From contig JAEUKT010000002.1 of assembly GCA_016794125.1 (NCBI GenBank), forward strand, positions 1,551,769-1,615,768: DNA of 64,000 bases. Reading direction: 5' to 3'. Positions within the stretch are counted from its first letter, which is position 1; every line of letters begins with the position of its first letter. Below, piece after piece: positions 1 to 64,000 of this stretch. The position numbers and the translations under genes were made by a program. A model generated the notes under the pieces. It was not told the DNA's origin. It was given only the letters and a program-made list of their open reading frames with translations, and made no database searches. The DNA comes from Alphaproteobacteria bacterium (GTDB taxonomy: Bacteria; Pseudomonadota; Alphaproteobacteria; Micavibrionales; UBA2020).

Positions 1-521
1 GCCACCTTCAGCGCGGCATCGGCGATTTCGGCGGGGCCCAGCAGGTTGGCGGGCGTGTTGACAAGGTCGCGGACGAGATACATCGCCGCCGCCGTGCGTT
101 TCACCGATTTTTTGTCTGCATTCGCGGGCCAGACCAGCGGCGCGAATTCTTTTTTCTTCTTCGCCGATTTCAGCTGGCCGAAATAATAACTGCCCAGCGC
201 CCAGCCCAGCGCGGCGTTTGTCGCCTGTGCATCATCCATCTTCGCGTCGATGAAATATCCCCCCGCGTTTTTCGGCAGGCGTCCCGGCAGGTCGGCAAAG
301 GTATAAAGGCCAATATTTTTGCCCGTGCCGAACAACACGCGCGCGATGCCGCCATTCGCGGCTGGCAGGGTGATGAACGCCCCTTCGCTGCCGGTAAATC
401 CGGCGGCCTTCACCCAGTTCGCCGTTTTTGCATCCTGCTTTTTCAGCCATGCGTCGAAACCGTCGGCGATGACGGGCTGAAGCGGTATGGCGGTTACGGA
501 TTTTTTGTCGAGGAAGTTCAT
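1..521 (-). CDS. Leucyl aminopeptidase family protein (M17), N-terminal part
   Basis: The open frame starts at an ATG at 521 and runs off the left edge of the window, so about 173 residues are visible. It contains VRDLVNTPANLLGP near the edge. This is the typical junction between the variable N-terminal domain and the catalytic domain of M17 leucyl aminopeptidases. The metal-binding catalytic half lies outside the window, so activity cannot be judged. M17 enzymes are cytoplasmic di-metal exopeptidases that release N-terminal residues from peptides. The gene reads away from the hypothetical gene at 665. Family call fairly sure; exact substrate unknown. Confidence 0.75.
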   Translation of the reverse strand, partial: MNFLDKKSVTAIPLQPVIADGFDAWLKKQDAKTANWVKAAGFTGSEGAFITLPAANGGIARVLFGTGKNIGLYTFADLPGRLPKNAGGYFIDAKMDDAQATNAALGWALGSYYFGQLKSAKKKKEFAPLVWPANADKKSVKRTAAAMYLVRDLVNTPANLLGPAEIADAALKV

Positions 522-607
522 TTTTACGTGCCTTTGGCGGGGTGAAACTACGGCTATAAGGTTAGAGCAGTGGTCGCGCATGGGCAAGGGGGTCTGGACA
601 TAAATAG

Positions 608-632
608 CCTCCTCCCGCCTGCGGGAGAGGGG
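608..632. repeat. Short GC palindrome
   Basis: CTCCCGC at 612-618 pairs with GCGGGAG at 621-627 in the space between two divergent genes. It looks like a short intergenic palindromic repeat and not a terminator, because no T-run follows. Confidence 0.35.
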
Positions 633-664
633 ACAAAACCGGTGCAGCGTGTTATCATGTTCCC

Positions 665-988
665 ATGAACAAACCCGCCCGCAAAACCGCCAAGAAAAAG
701 AACATCATGCTCGTCCCCGGCATTATCGGCGTGACGGGGTTCCTGATCTTTATCATCTCCGCGCCGTTCTGGGCGGTCGATGAAGCAGGCGCGCGGCGGG
801 TGCTGGAGGCGCAGGGCTATACCGATATCAAGACGGGTGGTTACGACACCTTCGGCTGCGGCTTCGACGTTTTCGCCACGCGATTTACCGCCCGCACCGC
901 CAAGGGATATCCGGTACGCGGCAATGTCTGCAAGACCCCCTATGTGAGCAAGTCATCGGTCGAGATCGACGACACGCCGCAAAAATAA
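665..988 (+). CDS. Hypothetical single-pass membrane protein
   Basis: This encodes 107 residues: a basic N-terminus (KPARKTAKKK), one hydrophobic segment at about residues 16-38, then a soluble part of about 70 residues with two cysteines. The topology suggests a small inner-membrane protein with a periplasmic domain, with the two Cys possibly forming a disulfide (inference). It is convergent with and directly abuts the serine hydrolase gene (stop codons at 986-988 and 989-991). I do not recognise the family. There is no clear Shine-Dalgarno before the ATG at 665. Confidence 0.55.
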   Translation: MNKPARKTAKKKNIMLVPGIIGVTGFLIFIISAPFWAVDEAGARRVLEAQGYTDIKTGGYDTFGCGFDVFATRFTARTAKGYPVRGNVCKTPYVSKSSVEIDDTPQK

Positions 989-2359
989 TCATGCCAGCGT
1001 TTTCTTCGCCCGCTTCAAAAATTCATCCGCCGGATACAGCGTGTTTGCGCCGGATTTGACGGCGACTATTTTTCCGGCTTTGCGGATGAAACTGACGGGT
1101 TCGCCGACATTTGTGAACCCGTTGGCTTTGTCGGCGTAATAATTGCCGTCGCGGCGGCGTTGCAGTATTTGCGGGGCGTCGGCGGGGCTTGGCATGTCGC
1201 TCATCAGGGCGATGGCGGATTTTCCGCCCACGATATATTGCCATGATCCCCATTTATTCATGACGACGGGCGATACCTCGATTTTCCTGTCTGTTGCGAA
1301 AACGGATTCAACCTTGCGGATCAGGTCGGCCATGGTGCGGATGATGGCAAGGCTGTCGAATTCGGTCGAATTCATGATGGCGCTGAAAACGTAATCTGTG
1401 CCTTTCAACAGCCGCGTCTGCGATCCGAAGCCGGGATAGCCGCCGGAATGGCCGATATATACGTCTTCGCCGATGCCGGAAAAGATCATGCCGTAACCAT
1501 AGGATTCAGTCGCCATGTTGCGCACCTTCCAGTTCAGGTGTGCAACCTCGCGGCGCATGCATTGCGGCAGCAGCTTGTCGGTCTGCAGCAATGTGTGCAG
1601 GAATTGCGTCGTGGATTCCGCCGTGCCGCAGAAACCGGTGGCGGGCGCCAGCGCTTTGGCCGGTTCGTTGCGCAGCTGGCGGCTTTTCTGGTCGAAGATT
1701 TTGCGCGAATTGCCGGCGGCATATTTGATGCGCGGGCGCAGGCCGTAATCGGGCGTCAAAACCGCGCCGGGCAGTTTGGGCAGGATATGTTCGGCGAACA
1801 GGTCGGCATATTCCATGCCCGTTGCGGATTCCAGCGCAAGTCCCAGCAGCGCGGTGCCGAAATTGGAATATTTGGTTTCGGTGTTCGGGTCATAGACCAG
1901 CTTGGCCGCCAGCGTTTGGGCCTGCAGCTGCGCGCGGGTGGGGAAAGGCTTTTCCTGCTCCCAGAAGCTGGCATCCATGCCGTCGCGGAACAGGCCGGCG
2001 CGGTGGGTCATCAGGTCGCGCAGCGTAATTTCGCGCACGCGTTTATCCTTGTGCTTGTTCAGCCAGGGCAGGTGCAGCACGGCGGGGTCGTAAATCGACA
2101 GCACGCCCTGTTCCATCAATTGCAGCGTCAGGCAGGCGGTGAACATCTTGCTATGCGATGCGATATGGCCGGCATGGCGGGTGGTGTATTTTTCCTTCTT
2201 CGCCGCATTCGCCATGCCATAGGCCTGGCTGAACAGCACCGCGCCGTTTTTGCGCGCGCAGACCTGCACCCCGGGAAGGCCGCCAAAGCGCACGCGATGC
2301 GCCAGCCAGATATCGAGAGCGTCGAAGGCAGCCTTTTCGTGGCGGGTGGCGGCGGGCAT
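989..2359 (-). CDS. Serine hydrolase, beta-lactamase/PBP4* family
   Basis: This 456-residue protein belongs to the class C beta-lactamase / penicillin-binding-protein-like serine hydrolase superfamily. The three signature motifs are visible: SxxK as SHSK at residues 68-71 (nucleophile Ser68, Lys71), YxN as YSN at 164-166, and HxG as HSG at 304-306. A C-terminal extension of about 100 residues follows the fold. No signal peptide is evident, so it is probably cytoplasmic or exported by an unseen route. Members include esterases, D-aminopeptidases and peptidoglycan carboxypeptidases; the substrate cannot be told here. It is convergent with the gene at 665. Confidence 0.82.
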   Translation of the reverse strand: MPAATRHEKAAFDALDIWLAHRVRFGGLPGVQVCARKNGAVLFSQAYGMANAAKKEKYTTRHAGHIASHSKMFTACLTLQLMEQGVLSIYDPAVLHLPWLNKHKDKRVREITLRDLMTHRAGLFRDGMDASFWEQEKPFPTRAQLQAQTLAAKLVYDPNTETKYSNFGTALLGLALESATGMEYADLFAEHILPKLPGAVLTPDYGLRPRIKYAAGNSRKIFDQKSRQLRNEPAKALAPATGFCGTAESTTQFLHTLLQTDKLLPQCMRREVAHLNWKVRNMATESYGYGMIFSGIGEDVYIGHSGGYPGFGSQTRLLKGTDYVFSAIMNSTEFDSLAIIRTMADLIRKVESVFATDRKIEVSPVVMNKWGSWQYIVGGKSAIALMSDMPSPADAPQILQRRRDGNYYADKANGFTNVGEPVSFIRKAGKIVAVKSGANTLYPADEFLKRAKKTLA

Positions 2360-2605
2360 GGGTGATTCCTTTATTTACATAATCAAAGGATGTTTCAGGC
2401 TTAAAAGGCGATATCTGGTGGCGGATGGGCAGGTACAGGGTTAATTTAACCCCCGATAGCGTATATATAACAAGGATTCTTATCGTTTATGCCGGTAACC
2501 GGTACAATTCTGTTGAAAACCGCGTCCGCTTAACATATGGTGCTGCGTCTGGAATACCGATTTAAAGTTTGGGCGCAACCGCCCTTGTAAACAAGGATAA
2601 ATACA

Positions 2606-2953
2606 ATGACACGCCGCTGCGAAATTACGGGCAAGGGCCCTCTGGTCGGAAACAACGTTTCCCACGCGAACAACAAAACCAAGCGCCGCTTCCTGCCCAA
2701 CCTGCAAGAGGCTTCGTTCTTCAGCGTTGGCCTGAAAAAGAACGTCAAGATCACTTCTTCGACGAACGGCATCCGCACGGTCGAGCACAAAGGCGGCATC
2801 GACGCTTACCTGCTCGGCACCGCGCCTTCGAAACTGAATGCCGAACTGCGCAAGCTGCGCAAGCAGCTGGTCGCGAAAATCGGCGAACCCGCGAAGCCGG
2901 CCCCGAAGCCGCGCCGCACCGCGACGAAAAAAGCCGCTAAAAAAGCAGCGTAA
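2606..2953 (+). CDS. rpmB: 50S ribosomal protein L28
   Basis: The N-terminus carries the L28 signature ([11 protein letters not shown], then [19 protein letters not shown]). L28 is a structural protein of the large ribosomal subunit. At 115 residues it is longer than the usual ~78 of gamma-proteobacteria. Much of the excess is a Lys/Ala/Pro-rich tail ([15 protein letters not shown]) that resembles the Lys/Ala-rich microprotein encoded at 15966-16052. It is monocistronic, with an intrinsic terminator 25 bp downstream. Confidence 0.96.
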
Positions 2954-2974
2954 TTTTCGCGTGACATGAATTAA

Positions 2975-4189
<1,215 letters not shown>

Positions 4190-4253
4190 ACCACCCCTGT
4201 GTTATAATTTTATTAGGTGTGTTTCTGATAGTTTAGCCGTCTTTTGGTGACCC

Positions 4254-5165
4254 TTGGCTGTTTCCTACGCCCAGACATTATCAACCGACATGATCGTCGC
4301 CGAGATCGAGGCGCTACTCGACTGGCGCGTCGATATCATGCGCCAATGCTTCTTCCCGGGCAGCCAGGCCCGCCCCGCCGATTACCACGCGCCCGCCGCG
4401 CTGGTTATGTGGTGCAAGAAAGAAGCCGAGCGCAACACCATCGACCGTAAAATTTCCGACAAGCTGAGCATGGTGCATGACGAACTGTGCCATATCGCGC
4501 AGCGGTTTCTGGAGGCCTGCGAAGGCGGCGTTGCGCCGCAGCTGGCGATGTATGACGATTTTGAAAACCAGTTCGAAGGTTTCGTGACCCAGCTGCGCCG
4601 CCTGCAGCAGGACGTAACCGACGCCGTTGCCGCCGTCGACCCCGTCACCGGCCTGCGCACCGTCGCCGGCATGCGCACCGACATCAAGCGCGAACAGGAC
4701 CGGTTTGACCGCAAGGGCACGTCGTTCTCCATCGCCAATGCGCAGATCGACCAGATGGACGAATTGCAGCAGAAATACGACCGCCGCAGCATGGATTCCG
4801 TCTATGCCAACATGGCGCAGGTGATCGCGCGCACCGTGCGGTCGTTCGACGATGCCTATTACCTTGGCAAGGGCGAATACCTGATCGTGCTGAAGCACGT
4901 TGAATTCATGGATGCGTGTTCGGTCATGGACCGCCTGCGCGGCGAGATTGAAAACACCCCTATCTTCATGCCCAGCGGCGACAAGCTGCGCATCACGGCA
5001 TCCTTCGGCATCGCGGAATCCCTGCAGCGCGAAAGCCCCGACCACGCCATCGACCACGCCAAGCAGGCCCTGAACATCGCCCGCAGCGAAGGCGGCAACA
5101 AGGTCAAGGAATACCACGAACGCAGCGCGCTGGAGCAGTATGCGCGTGATGTGCATAAGCGGTAA
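4254..5165 (+). CDS. Degenerate GGDEF-domain protein
   Basis: The C-terminal half resembles a GGDEF domain. DPVTGLRTVAGM (129-140) matches the DxLTGLxNR entry motif and ITASFGIAE matches the late ITxSxGIA strand. The active-site loop is GKGEY (205-209) instead of GG(D/E)EF, so cyclic-di-GMP synthesis is doubtful and a sensor or regulatory role is more likely. The N-terminal helical half (1-120) has Cys32, His45, Trp53, His75 and His80. This is loosely reminiscent of zinc-binding CZB domains, but I could not establish that. The frame opens at TTG 4254; Met13 (4290) is an alternative start. Neither has a clear Shine-Dalgarno. Confidence 0.6.
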   Translation: MAVSYAQTLSTDMIVAEIEALLDWRVDIMRQCFFPGSQARPADYHAPAALVMWCKKEAERNTIDRKISDKLSMVHDELCHIAQRFLEACEGGVAPQLAMYDDFENQFEGFVTQLRRLQQDVTDAVAAVDPVTGLRTVAGMRTDIKREQDRFDRKGTSFSIANAQIDQMDELQQKYDRRSMDSVYANMAQVIARTVRSFDDAYYLGKGEYLIVLKHVEFMDACSVMDRLRGEIENTPIFMPSGDKLRITASFGIAESLQRESPDHAIDHAKQALNIARSEGGNKVKEYHERSALEQYARDVHKR

Positions 5166-5193
5166 TTAATCAGCATATAAACGCACAGCCATT

Positions 5194-5219
5194 GTTATCC
5201 CCGCTTGCGCGGGAATGAC
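5194..5219. repeat. Dispersed palindromic repeat, copy 1
   Basis: A short palindrome of the GTCATTCCCGCGCAAGCGGGGATAAC type (read here in reverse) between convergent genes. Related copies occur at 10697-10778, 57909-58020 and 58577-58627, all intergenic. Confidence 0.6.
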
Positions 5220-5239
5220 GAAGGCAGTGGATTGCGGGA

Positions 5240-5755
5240 TTAAGCGTTCTTGCGCTCTTGCTTCAGGTACAGGGCGAGGGATTCTTCGTGGCCCATCTTT
5301 TTCAGTTCGTCGAGGAATTTGTATTCGCCGAACACTTCCATGTCGTTCAGTTCGCAGGCGACCGTGCACATGTACCAGACTTTATCTTCGTGCTTGGCCA
5401 TCGACACTTTCATGTGTTCCTGCATCGGCGCGTGCAGGTGCGGATGCTTGATGCCGGCCAGTTCCTGCTGTGCTTCGCGCAAAATGCCGGCCATCATCAG
5501 CACGAAGCGTGCGGGCGATACGGGGTTGTTGCGGCTGAAGCCGATGTAAACAAGCTTGGCTTCGGGCAGATAGGTGGTGGGCTGCGGCGTCGCCATGATG
5601 CGGATGCTGATCTGGTTGACGCTCACGAAATCGGCAAGCTGCTGGCCATGCGCGGAGTGGTTGAGGATATCGAGAGCTTTCTCGATCATCACATCGTCGG
5701 GGGGCAGCGTTTGCGTGGTTGTCAGGAAATCCTGCAGGCGCGGCGCGTTGCTCAT
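5240..5755 (-). CDS. Hypothetical protein, 171 aa
   Basis: A soluble, acidic/amphipathic protein with no signal peptide or membrane segment. It contains the His-rich stretch GIKHPHLHAPMQEHMKVSMAKHEDKVWYM (about 101-129), which could bind a metal; I see no HExxH. It lies 5 bp downstream of the gene at 5761, so the two are probably co-transcribed. Family not recognised. Confidence 0.65.
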   Translation of the reverse strand: MSNAPRLQDFLTTTQTLPPDDVMIEKALDILNHSAHGQQLADFVSVNQISIRIMATPQPTTYLPEAKLVYIGFSRNNPVSPARFVLMMAGILREAQQELAGIKHPHLHAPMQEHMKVSMAKHEDKVWYMCTVACELNDMEVFGEYKFLDELKKMGHEESLALYLKQERKNA

Positions 5756-5760
5756 GGTCG

Positions 5761-6426
5761 TCAGCCTTCAAGCCAATGCTGGCTGTACGGGCTGTAGGGG
5801 AAGTGGATGCCCGTCAGCAAAAGATTCTGTTCCTGGAAGGCAAGCTTGCCTTCGGAAGATACAAGGATCGTGGCCGAAATCAGGCCGCCGCCGTAATAGA
5901 TCGTGCCGCTGACGCGATGCACATGCTGGGTCGCGTCATACGAAACCTTCAGCGGCTTGAAGCTGCTGATGACGCTCTGCTGCTGGCCTTCGCTTAAGGA
6001 ATCCAGCATCGGCATCTTGCGCGGGTCCTTGATCAGGAAGATATCGCCTTCGGAGCCCTGCACGTTGGTGAAGAAGAAATCGAGATACGGGATCACGTTC
6101 ATCTCGTTCAAACGGATGCCGTCTTTTTCGTTGATCGTGTAGATCGGGTTCGCCGTACCGTCGATGCTGAGGAATTCCTCCCCATTGCTGAGATACATCA
6201 TGCTGAAGGTCGGCATGGTCGCGTAGTTGATCAGGCGATACAGGCGGTAATTGTTGTAGAACGGCAGGCTGCGCCACGATACCTCGGTCGCCTCTTTCGA
6301 GAACACAACGGCATCCTTGTGCCCGGACAGCTTGTCCAACACCTGATGCGATTGTTCGCGATTGAGCCTCGTCCAAGACGGCTGCATGCTAAACCTGGTT
6401 GTGGCGGGAGTGCCCGGATTATTCAT
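5761..6426 (-). CDS. Hypothetical protein, 221 aa
   Basis: A soluble protein with mixed beta-strand character (IYTINEKDGIRLNEMNVIPYLDFFFTNVQ, VSGTIYYGGGLISATILVSSEG) and no export signal. It is the first gene of a two-gene leftward unit with the 171-residue gene 5 bp downstream. I do not recognise a family. The start ATG at 6426 is followed by a Thr/Pro-rich flexible N-terminus. Confidence 0.65.
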   Translation of the reverse strand: MNNPGTPATTRFSMQPSWTRLNREQSHQVLDKLSGHKDAVVFSKEATEVSWRSLPFYNNYRLYRLINYATMPTFSMMYLSNGEEFLSIDGTANPIYTINEKDGIRLNEMNVIPYLDFFFTNVQGSEGDIFLIKDPRKMPMLDSLSEGQQQSVISSFKPLKVSYDATQHVHRVSGTIYYGGGLISATILVSSEGKLAFQEQNLLLTGIHFPYSPYSQHWLEG

Positions 6427-6506
6427 TGTCTTCTAAGTCCCCAATAGACGAATAACTATACCAGTCTTGGGCGGAAGGGAATAGCTTTTCATTCATCGTT
6501 TTTGTG

Positions 6507-7499
6507 TTACGCATCAGCAACTTGTGCACGTGCCATAAGTACGGTATTGACGTTGGCGGCGGGCTTGTACGCCTCCTCGCTCAAAATCTGCCGCCACTTG
6601 CGGCCGCCGCGCAGGCCCTGATACAGGCCAAGGATATGGCGGGTGATGTCTTTCAATGGAACGCCATTCTGTAAACTTCTGTCGATATAGGGCATCAGCG
6701 CGTCCAGAACTTCGCCGCGCGTCCGGACAGCGGTATTACCAAATATCTCGCGCTCCACCTGCGCAAGGAAGTACGGATTGGAATAGGCTTCGCGCCCGAT
6801 CATCACGCCGTCGAGGTTCTTGAGTGCGTCCTGAATGCTCTCAACCGTTTTGATGCCGCCGTTGAGGATGATGTTGAGGTTGGGGAAGTCCTTTTTCAAC
6901 TGATACGCGCGGTCGTAATTCAATGGCGGAACAGTACGGTTCTCGGCCGGACTTAAACCATTAAGTAAGGCTTTGCGCGCATGGATGATGAAGGTGTCGC
7001 AGCCCTTCTCGGCAATCTTGCCAACGAAGTCTAACAAAAACTGGTAACTATCCTGATTATCAATGCCAATTCGCGTTTTGACGGTGACGGGAATGGATAC
7101 CACCTGCCGCATGGAATCGATACCGTCGGCGACCAGCTGCGGCTCGGCCATCAGGCAGGCGCCGAACTTGCCTTTCTGCACGCGGTCGCTCGGGCAGCCG
7201 CAATTCAGGTTCACTTCGTCATAGCCGTATTGTTCTGCCAGCTTGGCACATTCGGCCAGTTCCTTGGGGTCGGATCCGCCCAGCTGCAGGGCGACCGGAT
7301 GTTCCTCGGCATTATAATCCAGCACCTCCAGCTTTTTGCCATAGACCAAGGCACCCGTCGTAATCATGACGGTATAAAGCAGGGCATTGGGGGAAATCAG
7401 GCGCAAAAAATAGCGGTCATGCCGATCCGTCCAGCCCATCATCGGGGCGACTGATACGGTGCGGTCCAGTTTTTGAATGTCGGTTACGCCCTGTGTCAT
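6507..7499 (-). CDS. dusA: tRNA-dihydrouridine(20/20a) synthase
   Basis: This FMN-dependent TIM-barrel reductase makes dihydrouridine in the tRNA D-loop. Visible motifs are VAPMMGWTDRHDR (the DusA-type version of the flavin-binding start), LNCGCPSDRVQ with the catalytic Cys, KTRIGID, NGGIKT and MIGREAYSNPYFL. I chose Met at 7499 (MTQGVTD) because family members begin shortly before VAPMMGWTD. In-frame ATGs at 7544 and 7562 would add 15-21 unusual residues. It is 330 residues with this start. Confidence 0.92.
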   Translation of the reverse strand: MTQGVTDIQKLDRTVSVAPMMGWTDRHDRYFLRLISPNALLYTVMITTGALVYGKKLEVLDYNAEEHPVALQLGGSDPKELAECAKLAEQYGYDEVNLNCGCPSDRVQKGKFGACLMAEPQLVADGIDSMRQVVSIPVTVKTRIGIDNQDSYQFLLDFVGKIAEKGCDTFIIHARKALLNGLSPAENRTVPPLNYDRAYQLKKDFPNLNIILNGGIKTVESIQDALKNLDGVMIGREAYSNPYFLAQVEREIFGNTAVRTRGEVLDALMPYIDRSLQNGVPLKDITRHILGLYQGLRGGRKWRQILSEEAYKPAANVNTVLMARAQVADA

Positions 7500-7568
7500 G
7501 GCGTTGTTTATATAGTATTTTCCGGAAAATCGCAAATATGCCATTTTTACCAATAAATTCAATCAAAT

Positions 7569-7640
7569 GTCATCCTGAGCGCAGCGAAGGATCTCCCTTG
7601 CTGCCCTAAAAGGGGGATTCTTCGCTGCGCTCAGAATGAC
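7569..7640. repeat. Intergenic inverted repeat (TCCTGAGCGCAGCGAAGGAT type)
   Basis: The two arms, roughly 7569-7600 and 7610-7640, are near-perfect reverse complements built on GAGCGCAGCGAAG. The element fills the gap between dusA and the next leftward gene. Such elements are widely scattered in many bacterial genomes; in RNA it would fold into a long hairpin. Confidence 0.65.
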
Positions 7641-7646
7641 AGGGAA

Positions 7647-8279
7647 TTATTTGGGTGCGGCGGGCGGCTTCGGCTTGTTACCGTTTGCCAGTTTCTGCTG
7701 CAGCCACGGCGGCAGGACGGGTTTGGAGAGCAGGGAGCTGCTTTCCGGCACGGCTTTGCGGGCGGGCGGCACCATCACGGGCGGGCGCCAGTTATTGCCT
7801 TCGGGTACCAAAACCATCTGGTACGACGAACCTGCGGGCAGGCCGGTGAAGGCATCGTAGCCGTCGATATAGAAGTTTTCATTCTTCATCTTGAAATAGG
7901 TTTTGCCCACATCAAGGCCCAGATGCTTGATCATGTGGTTTTCGATAGCGTTCGCAAGGTCGCGGGTGCCGGCCAGCGGCGAATGGCCGATCATGGCCAC
8001 GAACAGGTCGGTATCGCGGTTGCTGACCATCAGCATGGTTTTGTCGCCCAGAACGCCGCTGGGCTGGGTGATATCGAGGTTGAAGGTGTAAACGCCTTCT
8101 TCGGATTTAAACAGGTTCAGGCGGCTCAGGCGTTTTTCCTGAAGGCTGGGTTCTTTGGGCGCTTCCACAACCGGTTCCGGCATGGCAACCGCGGTTTCGA
8201 CCGAAGCGGGGGCGGGGGATGCGTCTTTTTTGCTTTTGCGCGTAAACAGGTCTTTCAAACGCTGCGGAATAAGCTTCAT
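7647..8279 (-). CDS. Hypothetical protein, 210 aa
   Basis: It has a basic N-terminus (MKLIPQRLKDLFTRKSKKD), an Ala/Pro/Glu linker to about residue 45, a central globular part (KSEEGVYTFNLDITQPSGVLGDKTMLMVSN...) and a Pro-rich C-terminal tail. There is no signal peptide. The arrangement suggests an adaptor with one folded domain between disordered ends. Family not recognised. Confidence 0.6.
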   Translation of the reverse strand: MKLIPQRLKDLFTRKSKKDASPAPASVETAVAMPEPVVEAPKEPSLQEKRLSRLNLFKSEEGVYTFNLDITQPSGVLGDKTMLMVSNRDTDLFVAMIGHSPLAGTRDLANAIENHMIKHLGLDVGKTYFKMKNENFYIDGYDAFTGLPAGSSYQMVLVPEGNNWRPPVMVPPARKAVPESSSLLSKPVLPPWLQQKLANGNKPKPPAAPK

Positions 8280-8422
8280 GGCAATGCCTCGCCTTATAAA
8301 AATGGATTTCGCCGGATTATAGGGCCGCCAAAGGTTATGTCAATATAGATAATCCCCCAAAAACCGCCCAAAAAAAGGTTGGTGCAGGGGCTCTTTATGC
8401 CTATTCTGCAGGGATGTTCAAA

Positions 8423-9082
8423 ATGGCGAAACCCATCTTTACCGCGCTCCTGACCTGCCTGTTGCTGGCAGCGGCTCCGGCTATGGCGGGCGAGGCGAAG
8501 AACGCCGCCAAGGCCTCAGAAAAAGCGTCATCCGCCGTCAAGCCGGTCAAGAAAGCGATGAGCGAAGTGATCGCGGACGCGGTCAGCGATGTCGATGAAG
8601 CCGCACCCGCGCCCGTGAAATCATCCGACGAACCGACCGACCCCGCCGACAACCAGACGGGCGGCGTGCAGCTGCCCGTGCCGCGCTTTGTGACGCTGGG
8701 CCCCGATGAAGTGAACGTCCGTACCGGCCCCGGCACGCGCTACCCGATTAAATTCGTGATCCGCAAGGGCGGGCTGCCTGTGGAAATCACGCGCGAGTAT
8801 CAGGTCTGGCGCGAAATCCGCGACGTGGACGGCGACAAGGGCTGGGTGCACAAGGCCATGCTGTCCGGCCGCCGCGCGGTCATCGTCAAGGGTCAGGTGC
8901 GCACGATATTGAAGAAGCCGGATGACAGCGCGCAGCCCGTCGTGCATCTGGAGCCGGGCGTGATCGCCGACCTTGAAGGCTGCCGCGAAAAATGGTGCAG
9001 CGTGAAGATCGCCACCTATGACGGCTGGATCAAGAAAACCGATATCTGGGGCGTCTATGACGCCGAGACGATCAAGGAGTAA
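8423..9082 (+). CDS. Secreted SH3-domain protein
   Basis: The product has a Sec signal peptide (MAKPIFTALLTCLLLAAAPAMA), an Ala/Lys/Asp-rich linker and a bacterial SH3 domain. The domain shows LGPDEVNVRTGPGTRYPIKFVIRKGGLPVEI...WREIRDVDGDKGWVHKAML, followed by a second half-copy (EKWCSVKIATYDGWIKKTDIWGVY). Alphaproteobacterial members are periplasmic and presumed to bind cell wall. The frame also has ATG 8414 (MFKMAK); I prefer 8423 because the signal peptide then starts cleanly. The next gene begins 8 bp downstream. Confidence 0.8.
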   Translation: MAKPIFTALLTCLLLAAAPAMAGEAKNAAKASEKASSAVKPVKKAMSEVIADAVSDVDEAAPAPVKSSDEPTDPADNQTGGVQLPVPRFVTLGPDEVNVRTGPGTRYPIKFVIRKGGLPVEITREYQVWREIRDVDGDKGWVHKAMLSGRRAVIVKGQVRTILKKPDDSAQPVVHLEPGVIADLEGCREKWCSVKIATYDGWIKKTDIWGVYDAETIKE

Positions 9083-9090
9083 CGGTCAAC

Positions 9091-10044
9091 GTGTCTTCGC
9101 CCGAACATCAGGAAAAGCTGAAGGAAGAAGCGAAAGCCATCACGGCGCGCCTCGAGACGATGCTGAAGGACACGCCGGAGGGCGATGCGCGCCTGATGCG
9201 CACGATCTGCATCTATGCCGGCTTCATCACCGAAACGCTGATGGAATACGAAGAGCCCGATGTGGTGATGGAACAGGCGTTCCACCGCATCGCCGAGCTG
9301 CTGCATGCCGATCCGGCGGAGGGCGACGCGCCCGACCCGCTGATGCCGCCCGCATGGACGATCGACCACGACACAGAACTGGGCCGCCAATTGGGCCGCG
9401 GCATCGCGAAGAAACTGCCCAAGGGCATGGATGATATCCACGAAATCGCGATCGGCCTGATCATCAACGACTTCCCGCAATGGGAGAAAAAAGATTTCCC
9501 CGTGGAACGCAGCCTGCGCCTGCTGATCGAGACGGTGATCTTGTCGCTGACGTTTGAAATGGCGACGCAGGATTTCTGCGATCTGCTGATCGAGGATTTT
9601 ATCGCCGACGGCAACGCGCCGGGCGAAGGCATTCTCGCGCTGGCCGCCGTCGCGGGTCATTACTTCGCGCAGGCCGAAGCCGCAACCGCGCTGCCGCCCG
9701 AAGCGGAAACGGAATTTACAAATGTCATGGTGCGTGAATCCGTGCGCCACGGCACGCCCGGCATTAAAAACTGGGGCAAGCTTTCCGCCGCCAATGACCG
9801 CGAGGCTGCGGAAATTCCAGAATACCTGACCCGCCTCAAGCCCGAGATCGACGAGTTTTTCGTCCTGATCGGCCTTGAAGACATGATGGGCAAGGCGGTT
9901 TCCGTTGCAAAATCAGTGGGTAGGATGGTCGCGGTGGTGACCGTTGAAGATGTTGGACAGATACACCCCAGTATTGCAAAATCGCTGGCGAAAACCGGCA
10001 TGATTCTGGGCGCGAAATACAGGGAAGAACCAACCACGGCCTGA
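9091..10044 (+). CDS. Hypothetical protein, 317 aa
   Basis: A largely alpha-helical, acidic soluble protein starting at GTG 9091, just after the SH3 gene. Its stop overlaps the extended frame of fabA at 10044. It has no transmembrane segment or recognisable catalytic motif. It may be co-transcribed with the SH3 gene upstream and the fab operon downstream. Family not recognised. Confidence 0.65.
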
Positions 10045-10088
10045 TGTGTAAGGGCATGACTGATCAACACAAAAAGGGGGCAGCAGTA

Positions 10089-10646
10089 ATGCAAAACCTG
10101 AAAACGAAAGTCTTGGACGAAGCGATGAGTTTTACACCGAAATCCAGCTACACCTATGACGACCTGATCGCCTGCGCAAAGGGCGAATTGTTCGGCCCCG
10201 GCAACGCGAAGCTGCCGATGCCGCCGATGCTCATGTTCGACCGCATCACCCATATCAGCGCCGAAGGCGGCGCGCATGACAAGGGCGAGCTGGTGGCGGA
10301 GCTGGACGTGAAGCCCGACCTGTGGTTCTTCGGCTGCCATTTCGTCGGCGACCCCGTGATGCCCGGCTGCCTTGGCCTTGATGCCGTGTGGCAGCTGCTC
10401 GGCTTCTATCTCGGCTGGACGGGCGCACCCGGTTCCGGCCGTGCGCTGGGCGTGGGCGAAGTGAAATTCTCCGGCCAAGTCCTGCCCGAAGCGAAAAAAG
10501 TGACCTACCGCCTGAACATCAAGCGCGTCATCAACCGCAAGCTCGTCCTCGGCATCGCCGACGGCGTGGTCGAAGTCGATGGCAAGGTGATCTACGAAGC
10601 AACCGACCTGAAAGTCGGCCTGTTCGAAAATCCGCGGTCGCTGTAA
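10089..10646 (+). CDS. fabA: 3-hydroxydecanoyl-ACP dehydratase/isomerase
   Basis: FabA dehydrates 3-hydroxyacyl-ACP and isomerises trans-2-decenoyl-ACP to cis-3, the branch point of anaerobic unsaturated fatty acid synthesis. The hallmark [21 protein letters not shown] is complete, with catalytic His84 and Asp98 in this numbering. [17 protein letters not shown] and the C-terminal DLKVGLF match the family. It is 185 residues from ATG 10089, chosen because AAAGGGGG lies 8 bp upstream. In-frame ATGs at 10044 and 10056 are possible. It is the first gene of the fabA-(membrane gene)-fabB-fabI cluster. Confidence 0.95.
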
Positions 10647-10696
10647 TTGCCACGGGTGCAATAGCGACAATTCAAAACCGTTCACGCCACCTGAAG

Positions 10697-10778
10697 CGTC
10701 ATTCCCGCGAATGCGGGAATCCATGAGCTTCCGGGATTGCGTTGAACATCGTGGATCCCCGCCTTCGCGGGGATGACG
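10697..10778. repeat. Dispersed palindromic repeat, copy 2
   Basis: Two palindromes (CATTCCCGCGAATGCGGGAAT and GATCCCCGCCTTCGCGGGGAT) flank a short spacer. The outer ends GTCAT/ATGAC are also complementary. It lies inside the fab operon, between fabA and the FtsH-like gene, so its hairpin would be present in the operon mRNA. Confidence 0.65.
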
Positions 10779-10804
10779 AGGAGAACGAGAAAGAGGGCAC
10801 TATC

Positions 10805-11509
10805 ATGAGACGCGTCGTTGTAGCGGCTTTTGCAATCCTACTGTCGTTCTGCGTCCTCTCCGCGCCTGTTCATGCGGAGACGGCAACAAAAAAACCCACC
10901 AAGGAATCTTTGCTGGAAGCTTGGGAGCAGAATCTCAAAAAAAATGAATATACCGTCAAGCTTGAGAAGACGACGGAACAGGGGGTCTATGACTACGAGA
11001 CAACCATCTTCCCCTATGCTGGCAAACTTAAGGTACTGAACACATTTATCGATGCGCCGGGCAGTTATTACTATGACGAAGATGACGCAGAAAACTTTTC
11101 CGGTACTGTTGAGGTTGAATTAGCGGGAGTGGCTAAGGAATTCAAGGAGCAGTATCAGCGCAGTTATTACGCATGGTTGCGCGGCAACTCCCTTACTTAT
11201 AACGACCGCACAAACAAATGGTATACACCTAGTGAATGGGCTGGTTACAAGAAGATTCTAGATACTGTTAAGGACAAAGCTGTTTGCGAGCCAACCGAAC
11301 AGAAAAAAGAAGCCGCCCCGACGTTTTTGGGCGTTTTGCTATCTTGGTTTCCCATGCTTTTGCTAATTGGGGTTTGGTTTTTTTTCCTGATTGCTATGCG
11401 CAAGCCGCAAAAGAAACAGGCCTTGTTGGTAGATAGGGCATTCGCTCACTACGACAAGACAGAAAAACTTTTAGAAGAAATTCTTGAAGAAACCAAACGC
11501 AAGACATAA
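10805..11509 (+). CDS. Secreted/membrane protein with FtsH-like transmembrane segment
   Basis: This encodes 234 residues from ATG 10805, with AGAGGG 9 bp upstream. It has a signal peptide ([17 protein letters not shown]), a periplasmic domain of about 145 residues, and a second membrane helix containing [12 protein letters not shown]. That run of 12 residues is identical to the second transmembrane helix of the FtsH protease. A 35-residue cytoplasmic tail with a short helical [12 protein letters not shown] end follows. There is no AAA ATPase or zinc-protease domain. It sits between fabA and fabB on the same strand, with lower GC than its neighbours by eye. Function unknown; an FtsH-derived regulator or decoy is my inference. 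Confidence 0.7.
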
Positions 11510-11549
11510 AACGAAACCCGCAAAAACCTTGGGGCAATTGAGAGGTAAT

Positions 11550-12767
11550 ATGAGACGCGTCGTCATCACAGGCATCGGCATCATTTCCTGCATCGGCAAC
11601 GATCAGGACGAAGTGACCAAATCGCTGAAGGAAGGCAAATCGGGCATCGTGTTTGCGCCGAAATATGCCGAAATGGGGTTCCGCAGCCATGTCCACGGCA
11701 TGCCGAACATCAATCTGGAGGAAGCGGTCGATAGAAAAGTGCTTCGCTTCATGGGCGATGGCGCGGCGTATAACTATCTGGCCATGCAGCAGGCGATTGC
11801 GGATTCAGGTCTGTCTGAATCGGATGTGTCAAATGAACGCACCGGCCTGATCATGGGCTCCGGCGGCCCCTCCACCAAAAACCTGCTCGAGTCATTCGAC
11901 GTTGCGCGCGAAAAAGGGCCGAAGCGCATCGGGCCTTACCGCGTGACGCAGTGCATGTCGTCCACCAACTCGGCGACGCTCGCCACGCCCTTCAAGATCA
12001 AGGGCTATAACTATTCGCTGACCTCCGCCTGCGCGACATCCGCGCATTGCATCGGCAACGGTGCGGAGCTGATCCAATGGGGCAAGCAGGATATCGTGTT
12101 CGCGGGCGGCGGCGAAGAACTGGACTGGTCGCTGACCGTGCTGTTCGACGCGATGGGCGCACTCTCCAGCAAATACAACGCGACACCCGACAAGGCATCC
12201 CGCGCCTATGACGTAAACCGCGACGGTTTTGTGATCGCGGGCGGCGGCGGCGTTGTGGTGCTGGAGGAATACGAACACGCCAAAGCACGCGGCGCGAAAA
12301 TCTACGCCGAAGTCACCGGCTATGGCGCAACCTCCGACGGTTATGACATGGTCGCCCCGTCGGGCGAGGGCGCGGCGCGCTGCATGAAGCAGGCGATGGC
12401 GACGCTGAAAGGCCCCGTTGATTACATCAACACCCACGGCACCTCCACCCCCGTCGGCGACGGCGCGGAATTGAAGGCGATCCGCGAAGTGTTCGGCGGC
12501 AACGTGCCGAAATTCAGCTCCACCAAATCCCTCACCGGCCATTCGCTGGGCGCAACCGGCGTGCAGGAAGCGATTTACTGCCTTTTGATGATGAAACATA
12601 ATTTCATCACGGCATCGGCGAACGTCGAAACCGTCGATCCCGAAGCGGCCGACCTGCCGCTGGTGACGAAACGCATCGACAACGCGAACCTGAAAAACGT
12701 GATTTCCAACAGCTTCGGCTTCGGCGGCACCAACTGCACACTTGCGCTGTCGAAAGTGGAGGGCTGA
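11550..12767 (+). CDS. fabB: 3-oxoacyl-ACP synthase I
   Basis: This condensing enzyme elongates cis-unsaturated acyl-ACP after FabA. It is 405 residues from ATG 11550, which has GAGAGG upstream and gives the family start [10 protein letters not shown]. The catalytic triad is present: Cys161 in SACATSAHC, His296 in [11 protein letters not shown] and His331 in [20 protein letters not shown] closes the fold. fabI starts within 16 bp of its end. Confident call. Confidence 0.95.
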
Positions 12768-12782
12768 TCGGTGGAAGCAATC

Positions 12783-13595
12783 ATGAAGGGCAAGCGCGGA
12801 TTGATCATGGGGGTCGCCAACGACCATTCCATCGCCTGGGGCATCGCCCAGACGCTGCACAACCACGGCGCGGAAATGGCGTTCACCTATCAGGACGAGG
12901 CGTTTGGTAAACGCCTGCGCCCGCTGGCGGACGGCATCGGCGCGAAAACCGTCATCCAATGCGACGCATCGAAGGAAGACGACCTCGACCGCGTCTTCGC
13001 GCAGCTGAAACAGGAATGGGGCAGCATCGATTTCCTTGTCCATGCCATTGCGTTTTCGGACAAGAACGAATTGAAGGGGCAGTATGTCGATACGACGCTC
13101 GCCAACTTCCTGACCTCCATGCATGTCTCATGCTATTCCTTCACATCGGTTGCGCGCCGCGCGAAGGATTTGATGCCGAATGGCGGCAGCATGATCACGC
13201 TCAGCTATCTCGGCTCCGAACGTGTCATGCCCAATTATAACGTCATGGGCGTGGCGAAGGCGGCGCTGGAGGCTTCGGTGCGCTATATGGCCGCCGATCT
13301 GGGCCCAAAAAACATCCGCGTCAACTCGATTTCCGCAGGCCCCATGCGCACGCTGGCCGGCGCGGTCATCGGCAACGCGCGCCATACGTTTAAATTCACG
13401 ACCAAGGCATCGCCGCTCGGCCGCCCCGTGACGCTGGAAGAACTCGGCAACACCGCCCTCTACTTCCTCTCCGACCTGTCATCGGCCGTCACCGGCGAAA
13501 ACCACTATGTCGATTGCGGCTTCAACGTCGTCGGCATGCCGAAGAAAGAAATCTTCGACGAAATCGCGAGCGGCACGAACGGGGCAGGGGAATAA
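12783..13595 (+). CDS. fabI: Enoyl-ACP reductase (NADH)
   Basis: This SDR-fold reductase carries out the last step of the elongation cycle. GLIMGVANDHSIAWGIA is the FabI-type cofactor loop. The catalytic Tyr-x6-Lys is Tyr152...Lys159 (NYNVMGVAK), with the additional Tyr142 in LSYLGSERV. It is 270 residues from ATG 12783; a GTG at 12771 would add four residues and sits 4 bp after the fabB stop. It is the known target of triclosan-type inhibitors. It is in the fab operon and followed closely by a YciI-like gene. Confidence 0.94.
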   Translation: MKGKRGLIMGVANDHSIAWGIAQTLHNHGAEMAFTYQDEAFGKRLRPLADGIGAKTVIQCDASKEDDLDRVFAQLKQEWGSIDFLVHAIAFSDKNELKGQYVDTTLANFLTSMHVSCYSFTSVARRAKDLMPNGGSMITLSYLGSERVMPNYNVMGVAKAALEASVRYMAADLGPKNIRVNSISAGPMRTLAGAVIGNARHTFKFTTKASPLGRPVTLEELGNTALYFLSDLSSAVTGENHYVDCGFNVVGMPKKEIFDEIASGTNGAGE

Positions 13596-13597
13596 AC

Positions 13598-13888
13598 ATG
13601 CAATTCATCGTCATGGGTCTCGATCACCCCAACGCGCTCGACCGCCGGATGGCGGCGCGACAGGCGCATATTGATGTCTGCGGCGTGATGAAGGCCGACG
13701 GGCGGATGCTGTATGGCGTTGCGCTGCTGGGCGAGGACGGTAATATGTGCGGGTCGATGCTGGTGCTCGACATGCCCGACCGCGCGGCGGTCGATGAATA
13801 CCTGAAAACCGAGCCCTATGTGCTGGGCAATGTCTGGGGCGAAATCAAGGTGACCGCCTGCAAGGTCGGGCCGAGCTTTATGAAGTAA
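13598..13888 (+). CDS. YciI-like domain protein
   Basis: A 96-residue ferredoxin-like alpha/beta protein of the YciI family: MQFIVMGLDHPNALDRRMAARQAHID...GSMLVLDMPDRAAVDEYLKTEPYVLGNVWGEIKV. The conserved His of HIDV and the D-P/T-E-P-Y region are in place. The biochemical role of the family is poorly defined. AGGGG lies 7 bp before the ATG, which falls 2 bp after the fabI stop. It is the last gene of the fab unit. Confidence 0.82.
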   Translation: MQFIVMGLDHPNALDRRMAARQAHIDVCGVMKADGRMLYGVALLGEDGNMCGSMLVLDMPDRAAVDEYLKTEPYVLGNVWGEIKVTACKVGPSFMK

Positions 13889-13896
13889 TTTTCAGG

Positions 13897-13940
13897 CAAA
13901 CAAAAACCCCTCCCGCCAAAACGGGAGGGGTTTTTGTTTG
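13897..13940. terminator. Bidirectional terminator
   Basis: A perfect 19-bp stem with arms at 13897-13915 and about 13922-13940 and a 6-nt loop. A-runs and T-runs sit on the two sides, so it can terminate both converging units (the fab operon and the PuuD-like gene). Confidence 0.88.
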
Positions 13941-13949
13941 CGCGGGGTA

Positions 13950-14687
13950 TTAAGCCGCGATCGCGTTCTTGAAGGCCTCGAAAATCTTGACCGAGGTCTT
14001 GTTCAGATAATAGTCGCCTTCGGGATGCCATTGCGTGCCCAGCACGAAGCGCTTGCCGGGGATGGAGATGGCTTCGATGATGCCGTCGTCGGAAATCGCC
14101 TCCACCTGCAGGCCTTCGCCCAGTTTATTGATGCCCTGCTGGTGCAGCGTGTTGACGCTGAATTCGCCCTGCAGGCCGATCTTTTCAAACAGGCCGCCCT
14201 TTTGCGCGATGACGGGGTGTGCCTGTGCTTCGTAAGTGTCTTTCAGCGGCTTGTCGGCGGGCTTGCGGTGGTCGCGCTTGCCGGGGATTTCGTGGATGAA
14301 CTGGTGCAGCGTGCCGCCGCGCACGACGTTCAGCTCCTGGAATCCGCGGCAGATGGCCATCAGCGGTTTGTCCATGTCGATCACCTGCTGGATCATCGGC
14401 AGGGTGGTCGCATCGCGGCGGGGGTCGAGGTCTTCATCGCCGAACAATTGTTCCTCGCCATAGCAGGCAGGCGCGACGTGAGAGGGGGAGCCGGACAGCA
14501 ATACGCCATCGACGCGGTCGGCGATGGAGCGGAAATCGAAATCCTTGCCCATGGCGGGGATCATCAGCGGCACGCCGCCCATCACTTCGACGATTGCGCG
14601 GATGTAAGTGTCGCGCACCACATGCGCGGGCAGGCCGGCATAGTCAATCACGTTGGCGGGGATGAGGATGATGGGGGTCTTTTTCAT
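13950..14687 (-). CDS. Class I glutamine amidotransferase-like hydrolase (PuuD type)
   Basis: This 245-residue protein is of the gamma-glutamyl-GABA hydrolase family (peptidase C26). The nucleophile elbow is AICRGFQELN (Cys113) and the catalytic His-Glu pair is QWHPE (His221, Glu223). GVLLSGSPSHVAP is the family's oxyanion strand. PuuD-type enzymes release GABA from gamma-glutamyl-GABA in putrescine degradation. The neighbouring cupin supports polyamine or amino-acid catabolism, but the other puu genes are not in view. Confidence 0.82.
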   Translation of the reverse strand: MKKTPIILIPANVIDYAGLPAHVVRDTYIRAIVEVMGGVPLMIPAMGKDFDFRSIADRVDGVLLSGSPSHVAPACYGEEQLFGDEDLDPRRDATTLPMIQQVIDMDKPLMAICRGFQELNVVRGGTLHQFIHEIPGKRDHRKPADKPLKDTYEAQAHPVIAQKGGLFEKIGLQGEFSVNTLHQQGINKLGEGLQVEAISDDGIIEAISIPGKRFVLGTQWHPEGDYYLNKTSVKIFEAFKNAIAA

Positions 14688-14700
14688 TTGTCTCTACCTG

Positions 14701-15066
14701 TTACTCTTTCTTGGTCGCCTGTTCATAGATCACGAAGAACTTCCGCACCGGTGTGACCGCTTCCCATGTGCCCTGGTATCCCGACGGCACCGTGAAGCTG
14801 TCGGGTGCCTTGAAGTCCTGCGCTTCGCCTGCGTCATTCGTCAGCCGCACATGGCCTTCGATCAGGGTGCAGAACTCGTCTTCATTATAGACCACTTTCC
14901 ATTTTCCTGCCGTGCATTCATATATGCCGGTGTGGAATTCGTCAGACTTGCTGGAATGGAGAACCTTAAAGGTGCGTTTCGGCGCGCCCGATACGACGCG
15001 GTCGGCCTCGACAGGCTCCCATTCCGTGCCTTGCAGCGGGGTTGCGGGGTGGGGGATGATTTTCAT
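14701..15066 (-). CDS. Cupin domain protein
   Basis: This 121-residue protein is a single cupin barrel of the Cupin_3/EutQ type: WKVVYNEDEFCTLIEGHVRLTNDAGEAQDFKAPDSFTVPSGYQGTWEAVTPVRKFFVIY. It lies upstream of the PuuD-like gene on the same strand with a 13-bp gap, so the two are probably one operon. Cupins of this class often accompany polyamine and amino-acid catabolic enzymes. Ligand unknown. Confidence 0.78.
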   Translation of the reverse strand: MKIIPHPATPLQGTEWEPVEADRVVSGAPKRTFKVLHSSKSDEFHTGIYECTAGKWKVVYNEDEFCTLIEGHVRLTNDAGEAQDFKAPDSFTVPSGYQGTWEAVTPVRKFFVIYEQATKKE

Positions 15067-15193
15067 GTGATGCCTCTTTTTCCAATCTTATTATATATTT
15101 ATCAGGACGTACGGGTTGTTTCACTAGCGATTGTTTGACTTTTCACATAACGGGCATAAGATATTTGACTATACCCAACCAGAAAGGTGACGC

Positions 15194-15505
15194 ATGACCG
15201 ATGTAACGAAAGAAACCGTATCGCCCTTGCGCACCATGTATAACCGCATTGCACAGCAGCTGGGCGAGGACGAGCGCGCCGAATTCATGATGCGCGCGCA
15301 AAACGCGATCAAACGCCTTGAAGGCGACCCCGCAACGGTCGAGCCCCGCGATTTGAAGTCGCTGCAGTTCATCTATAACCGCATGGTGCATGTCTATGGC
15401 GAGAATTCATCCGCCGACTACATGAAACAGGCGAATGACGCGCTGCAGGCGGTCGATGTGCTGGTCAAGCAGGCACGCAAGTCGTCTTCCGGACGCGGGA
15501 AGTAA
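15194..15505 (+). CDS. Hypothetical protein, 103 aa
   Basis: A small helical, charged, cytoplasmic protein (IAQQLGEDERAEFMMRAQNAIKRLEGDP...) ending in a basic Ser/Arg/Lys tail (KSSSGRGK). AAAGGTGA lies 6 bp before the ATG. It is monocistronic and divergent from the cupin gene. Family not recognised. Confidence 0.65.
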   Translation: MTDVTKETVSPLRTMYNRIAQQLGEDERAEFMMRAQNAIKRLEGDPATVEPRDLKSLQFIYNRMVHVYGENSSADYMKQANDALQAVDVLVKQARKSSSGRGK

Positions 15506-15914
15506 CTCTTTCTTCACCATCGCCATCTGAACGCCGTTTTCGGTAAAAAAGTGTTACAGAGCGTAAACTTTTGCACCTGACGGGTGAAAACGCACGTGCA
15601 AGGCATCATCGTCATCATGACCGCGCGCGACTGATTCGGAATCATCCGTGCATCCTCGCGTGCAAAAAATTTCCTCTCACATCACCTGCGAAGTGGTTCA
15701 TGCGCCACCAAAGTTGCGCGGGCGGAATAATGCTAACTGTGATCAAAAATCCGTCGCGCGGATATGTTTGTGCGCAATCGATTCAAGGGCAGTTTTTTGA
15801 TGAAGAAGCGGTGAAGAAACGCGGCGTAAAATAAAAAAGCAGAAAATGCATCTAATGCAATAAACACGGGGCTTAAATGAATTTTTGCAGCGTGAAAAAA
15901 GCCTCTAAAAGCGA
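15506..15914. other. Intergenic region without a convincing gene
   Basis: An 87-codon frame at 15571-15834 (+) has poor composition and no ribosome site, so I do not call it. I see several A-runs and a TGCAAAAAATTTCC stretch near 15660 but no clear RNA gene. Confidence 0.4.
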
Positions 15915-15942
15915 GAAGGGCGCCCCTTGCGGGTCGCCCTTC
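15915..15942 (-). terminator. Terminator of the Lys-rich microprotein gene
   Basis: Stem GAAGGGCG (15915-15922) pairs with CGCCCTTC (15935-15942). In leftward reading the stem is followed by a T-rich stretch. It is positioned 24 bp after the microprotein stop. Confidence 0.65.
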
Positions 15943-15965
15943 ACTTCAAAGAAAGAAGTAACTAA

Positions 15966-16052
15966 TTACTTCTTTTTTTTCTTTGCAGCTGCTTTTTTCT
16001 TCGCAGCGGGTTTTTTCGCTTTTGCTTTAGCAGCTTTCTTTTTCGTAGCCAT
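15966..16052 (-). CDS. Lys/Ala-rich microprotein, 28 aa
   Basis: The product is almost entirely Lys and Ala with one Pro (MATKKKAAKAKAKKPAAKK...). It is similar to the tails of histone H1-like proteins and to the C-terminal tail of L28 in this window. A good ribosome site (AGGGAAGA) lies about 8 bp before the ATG, and a terminator follows. A polycation of this kind would be expected to bind DNA or RNA (inference). The longer frame starting at 16334 has no such support upstream. Confidence 0.65.
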   Translation of the reverse strand: MATKKKAAKAKAKKPAAKKKAAAKKKKK

Positions 16053-16225
16053 GATGTTTTCTTCCCTATTTAGGTTGATACATCCAGATCGATACAGCGA
16101 CGCTGCACCTTTCTGAACATATATATATTTTATTACTTGATTCTCGTGCTTGTCAAAACAAATTGTCGAAACTGGCCGGTGCGACGCATCACATGCATGC
16201 ATGATGACGTCATCGCTGTGCATCA

Positions 16226-16618
16226 TCACTCGGGTGATCCGTTGCCGACGTCTTCTTCTTCGCCGCTTGTGCCTTCGCCTTCGTTCTCTTGCTCCTGCAG
16301 CTGCGCGTCGGTGTACTTCTTCGCCTTCATGCATGCCTTGAACGCGGCCGCGATCTCTTCATCGGTCGCGCCGTCGCCCGATTTGCCGGGGATGGCATCC
16401 GCTTTCTCCGAACATGCGGCGCGGTCTTCCTCTACTTTGTCGGCAGGGGACGCATCGGCGCTGTTATCGGGGGGCAAAGACACCTGCGGCATCGCCGCGC
16501 GCTCGGCCGATACGCCATCGCCGTCATTCGATGCGCCGCTCGACGCCTGCGCGAGGTATGAAACGCAGGATGCCGTGAAAAGCCCCAGAATGCCTGCGAT
16601 TACGAGATATTTTTTCAT
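16226..16618 (-). CDS. Putative lipoprotein or secreted protein, 130 aa
   Basis: It starts at ATG 16618 with GAGGAG upstream. MKKYLVIAGILGLFTASCVSYLAQA is a signal peptide; FTASC could serve as a lipobox, though position -3 is not ideal. The mature part is acidic and low in complexity, with two further Cys (AACSEKAD and FKACMKAK) and an E/G-rich end. Family not recognised. Confidence 0.6.
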   Translation of the reverse strand: MKKYLVIAGILGLFTASCVSYLAQASSGASNDGDGVSAERAAMPQVSLPPDNSADASPADKVEEDRAACSEKADAIPGKSGDGATDEEIAAAFKACMKAKKYTDAQLQEQENEGEGTSGEEEDVGNGSPE

Positions 16619-16850
16619 GCCGTGATACTCCTCATTTCGTGTTGCGCGGCCATGATCGGCCCCATCCGACACCATGATGCAGCCCGTACGTGTCGAAACA
16701 CAAGCGGGGTGATCGCACATTCTTGCGCTGTGCCAAAAAGGTGACGCGCGTGATTACATAAACATAACGTGCGCGGGTCGCATGCACTTACATTGCGCCG
16801 CATCACGCGCTAGATTGGTCGCACCCTCAACCATGGCCGGAGTACCCGAC

Positions 16851-17543
16851 ATGCCCGCTGCGACCGACAAGCTGCTGACCCCCGACAACTGCGCCTTCAT
16901 TTTCATCGACCACCAGCCGCAGATGTCGTTCGGCGTGACCTCCATCGACCGCCAGCTGCTGAAAAACAATACGGTCGCCATGGCAAAGACGGCCAAGGTG
17001 TTCAACATCCCGACCATCCTGACGGCGGTCGAGACGGAAAGCTTCTCCGGCTATATCTGGCCCGAACTGCTGGATGTGCTGCAACAAGACCCGATCGAGC
17101 GCACCAGCATGAATTCCTGGGAAGATGCGGGCTTCATTGACGCGGTCAAGAAGACGGGCAAAAAGAAACTGGTCATGGCGGCGCTGTGGACCGAAGCCTG
17201 CCTGATCTTCCCTGCCATCTGCGCGCTGGACGAAGGGTTCGAGGTCATCATCAACACCGACGCATCGGGCGGCACATCGGTCGAGGCGCACAACGCCGCC
17301 GTCCGCCGCATGGAACAGCACGGCGCGGAAAGCATCACATCGGTGCAGCTGCTGCTGGAACTGCAGCGCGACTGGGCGCGCAAGGACACCTATCAGGGCA
17401 CAACCGACATCGTGCGCGAGCATTTCGGCGCATACGGCATGGGCATCGATTACGCCGCCAGCCTTGTGCATGACTACGGCCAGCGCGGCAAATACCCGCA
17501 CAAGGTCAACCCACCCGCCGGTGCCGCCAAAAAAGCCTCCTGA
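16851..17543 (+). CDS. Isochorismatase-family hydrolase (YcaC type)
   Basis: A cysteine hydrolase of 230 residues. Asp20 (FIFIDHQ), the TSMNSWED stretch and nucleophile Cys117 (ALWTEACLIFPA) mark the catalytic site. NTDASGGTS is characteristic of YcaC-like enzymes. I chose ATG 16851 because GGAG lies 8 bp upstream; the frame extends to 16782. It is followed after 3 bp by the amidohydrolase gene, implying a two-gene catabolic unit. Substrate unknown. Confidence 0.83.
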   Translation: MPAATDKLLTPDNCAFIFIDHQPQMSFGVTSIDRQLLKNNTVAMAKTAKVFNIPTILTAVETESFSGYIWPELLDVLQQDPIERTSMNSWEDAGFIDAVKKTGKKKLVMAALWTEACLIFPAICALDEGFEVIINTDASGGTSVEAHNAAVRRMEQHGAESITSVQLLLELQRDWARKDTYQGTTDIVREHFGAYGMGIDYAASLVHDYGQRGKYPHKVNPPAGAAKKAS

Positions 17544-17546
17544 CCT

Positions 17547-19490
17547 GTGGATAAGTTACGCCGCAGGCTGATGCAGGCGACTGCCCTTGGCGCGGCGGGC
17601 CTGCTGTCACTCAACCTGACCCGTGGAGCGCAAGCGATGACCGGCACACCAGATACCATATTCATGAACGGCAAGCTGACCACGCTCGACCGCGCCAACC
17701 CGAACGCGACGGCGGTCGCCATCAAAGACGGCGTGTTCCAGTCGGTCGGGGGTGATGCCGATATCATGAAACTGGCGGGGCCAGGCACCAAGGTCATCGA
17801 CCTGAAGGGCAGGCGCGTGATTCCGGGTTTGAACGACAGCCATACGCACCTGATCCGCGGCGGGCTGAATTACCTGATGGAGCTGCGATGGGACGGGGTG
17901 ACGAGCGTCGCAACGGCGCTTGATATGCTGAAGCAACAGGTCGCCATCACCCCGCCGCCGCAATGGGTGCGTGTGGTGGGCGGGTTCACGGAACAGCAAT
18001 TCGCGGAAAAGCGGCTGCCGACGCTCGATGAAATCAACGCGCTCGCCCCTGATACGCCCGTTTTCATCCTGCATTTGTACGACCGCGCGATTTTGAACCG
18101 CGCGGCGCTGCGGGCGGCGGGCTATACCAAGGATACGCCCAACCCGCCCGGCGGCGAAATCCAGCGTGATAGCGCCGGCAACCCGACCGGATTGCTGATC
18201 GCCCGCCCGAACGCGCTGATTTTATACGCGACGCTTGCCAAGGGGCCGAAACTGTCACCGGAAGACCAGATTATATCCACACGCCATTACATGCGCGAAC
18301 TCAACCGGCTTGGCATCACATCGGTCATCGATGCGGGCGGCGGGTTCCAGAATTACCCCGATGATTACCGGATCATCCAGAAACTGGCGGCGGAGGATCA
18401 ACTGACCATCCGCATCGCCTATAACCTGTTCACGCAGAACAAGGGCAGGGAGCTGGAGGATTTTCAGGGCTGGACGAAACTGGTGAAGCCGGGGCAGGGC
18501 GATGCCATGTTCCGCCATAACGGGGGCGGGGAGATGCTGGTGTTCTCCGCCGCCGATTTCGAGGATTTCAAGGAACCGCGACCCGACCTGCCCGCGACGC
18601 TGGAGGATGAATTATACGCGGTCACAAAACACCTTGCCGAAAACCGCTGGCCGTTCCGCATCCATGGCACGTATGAAGAATCGGTCAGCCGTTTTCTGGA
18701 CGTCTTCGAGCGCGTGAACCGTGAAGTACCTTTCGACGGCTTGCACTGGTTCATCGACCATGCCGAAACGATTTCGCAAAAGAGCATAGACCGCATTCGT
18801 GCGCTGGGCGGCGGCATCGCGATCCAGCACCGCATGGCCTATCAGGGCGAGGAATTCGTCAAACGCTATGGCGCGAAAGCGGCGGAAGGCACACCGCCTG
18901 CCCAGAAAATGATCGCATCGGGATTGCCCGTCGGCATGGGCACCGATGCGACGCGCGTTGCCAGTTACAATCCGTGGATCGGGATTTACTGGCTGGTGTC
19001 GGGCAAGACGGTCGGCGGCCTGCGTCTTTATCCGCCTGCCAACCGCCTGACGCGTGAAGATGCTCTGCGCTTATACACCGAAGGCTCGTCATGGTTCTCG
19101 ACCGAAAACGGGAAGAAAGGCGCGATCGCGCCCGGGCAATATGCAGACCTCGCCGTGCTGGACCGCGACATGATGGCTGTGCCGGAGGATGAATTGAAAG
19201 ACCTGCGCGCCGTGATGACGGTAGTAGGCGGCAAGGTTGTGTATGGCGCGGATGATTTCGCCCCGCTTGCTCCGCCCGCGCTGCCCATCTCGCCCGACTG
19301 GTCGCCCGTCAAAAAATTCGGCGGATACCAGCACGCATCGGCGGCATCACCGCGACTTGCGCTGGCCTGCGGCTGCGCGAATAGTTGCAACCTGCATGGC
19401 CATGCACATGCCAAAGCATATACCGCAACCGCGCCCGCCGATGACCTGCGCGGGTTCTGGGGCGTGCTGGGATGCAGCTGCTGGGCTTAA
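17547..19490 (+). CDS. Tat-exported amidohydrolase (YtcJ/amidohydrolase_3 type)
   Basis: This 647-residue protein starts at GTG 17547, 3 bp after the YcaC-type gene. The N-terminus has a twin-arginine-like signal (RRRLMQATALGAAGLLSLNL). The metal-binding entry motif is GLNDSHTHL. Later motifs are IHGTYEES, WFIDHAE, GMGTDATR and GAIAPGQYADLAVLDRD. It probably hydrolyses an amide or cyclic amide in the periplasm. The C-terminal ~60 residues are unusual: Cys/His-rich (ALACGCANSCNLHGHAHAK ... GVLGCSCWA), possibly a metal-binding appendage. Confidence 0.82.
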   Translation: MDKLRRRLMQATALGAAGLLSLNLTRGAQAMTGTPDTIFMNGKLTTLDRANPNATAVAIKDGVFQSVGGDADIMKLAGPGTKVIDLKGRRVIPGLNDSHTHLIRGGLNYLMELRWDGVTSVATALDMLKQQVAITPPPQWVRVVGGFTEQQFAEKRLPTLDEINALAPDTPVFILHLYDRAILNRAALRAAGYTKDTPNPPGGEIQRDSAGNPTGLLIARPNALILYATLAKGPKLSPEDQIISTRHYMRELNRLGITSVIDAGGGFQNYPDDYRIIQKLAAEDQLTIRIAYNLFTQNKGRELEDFQGWTKLVKPGQGDAMFRHNGGGEMLVFSAADFEDFKEPRPDLPATLEDELYAVTKHLAENRWPFRIHGTYEESVSRFLDVFERVNREVPFDGLHWFIDHAETISQKSIDRIRALGGGIAIQHRMAYQGEEFVKRYGAKAAEGTPPAQKMIASGLPVGMGTDATRVASYNPWIGIYWLVSGKTVGGLRLYPPANRLTREDALRLYTEGSSWFSTENGKKGAIAPGQYADLAVLDRDMMAVPEDELKDLRAVMTVVGGKVVYGADDFAPLAPPALPISPDWSPVKKFGGYQHASAASPRLALACGCANSCNLHGHAHAKAYTATAPADDLRGFWGVLGCSCWA

Positions 19491-19560
19491 CGGTGCAAGC
19501 CGTCATCGGCCGCAGAATCCTGCGCAATGCAGGCACGGGCGGTGTAGCGCAGCGGCGAAA

Positions 19561-19941
19561 CTATGCGCCGGGGAAGCTCATATGCGCTTCGTTGCCGCCG
19601 TGTTTCGGAGGCGGGCTTTTGCGGATCAGCCCCATTTCGGTCGCGGCCAGATGCAGCAGCGATGCTTTCTCCGCCAGGTTTTCGACCGAGAAAATCTCGC
19701 CGCGATCGCGGATGGCGGCCGTTTCGACCAGCGACAGCTTCAGGAATTCCCGTTCGTCTTCGTTGAAAGCCGGAATGACATCCTTGCCGGTGCTGGTTTT
19801 ATACAGCTCCTCCACATAGGATAGCGGGTTGCCGTCGCGCACAATCATACGTGCGGACACGTTGAAGCAGAATGCCAGGCGGCGCGCATCGTCGCCGACA
19901 TTGTTGTTGTCAAAAAATTCGATCTTGCCGACCATTTTCAT
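19561..19941 (-). CDS. Hypothetical protein, 126 aa
   Basis: A soluble alpha/beta protein (MKMVGKIEFFDNNNVGDDARRLAFCFNVSARMIVRD...) without export signals. It is convergent with the amidohydrolase gene and is the last chromosomal gene before the prophage. GGAGAA lies upstream of the start. Family not recognised. Confidence 0.6.
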   Translation of the reverse strand: MKMVGKIEFFDNNNVGDDARRLAFCFNVSARMIVRDGNPLSYVEELYKTSTGKDVIPAFNEDEREFLKLSLVETAAIRDRGEIFSVENLAEKASLLHLAATEMGLIRKSPPPKHGGNEAHMSFPGA

Positions 19942-20024
19942 TCTCCTGCGTTATGGGCATTTTCGAGGGCAGGATAGGAGCGGGCGGGGTGCGCGTATTT
20001 GACTTAAATCAACGGGCACAAAAA

Positions 20025-20044
20025 AACCGCCAATAATGGCGGTT
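20025..20044 (-). terminator. Displaced terminator of tRNA-Lys
   Basis: AACCGCCA (20025-20032) pairs with TGGCGGTT (20037-20044). The preceding A-run gives a T-run in leftward reading. It lies just downstream of attL, so before integration it would have followed the 3' end of tRNA-Lys. Confidence 0.7.
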
Positions 20045-20073
20045 CAAGAAAAACTGATTGAATTTAGTGGCTT

Positions 20074-20121
20074 AATGGTGATCCCGCTGGGATTTGAACC
20101 CAGGACCCTCTGATTAAAAGT
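20074..20121. repeat. attL (48-bp direct repeat)
   Basis: These 48 bases are identical to 56373-56420 and correspond to the 3' part of tRNA-Lys from the anticodon loop through CCA. They are a tRNA fragment only; the sequence diverges at 20122. Confidence 0.93.
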
Positions 20122-20192
20122 TATGAGAGAGTTATATATATCAAGGGTTTAGTGGTTGCGCCAATCTGTTTTCGCCTGCCGGATCTCGGAAA

Positions 20193-20209
20193 CTCTAACG
20201 CCGTTAGAG
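20193..20209. promoter_or_regulatory. CTCTAACG inverted pair near attL
   Basis: CTCTAACG (20193-20200) and CGTTAGAG (20202-20209) are separated by one base. The same octamers form a perfect palindrome near attR. They are probable integrase/excisionase arm sites or operators (inference). Confidence 0.5.
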
Positions 20210-20260
20210 GAGAAAACTCGGGTAGCGACCACCCCTTTCGGAGTGATCGCCCCCTCGCAA

Positions 20261-20440
20261 CTAGATATTCAGGCTGAATTGACCAGAGGTTTTTCCCGTT
20301 TTAATTTCGGAAATTCTCCCCTGATTAACATCGTAACGTGCTGCGATCCGGCTTTGAAGTTCGCCGGCCTCGATCAGTTTTACGATTTCCTGCTTCTCTT
20401 TTTCCGTCAATCTGTGTGACGGCCTTCTTCTGTGTGACAT
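20261..20440 (-). CDS. Small helix-turn-helix protein, 59 aa
   Basis: MSHRRRPSHRLTEKEKQEIVKLIEAGELQSRIAARYDVNQGRISEIKTGKT resembles the helix-turn-helix of resolvases and small phage regulators (recognition helix about VNQGRISEIKTG). The start at 20440 has AAGGAT 6 bp upstream. The open frame extends to 20611 but lacks support there. It is the outermost gene of the left arm, adjacent to attL. A role in DNA binding near att, such as Xis-like, is possible but unproven. Confidence 0.6.
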   Translation of the reverse strand: MSHRRRPSHRLTEKEKQEIVKLIEAGELQSRIAARYDVNQGRISEIKTGKTSGQFSLNI

Positions 20441-20770
20441 GTTTAGATCCTTTGCATGTCGATTACGAGAGCCTTGACTTCGCGGGATACCTAGCCCTAC
20501 AGTAAGGGCATCGGGGATCCCAAGACCTATAAGCGCTCGCAAAGTGACTAGGTCCTGCCCGATTTCCAAAGCCCGGCGCGTCAACGCCGGGCTTTTTCTA
20601 TCGGCAGTCATCAGTTAAAACGCTAGCACTTCCAGAAATTGATTAAAATGATTCGTTCGATGTTTGTACCATTTTGCCTATATAGCCCTTTGAATTTAAT
20701 AGATATCCTTGAATAGAGAAGCCCGCCGGCTCTGGTTAACCGGCGGGCTCCCTGGGCAAACGCGGTGCTG
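20441..20770. other. Non-coding interval with two strong hairpins
   Basis: At 20569-20597 the stem AAGCCCGGCG/CGCCGGGCTT is followed by T5, a rightward terminator with no annotated rightward gene before it. At 20721-20748 GCCCGCCGG/CCGGCGGGC follows the stop of the leftward gene at 20771 and would end that operon. Confidence 0.6.
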
Positions 20771-21052
20771 TTAGGCCGCGTTTCGCTTTTTGCGCTCTTC
20801 GGCGTCGCGCTGATCGGCGACCTCCTTCTCCGCATCCTGCCGGGTGATCGCCAGCTGCGAGCGCAGGACAGCGTCCTCGATCGAGCGCAGGGCAAGCATG
20901 CGGTCGGCGCCTTCCGGCGTCTGTTCGATCACCTGCTCGGCGAGCAGCTGGGCCGCTTCCTTGATTGCCCTGACGCGGGGGGCTTCTTCCTTCGGCGAGT
21001 AGAACGAGACGGCCGGATCGAATGCCGGTTTCGGCTGGGCTTGTTTGGACAT
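20771..21052 (-). CDS. Small phage protein, possible Acb2-like
   Basis: This encodes 93 residues, mostly helical. The central segment VRAIKEAAQLLAEQVIEQTPEGADRMLALRSIEDAVLRSQLAITR resembles the helical hairpin of Acb2-type phage proteins, which sequester cyclic-nucleotide signals of CBASS defence; members end in a similar SLALTKLEEA...AIAR pattern. The match is by eye only and the usual Trp is absent. It is the last gene of the leftward cargo cluster, followed by a GC hairpin. Confidence 0.4.
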   Translation of the reverse strand: MSKQAQPKPAFDPAVSFYSPKEEAPRVRAIKEAAQLLAEQVIEQTPEGADRMLALRSIEDAVLRSQLAITRQDAEKEVADQRDAEERKKRNAA

Positions 21053-21062
21053 AGCTAACTCC

Positions 21063-21446
21063 TTAGTTTTGAGCCCCGGAATCCGCCGGGCTCGGCGCGG
21101 TGTAACCTAGAACGAAACAAAGTGCCGTTTCGCAGTACCTGATGCCGCCATTTTCATCGGGATGATCGACGCGAAGAATGACTGTGTCGGGATCGTCAAG
21201 TGCCGTAGAAACAACGCGCGTGTCGATATAGCGAAGATTTCCCTCAGCGCGACCATTCGGATGATCGAGCGGCAAACTAATGCGATAGTGGAGGCCACGC
21301 AGCTTGAATAGCTTTCCATACAGTTCAGTATTAAAGCATTCGATTGTCGCGCGGGCGGCTGCGAGATCAGCCATCAACTGCCGGTTACGGGCATGCAGCT
21401 CCTGCAGGCGCGCCCAGCGGATGATGAAGAAACCGAAAAACCTCAT
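21063..21446 (-). CDS. Hypothetical phage protein, 127 aa
   Basis: It starts with a hydrophobic/aromatic stretch (MRFFGFFIIRWARLQELHARNRQLMADLAAARATIE) that reads as a short amphipathic helix leading into a coiled coil. A beta-rich part with two Cys (IRYCETALCFVLGY) follows. Its start overlaps the stop of the upstream gene by 4 bp, implying translational coupling. Family not recognised. Confidence 0.6.
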   Translation of the reverse strand: MRFFGFFIIRWARLQELHARNRQLMADLAAARATIECFNTELYGKLFKLRGLHYRISLPLDHPNGRAEGNLRYIDTRVVSTALDDPDTVILRVDHPDENGGIRYCETALCFVLGYTAPSPADSGAQN

Positions 21447-21664
21447 TTGAATTCTCCGTTAAAAAGCCGATGAAGAAATTCGTTGATGCGATAAACAATA
21501 ATCGGCGTGTCGCTCGTGGATGAATGATAGGTCGGCATGCTTCCGTCTTCCGGCCAGACGATGACAAAGGCATGCTTCGGCTTATCGGCCGCGATATTTT
21601 CCAGCATCTCCGCTGCAGGAATATCTCCGTAATAAAGCCCCGGAAATTTAACGACGTTGCTCAT
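21443..21664 (-). CDS. Hypothetical phage protein, 73 aa
   Basis: A small alpha/beta protein, MSNVVKFPGLYYGDIPAAEMLENIA...HAFVIVWPEDGSMPTYHSSTSD. Both ends overlap their neighbours by 4 bp (with the methylase upstream and the 127-residue gene downstream), so the three are translationally coupled. Family not recognised. Confidence 0.6.
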   Translation of the reverse strand: MSNVVKFPGLYYGDIPAAEMLENIAADKPKHAFVIVWPEDGSMPTYHSSTSDTPIIVYRINEFLHRLFNGEFK

Positions 21665-22221
21665 GCCGCTCTCCGCTGGATGATATGTTCGGCAGGCCCT
21701 TTGTGGTCTCTGCGCCAGATAAACCAGCTATGGTTATGCCGCGGCCGCTCTGTCGTGCCGGCGATCCAGCGGATCCGCTCCGTCAGGTCCAGCCGCGCCG
21801 CGTAATTTTTCTGGAACAGATAGCTGAAGGTGGGGGCGTGTGAATACTCCGAGCGCAGCAGCATCGCAACCATAACTATATGCGTCGGCTGCTCGAGGAA
21901 CGATAATGCGCGCTCGATAAATCGTTCACATAGCGGATGGCTATAGGGCGGATTTGAAACAATGCCGATCGGTGGCGCGTTGAAGCGCGGGCATTGCATC
22001 GTTGTAAAATCGACTTGCCAGTCAAGCTTACAGCCGGGATATTTTTTAATATCCGAGCGAAAAGTATAGATCACCCCCAGCCGGCGCAGGGGATGAACAA
22101 TTCCGCCATTGCCGGCTGCTGGATCCCATACAGCGATCGGCAGATCGATATGGCTTGCAAGTGTTTTCACGGCGCGGGCTTCGGTGAAATACGCATCATG
22201 TTTGCGGCGTTTATAGGCCAT
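21661..22221 (-). CDS. Orphan adenine-type DNA methyltransferase
   Basis: This 186-residue SAM-dependent enzyme has motif I as DPAAGNGG (33-40) and motif IV as SNPPYS (89-94). That order is typical of amino-methylating DNA methyltransferases. It is short, with little room for a target recognition domain, and has no restriction partner nearby. A likely role is protection of phage DNA or regulatory methylation (inference). It is coupled to the downstream small genes. Confidence 0.72.
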   Translation of the reverse strand: MAYKRRKHDAYFTEARAVKTLASHIDLPIAVWDPAAGNGGIVHPLRRLGVIYTFRSDIKKYPGCKLDWQVDFTTMQCPRFNAPPIGIVSNPPYSHPLCERFIERALSFLEQPTHIVMVAMLLRSEYSHAPTFSYLFQKNYAARLDLTERIRWIAGTTERPRHNHSWFIWRRDHKGPAEHIIQRRAA

Positions 22222-22229
22222 TGCTGCAC

Positions 22230-22448
22230 CTATATCTTCGTCACGATCAGGACGTCGGGCTTCAGCTGGTCGAAAGCCGCTTGGCTAATTTCACCGCCTT
22301 CGTCGATGAAAACTTTCAGACCTTTCGCTTCTTCCTCCTGCCGGATGCGTCGTGCCTCGGTGGTTTTACCGCAACCTCGGGGGCCTGAAATTTCGTAGAT
22401 CTTGACGCCGTTGCGGTGATAGGGCGTTTTAATTTTGGGCTTTTGCAT
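22230..22448 (-). CDS. Miniature P-loop protein, 72 aa
   Basis: A Walker A motif GPRGCGKT (about 22-29) is preceded by a short strand (VKIYEISG) and followed by a helix and a second strand (GLKVFIDEGGEI). A hydrophobic strand ending DVLIVTKI closes the protein. The DEGG could act as Walker B. It is far shorter than any complete P-loop ATPase, as if only the nucleotide-binding half of an AAA-type or zonular-occludens-like NTPase were kept. It lies 8 bp upstream of the methylase. Confidence 0.6.
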   Translation of the reverse strand: MQKPKIKTPYHRNGVKIYEISGPRGCGKTTEARRIRQEEEAKGLKVFIDEGGEISQAAFDQLKPDVLIVTKI

Positions 22449-22458
22449 GCTCTCTCCT

Positions 22459-22734
22459 TCAGCTTAAAACGATTTGCATGTTGTCGGCCTCGAAAAACTT
22501 CTTCTTCTCGATGCGGTCGGCCGCGGCGCGCAGCGAGCTGCAGACGATCAGCTTCGGCGACGGGCTGACATAGCCCATGTATTTCCCGCCGTCGCGCGTG
22601 AAGGCGACCAGGGCGAAGCTCACGCCTGCCGGCATCTGCTCGGTGATCTCCTGGCTGAAGTGCATCATGAGGTCGCCGAATTTTTTCTTCATCTCGGCCG
22701 GCGAGGCGTAGGGGTTGATAATCAGTCCGGACAT
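22459..22734 (-). CDS. Hypothetical phage protein, 91 aa
   Basis: An alpha/beta protein with GVSFALVAFTRDGGKYMGYVSPSPKLIVCSSLRAAADRIEKKKFFEADN. GGAGG lies upstream of the ATG. A GC hairpin lies in the gap to the gene upstream (about 22750-22777). Family not recognised. Confidence 0.6.
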   Translation of the reverse strand: MSGLIINPYASPAEMKKKFGDLMMHFSQEITEQMPAGVSFALVAFTRDGGKYMGYVSPSPKLIVCSSLRAAADRIEKKKFFEADNMQIVLS

Positions 22735-22784
22735 TGTTTCCTCCTGTTAAGGCGCCCGGGCGGATTGCCCGCCCGGGCATCTGG

Positions 22785-23117
22785 TTAATTTTCGAGCGCC
22801 TCATACACCTGGCCGACGACGATCGGGCCGTAGGGCTTGGCGATCAGTTCCTTGATAAGCACGATTTCCTCGTGCGTCAGCGGCTGCGGGCCGCCTTCGT
22901 TCAGGCGCACGCCCAGCTGGTAGCGGTCGAGCTTCTGTTTGCCGTTGCCTTCGCCGGGCGTGTTGGCGACCAGGACGCTGACGATCGCATCGCCGATCGT
23001 CAGGTCTTTACCCTCGACCTGCAGCGGATTGTTTTTCAGGTCGATGATGACCTTGTCCATGTCGTAAAGCCGGGGCGCCGGCTTGTCGGTGCTGGTGGCT
23101 CGTTGCGGTTTGCTCAC
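22785..23117 (-). CDS. Hypothetical phage protein, 110 aa
   Basis: It starts with GTG at 23117 (AAGGAG upstream). The pattern DLKNNPLQVEGKDLTIGDAIVSVLV...YQLGVRLNEGGPQPLTHEEIVLIKELIAKPYGPIVVGQVYEALEN resembles small conserved phage proteins of unknown function found in early regions. It has no motif or membrane segment. Confidence 0.6.
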   Translation of the reverse strand: MSKPQRATSTDKPAPRLYDMDKVIIDLKNNPLQVEGKDLTIGDAIVSVLVANTPGEGNGKQKLDRYQLGVRLNEGGPQPLTHEEIVLIKELIAKPYGPIVVGQVYEALEN

Positions 23118-23135
23118 AATAGGCTCCTTTGATAC

Positions 23136-23232
23136 GCGGCCGATCGATGCGCGCGGCCGCTTCGCGCTTTTTGTCCTGGGCTTGCTAGTGCGGCCGGGAA
23201 GAGGGAACCCGGCCGCACCGGCAAAGCCAGGC
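23136..23232. repeat. Hairpin module, copy 1
   Basis: Bases 23136-23166 are identical over 31 bp to 23760-23790 and can fold as GCGGCCG...CGGCCGC. Next to it, GTGCGGCCGGG and CCCGGCCGCAC arms form another stem. The module fills the gap between two leftward cargo genes. Confidence 0.7.
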
Positions 23233-23502
23233 TTAGGCAGCCTGCTCCGTCTGCTGCGTCGTCTCCGTCGCTTCTTCGGCTGCGTCCTGTTCTTCAGCTG
23301 CAGGATCCTCGCCGCCGGCCTTCACGCGCGACTTGGTCGAATGCGCTTCGTCCAGCCAGTTGTTGATCGTCTGCGTGGCTTCTTCGTCCGCGAGGTCGAG
23401 CTCGTCGCGCACCCGCTCGAGGCCGCGGATATAGCCGTCAAGCGCGGGCTCGCCGGTGAACACCAGGCCGTTAGAGAGACGAAACGTTTTTTCTTTGGTC
23501 AT
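23233..23502 (-). CDS. Hypothetical acidic phage protein, 89 aa
   Basis: It starts at 23502 with AAGGAG 8 bp upstream; the frame extends to 23658 but overlaps the lipoprotein gene. MTKEKTFRLSNGLVFTGEPALDGYIRGLERVRDELDLADEEATQTINNWLDEAHSTKSR is followed by a strongly acidic Glu/Ala/Thr/Gln tail of about 28 residues. It codes across a CGTTAGAG octamer at 23469. Family not recognised. Confidence 0.6.
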   Translation of the reverse strand: MTKEKTFRLSNGLVFTGEPALDGYIRGLERVRDELDLADEEATQTINNWLDEAHSTKSRVKAGGEDPAAEEQDAAEEATETTQQTEQAA

Positions 23503-23569
23503 ACTGGACTCCTTTGATTTGCGGCCCTTACAGCGGGCGGCCGCTTTACCCGTCGTTATCGGGAGACCT

Positions 23570-23740
23570 TTACAGGAAGCTCCAGAAATGGCTGCGGCGC
23601 TCCTGCACGCAGGTGTCGATCGCTGCCTGGTTGCCCTTGTGGATTGTCTCGCAATCATTCGCCTGTGGCTGGCGCGGGCCGGCGCAGGCTGAGAGCGTCA
23701 CGAGCGCGAAGAGCGCGATAGTCAATGCGGAAGTTTTCAT
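23570..23740 (-). CDS. Small lipoprotein, 56 aa
   Basis: Lipoprotein signal MKTSALTIALFALVTLSAC with lipobox LSAC (Cys19). A hydrophilic mature part of 38 residues follows, with two Cys (NDCETIH, DTCVQER). It lies in the cargo cluster between two hairpin modules. Small prophage lipoproteins often alter the host envelope, for instance in superinfection exclusion; that role is an inference here. Confidence 0.65.
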   Translation of the reverse strand: MKTSALTIALFALVTLSACAGPRQPQANDCETIHKGNQAAIDTCVQERRSHFWSFL

Positions 23741-23759
23741 TTTTCTGTCTTTCGTTCAT

Positions 23760-23850
23760 GCGGCCGATCGATGCGCGCGGCCGCTTCGCGTTGAAACCGT
23801 CAGGCTTCACTCGGACGCCGGGAAGGGAAGCGGCCCGGCGTCCTGGCGAA
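23760..23850. repeat. Hairpin module, copy 2
   Basis: Bases 23760-23790 repeat 23136-23166 exactly. It is again followed by a long stem with GGACGCCGGG/CCCGGCGTCC arms between leftward genes. The shared architecture shows module duplication. Confidence 0.7.
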
Positions 23851-23858
23851 GCCTGAGA

Positions 23859-24314
23859 TCAGGCCGCCGCCGTCTTGTCGTCGTTGCCGGCTGCTGCTTG
23901 CTTGGCCGCTTCACGCGCTGCCGCGTTTTCCTGCCGGATCTTCTTTTCCATGTCGCAAAGGCTGGAAACCCGGTCGGTCATGCGCTTGACGAATTTCAGG
24001 CCGGCCTTTTCACAAAGCGGTATCAGGCGCAGGAACCATTCACGGCCTGCCGGCGCATTCATCCGCGCCACGATCGCGGCGGTCGTTGCGTCTTTCGTCT
24101 TCAGCGCGTCCTCCGCTTCCCATGCGCGGCCGACAAAGAAGCCGAGGGCAAAACTATCCTCGATCACGAGCTTGTCGAAGTTTTCAGGCGTAAGGCCAGC
24201 AGCTGCCGCCTGCGCCTGCAGCGACGTGTAAAGGTTGACGAGATGCAGCTGCGTGGTGCCGATGGCTTCCTTGTCTTCAGTCATGCCGCCGAACAGTCTT
24301 TCGATTGGGATCAT
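23859..24314 (-). CDS. Hypothetical phage protein, 151 aa
   Basis: It starts at 24314 (AAGGA upstream). A helical protein, MIPIERLFGGMTEDKEAIGTTQLHLVNLYTSLQAQAAAAGLTPENFDKLVIEDSFALGFFVGRAWEAEDAL..., with a C-terminal Ala/Lys/Glu helix. It lies 14 bp downstream of the integrase on the same strand, so probably co-transcribed. Family not recognised. Confidence 0.6.
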   Translation of the reverse strand: MIPIERLFGGMTEDKEAIGTTQLHLVNLYTSLQAQAAAAGLTPENFDKLVIEDSFALGFFVGRAWEAEDALKTKDATTAAIVARMNAPAGREWFLRLIPLCEKAGLKFVKRMTDRVSSLCDMEKKIRQENAAAREAAKQAAAGNDDKTAAA

Positions 24315-24328
24315 AGTCTGTAGTCCTT

Positions 24329-25477
24329 TCAGGTTGAGGTTGTGGATTCCGCGGCGAGGCGACGGCTGAATGCTTCTTCGGCCATTTTTGTCGTGCGGAT
24401 GTTGTACCGGTCGATGATTTCCTGGCATGACCGGAACTTGTGGCCCGTGATCGAGGCGATCTGCGGGATCTCGCAGCCGGCTTCCGCCAGCCTTGTCACC
24501 GCCGTATGGCGGAGATTTTTAAATATCAGCGTCTTCAACTCGGGCAGCTGCTCGCCGTGCAGCTCGGCCGCCTTGTCGCGAATGCAGCGCACCAGGTACG
24601 CGAACCAGTTTTCGCTGTAGGGCTGGCCGTTCTCGGTCGGCAGCAGATAGATCGATTTGATCTTCATGCGGTCGTTGCGCTGCAGCTGCAGCTCGATGCG
24701 CGCCTTCAGCTGCGGCACCTTATCGACCGGCAGAACAACCTCGGCGCCGGTCTTGTTCTGCTTCAGGCGGAAGGCGCCTGCGGAATAATTCGGGCGGCCG
24801 AGCGCGATCACGTCGCCCTTGCGCTGCCCGATCCATTCGTTCAGCAGGACGGCCGTCCCGATCGCGAAATGCCCCATCGCATCGGCTGTCGCGACAAACG
24901 CCTCGACGGCCGCCGGCGACCACAGCTGCCCCTTTTCCGTGAAGGTGGACATGCCCGGCTTCGAGGCGGCATTCGTCGAGATCTTGCCTTCGCGCACACC
25001 ATGCTCGAGCACGATGCGCAGCACGCGGATGATCGCCGACGCCTTCGCCGGCGTGACGCCCTTCATCGAGCTGTAAATTTTCTGCACCATCGGCTTCGTC
25101 ACCGCGGCATAAGGGAAATCGCCCATCGTGCGGATCAGGTAACGGAAGGCATATTCGTAGCTGTCGCGCGTCTTCTGTTTCTTCTCGGTGAAACGCCAGC
25201 TTTTTTTATAATCGCCGATCAGCCATTCCAGGCTGCCGTCCTTTGCCGATTGCGGCTTATCGCGCAGGCCGCCATACCAGCGATCGAGGTCTTCGTTATA
25301 TCGTTGCGCCTCGGCGATCGCGGCCGCGCGGACCTCGTCGGCTGTGCCGGCAGCGTGTTCCGCCAGGCGCATGATTTTCCAGCCGGCTTTCACCAGCTCC
25401 GGCGATGGCTGCCAGTAATAGCGGGTCTTGCCGTTCAGGGCGTGGCGTGTTGTGAGGTAGCGGATGCGGATATCCAT
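24329..25477 (-). CDS. int: Tyrosine recombinase (prophage integrase)
   Basis: 382 residues from ATG 25477 (AAGGA upstream). It has an N-terminal core-binding region (about 85-170) and a C-terminal catalytic domain. Arg219 (WIGQRKGD), a Lys in the LKQNKTG hairpin (239 or 242), Arg323-His324 (NLRHTAVTRL), His346 (GHKF) and nucleophile Tyr358 (DRYNI) are visible. The first His of the usual HxLRH box is Lys320. It is expected to recombine the 48-bp tRNA-Lys site. Unusually, it lies 4.2 kb from attL with cargo genes between. The frame upstream to 25726 is not needed. Confidence 0.93.
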   Translation of the reverse strand: MDIRIRYLTTRHALNGKTRYYWQPSPELVKAGWKIMRLAEHAAGTADEVRAAAIAEAQRYNEDLDRWYGGLRDKPQSAKDGSLEWLIGDYKKSWRFTEKKQKTRDSYEYAFRYLIRTMGDFPYAAVTKPMVQKIYSSMKGVTPAKASAIIRVLRIVLEHGVREGKISTNAASKPGMSTFTEKGQLWSPAAVEAFVATADAMGHFAIGTAVLLNEWIGQRKGDVIALGRPNYSAGAFRLKQNKTGAEVVLPVDKVPQLKARIELQLQRNDRMKIKSIYLLPTENGQPYSENWFAYLVRCIRDKAAELHGEQLPELKTLIFKNLRHTAVTRLAEAGCEIPQIASITGHKFRSCQEIIDRYNIRTTKMAEEAFSRRLAAESTTST

Positions 25478-25497
25478 TGCTTTTCCTTTCGGGTCGG

Positions 25498-25800
25498 TTA
25501 AACCGGCCGCCCGATCTCCTCGAAATGCGCGCTGAAAATGAAACTCTCGTCGCGCTGCCGGTATCCGACAACGCTGCCGCAGGGGATCCCGCGATCGCTG
25601 GCGCCTTCGATAAAGGCGGTCACAATCGCAAGCAGCCCGCGCTTGCGGCAGCTCTCGAGCTGGCGGCGCACGCTGTTGGCGTCCGTCGTGCTCTTGAACA
25701 TGATCGTTTCGCTCTCCGTCGCCCATTTGATCTGGTAGATCGTGGCCGTCTGATTAGGCAACGGCCGCGCGCGGGGGAATTCAACGGCAATAACGGTCAT
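25498..25800 (-). CDS. Hypothetical phage protein, 100 aa
   Basis: A small alpha/beta protein, TATIYQIKWATESETIMFKSTTDANSVRRQLESCRKRGLLAIVTAFIEGASDRGIPCGSVVGYRQRDESFIFS. It lies upstream of the integrase in the leftward early operon. Family not recognised. Confidence 0.6.
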   Translation of the reverse strand: MTVIAVEFPRARPLPNQTATIYQIKWATESETIMFKSTTDANSVRRQLESCRKRGLLAIVTAFIEGASDRGIPCGSVVGYRQRDESFIFSAHFEEIGRPV

Positions 25801-25810
25801 GGCTTTGCTC

Positions 25811-26095
25811 CTATGGTTTCGGCTGGGTACGTTGTGAAATGGCGACGACGTTCTGCGGCGCGAGGTGCTTGGCCAGCGATTTCAGAAGCGCGGCCGTGTA
25901 GGGCGCCCGCGCGCGGTGTATGTCGGCCTTCAGGTTGACCTCGATGTAGAAGTCCTGCGGCCCCAGCCCGCGGCGCGCGAGCTCGAGGCAGACGGCAAGA
26001 TCGAACACGGCAGCCTGGTCGGCGTTCATGCCGTCGCGCAGCCCGTCGATCAGGCTGGCCGCGGCAGCGGATAGCGGCGCGGGGATTTCAGCCAT
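25811..26095 (-). CDS. Hypothetical phage protein, 94 aa
   Basis: It starts at 26095 and overlaps the previous stop (26088) by 8 bp, suggesting coupling. It has an Ala-rich helical N-terminus (AEIPAPLSAAAASLIDGLRDGMNADQAAVFDLAVCLELARRGL) and a helix LLKSLAKHLAPQNVVAIS. Family not recognised. Confidence 0.55.
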   Translation of the reverse strand: MAEIPAPLSAAAASLIDGLRDGMNADQAAVFDLAVCLELARRGLGPQDFYIEVNLKADIHRARAPYTAALLKSLAKHLAPQNVVAISQRTQPKP

Positions 26096-26306
26096 GCGAC
26101 ACCTTCGAGATTTCATAGGCATGCTTGGCATGTTCGATCGTCGCGCGATCGAGGGCGGAGAGCGGCTGCAGCCTGCTGGCCATCTCGATCAGGCCGCTGA
26201 CCGCGACGCGCAGCGTGCCAATTTTTTGCGCATCGTTCAGCTTTACGGTTTTGTCGAGGGTCGCCGGCGTCGATGAAGGGATCATAGTGATCTGTTGCGT
26301 CATCAT
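26088..26306 (-). CDS. Hypothetical phage protein, 72 aa
   Basis: A small helical protein starting at 26306 and overlapping its upstream neighbour by 4 bp. LRVAVSGLIEMASRLQPLSALDRATIEHAKHAYEIS suggests a helical hairpin. Family not recognised. Confidence 0.55.
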   Translation of the reverse strand: MMTQQITMIPSSTPATLDKTVKLNDAQKIGTLRVAVSGLIEMASRLQPLSALDRATIEHAKHAYEISKVSHG

Positions 26307-26584
26307 GTTGCGTTCCTTTGTAAACGTTGCTCGAGTATCTGATCGTAAGCGGGGAAGCTGGCGACGACGCGCGCGCTGTCCGGCTGGGCGCGCAGCGCGG
26401 GATCCATCTGCGCGTCCAGCCAGGCGTCGATCGCCGCCTCGTCATAGCGATCGCGGCCGAGCGCGCCGGAGAGAACAGGCCGCGGGAATCCGCGCGCCTG
26501 CAGCTCTTTGCGGTGCTCGAGAAACCATGTATAGGAATGCCCGAGCTTCGCGGCCGCGATGCGTATGGAGAGAAGCTTTCTCAT
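26303..26584 (-). CDS. AlpA/excisionase-like DNA-binding protein
   Basis: 93 residues. LLSIRIAAAKLGHSYTWFLEHRKELQARGFPRPVLSGALGRDRYDEAAIDAWLDAQM is the MerR-like winged-helix layout of AlpA/Xis-type proteins: helix-turn-helix, then the F-P-x-P wing strand, then the xAIDxWLD helix. It is in the same operon as the integrase, so an excisionase role is plausible. Confidence 0.62.
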   Translation of the reverse strand: MRKLLSIRIAAAKLGHSYTWFLEHRKELQARGFPRPVLSGALGRDRYDEAAIDAWLDAQMDPALRAQPDSARVVASFPAYDQILEQRLQRNAT

Positions 26585-26745
26585 GCAGAGGCCGTGCCAA
26601 TCGGTTTCATGCCCATACGACGCATGCGGGCATGCGTCAGCTTCATGGCTTTATCGATCGGCAGGCAGGGCCGCGTCACAGAAATGCCGTGTAAAATGAC
26701 ATATGCGGCGGATGCTGGATCGATATTGAGTTTTGATTTTTTCAT
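26581..26745 (-). CDS. Small phage protein, 54 aa
   Basis: MKKSKLNIDPASAAYVILHGISVTRPCLPIDKAMKLTHARMRRMGMKPIG. GGAGGCG lies upstream of the ATG at 26745. The stop overlaps the AlpA-like start (TCAT on the top strand), so the two are translationally coupled. No known motif. Confidence 0.55.
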   Translation of the reverse strand: MKKSKLNIDPASAAYVILHGISVTRPCLPIDKAMKLTHARMRRMGMKPIGTASA

Positions 26746-27131
26746 AGCGGCGCCTCCGCGAGAGGCTGATAGGCATGGCCGCGGCCGCGGGGAACTTTTA
26801 CGGCGACGCCCAGCTTGACCAGATCATCCAGGAGACCGCGGGCAGTATCGGCATCACATTCGTTTGCTTCGCCGAATGCTTTTGCGCTGACGGGTGCGCC
26901 GCTGTCCTTCCAGATTTCATTCAGGGTACCCAGCTGCAGCGCCTGGGTTTCGTCCAGCTCGACATTCACCTCGCCGGCTGCCGGCGGCGCGCCCGTCGGC
27001 TTCAGGCCCAGGCGGGCAGATAATTCCTTCGCCTCGGTAATGGCCTGCGCCAGCGCTTTCTCGGGCTGCTGGGTGGCGATCATCTCAATGTAGGCGACGG
27101 TTAGAACTTCACTTGAAACGGCTTTCGTCAT
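26742..27131 (-). CDS. Early phage protein with winged-helix-like C-terminus
   Basis: 129 residues from ATG 27131 (GGAGG 6 bp upstream). The C-terminal half, LGTLNEIWKDSGAPVSAKAFGEANECDADTARGLLDDLVKLGVAVKVPRGRGHAYQPL, has the layout of a winged-helix domain. It is the first gene after a perfect 19-bp operator-like palindrome at 27161-27179, so it is probably the first gene of the repressor-controlled leftward operon. Confidence 0.6.
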   Translation of the reverse strand: MTKAVSSEVLTVAYIEMIATQQPEKALAQAITEAKELSARLGLKPTGAPPAAGEVNVELDETQALQLGTLNEIWKDSGAPVSAKAFGEANECDADTARGLLDDLVKLGVAVKVPRGRGHAYQPLAEAPL

Positions 27132-27160
27132 CAGTACCTCCATGTGGTTACTGATGCGTA

Positions 27161-27179
27161 TTCCAATTTAAAATTGGAA
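27161..27179. promoter_or_regulatory. Operator-like palindrome upstream of the left early operon
   Basis: TTCCAATTTAAAATTGGAA is a perfect 19-bp palindrome. Its half-site AATTGG recurs at 27204-27214 and in the immunity region (28007-28075), so it is probably a repressor operator. Confidence 0.65.
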
Positions 27180-27215
27180 AGAAGTCAAGGCAGTTTCAAA
27201 AATAAAATTGGCAAG

Positions 27216-27590
27216 TTATGTTTTGGGCGGTCGCGTAGCCCATGAAAATGCCAATAATCCAACGGCAGCGACGGCGATTGGTATCAGGCTGACCTGCGCG
27301 TATTTCAGCCAGAAACGAGAGATGTACTGGGATGTAGTGGAAAAATAGAGGCTGCAGGCGAAAAGCCATGTCGCGCTGCCGGCAACGAAGAAACGAAACG
27401 CTTTGCGGCTGGGGGATATATTCGATCTTATCCATTTGCGAACGGCCGGACGCGTCGCGAAATACAGCAGCCCTACAGCGCAGACGGCTGCGGAGGTCGC
27501 GGGGATCCAGTACAAATCAATCGAGGGCTCTGCAGCGATGGGAGCGTAAGCGCCAGCTATCTGGTCAGTCTTGGGCCAAAATCCAGTCAT
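27216..27590 (-). CDS. Small membrane protein, 124 aa
   Basis: Three hydrophobic segments (about 26-46, 66-86 and 97-117) separated by basic loops indicate an inner-membrane protein. The start at 27590 has GGAG 6 bp upstream. Residues 1-10 (MTGFWPKTDQ) nearly repeat the N-terminus of the virion protein at 47075 (MSGFWPATDQ). It lies next to the repressor, a usual place for lysogeny-expressed exclusion genes. Function not recognised. Confidence 0.6.
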   Translation of the reverse strand: MTGFWPKTDQIAGAYAPIAAEPSIDLYWIPATSAAVCAVGLLYFATRPAVRKWIRSNISPSRKAFRFFVAGSATWLFACSLYFSTTSQYISRFWLKYAQVSLIPIAVAAVGLLAFSWATRPPKT

Positions 27591-27623
27591 CCAAATCTCC
27601 GCAGCAGCAAAGCATTTCCATTA

Positions 27624-27995
27624 CTATTTGCCCTTGATAACGGGCTTTTTTTCTGCGGTATCTGCTTGGCTCTTTTTGTTTATATTCTCGGTCAGGCTCT
27701 CGAAAAGTCGCTTCGCCGGTTCTTCCAAGCCCCTGTACATGTTTATCAATTCGCGCTCTCGGTCATCCATGGGTGCTACCAACTGAGGGCCTAAAGTGAT
27801 TTCCATCGGGTGAACCTCAAAAACCTCGGCAAGTTTCTGAATTTTAGTCCAGGTCAGATCTGCCTTTGATAATTCGAGGTTGCTGAGTGTCTGGTTGCTC
27901 CAGCCTGTCCGCTCCTCTAGATCGCGAAGTGTCCAGTTGCGTTCTTCACGCAGCTGCTTGATGAAATTCGGGGGATAGGAATGCTTTCTTGTCAT
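27624..27995 (-). CDS. XRE-family phage repressor
   Basis: About 123 residues. The N-terminal helix-turn-helix reads IKQLREERNWTLRDLEERTGWSNQTLSNLELSKADLTWTKIQKLAEVFEVHPMEIT. The short C-terminal part has no LexA-like peptidase, so induction by self-cleavage is not expected. It starts at 27995 or 28001. It is divergent from the Cro-like gene with shared operators between them. It probably maintains lysogeny. Confidence 0.78.
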   Translation of the reverse strand: MTRKHSYPPNFIKQLREERNWTLRDLEERTGWSNQTLSNLELSKADLTWTKIQKLAEVFEVHPMEITLGPQLVAPMDDRERELINMYRGLEEPAKRLFESLTENINKKSQADTAEKKPVIKGK

Positions 27996-28006
27996 ACCCA
28001 TATTGT

Positions 28007-28075
28007 GCCAAATTAAAATTTGCTTGCGCCACAAAAAGAAAATTGGCAAGGTTGCCAATAGAAAATTGGCAAATG
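28007..28075. promoter_or_regulatory. Immunity-region operators
   Basis: Three related sites lie between the divergent repressor and Cro-like genes: GCCAAATTAAAATTTGC (28007-28023), TTGGCAAGGTTGCCAA (28043-28058) and AAAATTGGCAA (28062-28072). The last overlaps the Cro-like ribosome-site region, suiting repression. Confidence 0.65.
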
Positions 28076-28336
28076 AACATGTGCGACAAGCTGAAACATT
28101 ATATCGAAGATGAACGGAAGATCAGTATTTCCGAAGCTGCGCGCGAATTGGGCGAGCACAAGGAAACCGTGCGTACATGGTTTAACGGGGTGATGCCCAG
28201 AAAAACAGCCCTCGAAAAGATTTACGCATGGTCGAATGGCTATGTTGCACCCAACGATTTCTGTATCCTGAAACTGCCGGAGGAAGCCCGCTGCAACGGG
28301 CTATCCTCCACGCTATTGCACGAGGCCGCCGCATGA
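28073..28336 (+). CDS. Cro-like helix-turn-helix protein
   Basis: 87 residues from ATG 28073 (an alternative is 28079). LKHYIEDERKISISEAARELGEHKETVRTWFNGVMPRKTALEKIYAWSNGYVAPNDF forms a helix-turn-helix (SISEAARELGEHKETVRTWFNG). It is the first gene of the rightward operon, directly after the operators, and so the expected Cro position. Confidence 0.65.
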   Translation: MNMCDKLKHYIEDERKISISEAARELGEHKETVRTWFNGVMPRKTALEKIYAWSNGYVAPNDFCILKLPEEARCNGLSSTLLHEAAA

Positions 28337-28425
28337 TGCGATCGAGCGCGGCCAGTATCATTTCACAAGTCGGCATGTCCTTGCCGGTTGCGTATCCATC
28401 TACGCAATCCGGGAGAAGTAATGCC

Positions 28426-28803
28426 ATGACCAAAAAGGACAAAGAGTTACCTGTTCCACGTGAAGCAATCGGCGACCGCTGGTCGGCGCTGCTGCGTTCA
28501 CGCTACCCCGAAAGAAATGCCGCGAAGAGCATTGCCCGGGATTTTGACTGCGAGACGCGCACAGCGAAGGCGTGGCTTGCAGGGCAGCGCCCGCAGCTTG
28601 ACGGCTTCAGCCGTGCTGCGCAGCTGTTTGGAATATCGGCCGTGATAGGGGTGTTGTGGCCAGATAGTGAAGAACATCATCGAAGTAAACTGCACGACGA
28701 CCTGCAAGAGCTGCGTTCGCGGCTCGACAGGATGTCGCGCGAGCTGGGGGGCTCGCCAAATGATCCGAACGATCCTCATAAGAACGGCAAAGATCGCGGC
28801 TAG
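28426..28803 (+). CDS. Phage DNA-binding protein, 125 aa
   Basis: The start at 28426 has GGGAGAAG upstream. In the same frame an ATG at 28333 overlaps the previous stop and would give 156 residues. AAKSIARDFDCETRTAKAWLAGQRPQLDGFSRAAQLFGISAVIGVLWP is a helix-turn-helix of the kind seen in phage CII-type or replication regulators. A coiled-coil-like helix (HDDLQELRSRLDRMSREL) follows. Confidence 0.6.
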   Translation: MTKKDKELPVPREAIGDRWSALLRSRYPERNAAKSIARDFDCETRTAKAWLAGQRPQLDGFSRAAQLFGISAVIGVLWPDSEEHHRSKLHDDLQELRSRLDRMSRELGGSPNDPNDPHKNGKDRG

Positions 28804-28876
28804 GCTGCTGATCCGCTTAGGTCACGCCATTGCTGACCTTGCCGAAAACATTTTGAAGAGGCTGCCGAATGAGTAA
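28760..28876 (+). CDS. Possible small amphipathic protein, 38 aa
   Basis: MIRTILIRTAKIAARLLIRLGHAIADLAENILKRLPNE would be one amphipathic helix with Arg/Lys on one face. It overlaps the end of the previous gene and the start of the next (ATGA-like packing). It is supported only by position and composition. Confidence 0.35.
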   Translation: MIRTILIRTAKIAARLLIRLGHAIADLAENILKRLPNE

Positions 28877-29210
28877 TCCCGGCGACCTCAACACGCCTGC
28901 ACGGTGGAATGCCTGGGCAAACGAACAAATGCAGCGGGCGCGCTCTGCCGCGACGCTGCCGGCGCCGCCGTCCGGAAAGCGCCGCATGGCCAAGGGCGCG
29001 GCGTCCTGGCAGGACGAGCGGCGGGCGCTTAAGCCTCAATCGCAAAAAAAGAAAATCAACTGCCTCAAGCACGGCGGCCCCTTCATATCCGAAGGGCCGC
29101 ATAACCGCATCTGCAGCCGGTGCAAGAACAGCGACGACTGGCAATTCGGTTACCTGGGCGGCGTGCAGGAAGGCATCGCGCAACCGTCACAACGCAGGAG
29201 AGAGACATGA
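28869..29210 (+). CDS. Zinc-ribbon phage protein, 113 aa
   Basis: A basic N-terminal region is followed by a zinc-ribbon-like unit CLKHGGPFISEGPHNRICSRC (about 66-86); here the second ligand of the first knuckle is His instead of Cys. Similar short zinc proteins are common in phage early operons. The next gene overlaps its stop by 4 bp. Confidence 0.6.
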   Translation: MSNPGDLNTPARWNAWANEQMQRARSAATLPAPPSGKRRMAKGAASWQDERRALKPQSQKKKINCLKHGGPFISEGPHNRICSRCKNSDDWQFGYLGGVQEGIAQPSQRRRET

Positions 29211-29320
29211 AAAAACTGATCGCCGGCAAATACCAGCCCGCCGCTAAACCCAAGGCAGCGAAAAAGCCGGCCGCAAAAAAGCCGGCCAAACCTAAACCCG
29301 AACCCGACGCAGGAAAGTGA
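29207..29320 (+). CDS. Lys/Pro/Ala-rich microprotein, 37 aa
   Basis: MKKLIAGKYQPAAKPKAAKKPAAKKPAKPKPEPDAGK. AGGAG lies 6 bp before the ATG. The start overlaps the zinc-ribbon stop and the end overlaps the primase start, so it is coupled on both sides. It is polycationic, like the chromosomal microprotein at 15966. Probably nucleic-acid binding (inference). Confidence 0.6.
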   Translation: MKKLIAGKYQPAAKPKAAKKPAAKKPAKPKPEPDAGK

Positions 29321-30402
29321 CGCATCTCGTGGAAATTTCCGACCTGGCAGAAATGCTCGCACAGCGCATCGATGCGCTGTGCGTTCATCTGTTGCCCAAC
29401 GGCAAGCGCGAGCGCAACGAATACCTTGTCGGCTCCGTCGCCGGCGAGCCGGGGCGCTCTATGTCGGTGTGCCTGCGCGGCGCGCGGCAGGGGCTTTGGA
29501 AAGATTTTTCCAGCGACGCGGATTCCGGCGACGCGCTCGACCTTGTCGCGGCCGTGCTGTTCCGCAACGACAAGGGCGAAGCGGTGAAATGGTCGCGCAG
29601 CTGGCTCGGCCTCGATACCCTCGACCCCAATCGCCTCGAGCAGCGCCGGCGCGAGGCGAAGGCAGCCGCCGACGAGCGCGACAAAAAAGCACACGCGGAA
29701 ATGATGAAGATCCGCGGCGACGCAAAAAGAATTTGGCACGGCGCGCAGGCGGATATCCTCGCCTCGCCGGTGCATCACTATTTCATGGGCCGTGCGATCG
29801 ACATGCGCCGCCTCGAGCGGATCCCGGGCGCAATTCGTTTCAGCCCTTCGTGCTGGTGCGCGGAAACCAATACGCGCCTGCCGGCGATGGTCTCGCAGAT
29901 CCAGACGCTCGAGGAAGGGCATATCTCGACGCATCGCACCTACCTGCAAAGATTTCCCGACGGCAGCTGGAAGAAGGCGACGCTCGAAGAACCGAAAAAA
30001 ACTCTCAGCTCGTTCCGCGGCGGATTTATCGCGCTGAACCGCGGCGCGTCGGGCAAGCCGATCAAGGAAGCCCCGCCGGGCGACCTGGTGATTATCGCGG
30101 AAGGCATCGAGACCGGGCTTTCGATCGCTGTTGAAATGCCGGAGGCGCGCGTGCTGGCCGGCGTATCGGTGACAAACTTCCAGAACCTTGTGCTGCCGCC
30201 GGCGATCACGCGCGTCACGATCGCGGCCGACAATGATGGCGACAACGAAAAATCTGCGGCTGCCGTCGATCGCGCCGCGCAGCGCTTCGTCGATCAGGGC
30301 CGCGAAGTAAAAATCATTTATCCGCCCAGCGGAAAAGACTTCAACGATTATCTGCAGCTGATGGCGCAAGGCCGCCAGGACGACATGAGGAGAATGGTAT
30401 GA
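29317..30402 (+). CDS. Toprim-domain primase-like protein
   Basis: 361 residues from GTG 29317. The C-terminal Toprim fold is evident: IIAEGIETGLSIA (Glu262) and IAADNDGDN (Asp305, Asp307, Asp309). The N-terminal part (RSMSVCLRGARQGLWKDFSSDADSGDALDLV) resembles the region before the Toprim domain of phage and plasmid primases. It likely makes RNA primers together with the helicase, whose gene overlaps by 4 bp. Confidence 0.82.
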   Translation: MTHLVEISDLAEMLAQRIDALCVHLLPNGKRERNEYLVGSVAGEPGRSMSVCLRGARQGLWKDFSSDADSGDALDLVAAVLFRNDKGEAVKWSRSWLGLDTLDPNRLEQRRREAKAAADERDKKAHAEMMKIRGDAKRIWHGAQADILASPVHHYFMGRAIDMRRLERIPGAIRFSPSCWCAETNTRLPAMVSQIQTLEEGHISTHRTYLQRFPDGSWKKATLEEPKKTLSSFRGGFIALNRGASGKPIKEAPPGDLVIIAEGIETGLSIAVEMPEARVLAGVSVTNFQNLVLPPAITRVTIAADNDGDNEKSAAAVDRAAQRFVDQGREVKIIYPPSGKDFNDYLQLMAQGRQDDMRRMV

Positions 30403-32222
30403 GCGGCAACAGCATTCGCGAGATCGCAGAAAATGCGCAGCCGATCAACCCGGCGCCAGGTGCGGCCGCGCCTATCGTCGTCGCGAAAGACGACAAGAAG
30501 CCGAAGAAGAAAGCCGACAAGAAGGTCGAGGCAGAAGGTAAGCAGCCTTTGTCTGCCGTGCTGCCGGATGAATGCCCGGTCGTGCCGCTTGGCGTGAACG
30601 GATCAACGTATTACTACATCGACCCCTGCAAGCAGCTGCAGGAGCTCGAGGCGACGGATCATTCCCGCCTCGGGCTGCTCTCGCTGTTCAACAAGGAATC
30701 CCAGTATCTCTGGAACACCTGGCCGCGCGTAAACGAAAATGGCGCCGTGACCGGCTGGCGGCCGGAAATCGCCGCGGAAGCTTTGATCGGTGCCTGCGGC
30801 CGCCTGGGGCTCATCGACGTGAAGGACCGCGTGCGCGGCCCCGGCGGATGGGTGGATGACGACGGAAATCTGGTGTTTCATTGCGGCGATAAAATTTTTC
30901 AAGTTGGCGCCGAAGGCGCCTCCGCATTTGAGCCCGGCCGCATCGGCCGCCATATCTATCACGCAGCACCGCCAACACCACGCCCCGCGCCCGGCCCCGA
31001 GAGAGCCAGCAGTAAACCCGCCGCGGAATTTTACGAGCTCCTCGCCGGCTGGAAATGGCGGCAGCCGGACCGCGATCCGCATCTGCTCCTCGGCTGGATC
31101 GCGGCCGCCATGTTCGGCGGCGCGCTGAAATGGCGACCGATCATCTGGATCACCGGCGACAAGGCGACCGGCAAATCGACTTTGCATGAAGCGATCAACG
31201 GCATCCTTGGCAACGGCGGCAGCATCCATGCGACGGATCCCACCGCGGCCGGCCTTTGGCAGACCGTGAAGCGCGCATCTCTCCCGATCACGCTCGACGA
31301 GCTCGAGGCAGAGAGCGACAACCGCAAGGCGCACAACATCATCAAGCTGGCGCGTCACGCCGCGAGCGGCGGCCAGACGTTGCGCGGCGGCAGCGACCAC
31401 AAGAGCGCGACGTTTACGGCGCGCAACTGTTTTTTATTTTCTTCCATCCTCATTCCTCCGCTTCTCGGCCAGGATGTGAGCCGCATGGCCATCCTCGAGC
31501 TCGACCGCCTCGACGCCACCTCCAAAGCTCCGCACCTTGAACCGAAAAAACTGGCAGAGATCGGCGCGGTTTTCAGAAAACGTCTTATCGACCAATGGCC
31601 GCGCTATGCGGAAACGCTGGCGGCCTATCGCGAGACGCTGCAGAGCGTTGGACATGGCGGCCGCTCGAGCGACCAGTTCGGCACGCTCCTCGCCTGCGCG
31701 GACCTTCTCCTTTACGATGCCGCGCCGGATAGCGATACCCTCAAGGGTTGGGGGGATAAACTGCGCTGGCTTGGCCTCAGCGAAGCGGAGAACGATCTCA
31801 GCGACAGCGAGCGCTGCGTGTCGCATATGCTCTCCTCGATCTGCCCTGTGTACAAGGACGGCAAGCAGCGGACCATCGGCAGCTGGATAGAGCAGGCCGC
31901 AGACCGATTTACCTCGGCCGACCTCAGCGAAGCCGACAAGGTGCTGGGCGCAATGGGGCTGCGCGTGGAGCGTGGCCGGCTGCCGACGGATCCGAAGCAC
32001 ATCCTCGTCGCCAACATGCACCAGGGGCTCGCTGCCGTGTTCCGCGACACCATCTGGGCCTCAGCGCCCGGCACGAGTGGCGTTTGGGTACAGTCCATGC
32101 GGCGCATCCAAGGCGCGACAGCTTCAAAATCGAGCACCAATTTCGGCGGCGCACCCTCGCGCTATACCCGCATTTTGCTCGATCACGTTTTACCCGAAGA
32201 GCAGAAGGTGAGCGCATCATGA
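30399..32222 (+). CDS. Phage replicative helicase-like ATPase
   Basis: 607 residues. After a Lys-rich linker (26-48), a P-loop domain carries Walker A GDKATGKST (253-261) and Walker B ITLDELE (297-303). This resembles the D5/DUF927-type helicases that work with Toprim primases. ATG overlaps the primase stop (ATGA). It is followed directly by the iteron block, so it may act at or load onto that site. Confidence 0.8.
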   Translation: MSGNSIREIAENAQPINPAPGAAAPIVVAKDDKKPKKKADKKVEAEGKQPLSAVLPDECPVVPLGVNGSTYYYIDPCKQLQELEATDHSRLGLLSLFNKESQYLWNTWPRVNENGAVTGWRPEIAAEALIGACGRLGLIDVKDRVRGPGGWVDDDGNLVFHCGDKIFQVGAEGASAFEPGRIGRHIYHAAPPTPRPAPGPERASSKPAAEFYELLAGWKWRQPDRDPHLLLGWIAAAMFGGALKWRPIIWITGDKATGKSTLHEAINGILGNGGSIHATDPTAAGLWQTVKRASLPITLDELEAESDNRKAHNIIKLARHAASGGQTLRGGSDHKSATFTARNCFLFSSILIPPLLGQDVSRMAILELDRLDATSKAPHLEPKKLAEIGAVFRKRLIDQWPRYAETLAAYRETLQSVGHGGRSSDQFGTLLACADLLLYDAAPDSDTLKGWGDKLRWLGLSEAENDLSDSERCVSHMLSSICPVYKDGKQRTIGSWIEQAADRFTSADLSEADKVLGAMGLRVERGRLPTDPKHILVANMHQGLAAVFRDTIWASAPGTSGVWVQSMRRIQGATASKSSTNFGGAPSRYTRILLDHVLPEEQKVSAS

Positions 32223-32301
32223 TCGCCGTGCTGTTTTTCGTATCTTTTCGGCATGCTCCTGAAACCACAAGGTTTTCAAGCAGCCGCCGCAGCATCGTCG
32301 G

Positions 32302-32551
32302 TGCAACGGTGCAACGTCTCTGCAACGGTGGCGCGTTGCATCTGATGGGATTGAAGGGGCTGGGGAATTTACCGACTGCAACGGTGCAACGGTAATTTCC
32401 CCCTGCATATGTGCGAGCGTGCGAGCGCGTGCACATGCGCGGTAACAGCGTTGTATGCGTTGCACCGTTGCACCTTTCTTTATTTCTCTTTGAGTACAGA
32501 GAGATAGAGAAAGGAATAGCTGCAACGGTGCTGCAACGGTGGTGCAACGGT
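32302..32551. repeat. Iteron array: candidate replication origin
   Basis: The 362-bp gap 32223-32584 holds eight exact TGCAACGGT nonamers: 32302, 32321, 32377, 32385, 32464 (inverted), 32521, 32532 and 32543, plus near-copies at 32310 and 32332. The last three are spaced exactly 11 bp apart, one helical turn. An AT-rich stretch (about 32473-32518) with TTTCTCT/AGAGAAA arms separates the two groups. It is located between the helicase and small terminase genes, so an origin or a packaging site are the two readings. Confidence 0.65.
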
Positions 32552-32584
32552 TCGATTGAATGAATAAAATATTGGGGTTTTATT

Positions 32585-33190
32585 GTGAGTTCTGAGACAG
32601 ATAGCAGCAAAACAGGGCTTAAAACCGTTATTTCGGAGCTTCACGATCCAGCTGCGCCGCTGCCGGGTGAACCGAATGCCGAGCAGCTCGAGCTGTTGCC
32701 TCTCTCGCGACGCCTCGCGGAAAAGAACCTTTCCAGCTCGCGGGGGGCGGGACGGCCGCCGGGCGCGAAGAACAAGAACACCGAAGCATGGCGCGATTAC
32801 ATGCTCGCGCGCTATCCCTCGCCGCTGGATGCGCTGGCGCAAACCTACATCGTGCCGATCGAGGAGCTGTGCAAGATCCTCAGCTGCTCGCGCCTGGAGG
32901 CGTTCAAGCTGCAGATGGCGGCAGCGAAGGAGCTCGCGCCGTATCTCCACCAGAAACAGCCGCTCGCCATCGACACCGGCGACAAGGGGCTGATCCAGAT
33001 GTTCATCGGATCCGTTCAGGCCGCGACGCAAGCGAGCGACGAGGACGCGCAAGATGCGGTTTACGAGGTGCTCGATGAACCTCAACAAAATCAATTGGTT
33101 AGCGGCGAAGATAATGCAACCTCTAACGCGCCGACCTCTAACGCGCAAGGCGAAGCTGCTGACATTGCAGGGGAAAACGATGGTCGCTAA
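32585..33190 (+). CDS. Terminase small subunit-like protein
   Basis: 201 residues from GTG 32585. GRPPGAKNKNTEAWRDYMLARYPSPLDALAQTYIVPIEELCKILSCSRLEAFKLQMAAAKELAPYLHQKQP is the DNA-binding layout common in podovirus small terminases. The C-terminal region is acidic and disordered, with a TSNAPTSNA repeat. It is followed by the large subunit. Confidence 0.7.
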   Translation: MSSETDSSKTGLKTVISELHDPAAPLPGEPNAEQLELLPLSRRLAEKNLSSSRGAGRPPGAKNKNTEAWRDYMLARYPSPLDALAQTYIVPIEELCKILSCSRLEAFKLQMAAAKELAPYLHQKQPLAIDTGDKGLIQMFIGSVQAATQASDEDAQDAVYEVLDEPQQNQLVSGEDNATSNAPTSNAQGEAADIAGENDGR

Positions 33191-33503
33191 CTCTAATCAG
33201 GAATTAGACGGACAGCACTCGGCAGTAGTCGCTTGGCATCAGGCAATGATCGCCATCGCGCACGAGACCACCCCCGGGGCCTTCGTCCAGGCGCAGCCCG
33301 CGCGCGCCGCAGGGGGGGTGCCCCCCGCGCCCGCCACCATCCCCGCGGGGGTGGCTTTGTCTTCACAGCCGAAAAAAAAGACCGCGCCTCACCCTGCTGG
33401 AAAAAAGCCGGCCGAAAATATTTGCGGCGGCGATGTGGGGCAGGGCGCGGGTCAGGAGGCGGCGGAAAATTCGGGCGTCGGGATTGGGGGCAGGGGATGC
33501 TGA
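33180..33503 (+). CDS. Hypothetical coupled protein between terS and terL
   Basis: 107 residues, rich in Pro, Ala, Gly and Gln and largely disordered. AGGGG lies 7 bp before the ATG, which overlaps the terS stop region. Its TGA overlaps the terL ATG (TGATG), a coupling arrangement that favours translation. The composition gives no family; it could be a non-conserved spacer frame. Confidence 0.45.
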   Translation: MVANSNQELDGQHSAVVAWHQAMIAIAHETTPGAFVQAQPARAAGGVPPAPATIPAGVALSSQPKKKTAPHPAGKKPAENICGGDVGQGAGQEAAENSGVGIGGRGC

Positions 33504-34939
33504 TGAAGTGGATTCCGCCCGGGCCAGTAGCGCAGGCCTTCGTCGATGACCGGAATTTTTTCTCCGCGATCATGGGGCCGATGGGTTCCGCGAAAACCTC
33601 GAGCTGCATCCAGAAGCTCGTGAAAATTTCCTGCGAACAAAAACCGTCGCTGATCACTGGCGAGCGCGAAGTGAAATTCGGCGTCATCCGCGACACGCTC
33701 GCGAACATGAAGCGCACGACGTACAAGTCGATCAAGCAATGGTTTCCAAAGTCCGGCGCGTGGGGCGGCGGGGGATCGTCCGAGGAGCCGCCGTTTTTCA
33801 AAGCGGGATTCCAGCTGCAGGACGGAACGATCGCGCGCCTGCATCTCGATTTCGTGGGGCTCGACGAGCACAACATCGAGGATATCGCGAAGGGCTGGGA
33901 ACTCACCGGCTATTGGCTGAACGAGGCGGACCTTCTGTCGAAGGATATTAAAACCTATGTCGATGCGCGCGTCGGCCGTTTCCCAGGCGCGCTGCATGGC
34001 GGCTGCAGCTGGTACGGCGGGATCGCGGATTACAACGCGCCGGATACCGAAAATTATCTCTACGAAATGCTCGAGGAGCAAAAGCCCGAAGGCCATAAAC
34101 TTTTCAAACAGCCGTCGGGATTTTCGCCGAATGCCGAAAACATGAAGAACCTGCCGGAGGGGTACTATACCCGCATGGCGATCGGCAAAGAAAAATGGTG
34201 GGTCCGCCGCAACATCGAAAACAATTACGGCTTTTCGCGCGAGGGCGAGCCGGTGTTCGAGCAGTATAACGATGAATTCCATTGCGGCGGCCGCACGATC
34301 GAGGCCGTGCGCGGAATCCAGATCGTCTGCTATGCCGACGCGGCGCTGCGGCCGGCGATGGTATTCACGCAGACGATGGCGAACGGCCAGAAAAGAATTC
34401 TCAGCGAAATTTACATCAACGGCGGCGCGAAGCAGCTGGGCGAGGCCGCGCTCGAGCATCTCGGAAAATTCTATCCGGGCTTGAGCTTCCGCGGCGGCAC
34501 GGTGGATCCTGCAGCTGACAAGCGATCGGAGAACGACAGCGAAGCGGAAAACTACATCGAGACGCTTAACCGTGCCATGAACCTCACAGGTGCCGATCGC
34601 TTCCGGCCGGCGCCGACAAACGATCCGACGAAACGGCAGGATGCAGTCAAGCATTACCTGACGACGATGGTGGGCAGCGCGGAGCCGGCGCTCCTGGTCA
34701 GCGCGCGCGCGATTGTTGCGCGCAAAGGCTTTAACTCGACATACCGCTTCAAAAAACGCGCGAACGGGCAGACCGAAGACAAGCCCGAAAAACTGCACCC
34801 CGTTTCCGACGTGCATGATGCGATCCAGTATTTCGCGCTCGATGAGGGCGGATATGAAATCGTTAGCGCAACGGAATCCCGCCAGGCGCGCCGCGCCGGC
34901 AACCATATGCGGCAGGCTAAAATGGCGGTGACGGTATGA
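33503..34939 (+). CDS. terL: Terminase large subunit
   Basis: 478 residues from ATG 33503 (AGGGG 7 bp upstream). An ATPase domain with Walker A GPMGSAKT (25-32), of the T7/T3-like portal-linked class, precedes a nuclease half containing VCYADAALRPAMVF and FRGGTVDPAAD. It packages DNA into the prohead through the portal encoded downstream. The long frame upstream to 33233 is out of the coding pattern and not used. Confidence 0.85.
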   Translation: MKWIPPGPVAQAFVDDRNFFSAIMGPMGSAKTSSCIQKLVKISCEQKPSLITGEREVKFGVIRDTLANMKRTTYKSIKQWFPKSGAWGGGGSSEEPPFFKAGFQLQDGTIARLHLDFVGLDEHNIEDIAKGWELTGYWLNEADLLSKDIKTYVDARVGRFPGALHGGCSWYGGIADYNAPDTENYLYEMLEEQKPEGHKLFKQPSGFSPNAENMKNLPEGYYTRMAIGKEKWWVRRNIENNYGFSREGEPVFEQYNDEFHCGGRTIEAVRGIQIVCYADAALRPAMVFTQTMANGQKRILSEIYINGGAKQLGEAALEHLGKFYPGLSFRGGTVDPAADKRSENDSEAENYIETLNRAMNLTGADRFRPAPTNDPTKRQDAVKHYLTTMVGSAEPALLVSARAIVARKGFNSTYRFKKRANGQTEDKPEKLHPVSDVHDAIQYFALDEGGYEIVSATESRQARRAGNHMRQAKMAVTV

Positions 34940-35406
34940 GCTGGCGCCTGCTGAGAGCATTGGAGACGATCAAGCCGCGGCCGGCGGACGCATGGATGCT
35001 CGAGCATCCGGTGCTGCGGCAGCGGACTTTCGAGCAGGCGCTCGGCTTTCCCGCCTATGCGCTGCCGGATTCCGAAACGCCTTCCTGCATTTTCGGGATC
35101 GTGAATAATTTCGGCGTCGGCGAGGGCTGGATGCTCACGGGCGAAGGGTTCGAGAAAACCGTCAAGCAGACGCTGCCGCTCATGCGCCGCCTGACCGCGC
35201 ACCTCTACGTCACGATGCAGCTGCACCGCCTTCACCTGATGGTGGATTCCAGCCGCAAGGATTCCGCGACCTGGGCGAAGCATCTCGGTTTCAAGTTTGA
35301 ATGCGGGCCGCTCGCGCGGATGGGCGTGCGCGGCGAAGATCTGGATATGTGGATTTACAGCCCGCAATGGCTGGAACAAAAAGTTAAACAACAACGGGGA
35401 GAGTAA
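34936..35406 (+). CDS. T7 gp13-like internal virion protein A / acetyltransferase-like
   Basis: 156 residues: MLEHPVLRQRTFEQALGFPAYALPDSETPSCIFGIVNNFGVGEGWMLTGEGF...LHRLHLMVDSSRKDSATWAKHLGFKFECGPLARMGVRGEDLDMWIYSP. This is the GNAT-like fold of podovirus gp13-type proteins. ATG overlaps the terL stop by 4 bp. Confidence 0.7.
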   Translation: MSWRLLRALETIKPRPADAWMLEHPVLRQRTFEQALGFPAYALPDSETPSCIFGIVNNFGVGEGWMLTGEGFEKTVKQTLPLMRRLTAHLYVTMQLHRLHLMVDSSRKDSATWAKHLGFKFECGPLARMGVRGEDLDMWIYSPQWLEQKVKQQRGE

Positions 35407-35407
35407 A

Positions 35408-35680
35408 ATGGCGCAGATTGTGGCCGCGATCGCGGGGTCGGTAATTTCGGGGATGTTTGCCAAATCGGCAGCCGGCAAGGCACGCGAGGCGCAGCTGAAG
35501 GCGCAGCGCGCGGAGGAGGCTGTGCAAAACCGGCAGACGATCGCTGCGCAGAACGAGGCCGAACGCCTCGACGCAACATCGGCCAGCCAGATGCGCGCGC
35601 TCGCGGCCGGGCGCCGCGGCCGCGGCGGGCTTTCCTTCGTCGGTCCGACGACGGGTCTTAAAACTTCGCTGGGGGGCTAA
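35408..35680 (+). CDS. Small virion-region protein, 90 aa
   Basis: MAQIVAAIAGSVISGMFAKSAAGKAREAQLKAQRAEEAVQNRQTIAAQNEAERLDA has a hydrophobic Ala/Gly N-terminal helix, then a charged coiled coil, then a Gly/Arg-rich end. GGGGAGAG lies before the ATG. It is probably structural or an assembly factor, by position. Confidence 0.6.
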   Translation: MAQIVAAIAGSVISGMFAKSAAGKAREAQLKAQRAEEAVQNRQTIAAQNEAERLDATSASQMRALAAGRRGRGGLSFVGPTTGLKTSLGG

Positions 35681-35686
35681 TCGACC

Positions 35687-37312
35687 ATGGCAAAAAAAAC
35701 CGATGCAGCGGAAAGCAAAAAAACCGAAACGGAAACCAAGGGCATCGACGGCCGTACGGTCATGAAGCGCGCCGATCGCGCATTCAAGCTTAAAGAGCCC
35801 TGGGATCCTCTCCTGCGCGAAATGTTCGAGCTCACGATGGCCGCGCGGAATCCATACGATCCGAACAAGACCGGCGCGACGTCGATGAGCCGGCAATTTG
35901 ATAGCACGGCGCCGACTTCGCTTTTCAAGGCGACAAACAGGATCTTCAGCGAGATGACGCCGGCAGACCAGAACTGGATCGGCCTGGATATCGGGCCTGT
36001 CCTGCTGCCGCGCATGAACGAGCTGCAGCAGCAGCAGATGCGAAAAATACTCTCGCAGATGGTGCAGGTCGCCGAGGTTGTTTTTGACGGCGGCAATTTC
36101 ATCAACGCGCAATGGGAATGCTTCCTCGAGATGCTGGGCGGCATCATGGGCTGCATGCTGGTCCTCGAGGATGGCGACGATATCGAGCCTGTAAGTTTTC
36201 AATGCGTCAGCCAGTCAGAGGTCGCGCTCGAGATCGACGGCCGCGGCCGCAAGCGGGGCGTCTATCGCAAGCGCAAGGGTGTCAAGGTGCGCGAGATAAC
36301 CGAGATGTGGGATGATGCCGAGCTCCCGAAGGAGCTGAAGGACAAGCTGCGCACCTCCGGCGCCAACCAGGAAGATCCTGAAATCGACCTGATGGAAAGC
36401 ACCTACTGGCTGAAGGGCGGCGGCTGGGCGTATTGCATCCATTGGCGTAAGGGCAGCAGCGACGAGCCTGTGCAGCTGGTTTATCGCGAGTATAACGAAT
36501 GCCCCTGGATCATCTACCAATGGTCGCGGATTCCGGGATCGCCTTACGGCCCCGGGCCCGGCATCCTGCTGCTGCCGGCGATCCGCATGGTGAACAAAGT
36601 GCGCGAGATGGTCATCATGAACGCGGCGCTCGCGCTGGCCGGCATGTATCTCGGCCGCGATGACGGCGTCCTGAATATCGACAATATCCAGATCATGCAG
36701 GGCGGCATCGTTCCCGTCGCATCGACAGGCGGCACGATCGGCGCGTCGCTGGTGCCGCTCGAGACCGGCCGCAATTTCGAGATCGGGCATTTCGTCCTGA
36801 CGGAAGAGCAGGAAATCATCCGGCGCGGCCTGTTCGACAACGGCCTTCCGGATCCCAAGGACGGCGTGCGCAGCCCGACCGAAATCATCGAGCGTGTGCG
36901 CGAGCTGGCGCAAGATGTTGGCGGCGCGATCGGGCGCATTACGCGGCAGCTGGTCGAGCTGGTCGCGCGCGTGATGGGTATCCTGCAGCGGCGCGGACTT
37001 GTGCCGGGCGTCAATATCGACCAGTTCACTTTCAAGGTGCAGATCAAATCGCCGCTCGCGCGCGCGCAGCAGCTGCAGGAAGTGCAGACGATCCTGCAAT
37101 GGTACCAGATGCTGCAATCCCTCGGCGGCCCTGCCTTCGCTGCCGTGTTTGCAAACATCGAGGCGGTCGCCGTGCTGATATCAACACGCATGGGGATTCC
37201 GCATCAGGTGCAGCGTGACACGGCCGATAAGGAAGCCATGCAGCAGCAGATCGGCCAGATTATCGCCGCTCAGCAGATGGCGCAGCCGGCAGCCGCAAAC
37301 CTGGCCGCATAA
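35687..37312 (+). CDS. Portal (head-tail connector) protein, T7 type
   Basis: 541 residues; the family of podovirus head-to-tail connecting proteins. FDSTAPTSLFKATNRIFSEMTPADQNWIGLDIG, PWIIYQWSRIPGSPYGPGPGILLLPAIRMVNKVREM and LRS/GVRSPTEIIERVRELAQDVGGAIGRITRQLV match the family pattern. A Gln-rich C-terminus follows. It forms the dodecameric DNA channel. Length is typical. Confidence 0.88.
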   Translation: MAKKTDAAESKKTETETKGIDGRTVMKRADRAFKLKEPWDPLLREMFELTMAARNPYDPNKTGATSMSRQFDSTAPTSLFKATNRIFSEMTPADQNWIGLDIGPVLLPRMNELQQQQMRKILSQMVQVAEVVFDGGNFINAQWECFLEMLGGIMGCMLVLEDGDDIEPVSFQCVSQSEVALEIDGRGRKRGVYRKRKGVKVREITEMWDDAELPKELKDKLRTSGANQEDPEIDLMESTYWLKGGGWAYCIHWRKGSSDEPVQLVYREYNECPWIIYQWSRIPGSPYGPGPGILLLPAIRMVNKVREMVIMNAALALAGMYLGRDDGVLNIDNIQIMQGGIVPVASTGGTIGASLVPLETGRNFEIGHFVLTEEQEIIRRGLFDNGLPDPKDGVRSPTEIIERVRELAQDVGGAIGRITRQLVELVARVMGILQRRGLVPGVNIDQFTFKVQIKSPLARAQQLQEVQTILQWYQMLQSLGGPAFAAVFANIEAVAVLISTRMGIPHQVQRDTADKEAMQQQIGQIIAAQQMAQPAAANLAA

Positions 37313-37351
37313 AAGTTACTACGCTACCAACCTCAACCAAAGGAGAAGACG

Positions 37352-37756
37352 ATGACACAGGACACAATCAGAGACACGACGACGGGGCCGGTTTCGGCAA
37401 TGCCGTCGATCGAGGACTTGCTCGCCAAGATGGGCGGCGGCACCGGATGGGATGCGCTGCTGAAAGCACCAGCGGCGAAAGAGCTCGACGAAAGCCTGAA
37501 GCAGAAAAACGAGGAGCTGCAGCACGATTATTTTATCACCTTCAGCACCCCGCACGGCCGCCGCGTCCTGCAGGATATCCTCGATAATTCGATCCGGCGC
37601 CCGAATGTGCATCCGGCCGGCACGCTCACCCTCGAGCAGCAGGTCGGTTTCTCGATCGAGCGCAACGGGCAGAACACTCTCGCCTATTACATCTGCCGTA
37701 AATCGGCCGCCGGCGAGAAACAAACCGCCACCCGCAAAAACAAGAAAAAAGCGTAA
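37352..37756 (+). CDS. Bbp19-like virion-region protein
   Basis: 134 residues. DYFITFSTPHGRRVLQDILDNSIRRPNVHPAGTLTLEQQVGFSIERNGQNTLAYYICR resembles the domain named after Bordetella phage Bbp19 (fxxtFsTpxGrrVL...FxeGqRn). AAAGGAGA lies upstream. It sits between portal and scaffold. Function in the family unclear. Confidence 0.6.
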   Translation: MTQDTIRDTTTGPVSAMPSIEDLLAKMGGGTGWDALLKAPAAKELDESLKQKNEELQHDYFITFSTPHGRRVLQDILDNSIRRPNVHPAGTLTLEQQVGFSIERNGQNTLAYYICRKSAAGEKQTATRKNKKKA

Positions 37757-37767
37757 AGGAGAGCAGC

Positions 37768-38625
37768 ATGACCAATACCCCCAACCAGACCCCCGCCGGC
37801 AGCACAACGCAAACCCCGCCCGCTGGCAATCCGCCACCCGGGAATCCACCCCCCGGGAATACGCCGCCGAACGGCAACCCACCGCCGGCAGGACAGGAAG
37901 GCAAGATAAGCGCCTATCGTCCGGAAGGCCTTGCCGATCATCTTTATGGCGGCAGCGACAAGGAAACGATCGACAAGCTGAACACCGCTTATCAGGGCGC
38001 GCGGTCGGAGCTGGCGAAAGGCGGCAGCAAAGCCCCGAAATCGGCCGAGGAATATACGCTTAACCTGCCCGATGATATCAAGAGCAAGGTTATCCTCGCG
38101 GGCGAAGACGGCAAGGATCCCATTTTCGAGGCGATGAAGCCTGTCCTGCACAAGAACGGGCTCTCGAACGAAGGCGCCAGCGAAATCGTCACCAGCCTTT
38201 ACAAGGCTGTCGCCGATAAAATTGCCAAAGACCAGGAAGCCGCGGCGAATGATCCGAACGCCGCAGACTTTGATTATAAAAAACTGGGCGGCAAGGAAAA
38301 GGCGCAAGGGCTGATCGATGCCAGCACGAAATGGATCGACGGCGTCGCGGCCAAGCTGAACCTGGACGAAACCGAGAAACAGGAGCTCCAGCTGCTGACG
38401 ACGCACAGCCAGGGGCTTTCCGTCCTGAACAAGCTGCGCACCCTGACCGGCGAAAAGGCCATCCCTGCCGACCTGAGCGGCAGCGGAAAGGGCGACACCG
38501 TCACGCAGGCGGATATCGATGCGGTACGGTCCAAGCAGGAATACCTGGATGGGGATGAAGGCCTTCACGCCAAGGTGCGCGAGATGACGGCGCGCAAGCT
38601 GAAGCAGGAGGGAAAAATAGGCTAA
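37768..38625 (+). CDS. Scaffolding-like capsid assembly protein
   Basis: 285 residues. A Pro/Gly/Asn-rich disordered N-terminus (about 1-45, with repeated NPPPG) precedes long charged helices (AEEYTLNLPDDIKSKV..., ALHKNGLSNEGASEIV, KEKAQGLIDASTKWIDGVAAKLNL) and a basic C-terminal helix (VREMTARKLKQEGKIG). Position just before the capsid gene and the helical composition fit a scaffold. Confidence 0.72.
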   Translation: MTNTPNQTPAGSTTQTPPAGNPPPGNPPPGNTPPNGNPPPAGQEGKISAYRPEGLADHLYGGSDKETIDKLNTAYQGARSELAKGGSKAPKSAEEYTLNLPDDIKSKVILAGEDGKDPIFEAMKPVLHKNGLSNEGASEIVTSLYKAVADKIAKDQEAAANDPNAADFDYKKLGGKEKAQGLIDASTKWIDGVAAKLNLDETEKQELQLLTTHSQGLSVLNKLRTLTGEKAIPADLSGSGKGDTVTQADIDAVRSKQEYLDGDEGLHAKVREMTARKLKQEGKIG

Positions 38626-38931
38626 AAATTCTCCCGTTGACGGATCTGCCCGACTGTCATGGGATAAGGCAGAGGCGGTCGCCTAGAGATCGGCAAATCG
38701 GGGTTAAAGACCCGAAGCCCATAGACCGAAGCGACCGCCTCACATGCCGCACCCGGGAAACCGGCCGGCCAGCCCCCCGGCAGCTGCAATGCCCGGCGCG
38801 AGAAGGCGGCGTATAGCCCAGAGAAGGACCCGCGCGAAAGCGGCACTCGGCCGAAAGGCAGGACCCGCTCCAGAGCAAGGCACTCGTCTCGAGCAATCGA
38901 AAACGAACAAACCTTTCAAATGGAGCATCCC
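38626..38931 (+). ncRNA. Candidate structured RNA leader of the capsid gene
   Basis: No frame is open in this 306-bp gap. Bases 38672-38682 (GAGGCGGTCGC) pair perfectly with 38731-38741. Inside, TCGGG (38698-38702) pairs with CCCGA (38711-38715). GTCATGGG (38656-38663) can pair with CCCATAGAC (38718-38726) with one bulge, which would make a pseudoknot. Three short stems are capped by GAAA tetraloops (38753-38764, 38833-38842, 38850-38859). This resembles a folded RNA rather than a spacer. I cannot assign a class. Confidence 0.45.
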
Positions 38932-39783
38932 ATGCCTCAGGCAGATGAAACACTTAACGTATTCAAGGAAGAATTTTCCGGCGACAGTAAAATGGCCTAT
39001 CAGCAGATGGGCACGAAACTGCGCAAAACCGTCCAGAACCAGAACAACGTGGTTGGCAAAAAAGCCTGGTTCCCGAAATTCGGCAAAGTTGCCGAACCGC
39101 AAACGCTCACCGGCGGCGGCGACCTGCCGATCGACGATGCCGAACAGGACATGGTCGGCGTGGATCTGGTGGATAAAGGCACCGGGATCCTGCGCAAAAA
39201 CCTCGACCTGCTCAAGACGAACACCGACCAGAAAATGCTCGCCGCGAAATCGCTGGCCGCTGCATTCGGCCGCCTGACCGACAAGCAAATCATCACCGCG
39301 ATGGCAGGCACCTCGCTCGTCGTCGGCGACTATACCACCGGCTTCACCAACGCGAAGTGCATGGAAGCGCTCGAAATCGCTTACGACAATGAATGGCCGG
39401 AAGACGGCAACATTTTCGCTACGCTGTCAAACCATGCCTGGAACGAGTTCAAAACCTTCTCCAAAGTCTCGAGCCGCGACTATGCCGGGGAAATCTACCC
39501 CTGGCTGAAGGGCCGCCAGGCGTACATCTGGAACGAAGTGATCTGGATGCCGCATTCCGGTCTGCCGCTTGCGAACGGCGACGATCGCGACTGCTTCCTC
39601 TACCACAAGACGGCCGTGGCGCATGCTTCGGGCTCGGAGATGCAGATCGATATCGACTGGATCCCGATGAAACGCTCGTGGCTGATCGGCGGCGATATGA
39701 GCCAGGGGGCCGGCCTGATCGATGGCGGCAGCGATGGCGGCGTCATCAAGATCAAGTGCGACGACGACACGCCGATCGCATAA
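38932..39783 (+). CDS. Major capsid protein
   Basis: 283 residues from ATG 38932 (GGAG 7 bp upstream; ATG 38920 lacks a site). Contents such as AYQQMGTKLRKTVQNQNNVVGKKAWFPKFGKVAE, DKQIITAMAGTSLVVGDYTTGFTNAKCMEALEIAYDNEWPEDGNIFATLSNHAWNEFKT and SGSEMQIDIDWIPMKRSWLIGG match podovirus capsid proteins with an HK97-like fold. Position after the scaffold supports this. A long leader RNA precedes it and a GC hairpin follows. Confidence 0.82.
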   Translation: MPQADETLNVFKEEFSGDSKMAYQQMGTKLRKTVQNQNNVVGKKAWFPKFGKVAEPQTLTGGGDLPIDDAEQDMVGVDLVDKGTGILRKNLDLLKTNTDQKMLAAKSLAAAFGRLTDKQIITAMAGTSLVVGDYTTGFTNAKCMEALEIAYDNEWPEDGNIFATLSNHAWNEFKTFSKVSSRDYAGEIYPWLKGRQAYIWNEVIWMPHSGLPLANGDDRDCFLYHKTAVAHASGSEMQIDIDWIPMKRSWLIGGDMSQGAGLIDGGSDGGVIKIKCDDDTPIA

Positions 39784-39794
39784 GAAATTGACCG

Positions 39795-39825
39795 GGCGGC
39801 GGCGCCCACACACAGCGCCGCCGCC
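39795..39825 (+). terminator. GC hairpin after the capsid gene
   Basis: GGCGGCGGCGC (39795-39805) pairs with GCGCCGCCGCC (39815-39825). No T-run follows, so it may only attenuate transcription or protect the 3' end of the capsid mRNA. Confidence 0.5.
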
Positions 39826-39863
39826 ATGAGGTCAGCGGAATAACTTTTTACGAGGTTACAGAA

Positions 39864-40466
39864 ATGTCTTTCGAAAAAAACAAACTGGTTCGCATCGGCA
39901 GCGTGGGTGGTTTCCACCGCTATCTCTATGCGACCAACGACACAAAAAACAGCGTCGAGGGTGCGAACTACTTCGGCGATGCGGCCGACATGCTTGGCAA
40001 AGGCGACGTTATCGAGGTCCTGGGCGACCTTGACGGCACCGCCTTCGTCACCAGCTACATTGTCGCCAGCGACGACGACGCCACGATCACGCTGACCGAG
40101 GCATCGACCGTCACGCAGAACGTGCTGCAGGAGGTCCTGCTGCCGAAGATCTCGACCAAGGCGGCGGATGCTGAAGTTTTCCGCTATGTGCCGAACTTCG
40201 CGGGGGAGATCACCGAGATCCGGTCCGTCCTGAACGGGGCGCTTGCAACGGGCGACGCGACGCTGACGACGAAAATCAACGGCGTCAACGTCACCAGCGG
40301 CGCGCTGACCCTCACGCAAGCGGGATCGGCCGCGGGCGACGTGGATCATGCCACGCCGTCGGCTGCGAAAACCTTCAACGCGGGCGACGTGATTTCGGTC
40401 ACGGCCGGCGGCGCGTCCACCGCGACCGCAAGCGCTAACGTGAGCCTGCTGCTCACGCCGAGCTAA
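39864..40466 (+). CDS. Putative head decoration or fibre protein, 200 aa
   Basis: A beta-rich, Thr/Ala/Gly-rich protein with little charge in its C-terminal half (ATLTTKINGVNVTSGALTLTQAGSAAGDVDHATPSAAKTFNAGDVISVTAGG). It lies between the capsid and tail tubular genes and is flanked by hairpins on both sides. Position and composition suggest a virion surface protein. Family not recognised. Confidence 0.6.
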   Translation: MSFEKNKLVRIGSVGGFHRYLYATNDTKNSVEGANYFGDAADMLGKGDVIEVLGDLDGTAFVTSYIVASDDDATITLTEASTVTQNVLQEVLLPKISTKAADAEVFRYVPNFAGEITEIRSVLNGALATGDATLTTKINGVNVTSGALTLTQAGSAAGDVDHATPSAAKTFNAGDVISVTAGGASTATASANVSLLLTPS

Positions 40467-40482
40467 TCATCGATGGCGATGG

Positions 40483-40517
40483 GCCGGCGGCGGGAGCGGA
40501 AGCCCGCCGCCGGCTTT
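40483..40517 (+). terminator. Terminator after the head genes
   Basis: GCCGGCGGCGGG (40483-40494) pairs with CCCGCCGCCGGC (40503-40514), followed by TTT. A 12-bp GC stem; the short T-run means partial termination is likely. Confidence 0.6.
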
Positions 40518-40536
40518 CGCGTAACAAGGGCTTAAC

Positions 40537-41199
40537 ATGACAGTTTCATCCGATACGCCGCTTTCTGTTTGCAACGACGCCCGCTTGATGGTCGGCGCCA
40601 GCCCTGTCGAAAACGTGACGTCGCCGGCGACGGAGCAGGAGAAAATCACTTCCCGAATGTACCGGCTTGTGGTCGAAGCGCTATTCGCGCGGCATACCTG
40701 GTCATTTGTGAACAAGCAACGCAACATCGCGGTTGACCTCGACAAGGTGCCGGATGGCGGTTTTAAAAAGGCTTTCAGGCTTCCGTCCGACCTTGTCGCG
40801 GGGCCTTTTGCCGTTTATGCGAATGGCGACTTCAAAAACCCTGTTTCCGAATTTTTGCATCAAGGCGACTATGTGCATACCGATTACGAGAAAATCGATG
40901 TGCTCTACCGTTGCAAGCCTGATCCGTCCATCTGGCCGGCCTCTTTCCGCCTGCTGGCCGTGACCGCGCTCGCGGCGCGCCTGGCGAAGCCGGTGGCCGA
41001 CAATACCGAGCTGCAGACGGAGCTGCGCATGGAAGCCTTCGGCGACGCGCGCGGCGAAGGCACCGGCGGGCTGTTTGCGGTCGCGAAACAGGTTGATGCG
41101 CAAACCAAGCCCATGAAGAGCATTTTTGCCGGCGGGGATCCGTTGACGAATGCGCGCCTCGGCGGCCTGTCGGGTATGCGGAGGTTTCGCAACTCATGA
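40537..41199 (+). CDS. Tail tubular protein A
   Basis: 220 residues of the T7 gp11-like adaptor family. CNDARLMVGASPVENVTSPATEQEKITSRMYRLVVEALFARHTWSFVNKQRNIAVD, GGFKKAFRLPSDLVAG and VLYRCKPDPSIWPASFRLLAVTALAARLAKPVADN are characteristic. It joins the portal to the tail nozzle. Its stop overlaps the next start by 4 bp. Confidence 0.83.
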   Translation: MTVSSDTPLSVCNDARLMVGASPVENVTSPATEQEKITSRMYRLVVEALFARHTWSFVNKQRNIAVDLDKVPDGGFKKAFRLPSDLVAGPFAVYANGDFKNPVSEFLHQGDYVHTDYEKIDVLYRCKPDPSIWPASFRLLAVTALAARLAKPVADNTELQTELRMEAFGDARGEGTGGLFAVAKQVDAQTKPMKSIFAGGDPLTNARLGGLSGMRRFRNS

Positions 41200-44100
41200 G
41201 CCTGCTGCGCGTCATCCAGACGAATTTCACTTCTGGCGTTCTCGACGCAAAACTCGCCGCGCGCGAGGATATCACGTTTTACTACAACGGCCTGGCATCC
41301 GCGAAAAACCTGGTCTCCGAACCGCAGGGCGGACTGACGCGCCGGCCCGGCAAGGAATTCCTGCGCAAGCTCGCGCGGCAGCTGACGGAAATCGACATAT
41401 CCGCGAAAACGGTTACGGTGCCGCATGGCGGAACGGCCGACAATCTGAAAGACAGCGACGATACCACATATGTAACGACGGCCGACGACCTGACCAACAC
41501 CGACCCCTTCGTCGTCGTGCGCCTGGATCTGGGCGCCGCTATGGATATCTCGGCGATCGACGCCATCAACTACAAGCTGGAGAGCGGCGCCATATCCGGC
41601 GAATTCCGGCTGCAGCATTCGCTGAACGATGCGGCATGGTCGGATTTCGGCGAACCGATGGACATTGACGCAAGCGACAGGTCGCGCCGCCGCCGGCCTT
41701 CGGCTGGAAAAGTATCGGCGCGTTATATCCGCTTTGTCCGGATCGGCGACACAAACCTCGCGGCGACCGTCAGCATCGCGCGGCTGCGACTGTGGCAGGA
41801 ATCCGCCGACCTCTCGCCGGCAAAGCTTTTCCCGTTCGCTTATTCCAGCAAAGCCGCTTATATGTTCGTGCAGTCTGACCGGAACATCGACGTATTTTCC
41901 GGCAAGGAATACGTGACAAGCATCCGCGCTCCACATAGCGCGACTCAGCTGCCGGTCGTCACCGCATCGCAACGCCTCGACACCATGCTTCAATTCCATG
42001 AAGCACGGCAGCCGTGGAAGATATTCCGCCAGGGCGGCGACAGCGAATTCGATTTCCGTTATGTCGATTTCGAGAATGTTCCAGATTACGATTACGGCGT
42101 GGCACCGACCGGCGCAAGCCCCGGCGTTAACGAGGTGCAAACCATAACCGGCAGCTTCACCGGCGGAACATTCCGCATCACGCTCGAGGGGAAAAAAACG
42201 AATTCCATCACCGGCACGGGCGACCAGAATACAGTCGCAACGCGCATCCAGTCTGCGCTGCGCAACCTTGCGAACACCTCAGCCACAGGCATAACCGTCA
42301 CCTATGCCGCAGGCGATTTTACCGTCACGTTTGCAGGTGGCGATGGCTTGCGACCCTGGGAGAAAATGGTTATTGACGACGAAACGGCTGTTGTTACCCG
42401 CACGACGGTCGGACAATTCGCGGGGATCGCGGCAGGAGACGAGGTTCAGACGCTGAACGTCGCCGGCACGGCAAGCGGCGACAAGTTCACAATCGAATTC
42501 GAGGGATACACGACCAACACCATCACGGTCGGCGCGACCGATGGCGATACCGCCACAAACATCCAGAGCGCCCTGCGCGCGCTCGAGAACATCGACGGCG
42601 ACACCGGCCTGACGGTTAACGACGTAACAGACGGCTTCGCCGTCGTTTTTTCGGGCGATAAGCTTGGGAACCGGCCGCATACGAAAATGAAGGTTTTCGT
42701 GCTGAAGGGAAACGGCGTCTGGGATGTGGCGCGCACGACGCGCGGCCGGCTGCCGGGCGAGGCGATCATCAGCGAGACGCGCGGCTGGCCGCGCTGCGGC
42801 CTGCTTCACCAGTCGCGCCTGAACCTCGCCGGCATGCCGGGCGTGCCGGATGGCTGGATCGCGTCGGTCGTCAATGATCGATACAATTTCGACACCGAGC
42901 TGGAGACGCCCGAAAAAGGGCTCGCTTTCCAGCCGGAGGAGGAGCAGGTCGGCACCATTTACGACATGGTCGCAGCGCAACACCTGACTTTCTTCCTGTC
43001 GGATTCCGTCATGTACAACCCTTCGGAAGCGATCAATGAAAGCAGCGTGATGAAATTCGCCTGCAGCGAAGGCGCAAAGGCCGGCCTGCCGAAATATGAA
43101 GTCGATGGCGGGCTGATCTATGTGCAGGGCGTGCTTGACGAAGAAACGCAGACGGAAATCGGCACATCCATCCGGCAGCTGCAATTCGACGAGCTGAAGC
43201 AGCGCTATCAATCGAACATCCTCTCGAAATTTTCGGCAAGTCTGATCCGCGATCCGGTATCCTGCGCGCTGCGGAAAGGTCTTTCGACCGAGGAATCCGA
43301 CCTCTACCTGCTGGTCAATAACGACGGCACGGCGATCGGCTACACCATTTTGTCGGCCGACCAGGTCAACGCCTTCATGCCGATCGAGACACGCCCGGGC
43401 GACAAACTGATATCGGTCGGCGTGGACAAGCGGCAAAATGTTTACTGGATCACCGAGCGCATGATCGACGGCGCCGCCGAGCGATATGTCGAACGGTGGA
43501 ACAAGGACCTGCAATTCGACTGCGGATCCACGGTCACGGTCACAGCAGAAGAATTCTCCGCAGCTGAAGGGCAGGCGGATTTTACATGGTCATTTGACAA
43601 TCCGGTTGATGCCGCAGCGGTTGGGGTGCGGCTCAGGGGCGGCCGTCTTGCGTCGGCGGAGTTTATGGTTGATCTGCCGACCAAGACGGTTTCGCTCGTG
43701 CCATCGATCGCGGCGACGGTCGCGGCGGGTGACAAGGTGCGCATCGCGAAAATGCTGAACGAAGTCACCGATGCGGATCACCTCGAAGGTGAAACGATCC
43801 AGACATATATCGACGGCAACGAAGGACCCGATTGCGTCGTCGCTGCCGGCACATTCTCGCTGCCCGATTATGCCGATACCGAAATCCAGTACGGTTTTGA
43901 TTTTGAGGTATCTGGCAAGCTTATGCCTTTCCGCGTGCCGGGCGGGACGACGCTGGTGGATAAAAAGCTGCGCGTGGTGAATGCCATTTTCCAGCTTCAC
44001 AAAACGGCAAACATGCAGATCCGCGCGAATGACGGCGACTGGCAGGATCTGCCGCTCGTCAAGCTGGATGGCGATATCCTCGACCGGACGGCCGAGGAGC

Positions 44101-44228
44101 TTCTATTTACCGGGGAGATTGCTGCAGAGGGGCTGCTGGGTTTCGCTGTCGGCGGCGTGCTGGAATTCAGGCAGGCAGGACCCGGTCCTTTCACAATTTT
44201 AAGCGCGACGCGCGAGGTGTCGGTATGA
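41196..44228 (+). CDS. Tail tubular protein B (nozzle)
   Basis: 1010 residues of the gp12-like family. It opens with QTNFTSGVLDAKLAAREDITFYYNGLASAKNLVSEPQGGLTRRPGKEFL, the usual start of podovirus nozzle proteins. It carries two related beta domains at about 308-390 and 425-505 (QTITGSFTGGTFRITLEG... and QTLNVAGTASGDKFTIEFEG..., each with a TRIQSALR-like helix), probably an internal duplication. Longer than T7 gp12 because of these inserts. Coupled to its neighbours by 4-bp overlaps. Confidence 0.85.
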   Translation: MSLLRVIQTNFTSGVLDAKLAAREDITFYYNGLASAKNLVSEPQGGLTRRPGKEFLRKLARQLTEIDISAKTVTVPHGGTADNLKDSDDTTYVTTADDLTNTDPFVVVRLDLGAAMDISAIDAINYKLESGAISGEFRLQHSLNDAAWSDFGEPMDIDASDRSRRRRPSAGKVSARYIRFVRIGDTNLAATVSIARLRLWQESADLSPAKLFPFAYSSKAAYMFVQSDRNIDVFSGKEYVTSIRAPHSATQLPVVTASQRLDTMLQFHEARQPWKIFRQGGDSEFDFRYVDFENVPDYDYGVAPTGASPGVNEVQTITGSFTGGTFRITLEGKKTNSITGTGDQNTVATRIQSALRNLANTSATGITVTYAAGDFTVTFAGGDGLRPWEKMVIDDETAVVTRTTVGQFAGIAAGDEVQTLNVAGTASGDKFTIEFEGYTTNTITVGATDGDTATNIQSALRALENIDGDTGLTVNDVTDGFAVVFSGDKLGNRPHTKMKVFVLKGNGVWDVARTTRGRLPGEAIISETRGWPRCGLLHQSRLNLAGMPGVPDGWIASVVNDRYNFDTELETPEKGLAFQPEEEQVGTIYDMVAAQHLTFFLSDSVMYNPSEAINESSVMKFACSEGAKAGLPKYEVDGGLIYVQGVLDEETQTEIGTSIRQLQFDELKQRYQSNILSKFSASLIRDPVSCALRKGLSTEESDLYLLVNNDGTAIGYTILSADQVNAFMPIETRPGDKLISVGVDKRQNVYWITERMIDGAAERYVERWNKDLQFDCGSTVTVTAEEFSAAEGQADFTWSFDNPVDAAAVGVRLRGGRLASAEFMVDLPTKTVSLVPSIAATVAAGDKVRIAKMLNEVTDADHLEGETIQTYIDGNEGPDCVVAAGTFSLPDYADTEIQYGFDFEVSGKLMPFRVPGGTTLVDKKLRVVNAIFQLHKTANMQIRANDGDWQDLPLVKLDGDILDRTAEELLFTGEIAAEGLLGFAVGGVLEFRQAGPGPFTILSATREVSV

Positions 44229-44881
44229 CGGGCCTAGTAACCATGCTTTCAAGCGCCTTCATGGGCGGCGGCGCGACCTCTGCTGCAGATATCGCCTGGA
44301 ACACCGCGGCGCCGGCCGCGCAAAGCTTTTCCTTCGGCGCCGGCGGCATGTGGCCTGCAGGTCCTGCGCAGGATCCGCTGGCGATGCTGTCGTCAAAGCT
44401 TAACCTCGGCAGCATGTCGATGAACCTTTTTTCCGGCGTCGCGGAAGCGATCGGCACAAACATGGATGCAAAGCAGCGCGCATCCGCGCTTGCCCTGCAG
44501 TCCAAGGACGTCGAGGCGATGGCCCGCGGCGAGTTAATCAAAGGCTTTGAGGCGAATAACGAGATCATGGACAACGCGATCCAGACGATGGGCGCGCAGC
44601 GGCTGGCCTTTGCGGCGAACGGCATGGAACTGAATTTCGGCACGCCGGTTTCCGTGACCAATGAAACGCAGGCGATCGCCGACCGCCAGAGCGGCGTGGT
44701 CGGCCGCAATGCGAACATGATGGCGCTTGGCCGCCGCAAGCAGGCGGCTGCGCTGCTCGAGGAGCGTGCCAACGTGTTGAGCCAGGGCAAATTCAAGGCT
44801 GCCGGACAAATTGCTTCCGGCATGGTCGCCGCGTATGACAACAGCCAGGAGCTCGCGCAGCGGAGGATCAACCGTGGTTAA
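44225..44881 (+). CDS. Internal virion protein B-like
   Basis: 218 residues. A hydrophobic Ala/Gly/Met-rich N-terminus is followed by long helices with Gln and Ala (SALALQSKDVEAMARGELIKGFEANNEIMDNAIQTMGAQRLAFAANGMELNFGTPVSVTNE), as in T7 gp14-type proteins that enter the host membrane during DNA ejection. It is the first of four internal virion genes. Confidence 0.7.
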   Translation: MTGLVTMLSSAFMGGGATSAADIAWNTAAPAAQSFSFGAGGMWPAGPAQDPLAMLSSKLNLGSMSMNLFSGVAEAIGTNMDAKQRASALALQSKDVEAMARGELIKGFEANNEIMDNAIQTMGAQRLAFAANGMELNFGTPVSVTNETQAIADRQSGVVGRNANMMALGRRKQAAALLEERANVLSQGKFKAAGQIASGMVAAYDNSQELAQRRINRG

Positions 44882-47078
44882 TCGCACAGGTCAATCCTAC
44901 AATATCCCTCAAGCCGATCGGCGGCAGCAGGAATCCGCGGCGCCGCTCGCGGCTTCCTATGCGACGACAGCGCCCGGAAATATCAGCTCGATGGCCGAGC
45001 CCGCGAAGATGCTCGCCAATTCCCTGCAGGCGCAAAGCCGTCGCATCGAGGAGAGGCTGGATCGCATCGCCGTGGACGAGGGAGAAGCTCAGGGCATGAT
45101 GCAGGCGGCCGAGGGCGACGTGCCTGTGCGGCGCGACGGCACCATGCGCGGCGCGGCCTATGACCAGGCAGCCATGCGCACGATGCTCGCGCGGCATGAC
45201 ATCGATGCCCGCCGGAATGCCGAGGAGCTGTTCCTCAAGCACAAGGAGAACCCCGCCGCGCTTGCCAAGGGGCTCGACGGATATATGCAGGGCGTGCTGC
45301 AGTCCTCGCTCGACGGCCAGCTGAAGGCGCAATTCAAGATCAATTTTTCGGAAATCTCGAACGCCTATCTGAGCGAGGCGAAACGCCACGCCGAAGCCCG
45401 CGCACATGCCGCGGCAGCCGCGGCCTTCACGGACGCGCGCGACGGCCGGCTGAAGTCCATCCAGGATATCGCCCTGTTCGAGCAGGATGACGAAAAGGCA
45501 TCGACCTCGCTGGCGTCACAGATCGCGGATCTCGGAAAATTCGCCATCGAACAGGGAAAGACGCCGGCGGAAGCCAAGCGCCTGACGGAGCAAGCGACGG
45601 AGCTGGCGCGCAATTACCGCTGGCGCGGGAAGTTCCTGCAGGCCGACAGCCCCGTGGGGCAGTATGGTCCGCAGATCCCGATCCAGGCGCAGCGCCGCGT
45701 CATGAAGGCGTTTGACGAGGAATTTAAATCTGGAAATTCCGGCCTGTCGCTTGAAGCCTATGATGCGCTCGGATCCAAGATGCGGGCCGATCTCAACCGT
45801 GCGGAGGCGCAGCATAACGGCGCCCTTTCCCTGATCGGAAAAGGTATCAGTTCGGCGCAGCGCCTGATCGAAGACGGTTACAACCCCGGGCAGGACCAGC
45901 TGGAGGCGCTGCAGGCGCAAGCGGCGCAAACCGGCGATCCCGCGGCCGTCGCGGCGACCGGACAGGTCAAAGCCCTGTGGGAGTTTCAGGACGCAGCGCG
46001 CACCCTGCGGCCCGACCAGCTGCAGGGCTGGATCAATGGGGAGCAGGCGCGCCTGCAAAAATCCGGCAATGTTTCCGAATTCGAGGCCGGCCGCGCCGAG
46101 ATGGCAGAAAAGCTTCTGACCTCGATGAATACCGAATTGCAGCGCGATCCCCTCAGCTGGGCGTCGCGCGTCGGCATCGTGCAGCCCGCGCCGCTGGATT
46201 TCGGGAATCCGCAAAGCTTCGCAAAGCGGCAGACGGACGCAGAGACCGTCGCGCAGCATTATGGCGTCACGCCGCCGCTCATGACCAACGAAGAAGTTGC
46301 GCAATGGTCTAGCCAATGGAACCAGTCAACCCCCGACCAGAAGCTGGGGATGGTCACAGCGCTGCAGGCAGGTTTCGGCGCCGACGCTGTACATGCCTAT
46401 GAGGCGATCGCGAAGGACGCGCCCGGGCTCGCGAATGTCGGCGGCCTGCTCTCGCAAGCGCCGGCCGCTCATATGCAGACAGCGCGCGATTTCACCGTCG
46501 GCGACACGCTGCTCGCCGGCAAGGACAAGACGCTGCCGGCGTCAAACCTGCTGCAGGAACGTGCGAGCGAAGTCCTGGGCGACGTTTACGGCTACGCGCC
46601 CGGCGCGCATGACGCGGTGCTGGAGACGGCGAAGCGCCTTTATGCCGCGCGCGCATCCCGCGCGGGCCTGACGCCGGCGGATTTCGACGAGAAGATTTAT
46701 GACCGCGCGCTGCGCGAGGCTTCCGGCGCCTGGTACGACAAGCAGGGCAAGCAATACGGCGGTGTGACGGAACAGCGCCGCGGCCATTATGTCGTGCTGC
46801 CGGCGAACACCACCGAGGATCAATTCGCCGATATGCTCGACAAAATCACCGACGCTGACCTTGCGGCATTGAGCGTCGGCGGCGCGACGCCGCGCTACTC
46901 CACCGGCCGCGTGATGACGGCGGACGAGCTGCGCAGCGCATACCTTATCAGCTCCGGCCCGGGCCGCTACCTGGTATCGGAGACCAACCCGAAGGCCGCC
47001 GCCGTCTTCGTGCAAGGATCCAACGCAACCGGACATTTCGAGATCGATCTCGCCAAGCTGAAGGAGCTGAAGAAGTGA
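44874..47078 (+). CDS. Internal virion protein C-like
   Basis: 734 residues from GTG 44874 (GGAGGA 8 bp upstream; overlaps the previous stop by 8 bp). It is helical, Gln/Ala-rich and without export signals. The pattern is that of T7 gp15-like ejection proteins (LLRDNQSSE-like Ala/Gln helices such as AEARAHAAAAAAFTDARDGRLKSIQDIALFE). The C-terminal part is more structured (AAVFVQGSNATGHFEIDLAKLKELKK). It should be packaged in the head and injected with the DNA. Confidence 0.72.
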   Translation: MVNRTGQSYNIPQADRRQQESAAPLAASYATTAPGNISSMAEPAKMLANSLQAQSRRIEERLDRIAVDEGEAQGMMQAAEGDVPVRRDGTMRGAAYDQAAMRTMLARHDIDARRNAEELFLKHKENPAALAKGLDGYMQGVLQSSLDGQLKAQFKINFSEISNAYLSEAKRHAEARAHAAAAAAFTDARDGRLKSIQDIALFEQDDEKASTSLASQIADLGKFAIEQGKTPAEAKRLTEQATELARNYRWRGKFLQADSPVGQYGPQIPIQAQRRVMKAFDEEFKSGNSGLSLEAYDALGSKMRADLNRAEAQHNGALSLIGKGISSAQRLIEDGYNPGQDQLEALQAQAAQTGDPAAVAATGQVKALWEFQDAARTLRPDQLQGWINGEQARLQKSGNVSEFEAGRAEMAEKLLTSMNTELQRDPLSWASRVGIVQPAPLDFGNPQSFAKRQTDAETVAQHYGVTPPLMTNEEVAQWSSQWNQSTPDQKLGMVTALQAGFGADAVHAYEAIAKDAPGLANVGGLLSQAPAAHMQTARDFTVGDTLLAGKDKTLPASNLLQERASEVLGDVYGYAPGAHDAVLETAKRLYAARASRAGLTPADFDEKIYDRALREASGAWYDKQGKQYGGVTEQRRGHYVVLPANTTEDQFADMLDKITDADLAALSVGGATPRYSTGRVMTADELRSAYLISSGPGRYLVSETNPKAAAVFVQGSNATGHFEIDLAKLKELKK

Positions 47079-49645
47079 GCGGATTTTGGCCGGCAACAGA
47101 CCAGGCAGACGGACGGCTCGCCGAAGTGGCCAGCGGACCCGCGACAGGCTTTGCCGAAAACTTCGAGGCGCAAAACCGCGAGATGCAGCTGATTAACCGC
47201 AGCGTATCCAAACACAGCCTCCTGTCGGAAGCCTATGCGGAACGCATCGACGAGATCGAGAAAGCGACGGGGCAACGCCTGCCTAATCCTGTCGGCCAGG
47301 CTGAGCAGGAAATGCTGCAGCTCGGCCGCCGGCCTTTGGTGCTCGACGCCGTTGCGGTGGCAAACGATACCTTCCTGAATAAATACATGGACGACTTCGA
47401 GAAGGCGGTCGAGCCGTGGCGCGCGAAACATCCGCAGCTGGCGACGAAGCAAAAGATGCTTCAGCAGCTGGGCGACATGGTGCGCAGCGTGGAAGAAGAA
47501 ACAGCCGACATATCAGACCGCGCGACATTCACCGGCAAGGTCGGCGGATTTATTGGATCTATGGCCGGCGCAATGCAGGATCCCATTAATCTTGTTACGC
47601 TGCCGCTTGGTGCCGGCGCCGCAAACGGCATCATACGGACGGCCGTAACGGAGGCGATCGTCAACGCCGGATCGGAAACTTTGATCCAGACGAAGGTGCA
47701 ACCCTTCCGCGGCGAACTGGGCCTCGAGTACGGATTTGAGCAGGGCGCGGAAAACGTCGCCTTCGCTGCCGGCGGTGCTGCCGTGGTTGGCGGCGCGGTC
47801 AAGGCGGGCGGCAAGCTTGCGGAATCCGGCTCGATTGGCCGTAGCGTAAGAAAAACGATCGACCTTGGCGGGCTTGTTGGCGACAAGCTGCTGAAACTTT
47901 TCGACAGCGCCGTGTCACAGCCGACGCGCGCGCAGCGCGAGGCGCGCGGGCTCTATGAGCATATATCCGAAATCAACGAAAGCAGCCCGCTCGATCGCGA
48001 AGTGGTCGGCGCCGAAGCGGAACACAACCAGCGGCTGACGGAAGCCATGCGCGCGGCGCGCGACGGCCGCGCTGCGGATATGCCCGACATGCCGGCCGCG
48101 CCTGTATCGCGCGCCGCGCTCGATCCTGCGCCGAAGCTGCAGGGCATCATCGAGACGTTTGATCCTGCCGGCATCCAGTCCGACGCGCGCACGTTCCAAT
48201 TCAAGGAAGGCGGTGACAGCTCGGGCGTGACGGAGCGTCTCGACGGTGTTGCGCAATGGGATGAAACCAAGGCGGGCATGGTTATCGTTTTCGAGGATAA
48301 TTTCGGGCAACGCTTCATCGCGGACGGTCATCAGCGGCTTGGCCTGGCAAAGCGCCTGCAGGCAAAAGATCCGACGCAAAAAATAACTCTCTACGGCCCG
48401 CTCCTGCGAGAGGCGGATGGCTATACACCGGAAGCGGTGCGCGTGATTGCGGCCATGAAAAACATCGCAGAAGGAACCGGATCCGCGATCGACGCCGCCA
48501 AGGTGCTGCGCACGGATCCTGCCCGCCTGAAGGAATTGCCGCCGCGCTCGCAGCTGGTGCGCCAGGCGGCCGATATGGTGAACCTGAGCGACGAGGCATT
48601 CGGCTTCGTCGTCAATGAAATCGTGCCGGCCAATTACGCGGCAGTCGTCGGCCGGCTGGTGAAGGACGAAAAGCTTCAGCTGCCGATCATGAACGTGCTG
48701 GCAAAGGTGGAACCTGAAAACGCCGTGCAGGCCGAGGCTATCATCCGGCAGGCGATGGAGGTCGGCACCCGCACCGAGACGCAGATCAACCTGTTCGGCG
48801 AAGAGCAAGTAACATCAAGCCTTTATCTCGAGCGCGCCAAGGTTCTCGACAAAGCCTTGAAAAAACTGAGGATCGACCGTAAGGTGTTTCAGGTTCTGGT
48901 CGATAACGCACGCCAGCTCGAGGATGCCGGCAACGTCCTGAAAACGGACGCCAACGCCGCAACGGCCGAGACGGCTGCCCGGGCGTCGCAAATGATCCAG
49001 ACGCTCGCCAACCGCAAGGGCGGATTGTCGGATGCTTTAAGCGCAGCAGCCAGGAGGGCAGCAGATGAAGGCAGATATGTCAACGCAACAGCCGATTTCG
49101 TCGAAGCTGTCCGATCAGCAATTGAACGCGGCGATTTCTCTGGGCTCGCAGATGGCGGACATGGACGCGCTTATGAAGCTGCAGGCGAAGACGCGCCGCG
49201 TGCTTCAGCAGCAGCTGACCTCCAACCAGACGAAAAACACCTAAACAAATTCGCGGAGCCTGCAGGCGCCGGCCAGCTCGAGCAGACGCGCGCGCTCGAG
49301 GCCGACGTGCGCGGCGCGATTGCGGCCTCGATCGAGCAAGAAGCGTCGCGCCTTGCAGGGCCAGATCTCTATCGGATGCCGGAATCCGACCGCGCGGACC
49401 TGCTGAAATTCGCCAAGAAAAAAAGTTTCGATGCGCTCGACGACCTTCCGCGCAGCGAAAAGACGGCCATCATCCAGAAGTGGCTTGAAAGCCGTAAGCC
49501 CGAGCTGCAGGAGATCCCTGTCGGCGCCCGCATCGACGAGCAGGGCAAGGTGATTACCGAGACGCGCACGGTCAAGGACCTGCTGGACGAAATCGACCAG
49601 GACCAGAAAGACCTCGACGCCATCAGCAGCTGCGGGGTGCCATGA
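47075..49645 (+). CDS. Internal virion protein with ParB-like domain
   Basis: 856 residues from GTG 47075 (AAGGAG upstream). An N-terminal helical region with a hydrophobic Ala/Gly stretch (about 165-250) is followed by a ParB/Srx-like domain around residue 417: MVIVFEDNFGQRFIADGHQRLGLAKRL, then an EGTGSAIDAAKVLR helix. The C-terminal part resembles polyvalent phage proteins (LSDALSAAARRAADEGRYVNATADFVEAV). It starts with MSGFWPATDQ. Another gene is overprinted at residues 664-723. It is probably ejected into the host (inference). Confidence 0.7.
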   Translation: MSGFWPATDQADGRLAEVASGPATGFAENFEAQNREMQLINRSVSKHSLLSEAYAERIDEIEKATGQRLPNPVGQAEQEMLQLGRRPLVLDAVAVANDTFLNKYMDDFEKAVEPWRAKHPQLATKQKMLQQLGDMVRSVEEETADISDRATFTGKVGGFIGSMAGAMQDPINLVTLPLGAGAANGIIRTAVTEAIVNAGSETLIQTKVQPFRGELGLEYGFEQGAENVAFAAGGAAVVGGAVKAGGKLAESGSIGRSVRKTIDLGGLVGDKLLKLFDSAVSQPTRAQREARGLYEHISEINESSPLDREVVGAEAEHNQRLTEAMRAARDGRAADMPDMPAAPVSRAALDPAPKLQGIIETFDPAGIQSDARTFQFKEGGDSSGVTERLDGVAQWDETKAGMVIVFEDNFGQRFIADGHQRLGLAKRLQAKDPTQKITLYGPLLREADGYTPEAVRVIAAMKNIAEGTGSAIDAAKVLRTDPARLKELPPRSQLVRQAADMVNLSDEAFGFVVNEIVPANYAAVVGRLVKDEKLQLPIMNVLAKVEPENAVQAEAIIRQAMEVGTRTETQINLFGEEQVTSSLYLERAKVLDKALKKLRIDRKVFQVLVDNARQLEDAGNVLKTDANAATAETAARASQMIQTLANRKGGLSDALSAAARRAADEGRYVNATADFVEAVRSAIERGDFSGLADGGHGRAYEAAGEDAPRASAAADLQPDEKHLNKFAEPAGAGQLEQTRALEADVRGAIAASIEQEASRLAGPDLYRMPESDRADLLKFAKKKSFDALDDLPRSEKTAIIQKWLESRKPELQEIPVGARIDEQGKVITETRTVKDLLDEIDQDQKDLDAISSCGVP
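49065..49244 (+). CDS. Overprinted small protein, 59 aa
   Basis: It lies in the +1 frame inside the gene at 47075. AGGAGGG is 6 bp before the ATG. The product is helical (MSTQQPISSKLSDQQLNAAISLGSQMADMDALMKLQAKTRRVLQQQLTSNQTKNT, preceded by MKAD). Third codon positions are mostly G or C in this frame, while the surrounding long frame loses that bias here. That is strong evidence of selection on this frame. Function unknown; internal initiation is implied. Confidence 0.6.
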   Translation: MKADMSTQQPISSKLSDQQLNAAISLGSQMADMDALMKLQAKTRRVLQQQLTSNQTKNT

Positions 49646-52119
49646 ACTTTCGCGAATGTATAGACCGCGCCGAGCGCGACAAAAAAATCAGCAAGGAAAA
49701 AGCCGACCGCGCCCGGGCGATTTTCGAGGAGGAGCTCGAGCGCCTGCAGGGAACGATGCACGACGCTGCAGCTGAAGCCGAGGCCGGCGCGCGCGCATGG
49801 GGTTATATGAACCATGACCTTGCCGAGAAGAAGCGCCAGACGCTGCTGCAGGTGAAAACGTGGCAGCGTATCGATGCGGACATGAAGCAATACCGCAACG
49901 GCCGCGGCGAGGAGGATCTTGGCAAGGCGCTGACGGCGCATCTGTCATATGACGATCGCGCGCCGTTCTCGAACCTCGAGGCGCGCCGCAAATCCGTGCT
50001 CGGCCGCCTTCATGCCGGCATGGACGAGGCGCTGGCGAGCTTCCGCCGCAATCTGGCCGGGCAAGTGCAGAACAAGGCAACACTCTCGAACGTGGTGCGC
50101 GAGCTGTTCGGCGCCGACACCGGCGACCAGGCTGCAAAAGAATTCTCGCAAGCCTGGTCGGAAACGGCCGAAAAGGCGCGGCAGAGATATAACGCTGCCG
50201 GCGGCAGGATTCCGAAACGCAGCGATTGGGGCCTGCCGCAGGCGCATGACAGCGTCGCCGTCGGCAAGGTCGCATATAGCGAATGGCGCGACTTTATCCG
50301 CCCGCTGCTGGATCCTGCGAAAATGGTGAACGAGGAAAGCGGATTGCCATTCACCGGCGAGCAGCTGGAGCTCGCGCTCCGCAACGTTTACGAGACGATC
50401 CGCACCGACGGCCTGAACAAGACCAAGCCCGGCCGCGGCAACCGCATGGCGATGCTGGCCAACCGGCGCACCGATCACCGCTTCCTGGTATTCAAAGACG
50501 CTGACAGCTGGCTGCAATATAACGGCCGCTTTGGCCGCAGCGATCCCTTCAGCGTGATGATGGGGCATCTCGACCATATGGCGCGTGATATCTCCGCGCT
50601 CGAGATCCTCGGCCCCAACCCGACCGCGACGCTGCGCTACATGGAAGACTTGGCGCGCAAGTGGAGCGTGGACGCCGGAAAACGCGACGGCACGGAAAGC
50701 GAGATTAACCTCGCACAAAACATGTGGAGCATTTACACCGGCAGCACGAATGCGCCTGTGCATGGCGCGATCGCGCGCGGCCTCGCATCCACCCGCGCGC
50801 TGCTGCAGGCGGCGCAGCTGGGATCCGCGGCTATATCGTCGGTTACGGACCTGAACACCGGCCGCATGGCGCGCAAAATGTCAGGTCTTCCGCAGGCGCG
50901 CATGATCCCGCAGATCCTCAAGCTGCTGAACCCCGCCGACCTGGGCGACCAGAAGCTCGCGGTGCGGCTCGGCCTGATCGCGGAAAACTGGTCTCAGCAG
51001 GCGCTCGCACAGCAGCGCTATGTCGGCGAGATGTGGACGCCCAACACCGCCCGCGTCATATCGGACGCTGTTCTGCGCGTCTCCGGCCTGAACGCCTGGA
51101 CGCAGGCCGGCCGCTGGTCATTCGGCATGGAGTTTATGGGGTTCCTCGCCGACCATGCCGGCAAGACTTTCGACGCGCTGCCGAAAGGCATGCAGGATAC
51201 GATGAAGCGCTACGGCATTGGCGCCGAGCGGTGGGATGTTATACGCACGACGGCCGCCTATGAACACGAGGGCGCCACCTTCATCCGTCCGGAAGACGTC
51301 GCATCGAGGGGCGACCTGCTGCCTGGCATCGCCGACGATCACGCGCAGCGCCTGCTCGAGATGATCCAGACCGAAACGGAATTCGCCGTGCCGTCGGCAA
51401 CCCTTCGCGGCCGCGCGCAGATGCAGGCGAACACGCGCCCGGGCACGCTGATCGGGGAGATCGTGCGCTCCTTCGGTATGTACAAAAACTTTTCCTTTTC
51501 TCTTTACCATACGCATATCACGCGCGCGATGCTGCAGCAGGGCCTGCAGAATAAGCTCGGTTATATGTCGAGCATGGTGATATCGACGACGCTCGCCGGC
51601 GCGGTCTCGATGCAGCTGAAGGAAATTGCAAAAGGCCGCGACCCGCGCAACATGTTCGGCGAAGACGCGGCCGCATTCTGGGGGCAGGCGCTGATCCAGG
51701 GCGGCGGCCTCGGGATCTTCGGCGATTTCCTGTCGTCCTCGACAAACCGCACCGGCAACACGCTCGGGGAAACAATCGCCGGGCCTGTCGCCGCGCTTGC
51801 CGGCGACGTTGCGAGCGCCACGCTGGGAAATGCGAAAAAATTTGCAAAAGGCGAAGAAACGACGGTCGGTGCCGACACCGTGCGCATCATCAAAAAATAC
51901 ATGCCAGGCACATCGCTCTGGTACGCACGCGCTGCCTTCGAGCGCATGGTGTTCGACAATATTCAGAAATGGGTGGATCCGGAAGCGCTCGAGCGTTTCC
52001 GGCGCCAGGAGAGCAAACTTAGAAACGAGGCGCGCCAGAAATACTGGTGGCGGCCCGGGCATACGCTGCCCGACCGCGCACCGGATATTGGCCAGGCAGT
52101 AGGGGGCATCGATGACTGA
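49642..52119 (+). CDS. Large internal virion protein (gp16-like)
   Basis: 825 residues, overlapping the previous stop by 4 bp. An N-terminal coiled coil (ECIDRAERDKKISKEKADRARAIFEEELERLQGT) is followed by a long helical body. Near 600-680 there are hydrophobic stretches (LGYMSSMVISTTLAGAVSMQL, WGQALIQGGGLGIFGDFL). It has the composition of podovirus ejection proteins that build the trans-envelope channel. I see no lytic transglycosylase motif. Confidence 0.7.
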   Translation: MNFRECIDRAERDKKISKEKADRARAIFEEELERLQGTMHDAAAEAEAGARAWGYMNHDLAEKKRQTLLQVKTWQRIDADMKQYRNGRGEEDLGKALTAHLSYDDRAPFSNLEARRKSVLGRLHAGMDEALASFRRNLAGQVQNKATLSNVVRELFGADTGDQAAKEFSQAWSETAEKARQRYNAAGGRIPKRSDWGLPQAHDSVAVGKVAYSEWRDFIRPLLDPAKMVNEESGLPFTGEQLELALRNVYETIRTDGLNKTKPGRGNRMAMLANRRTDHRFLVFKDADSWLQYNGRFGRSDPFSVMMGHLDHMARDISALEILGPNPTATLRYMEDLARKWSVDAGKRDGTESEINLAQNMWSIYTGSTNAPVHGAIARGLASTRALLQAAQLGSAAISSVTDLNTGRMARKMSGLPQARMIPQILKLLNPADLGDQKLAVRLGLIAENWSQQALAQQRYVGEMWTPNTARVISDAVLRVSGLNAWTQAGRWSFGMEFMGFLADHAGKTFDALPKGMQDTMKRYGIGAERWDVIRTTAAYEHEGATFIRPEDVASRGDLLPGIADDHAQRLLEMIQTETEFAVPSATLRGRAQMQANTRPGTLIGEIVRSFGMYKNFSFSLYHTHITRAMLQQGLQNKLGYMSSMVISTTLAGAVSMQLKEIAKGRDPRNMFGEDAAAFWGQALIQGGGLGIFGDFLSSSTNRTGNTLGETIAGPVAALAGDVASATLGNAKKFAKGEETTVGADTVRIIKKYMPGTSLWYARAAFERMVFDNIQKWVDPEALERFRRQESKLRNEARQKYWWRPGHTLPDRAPDIGQAVGGIDD

Positions 52120-54148
52120 TGATGTAGCGGTAAACGACAGGTCTGTGCGTTGGGAAGCAACGGCCGGCCAGAAAATTTTCGATATCGATTTTCCGATCGA
52201 CAGCGCGGAACAGGTCGCCGTTTATACAAACGGTGTACTGGAAGATCCGGAAAATTACGCCGTCAGCGTCGCCGATCTTTCAATCGAGTTTACGGACGGC
52301 CGCGAGGATGGCGATATCGTCACGGTCGAAGGACTTGATCCGGTTGACCGCCCGCAGGCTTATCAGGTGCGGGGTGGGCTGCAATCCGGCCGCATGAACG
52401 AAGAGGCGCGGAATATTTACCGCCAGCTGCAGGAGCTCCGCCGCGACGTTGGCCGCTGCCTGAGCCTGAACAAGGCGGAAGCGATTTCGGCCGCGGCCGG
52501 CCTTGCTCTGCTGACGGCAAATGCTGTCCTGGCGGTGAACTCGACAGGCGATGGCTTTGTCATGGGGCCGCTCACGACAGATTATGCCTCGTTCGCAAAT
52601 CTCGTCGATGTGGACTTTACGTCAACAGCAAACAATGACGCAGTATTTTACGACAGCGGCGCGGGCAAATGGGTTAACAAAAACGGCGCTGCGGCGCGCA
52701 GCGCGCTCGGCCTCGGGATCGGCACGAATGTCCAAGCCTATGACGCGGAACTGGCAGCCTTCGCCGGCCTGACTTCGTCGGCAGATACGATCGGCTATTT
52801 CACCGGCGCCGGCACGATGACGACGACGGCCTTCACCTCGACCGCGCGCAGCCTGCTCGATGACACCTCGACGAGCGCGATGCGCACGACGCTCGGTCTC
52901 GCGATCGGCACCGACGTCCAAGCCTATGACGCGGAGCTGGCCGCCTTCGCCGGCCTTGCGTCGGCGGCAGACAAGATCGGTTATTTCACCGGCGCTGGCA
53001 CGATGACGACGACGGATTTCACCTCGACCGCGCGCAGCCTGCTCGATGACACCTCGACGAGCGCAATGCGCACGACGCTCGGTCTCGTGATCGGCACCGA
53101 CGTCCAAGCCTATGACGCGGAGCTGGCGGCGCTGGCCGGCCTTGTCTCGGCGGCCAATAAATTCCCCATGTTCTCGGGATCCGGCACCGCGACGCTGATC
53201 GATTTCAAGGACGAGGATAACATGGCGTCGAACAGCGCCACGGCGGTTCCTTCCCAGCAAAGCGTCAAAGCATACATCGACGCTCAAATAATCGGCAGCG
53301 GCAGCGGCGATGTTGTGGCTGCGAATTACGGCACGGAATATTCGGCAAACTACGCGCTGCTGCGCTCGAATATCGGTCTCGCGATCGGCACAAACGTCCA
53401 GGCATATGACGCGGAGCTGGCCGCCTTCGCCGGCCTGACCTCGGCAGCCGACAAGATCGGCTATTTCACCGGCGCCGGCACGATGACGACGACGGATTTC
53501 ACCTCGACCGCGCGCAGCCTGCTCGATGATACTTCGACGAGCGCGATGCGCACAACGCTCGGCCTTGCGATCGGCACAAACGTCCAGGCATATGACGCGG
53601 AGCTGGCGGCCTTCGCCGGCCTTACCTCGGCCGCCGATACAATCGGCTACTTCACCGGCAGCGGCACAATGACGACGACGGCCTTCACCTCGACGGCAAG
53701 GAACCTGCTGGATGACACCTCGACCGGCGCGATGCGCACGACGCTCGGCCTCGGCAGCGCGGCGACATATGACGAGATGACGGCCGCGCAATATTGGGCG
53801 AACACCGCAGACAAAATCGTGACGACAGACACGGCCTGGGCGGCCAACGCTTCGGTCGGCCTAACCGACGCCGCAACCATTGCAATGGATCTTAGTACCG
53901 GGCTTAATTTCAGCGTGACGCTCACGACCTCGCGCGTGCTTGGCAACCCTTCAAACGTGAAGGATAACCAGTCCGGCCAGATCCGCATCACGCAGCCCGC
54001 AGGCGGCGGTGCGGCGCTGACTTATGGCGCTAACTGGAAAGGCACCGGCGGCATCTCGCTATCAACGGCCGGCAATGCCGTCGATCTTCTTTTCTATACG
54101 ATATCGGGAACCACTCCGGTCATTACCGGCATCATGAAAGGGATCTAA
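52112..54148 (+). CDS. Tail fibre protein with 62-residue repeats
   Basis: 678 residues. The N-terminus (VNDRSVRWEATAGQKIFDIDFPIDSAEQVAVYTNGVLEDPENYAV...QVRGGLQSGRMNEEARNIYRQLQELRRDVGRCLSLN) is the T7-like virion-attachment domain. The shaft has five copies of a 62-residue repeat (GTNVQAYDAELAAFAGLTSAADKIGYFTGAGTMTTTDF..., spaced 186 bp), the third copy incomplete. The C-terminal domain should bind the receptor. Its start overlaps the previous stop by 8 bp. Confidence 0.85.
   Translation: MTDDVAVNDRSVRWEATAGQKIFDIDFPIDSAEQVAVYTNGVLEDPENYAVSVADLSIEFTDGREDGDIVTVEGLDPVDRPQAYQVRGGLQSGRMNEEARNIYRQLQELRRDVGRCLSLNKAEAISAAAGLALLTANAVLAVNSTGDGFVMGPLTTDYASFANLVDVDFTSTANNDAVFYDSGAGKWVNKNGAAARSALGLGIGTNVQAYDAELAAFAGLTSSADTIGYFTGAGTMTTTAFTSTARSLLDDTSTSAMRTTLGLAIGTDVQAYDAELAAFAGLASAADKIGYFTGAGTMTTTDFTSTARSLLDDTSTSAMRTTLGLVIGTDVQAYDAELAALAGLVSAANKFPMFSGSGTATLIDFKDEDNMASNSATAVPSQQSVKAYIDAQIIGSGSGDVVAANYGTEYSANYALLRSNIGLAIGTNVQAYDAELAAFAGLTSAADKIGYFTGAGTMTTTDFTSTARSLLDDTSTSAMRTTLGLAIGTNVQAYDAELAAFAGLTSAADTIGYFTGSGTMTTTAFTSTARNLLDDTSTGAMRTTLGLGSAATYDEMTAAQYWANTADKIVTTDTAWAANASVGLTDAATIAMDLSTGLNFSVTLTTSRVLGNPSNVKDNQSGQIRITQPAGGGAALTYGANWKGTGGISLSTAGNAVDLLFYTISGTTPVITGIMKGI
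52710..53750 (+). repeat. Tandem 186-bp repeats in the tail fibre gene
   Basis: The marker GTCCAxGC(C/A)TATGAC recurs at about 52730, 52916, 53102, 53396 and 53582, i.e. at 186-bp steps except for a 294-bp unique insert after copy 3. The copies are nearly identical at DNA level, so they could recombine. Confidence 0.85.
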
Positions 54149-54151
54149 AAT

Positions 54152-54808
54152 ATGCTTCCCGGCATGAGAGCAACACCGCCAAAGAGGCCGCCGCCAACGC
54201 TGGCCTATCAGTCTCAGCAATCTTCGCTGACCAATATCACGGTCGGAAACACATATTCCTTCGCGAGCGTCGGGATTGGCACGGCTGCAGCTGACCGTCT
54301 TGTTATCGCCGCCGTCCGGATCCAGGGCGGTGCCGAGATTGACACCGTGACGATCGGCGGCGTGACCGCCACCCTTGCCGCCATCGATTTCGATACGGGG
54401 ATATATTATGCGCTGGTGCCGACAGGCACGACGGCCACGATCACGGTTCTCGTGAAGACGGCTACATCGACCAGCTGTTCGGTCGGTGTTTATACCCTGA
54501 CCGGATACATTAATGCCGTTCCGTATGATGCGGGCAATATATCGAATGCCGCGTCTCATACCGTTTTGTCATCAACCTGGAACGTGCCGCTCGATGGCGT
54601 GCTTGTCGGCGTGTCCGGCAGGACCGGAACCGGCACCGTTACCTGGAGCGGCGCGTCTGAAGATTACGACACCGTCGTCGAGACAAACTGCGGCCGATCG
54701 GGCGCGCAGCTGCTGCAGACAAACCTGCCCGCTGCAACCGTTACCATCGGAACGACCTACAGCGCGGCCGCGACTTTTGGAAAAATCGTCTGCGCAGTCT
54801 GGAGGTAA
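54152..54808 (+). CDS. Putative receptor-binding or accessory virion protein, 218 aa
   Basis: A beta-rich protein with Thr/Ala/Val repeats (TVTIGGVTATLAAIDFDTGIYYALVPTGTTATITVLVKTATSTSCSVGVYTLTGY). It lies 3 bp after the fibre gene, where many podoviruses encode a fibre-tip or receptor-binding partner. Family not recognised. Confidence 0.6.
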   Translation: MLPGMRATPPKRPPPTLAYQSQQSSLTNITVGNTYSFASVGIGTAAADRLVIAAVRIQGGAEIDTVTIGGVTATLAAIDFDTGIYYALVPTGTTATITVLVKTATSTSCSVGVYTLTGYINAVPYDAGNISNAASHTVLSSTWNVPLDGVLVGVSGRTGTGTVTWSGASEDYDTVVETNCGRSGAQLLQTNLPAATVTIGTTYSAAATFGKIVCAVWR

Positions 54809-54809
54809 C

Positions 54810-54992
54810 TTGAAAGTTGAGCATCGAGCAGAATTAGAAAAATCTTCAGGCGCAGCTGATCTCGCGCGGCTGCGGGAAATTTCCAACGGCCTGCACGCGA
54901 ACACGCTGGCGCTGCAGCAACTGAAAGAAAAAGGCGGAGAAGAACCAACATGGAAGCGACACAGAAAGGATCCTCGATGCGGGCGGAGCTAA
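54810..54992 (+). CDS. Small lysis-region protein, 60 aa
   Basis: It would start with TTG at 54810 with GGAGG 5 bp upstream. KVEHRAELEKSSGAADLARLREISNGLHANTLALQQLKEKGGEEPTWKRHRKD is charged and helical. It overlaps the start of the next gene in another frame. Possible holin regulator by position only. Confidence 0.45.
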   Translation: MKVEHRAELEKSSGAADLARLREISNGLHANTLALQQLKEKGGEEPTWKRHRKDPRCGRS

Positions 54993-55216
54993 AGGTTGCG
55001 GGATACAAACTGACGGGCGGCGGCGTGACTTACGCGGCCACCTATGAAGGCGTCCAGAAAGTTCTCGAGAATACGCCGCACATCGACTACGCCGTGCAGG
55101 CACAGCTCGCGACAATCGCCGCCGGATATGCCACGGCATTTTACTTCATCGTCATGGGCGGCTATGTCGGCTGGAAATGGATCCGCGACTGGCGCGCCTC
55201 GAGGCGCCAGCCATGA
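54977..55216 (+). CDS. Putative holin
   Basis: 79 residues from ATG 54977 (AAGGA 7 bp upstream; ATG 54950 adds nine). A periplasmic or cytoplasmic N-terminal part is followed by a transmembrane helix (LATIAAGYATAFYFIVMGGYVGW) and a basic tail (KWIRDWRASRRQP). Small size, one membrane helix, a basic end and the adjacent endolysin fit a holin or pinholin. Confidence 0.6.
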   Translation: MRAELKVAGYKLTGGGVTYAATYEGVQKVLENTPHIDYAVQAQLATIAAGYATAFYFIVMGGYVGWKWIRDWRASRRQP

Positions 55217-55725
55217 GCAACGCAAAGACGGTCATCCAGGGCGCCGGCGGCGCGCTCGTGATTGCGGCCGGCCTGGCGGGCTTCCTCGAGGGCAAGACAA
55301 ATCATGCCATCATACCCGTGCCGGGCGACGTGCCGACAATTTGCCGCGGCCATACCGGGCCGGACGTTAAGCTCGGCATGGTTGCGAGCGACCAGCAATG
55401 CGATGAATGGTTCGCGGCCGACCTGTCGATCGCCTTCAAGGGCATCGAGCGCCAGGCGCCGGGCGTCGTTATGCCCGCTACGCGTCGGGCGGCCATCGCT
55501 TCCTGGTTCCTGAATGTGGGTGCCGGCAATGCGGCGCGCTCCACGCTGATGCGCCTGCTGCGCGAAGGCGACCAGATCGGCGCCTGCAACGAGCTGACCC
55601 GGTGGGTATATGCCGGCGGCAGAAAGCTTAAAGGGCTTGTAAACCGCCGCAGCGTCGAGCGCGCCGTCTGTCTGATGGAACCGGAGGAAGAGCCGTTCTG
55701 GAGAAAATATCTGCCATCTGTTTAA
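55213..55725 (+). CDS. Signal-anchor-type endolysin (GH24 lysozyme family)
   Basis: 170 residues from ATG 55213, overlapping the previous stop. An N-terminal weakly hydrophobic helix (VIQGAGGALVIAAGLAGFLEG) would act as a SAR export segment. The lysozyme core has Glu26 and VPGDVPTICRGHT, with Thr48. The usual Asp/Cys eight or so residues after the Glu is replaced by IPVPGD, with Asp39 nearby. ADLSIAFKGIERQAPGV and TRRAAIASWFLNVGAGN match the family. It degrades peptidoglycan at lysis. Confidence 0.82.
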   Translation: MSNAKTVIQGAGGALVIAAGLAGFLEGKTNHAIIPVPGDVPTICRGHTGPDVKLGMVASDQQCDEWFAADLSIAFKGIERQAPGVVMPATRRAAIASWFLNVGAGNAARSTLMRLLREGDQIGACNELTRWVYAGGRKLKGLVNRRSVERAVCLMEPEEEPFWRKYLPSV

Positions 55726-55740
55726 AACGGAGTCGCATCA

Positions 55741-56148
55741 ATGGGTTTCACGTTTATCTTGAAGTATTGGCGGCTTCTCCTCGTCGCGATGCTTGTTGCC
55801 GTAATTGGCTATTACCGTTTTTTAGCGCATTACAGACTCGTACAGCTCGATGAGGCGCGCCGCGCTACCGTGCAAGCGCAGGCATCGCTTCGTGCGCAAA
55901 CCGGTGCATCTGCGGCCACGGCAGCAGCAATTCAAAGAACGATGGAGGAAGCGGATGAAAGAAACCAATTCGAGCTTGGGGCTGCGCAGGAGATCGCGGT
56001 CGGCCGTAAAGCTGGCGACGGCGGCCTTGCTCCTGTGCTGCGCGATACCGCTGGCCGGCTGCGCGTTCGGCAAGCAGGACGCACCGCGCTGCACGGTGGC
56101 GGTTCCGGAAAACCTCATGCAATGCCGCAAGCCAAAAACCTACCCTGA
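55741..56148 (+). CDS. Rz-like inner-membrane spanin
   Basis: 135 residues: an N-terminal membrane anchor (WRLLLVAMLVAVIGYYRFL) followed by a coiled coil (QLDEARRATVQAQASLRAQ...AIQRTMEEADERNQFELG). This is the i-spanin architecture. The Rz1-like gene begins inside it in another frame. The pair fuses inner and outer membranes at the end of lysis. Confidence 0.72.
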   Translation: MGFTFILKYWRLLLVAMLVAVIGYYRFLAHYRLVQLDEARRATVQAQASLRAQTGASAATAAAIQRTMEEADERNQFELGAAQEIAVGRKAGDGGLAPVLRDTAGRLRVRQAGRTALHGGGSGKPHAMPQAKNLP

Positions 56149-56302
56149 CCCCGCAACCGCGACGCAGGCCGATATCGCTGCCGCCTGGATGGATGCTGAT
56201 CTGTCGGCGGAGGACTGCGAAAATAAGCTCTCACGCCTTCGCGAGCTTGCGCTGACGTCTAAATGCCAGCTGGTGACGGTGCCTCAGAAGGGGAAAAACT
56301 AG
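55955..56302 (+). CDS. Rz1-like outer-membrane spanin lipoprotein
   Basis: 115 residues from ATG 55955 (GGAGG upstream), overlapping the Rz-like gene in the +1 frame. A lipoprotein signal (LATAALLLCCAIPLAGC) with lipobox LAGC is followed by a periplasmic part with four more Cys. It is longer than lambda Rz1 and lacks strong Pro enrichment but has PENLMQCRKPKTYPDP. The overlap arrangement is diagnostic of spanin pairs. Confidence 0.72.
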   Translation: MKETNSSLGLRRRSRSAVKLATAALLLCCAIPLAGCAFGKQDAPRCTVAVPENLMQCRKPKTYPDPATATQADIAAAWMDADLSAEDCENKLSRLRELALTSKCQLVTVPQKGKN

Positions 56303-56306
56303 CATT

Positions 56307-56339
56307 TCTCTAACGTTAGAGACTAATGCCGCTCTAACG
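56307..56339. promoter_or_regulatory. CTCTAACG palindrome and extra site near attR
   Basis: TCTCTAACGTTAGAGA (56307-56322) is a perfect 16-bp palindrome, and CTCTAACG recurs at 56332-56339. It mirrors the pair at 20193-20209. They lie 34-65 bp inside attR, suiting arm-type recombinase sites. Confidence 0.5.
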
Positions 56340-56372
56340 TTTTCAATATTGCCGATGCTAAGTCTTTGAAAA

Positions 56373-56420
56373 AATGGTGATCCCGCTGGGATTTGAACCC
56401 AGGACCCTCTGATTAAAAGT
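56373..56420. repeat. attR (48-bp direct repeat)
   Basis: Identical to 20074-20121. It supplies the 3' part of the functional tRNA-Lys, so the host gene is rebuilt from phage sequence. Confidence 0.93.
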
Positions 56421-56449
56421 CAGATGCTCTACCGCTGAGCTACGGAATC
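56375..56449 (-). tRNA. tRNA-Lys (anticodon TTT)
   Basis: 75 nt including an encoded CCA. The acceptor stem GATTCCG pairs with CGGGATC (one GU pair). The anticodon loop is CTTTTAA, with TTT at 34-36 between the arms TCTGA/TCAGA. The T arm is CTGGG-TTCAAAT-CCCAG. It is the integration target of the prophage and is intact; its own terminator now lies 36 kb away at 20025-20044. Confidence 0.97.
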
Positions 56450-56469
56450 ACGGTATTAAGCGACTGGGA

Positions 56470-56499
56470 TATATAGGAGAAAATCCCGGCCAGCGTCAA
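56470..56499 (-). promoter_or_regulatory. Promoter of tRNA-Lys
   Basis: In leftward reading, TTGACG (56494-56499) is separated by 18 bp from TATATA (56470-56475). It is close to the sigma-70 consensus and about 20 bp before the tRNA 5' end. Confidence 0.75.
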
Positions 56500-56635
56500 G
56501 TTTATACGCGCATTTACTTAACTTGTAAATTTAAAAATGCATCTGCGTTAAAGTAAACGAATTCAATACCTTGCGCGCGCGTTCATGCTTTTTTACGTCT
56601 TATGTATTATAGTCATCCCATCAAGGATGGTTCAG

Positions 56636-57901
56636 ATGCTGCATGATACATTCACCGACAAGGCCAAAGCAGGCGGGAAAACGATTCCCGTACTGGTGCT
56701 GGGCGCAGGCGTGATGGGGGAGCGGCATATCGCGTCGCTGATCGAAGTGTCGGAGAAGGTTTTGTTCCCGCGCTACGGGTTGCGACTGGACATTTCCGCC
56801 GTCGATCGCGACGCGCAGAAACTGCAGCGTCTGCCCGCGCAGGTGGAAAAGTTTTCCGATATCGATGCCGCGCTTGCCAACGCGTCGCCGCAGGTCGCGC
56901 TGATGGCGTTCAACGACGACCAGCATATCGACGCGTTCCGTACGCTGTTTAAAAACGCGCCGGATTTAAAAGCGGTTTTGAGCGAAAAGCCGCTGACCGC
57001 GCTGTTGTCGGAGGCGCAGGAGATCGAGCCCGAATTGCGCGCGCGGTATCTGAGCATGAACACCGTCATCAATTTTAGCCCCGTGTTTGACAGGTTGCAG
57101 GAATTGCTGCCGTCATTCGACGATGTGAAACCCATCGGTTTCGATGCCATCTGGGGCAAGAACCGCACGGGCGATACGCGCCCCTCCATCGGCGTGCCGT
57201 CGGAATCCGTCCATGCCATGTCGGTCGTCAGCGACATGTTCGGGCAGGGCAGCCTTGCGCTGGAAACGGGTGCGGCGAAGAACGGGTATCTGAGCGTCAA
57301 TGCGACCGATGTGATTTATGAATTGAACGCGCAGTTCCGCACGGAACAGGGGTTGCCGATGCGGTTCAACGCGTCATATGTTTTCCCCGAACAGCACCGC
57401 CGCGTGACGGCATGGTACGAGGCTCCCGATAAATCGCTGCTGGCCGTCGAACTGGATTTCGACGTGAAGCATGAGGGCAAAAACGCCGACCGGCTGCGCA
57501 TCCACAAGGTCGATGCCGTAACAGGCGCGCGCGTGGCGCTGGTCGATGAATACCCAGCAGCTATCGTGAACGGCGCGGAGGGTGCGGGACTGAAAAACGA
57601 CCGCATCACGGCCTTTATCAGCCTCAGCATGATCGATTACATGACGCCCGCCGACAAACGCGACCCCGCGCTGGGATTACGCCTCAGCAACCTTGATGCC
57701 GCGCTGCAGATTCAGGGCGAGGTGGAGCAGATCAACCGCGACAACCCCCGCCTGAAAACGCTGGAGCAGGACGCCGACCCGAAATCGCTGACCCCGCCCA
57801 AATTCGGCGCGCTGGACACGCTGGCACCGGCGGAGGTGTTGGCAAGGGTGAAGGCGCTGAGGCCGCAGCCGAAGAAACCCGGCCAACACCCCAGACCGTA
57901 A
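56636..57901 (+). CDS. Gfo/Idh/MocA-family oxidoreductase
   Basis: 421 residues from ATG 56636 (AAGGATGG upstream; ATG 56627 also possible). The Rossmann start is VLVLGAGVMGERHIASL, and LSEKPLT carries the family's conserved Lys of the EKP motif. The C-terminal half is less typical and ends in a Pro/Lys-rich tail (RPQPKKPGQHPRP). It is probably an NAD(P)-dependent dehydrogenase acting on a sugar or similar compound; substrate unknown. It is the first gene right of the prophage. Confidence 0.75.
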   Translation: MLHDTFTDKAKAGGKTIPVLVLGAGVMGERHIASLIEVSEKVLFPRYGLRLDISAVDRDAQKLQRLPAQVEKFSDIDAALANASPQVALMAFNDDQHIDAFRTLFKNAPDLKAVLSEKPLTALLSEAQEIEPELRARYLSMNTVINFSPVFDRLQELLPSFDDVKPIGFDAIWGKNRTGDTRPSIGVPSESVHAMSVVSDMFGQGSLALETGAAKNGYLSVNATDVIYELNAQFRTEQGLPMRFNASYVFPEQHRRVTAWYEAPDKSLLAVELDFDVKHEGKNADRLRIHKVDAVTGARVALVDEYPAAIVNGAEGAGLKNDRITAFISLSMIDYMTPADKRDPALGLRLSNLDAALQIQGEVEQINRDNPRLKTLEQDADPKSLTPPKFGALDTLAPAEVLARVKALRPQPKKPGQHPRP

Positions 57902-57908
57902 CTGTATT

Positions 57909-58020
57909 CGTCATGCCCGCCTTGCGCGGGCATCCAGAAGGCAGTCCTGCCGTCACATGACTCTGGAGTTATAAGACGCGCGGACGCGCTACTGGACCCC
58001 CGCGCAAGGCGGGGGTGACG
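57909..58020. repeat. Dispersed palindromic repeat, copy 3
   Basis: CGTCATGCCCGCCTTGCGCG at the left end and its complement CGCGCAAGGCGGGGGTGACG at the right end flank a 70-bp centre. It lies between convergent genes and belongs to the same family as 5194, 10697 and 58577. Confidence 0.65.
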
Positions 58021-58039
58021 GTGGTAGTAAAAATCCAGA

Positions 58040-58558
58040 TTAATTCTTAAACTTCTTCTTCAGCGCGCTCACCACATTCGGCGTCGCGAAATGGCGGACG
58101 TTGCCGCCGAGCCTTGCGATTTCCTTGACGAAGCGGGATGAAATCAGCTGGTGTTTCGACTGCGCCATGAAGAACACGGTTTCGATTTCATCGTTCAGGA
58201 ACGAGTTCATGCCCGCCATCTGGAATTCGTATTCGAAATCCGACACAGCGCGAAGCCCGCGCACGATGACGCGACCATTTTTTTTGACCACGAAATCCAT
58301 CAGCAGCTCGTTGAACGGCACCACCTCGAACGACTTGCCGGCGATTTTCTTGTTGTTACCAAGGTCGGTCTGGGCAAGCGCGATGCGCTCCTCCACCGAA
58401 AACAGCGGCCCCTTGCCGGGGTTCTCCGCCACCGCCAGCACAAGGTGATCCACCACCTTCATCGCCCGCTCCACAATATCCAGATGCCCCAGCGTGATCG
58501 GGTCAAACGTGCCGGGATAAACGCCGATCAGTGGAGGGGTGGATTTGGGGATGGTCAT
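58040..58558 (-). CDS. coaD: Phosphopantetheine adenylyltransferase
   Basis: 172 residues from ATG 58558. It transfers AMP to 4'-phosphopantetheine, the fourth step of coenzyme A synthesis. GVYPGTFDPITLGHLDI carries the (H/T)xGH nucleotidyltransferase motif (His25), followed by RGLRAVSDFEYEFQMAGMN and ISSRFVKEIARLGGNV. Length and motifs are typical. Confident call. Confidence 0.95.
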   Translation of the reverse strand: MTIPKSTPPLIGVYPGTFDPITLGHLDIVERAMKVVDHLVLAVAENPGKGPLFSVEERIALAQTDLGNNKKIAGKSFEVVPFNELLMDFVVKKNGRVIVRGLRAVSDFEYEFQMAGMNSFLNDEIETVFFMAQSKHQLISSRFVKEIARLGGNVRHFATPNVVSALKKKFKN

Positions 58559-58576
58559 GATGGGTTTCCGAGAGAG

Positions 58577-58627
58577 GTCATCCCCGCCCATGCTTTGCAT
58601 GCGGTACATGTGGGGCGGGGATCCAGT
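58577..58627. repeat. Dispersed palindromic repeat, copy 4
   Basis: GTCATCCCCGCCC ... GGGGCGGGGATCC arms with a TGCTTTGCATGCGGTACATG centre, in the upstream region of coaD. Confidence 0.6.
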
Positions 58628-58693
58628 ACCGTAAGTTATAAAACCAAAAAGTACGATAGAACGAAAGCGGAAAGTTGATTTATGGCTTGGTAA

Positions 58694-58933
58694 TCAGCAA
58701 GGTAATGCAAAGCGAGTGTTCGCCATAAGAAGGAAAAGTCCCCATCCAATAACTATTGAAATAATTACGAGGGTACGCGGCTTGAGCTGTTTCTTGATAA
58801 TCGTTCGCTTATGCAGCCATTTCAAAGCTGCATAAGTCGCGATCGACACCAATATTGGAATAAGAAACATCAGGAACAATGACCATCGTTCATGACCCGC
58901 ACAAAAATCTATATTAGAAGGTGTCTCATACAT
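58694..58933 (-). CDS. Small membrane protein, 79 aa
   Basis: Two transmembrane helices (LFLMFLIPILVSIATYAALKWL and TLVIISIVIGWGLFLLMANT) are joined by a basic loop. It is AT-richer than its surroundings and pairs with the next small membrane gene 10 bp upstream. Family not recognised. Confidence 0.6.
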   Translation of the reverse strand: MYETPSNIDFCAGHERWSLFLMFLIPILVSIATYAALKWLHKRTIIKKQLKPRTLVIISIVIGWGLFLLMANTRFALPC

Positions 58934-58943
58934 GATTACAACT

Positions 58944-59261
58944 TCAAGGGCATGGGCTCGAATTGCTCATCATTGCATAGTCCAATCCAAGAATGGCCAA
59001 TATACCGATGATTAAAGATATAATAAAAATCATTTCTTGGTTGATCTTTATCGGGATGATTTTTTTACGGACAAGGATTGAAAGACTTGCATGACATAGG
59101 CATGCAGCTAGTCCGGTAAAAATATAAAATCTCGGCTCCAGATAAATGGAACTATAAATTACATTTCCGCCAAAATACGAGCATGCATATCCCTGAGCCG
59201 GAATAAATAGCAATATTGCCACTACACCAAAAGACCGAAATAATCCGCTGGCTTTAGGCAA
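58944..59261 (-). CDS. Small membrane protein, 105 aa
   Basis: A signal-like first helix (GVVAILLFIPAQGYACSYFGG), a middle hydrophobic segment (IFTGLAACLCHASLSILV) and a C-terminal helix (IFIISLIIGILAILGLDY). It is AT-rich and lies directly downstream of gyrA with a 4-bp gap. With the 79-residue gene it forms a two-gene membrane unit. Family not recognised. Confidence 0.6.
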   Translation of the reverse strand: MPKASGLFRSFGVVAILLFIPAQGYACSYFGGNVIYSSIYLEPRFYIFTGLAACLCHASLSILVRKKIIPIKINQEMIFIISLIIGILAILGLDYAMMSNSSPCP

Positions 59262-59265
59262 CGCG

Positions 59266-61980
<2,715 letters not shown>

Positions 61981-62110
61981 GGTTGACGGCCTTTCAGAGT
62001 ATATTTTGATCGCGTTATTTTTACCATTTTTGGGGCGTGGGACAAAGACATAAATACTGTCCACAACTTTGCATAACTGTTAAATAAGGATTTGAAAAAT
62101 ATAGTGATTT

Positions 62111-63409
62111 TTAGAGGTGAAAGGCGAAACCAAGTGCTGCTGACAACCCGAGCGTCGCCAGCAAATTCCATTTGAATTTGAAGGTGCAAACGGCAGCGAT
62201 TCCCGCGATGAAGAATGCGGGGAAATCGGGCTGCGCCACCTTGTAAAGCGTGATGCCCGTCTGCCGGAGAGGCTCGACCTTCGCCCACAACGTATGCAGC
62301 GCGAACCATACCGCGAGGTTTAAAATCACGCCTGTCACGGCGGCGGTGATGGCGGACAGGGTGGCGGCCATTGCCTTGTTGTGGCGGGCTTGTTCGACAT
62401 AGGGCGCGCCGAGGAATATCCAGAGGAAGCAGGGCGCAAATGTCACCCATGCCGCCATGGTCGCGCCCAGCAGGCCGAATAAATGCCCGTGCGGTTTATA
62501 CGCCGCCAGATAGCCGACATATTCGAGGACAAGGATCAGCGGCCCCGGCGTGGTTTCCGCAAGGCCAAGGCCGTTCAGCATATCCGCAGGCGGTATCAGC
62601 TGCATCTGCGCGACATAGGCGAGCGCGGCATAGGCGCCGCCGAAGGTTACCACCGCCAGCTTGCTGAATTCCGCGCCGATCTGCGGCAGGATATGCGCCC
62701 CGCCAAGGAAATGATACGCCAGCAGCAGCGGCGTAAACCAGATCGCCAGCCAGTCGAACAGCGTGCCGAGCGGACGCGCGTAAAGCGGGCTGGCATGGTT
62801 CAGCTGGCCTGCGTCCATCATGCGGTCGATGGTGCTGGGGATGTGCCCGGCGGGTTTTTCGGCGGGCGGGGCGGGCTTGAACGCGCTGTGGCGGCCGACA
62901 TACCCGATGACCCCCGCACCCAGAACGATGAGGGGGAAGGGGACATTCACGAAGAAAATGCAGATGAAGGACAGCGCCGCGAGTTTTTTTGCGGCGGCCG
63001 ATTTAAGCGCGCGTTTGCCGATGCGGATCAAGGCCTCGATAACAATCACCAGCACGGCGGGTTTCAGGCCGAAGAACAGCGCGGCCACCAGCGGCGCGCT
63101 ATGGTACTGCGCGTAAATCGCCGCAAGACCGAGCATCAGCAGGAAGCCCGGCAGCACGAACAGCAGCCCCGCGACAATGCCGCCCCATGTTTTGTGCAGC
63201 AGCCAGCCGATATATGTGGCCAGCTGCATCGCCTCCGGCCCCGGCAGCAGCATGCAGTAATTGAGCGCGTGCAGGAAACGCTGTTCGCTGATCCAGTTTT
63301 TTTCCTCGACCAGTATTTTGTGCATCAGCGCAATTTGCCCCGCGGGCCCGCCGAAGCCGAGACAGCCGATTTTCGCAAAAGTTTTGAACAGGTCGCGTTT
63401 GGGAATCAT
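62111..63409 (-). CDS. chrA: Chromate transporter, long-chain type
   Basis: 432 residues with two CHR domains of six or so membrane helices each. KIGCLGFGGPAGQIALM and LPGPEAMQLATYIGWLLH lie in the first half; KLAVVTFGGAYAALAYV and AETTPGPLILVLEYVGYLA in the second. The family exports chromate across the inner membrane. A charged loop (HSAFKPAPPAEKPAGHIPSTIDRMM) links the halves. It is divergent from the downstream small RNA-like region. Confidence 0.9.
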   Translation of the reverse strand: MIPKRDLFKTFAKIGCLGFGGPAGQIALMHKILVEEKNWISEQRFLHALNYCMLLPGPEAMQLATYIGWLLHKTWGGIVAGLLFVLPGFLLMLGLAAIYAQYHSAPLVAALFFGLKPAVLVIVIEALIRIGKRALKSAAAKKLAALSFICIFFVNVPFPLIVLGAGVIGYVGRHSAFKPAPPAEKPAGHIPSTIDRMMDAGQLNHASPLYARPLGTLFDWLAIWFTPLLLAYHFLGGAHILPQIGAEFSKLAVVTFGGAYAALAYVAQMQLIPPADMLNGLGLAETTPGPLILVLEYVGYLAAYKPHGHLFGLLGATMAAWVTFAPCFLWIFLGAPYVEQARHNKAMAATLSAITAAVTGVILNLAVWFALHTLWAKVEPLRQTGITLYKVAQPDFPAFFIAGIAAVCTFKFKWNLLATLGLSAALGFAFHL

Positions 63410-63974
63410 GCCGTGATTTTTAGCATGGATTTACAAGGGGTTGGGAAGAATCAATGCGGTATTATAAAACCACATAGGTGAAATGTGAGCATAATTAAAC
63501 GGCTGAAATATATTGATTTTTTCGGTTGTGTTTGACGACCTATCTTAGCCATGTAAGGATTTAATTATGAGTTAACGACTGGCGGCGAAAGGAGAAGCAA
63601 GCAGCGCCAGAAAGACGAAGAAACGAAGACACAAAACCCCCGACAGACAAAGGAGCCCGAACAATCGCGGTGACGCGAAACGCCTGAACTATACCTGAAA
63701 ACCGATACGGACGACGAACCCGAAACGCAAAACAGAAAGGACATTACTCTCAACCATACGCCGAACAGTGACACTATTTTCCAGCCGCAGACCGGAGGAT
63801 TGCGAACACAACGAAGAGAGACAGTTTCGCCTTGAGGGCATCGCGCAGTAACAGAAAGGAGACATCATCATAAAGCGCGATGCCCGGTATTGATAACATC
63901 CGCCCCCGCATGCTCAAATGCACGGGGGTTTTAAAGTTTTCCCCGCATATAAATAGATATCAAGGACGCTGGTG
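63410..63974 (+). other. Thymine-poor non-coding stretch ending in a terminator
   Basis: From about 63575 to 63730 the top strand has strikingly few T residues and many A, G and C. No convincing frame exists on either strand. Several AAAGGA/AAGGAG motifs are scattered (near 63591, 63649, 63736 and 63855). A terminator hairpin (CCCCCG...CGGGGG followed by TTTT, about 63902-63937) closes the region. It may be an RNA gene or an untranslated leader. Confidence 0.4.
63902..63937 (+). terminator. Rho-independent terminator
   Basis: CCCCCGCAT and ATGCACGGGGG arms (one bulged base) with a short loop, followed by TTTT. It ends the thymine-poor region and precedes the last gene. Confidence 0.7.
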
Positions 63975-64000
63975 ATGAAAAAGTTTCTAATGCTGTTTCT
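63975..64000 (+). CDS. Start of a secreted or membrane protein (partial)
   Basis: Only MKKFLMLF is visible, the beginning of a signal peptide or membrane helix. AAGGA lies upstream of the ATG. The rest is outside the window. Confidence 0.5.

Follow-up and report, generated by a model that had tools for sequence, protein, structure and literature searches.

Phased direct repeats beside an AT-rich stretch are the familiar arrangement of classical iteron plasmids and of lambda O/ori. In satellite phage P4, the crr region follows immediately after alpha; its 8-bp type 1 repeats (TGTTCACC) occur in either orientation, some at 9-bp spacing, and alpha itself combines a Toprim part and a D5-type helicase part with a Pox_D5 domain at its C terminus. 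The initiator helicases of SaPI and SCCmec elements, such as SaPI Rep/ori (SaPI5, SaPIbov1) and SCCmec Cch2, have their origin downstream of the gene and read it with the C-terminal domain (PMC7581432). For Vibrio PLE RepA/ori and Odn, the initiator varies in step with the origin in its DNA-binding part and is conserved elsewhere, with swapping of replication modules; the PLE origin holds three semi-palindromic iterons of about 30 bp (PMC8263062). PLE RepA is a RepA_N initiator for which helicase activity is not predicted (PMC7145576).

The locus described here lies in a prophage within a 64,000-nucleotide stretch of an alphaproteobacterial genome (the window), in which a Toprim primase-helicase operon is followed by a repeat array, a terS/terL-like pair and then a head-tail connector gene (Table 1). 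Judged from its sequence, the array is most probably the replication origin of the prophage and would be read by the helicase encoded directly upstream. It shares the phased repeats and AT-rich stretch of iteron plasmids and lambda, but differs from Rep_3-type iteron plasmids and lambda in that no Rep-type (Rep_3- or O-like) protein was recognised among the neighbouring genes scanned.

Table 1. Coordinates of the origin candidate and of its neighbours in the window.
Feature	Position	Strand	Remarks
Integrase gene	24329-25726		same prophage
Toprim primase gene (DUF7146 + Toprim_3)	29317..30402	+	overlaps helicase gene by 4 bp
Helicase, proposed initiator, 607 aa	30399..32222	+	D5/SF3-like ATPase plus C-terminal domain (CTD)
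Helicase CTD, residues ~440-607	31716..32219	+	proposed iteron reader
Iteron group A	32302..32340		32302+, 32310+ (TGCAACG), 32321+, 32334- (TGCAACG)
Iteron group B	32377..32393	+	pair at 8 bp (32377, 32385)
Core between B and C	32394..32457		holds run 32425-32441, GCGCGTGCACATGCGCG, the window's longest alternating purine-pyrimidine run
Iteron group C	32449..32472	-	inverted; near copy 32449; TGCAACG 32458, 32466; nonamer 32464-32472
AT-rich imperfect inverted repeat (I3), pyrimidine/purine	32475..32520		between C and D; candidate unwinding element
Iteron group D	32521..32551	+	three nonamers, 11 bp spacing
Small-terminase-like gene, terS position	32585..33190	+	PHROG 15261; precedes terL-like gene

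An earlier note on this DNA had described eight exact nonamers, seven direct and one inverted, with near-copies in a non-coding block of 250 bp, three of them phased at exactly 11 bp and an AT-rich segment lying between groups, and all of these observations are borne out. The nonamer TGCAACGGT starts at 32302, 32321, 32377, 32385, 32521, 32532 and 32543 on the forward strand, the last three being the phased ones, and at 32464 on the reverse strand; three further TGCAACG sites and one near copy belong to the array. This 7-mer has 11 sites in the block (8 forward, 3 reverse) against 18 in the whole window. The genome-wide count that the note had proposed gave 24 nonamers in 3.16 Mb, eight of them in the block and the other 16 all scattered singles, one in the window (40907) and 15 elsewhere in the genome. 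The commonest 9-mer of the 250 bp has eight copies, a number that none of 2000 first-order shuffles reached (maximum six). The helicase stop (32222) and the start of terS (32585) flank the block, the array beginning 80 bp past the former; reading frames crossing the block look spurious, and no Rfam family was found in the array region.

The order of elements, namely A, B, core, inverted C, AT-rich stretch and D, follows the same plan as in the relatives described below. The alternating purine-pyrimidine run of 17 nt between groups B and C is the only one of at least 16 nt in the window, and the stretch between C and D is 67% AT (p about 0.009 against a random 46-mer of the window). The GC-skew check suggested earlier was favourable in that the cumulative curve dips slightly to a local minimum at the block, but the signal is weak.

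The primase and helicase named in the earlier note as neighbours were confirmed by Pfam and PHROG matches and by a fold model. The primase matches Pfam PF13362 (5.9e-21) and PF23639 (5.5e-21) and PHROG 510 (DNA primase), and most related loci have a homologue ahead of the helicase gene. The helicase matches PHROG 21086 (8e-73) and 35358 (DNA primase), and Pfam names no family for it; among 64 family members, D5_N and Primase_Cterm gave no Pfam match, DUF927 was weak in six and DUF5906 appeared in three. A PDB profile search with the helicase returned P-loop matches only, with no significant match to SaPI Rep. The AlphaFold model from 64 sequences has a pLDDT of 91, and Foldseek matched it to 7ola, 8wwa, 6k9c and 8hwe with E-values of 1e-6 to 1e-8 and probability 1.00 at low TM-scores (0.3-0.5), the fold matches being D5-type viral helicases: SaPI5 Rep (7ola, 7om0), NrS-1 and poxvirus D5/E5. 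By its modelled fold, the protein fits an initiator helicase of the SaPI/SCCmec kind.

There are also significant differences from these described systems. The window helicase has no significant sequence homology to SaPI Rep, D5_N or Primase_Cterm; its Toprim primase is a separate protein; its relatives occur in phages and plasmids of Proteobacteria; and, unlike SaPI ori, the array has a facing layout with an alternating purine-pyrimidine core. In P4, by contrast, alpha is a single fused protein and ori and crr are far apart, and hhalign of the helicase against P4 alpha gave a probability of 13% around the Walker A region only, which does not amount to homology. As in PLE, the word co-varies with the proposed DNA-reading part of the initiator, here the helicase CTD. 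The system would work like SaPI Rep/ori and P4 alpha/crr, yet by sequence is a member of neither family.

A helicase search of 193 related genomes yielded three relatives (L022-L024, 53-65% identical), in which the TGCAACG word likewise stands right behind the helicase gene. Single-protein searches of viral and genome contigs with the helicase found no relatives, and an alignment-based search gave 88 loci, 8 from genomes and 80 viral. A significant 7-mer array lies no more than 700 bp past the helicase stop in 57 of these 88 loci. The words vary from locus to locus (TGCAACG, CACAACG, TGTCCCG, TGAAACG, CCTAACA, CTTACGC, GAGACGC and others), and the spacing between neighbours on one strand is mostly 8-9 or 11-12 bp, 8 bp being commonest. 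Pairs that face each other over a median gap of 57 bp occur in 44 of 63 loci, and in 33 of those 44 the alternating purine-pyrimidine run in the gap is unusually long (p<0.01). The plan shared by the relatives consists of 8-bp pairs facing over a core of about 60 bp, outer groups at 11-12 bp, and a 7-bp word that is element-specific. In one relative (L067) the helicase gene is broken by a frame change and the TGCAACG array is intact. A TGCAACG array also occurs in phage contigs L058 (3410-3714) and L050, where the upstream helicase-like ORF is marginal to the family (E 2.5e-4); this array is possibly convergent.

The position of the block ahead of terS had led to the alternative of a pac site, and a small-terminase-like gene does follow, in the place before a terL-like gene that terS homologues occupy in most related loci; its product has no Pfam family. 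The array would then be pac/cosB-like, bound by the small terminase encoded just downstream, and packaging would start there. Of the 79 loci that have a terS relative, 67 carry a significant array no more than 500 bp upstream of terS, and these include 15 loci in which the helicase is more than 1 kb away; in addition, the terS-like protein contains a basic GRPxGxKNK stretch, and both ends of the GenBank record of phage BcepC6B fall inside a GGGACGATAG repeat array, although these may not be physical ends. The 15 loci where over 1 kb separates helicase and terS, with the array beside terS, speak against a helicase-read origin, as does L101, where the array is even upstream of the primase. This synteny with terS is the main point left unexplained, and its simplest reading is that the origin sits at the boundary between early and late genes.

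Several observations speak against packaging as the main function, and we consider a packaging site unlikely. One type of Arsenophonus plasmid has the array after a helicase homologue with no annotated terS, terS is more than 3 kb off in three other plasmids, and six loci belonging to a single clade have about 0.5-0.8 kb between array and terS but no more than about 0.6 kb between array and helicase. Furthermore, TerS is nearly unchanged (96% identical) in two pairs of phages, L142/L150 and L113/L118, despite a concerted change of the word. TerS as the reader of the array, first suggested by synteny, is weakened by the same plasmids and pairs.

The plasmids in question are small plasmids of Arsenophonus nasoniae, whose helicase homologue is full-length (hhalign probability 100, E 3e-40) and aligns through the CTD; against the comparison, the homologues are distant, at about 27% identity, and their hosts are Gammaproteobacteria. 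Their arrays lie directly downstream of the helicase homologue, in the same layout as in the phages. On paPv15, 13 copies of GGTAACA are arranged as ---- (12 bp), ++ (8 bp), -- (8 bp), ++++ (12 bp) and -, and on pArsFIN16, paNv_CAN18 and paNv_CH14, which share their annotated helicase and protelomerase proteins and represent a single plasmid type, 11 copies of ATTACAA stand behind the helicase. No terS is annotated on these three plasmids, an absence from annotation only, as the gene tables are incomplete; the plasmids with terS more than 3 kb from the array are paPv15, paPv13 and paNv_CAN17, and these have a CTACAAG repeat in common close to terS. Co-resident plasmids differ in their word, with CTAACAA on paPv13 against GGTAACA on paPv15, and GGTTGTA on paNv_CAN17 against ATTACAA on paNv_CAN18.

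Co-variation of the word with the helicase CTD provides a further line of evidence. The near-identical phages L142 and L150 have the words CCACGACG and CCACTACG, respectively, and their helicases differ at 44 of 168 CTD positions against 10 of 387 earlier ones (Fisher 2.7e-16), with terL regions 95-100% identical at the DNA level. In the near-identical L113 and L118, with CGGTACA and CGTAACA, 17 of 164 CTD positions differ against 15 of 387 earlier ones (p 0.005), and the DNA is 98-100% identical over most of the N-terminal helicase part, just past the helicase gene, and over most of terS and terL. Because a 98% identical stretch parts two diverged tracts in the latter pair, a single recombination tract is hard to accept as the explanation. 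Across 35 close pairs, the ratio of CTD to N-terminal divergence has a median of 1.41 for different words and 1.02 for the same word (p 0.006), and the TerS divergence ratio is also raised in different-word pairs (p 0.02-0.04), more weakly than the CTD effect; since the CTD effect is moderate, the TerS effect weaker and the pairs not all independent, these statistics are not decisive alone. Three pairs with different words (L118/L138, L108/L118, L108/L113) have no significant excess of change in the CTD. Over the whole set, word similarity is only weakly correlated with helicase identity, which also counts against the helicase as reader, and global and sliding-window correlations of word similarity with five proteins singled out no binder.

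Within the CTD, residues 574-580 form a hypervariable loop between RRxxGA and FxGxxxRxTxIPL, and the equivalent residues are among the changes in both phage families, which makes this a possible specificity loop. The loop reads PSSSAV in the CGGGACA elements L108 and L138 and PSTIPI in the CGGTACA element L113, and CACAACG elements have a PLTLAG stretch in common. Elements with the word TGCAACG have at least two loop types, so that no simple rule connects loop and word, and L174 keeps a CGGGACA-type loop, yet its truncated array shows mixed words.

A dual role, in which one intergenic region served both as the helicase's origin and as a packaging signal, would explain why the array persists beside terS and would accommodate CTD co-variation together with terS synteny. 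However, if two proteins read the word, TerS would be expected to change along with it, and TerS hardly differs in the two closest pairs; the early/late boundary also accounts for the synteny more simply, and we regard a dual role as very unlikely. An operator array serving a transcription regulator of the late operon, of which terS is the first gene, would suit a location ahead of late genes, but such arrays occur on plasmids without annotated phage late genes, and the geometry and the co-variation with the helicase CTD would be left unexplained, so that this function is extremely improbable. A small HTH gene (28432-28803) has relatives in only 16 loci, which also counts against an operator; tried as a general binder of the array, it was rejected for its patchy occurrence.

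Overall, the layout in tens of relatives and small plasmids and the co-variation with the CTD support the iteron-origin reading. Since an origin read by the helicase CTD is the best explanation, the earlier statement that no iteron-binding initiator lies nearby is probably wrong, and the missed initiator is probably the helicase encoded directly upstream. Once the prophage is induced, primase and helicase would be produced from one operon, as the gene order indicates, and the CTD would bind the 7-9 bp words, as co-variation suggests. The helicase may then be loaded as a double hexamer, strands would open at the alternating purine-pyrimidine core and/or at the AT-rich stretch between C and D, and the Toprim primase would prime replication, probably in both directions.

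Since the word is element-specific and diversifies with the CTD, related replicons in one cell would be spared cross-initiation and titration, which suggests how related phages and plasmids coexist in this respect. Belief and doubt are about evenly balanced for a wider proposal, in which these phages and plasmids would form a widespread replicon class with a fixed origin architecture around an alternating purine-pyrimidine core and with 7-bp words that change with the CTD loop, a lock-and-key code setting compatibility groups. If this is true, the code relating word and CTD loop might become predictable from sequence. For a large group of phages with a helicase that Pfam does not name, the findings supply an origin and an initiator that can be put to the test, and the near-isogenic pairs found in nature, with initiator domain and DNA word altered in step, are good material for a protein-DNA recognition code. 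The findings also carry a warning that repeats adjoining terS need not be packaging sites.

Finally, some minor observations concern the surroundings of terS. Neither Pfam nor PHROG matches the terL-like protein of the window (33413-34939), although its relationship to the TerL of BcepC6B is clear (35.9% identity over 88%), and the GGGACGATAG array of BcepC6B (L153:1-110 and the end of L154) lies upstream of gp01/terS. In the rearranged phage L101 (1300-8540), array and terS are upstream of primase and helicase, and the helicase stands directly before terL. A clade comprising L126, L131, L136, L139 and L140 has an extra 0.6 kb or so between array and terS (L126:8440-9028), with long open frames and no clear gene. 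The Arsenophonus plasmids L162, L163 and L164 have in common a CTACAAG repeat of 5-6 copies no more than a few hundred bp from terS, independent of each plasmid's own iteron word, which is a candidate packaging signal. A conserved leader, GAATAAAATATTGGGGTTTTATT, stands ahead of the terS start in the window (32557-32583) and also in relatives such as L022 and L062; it consists of an AT-rich inverted repeat whose loop contains GGGG, and could control the translation of terS.
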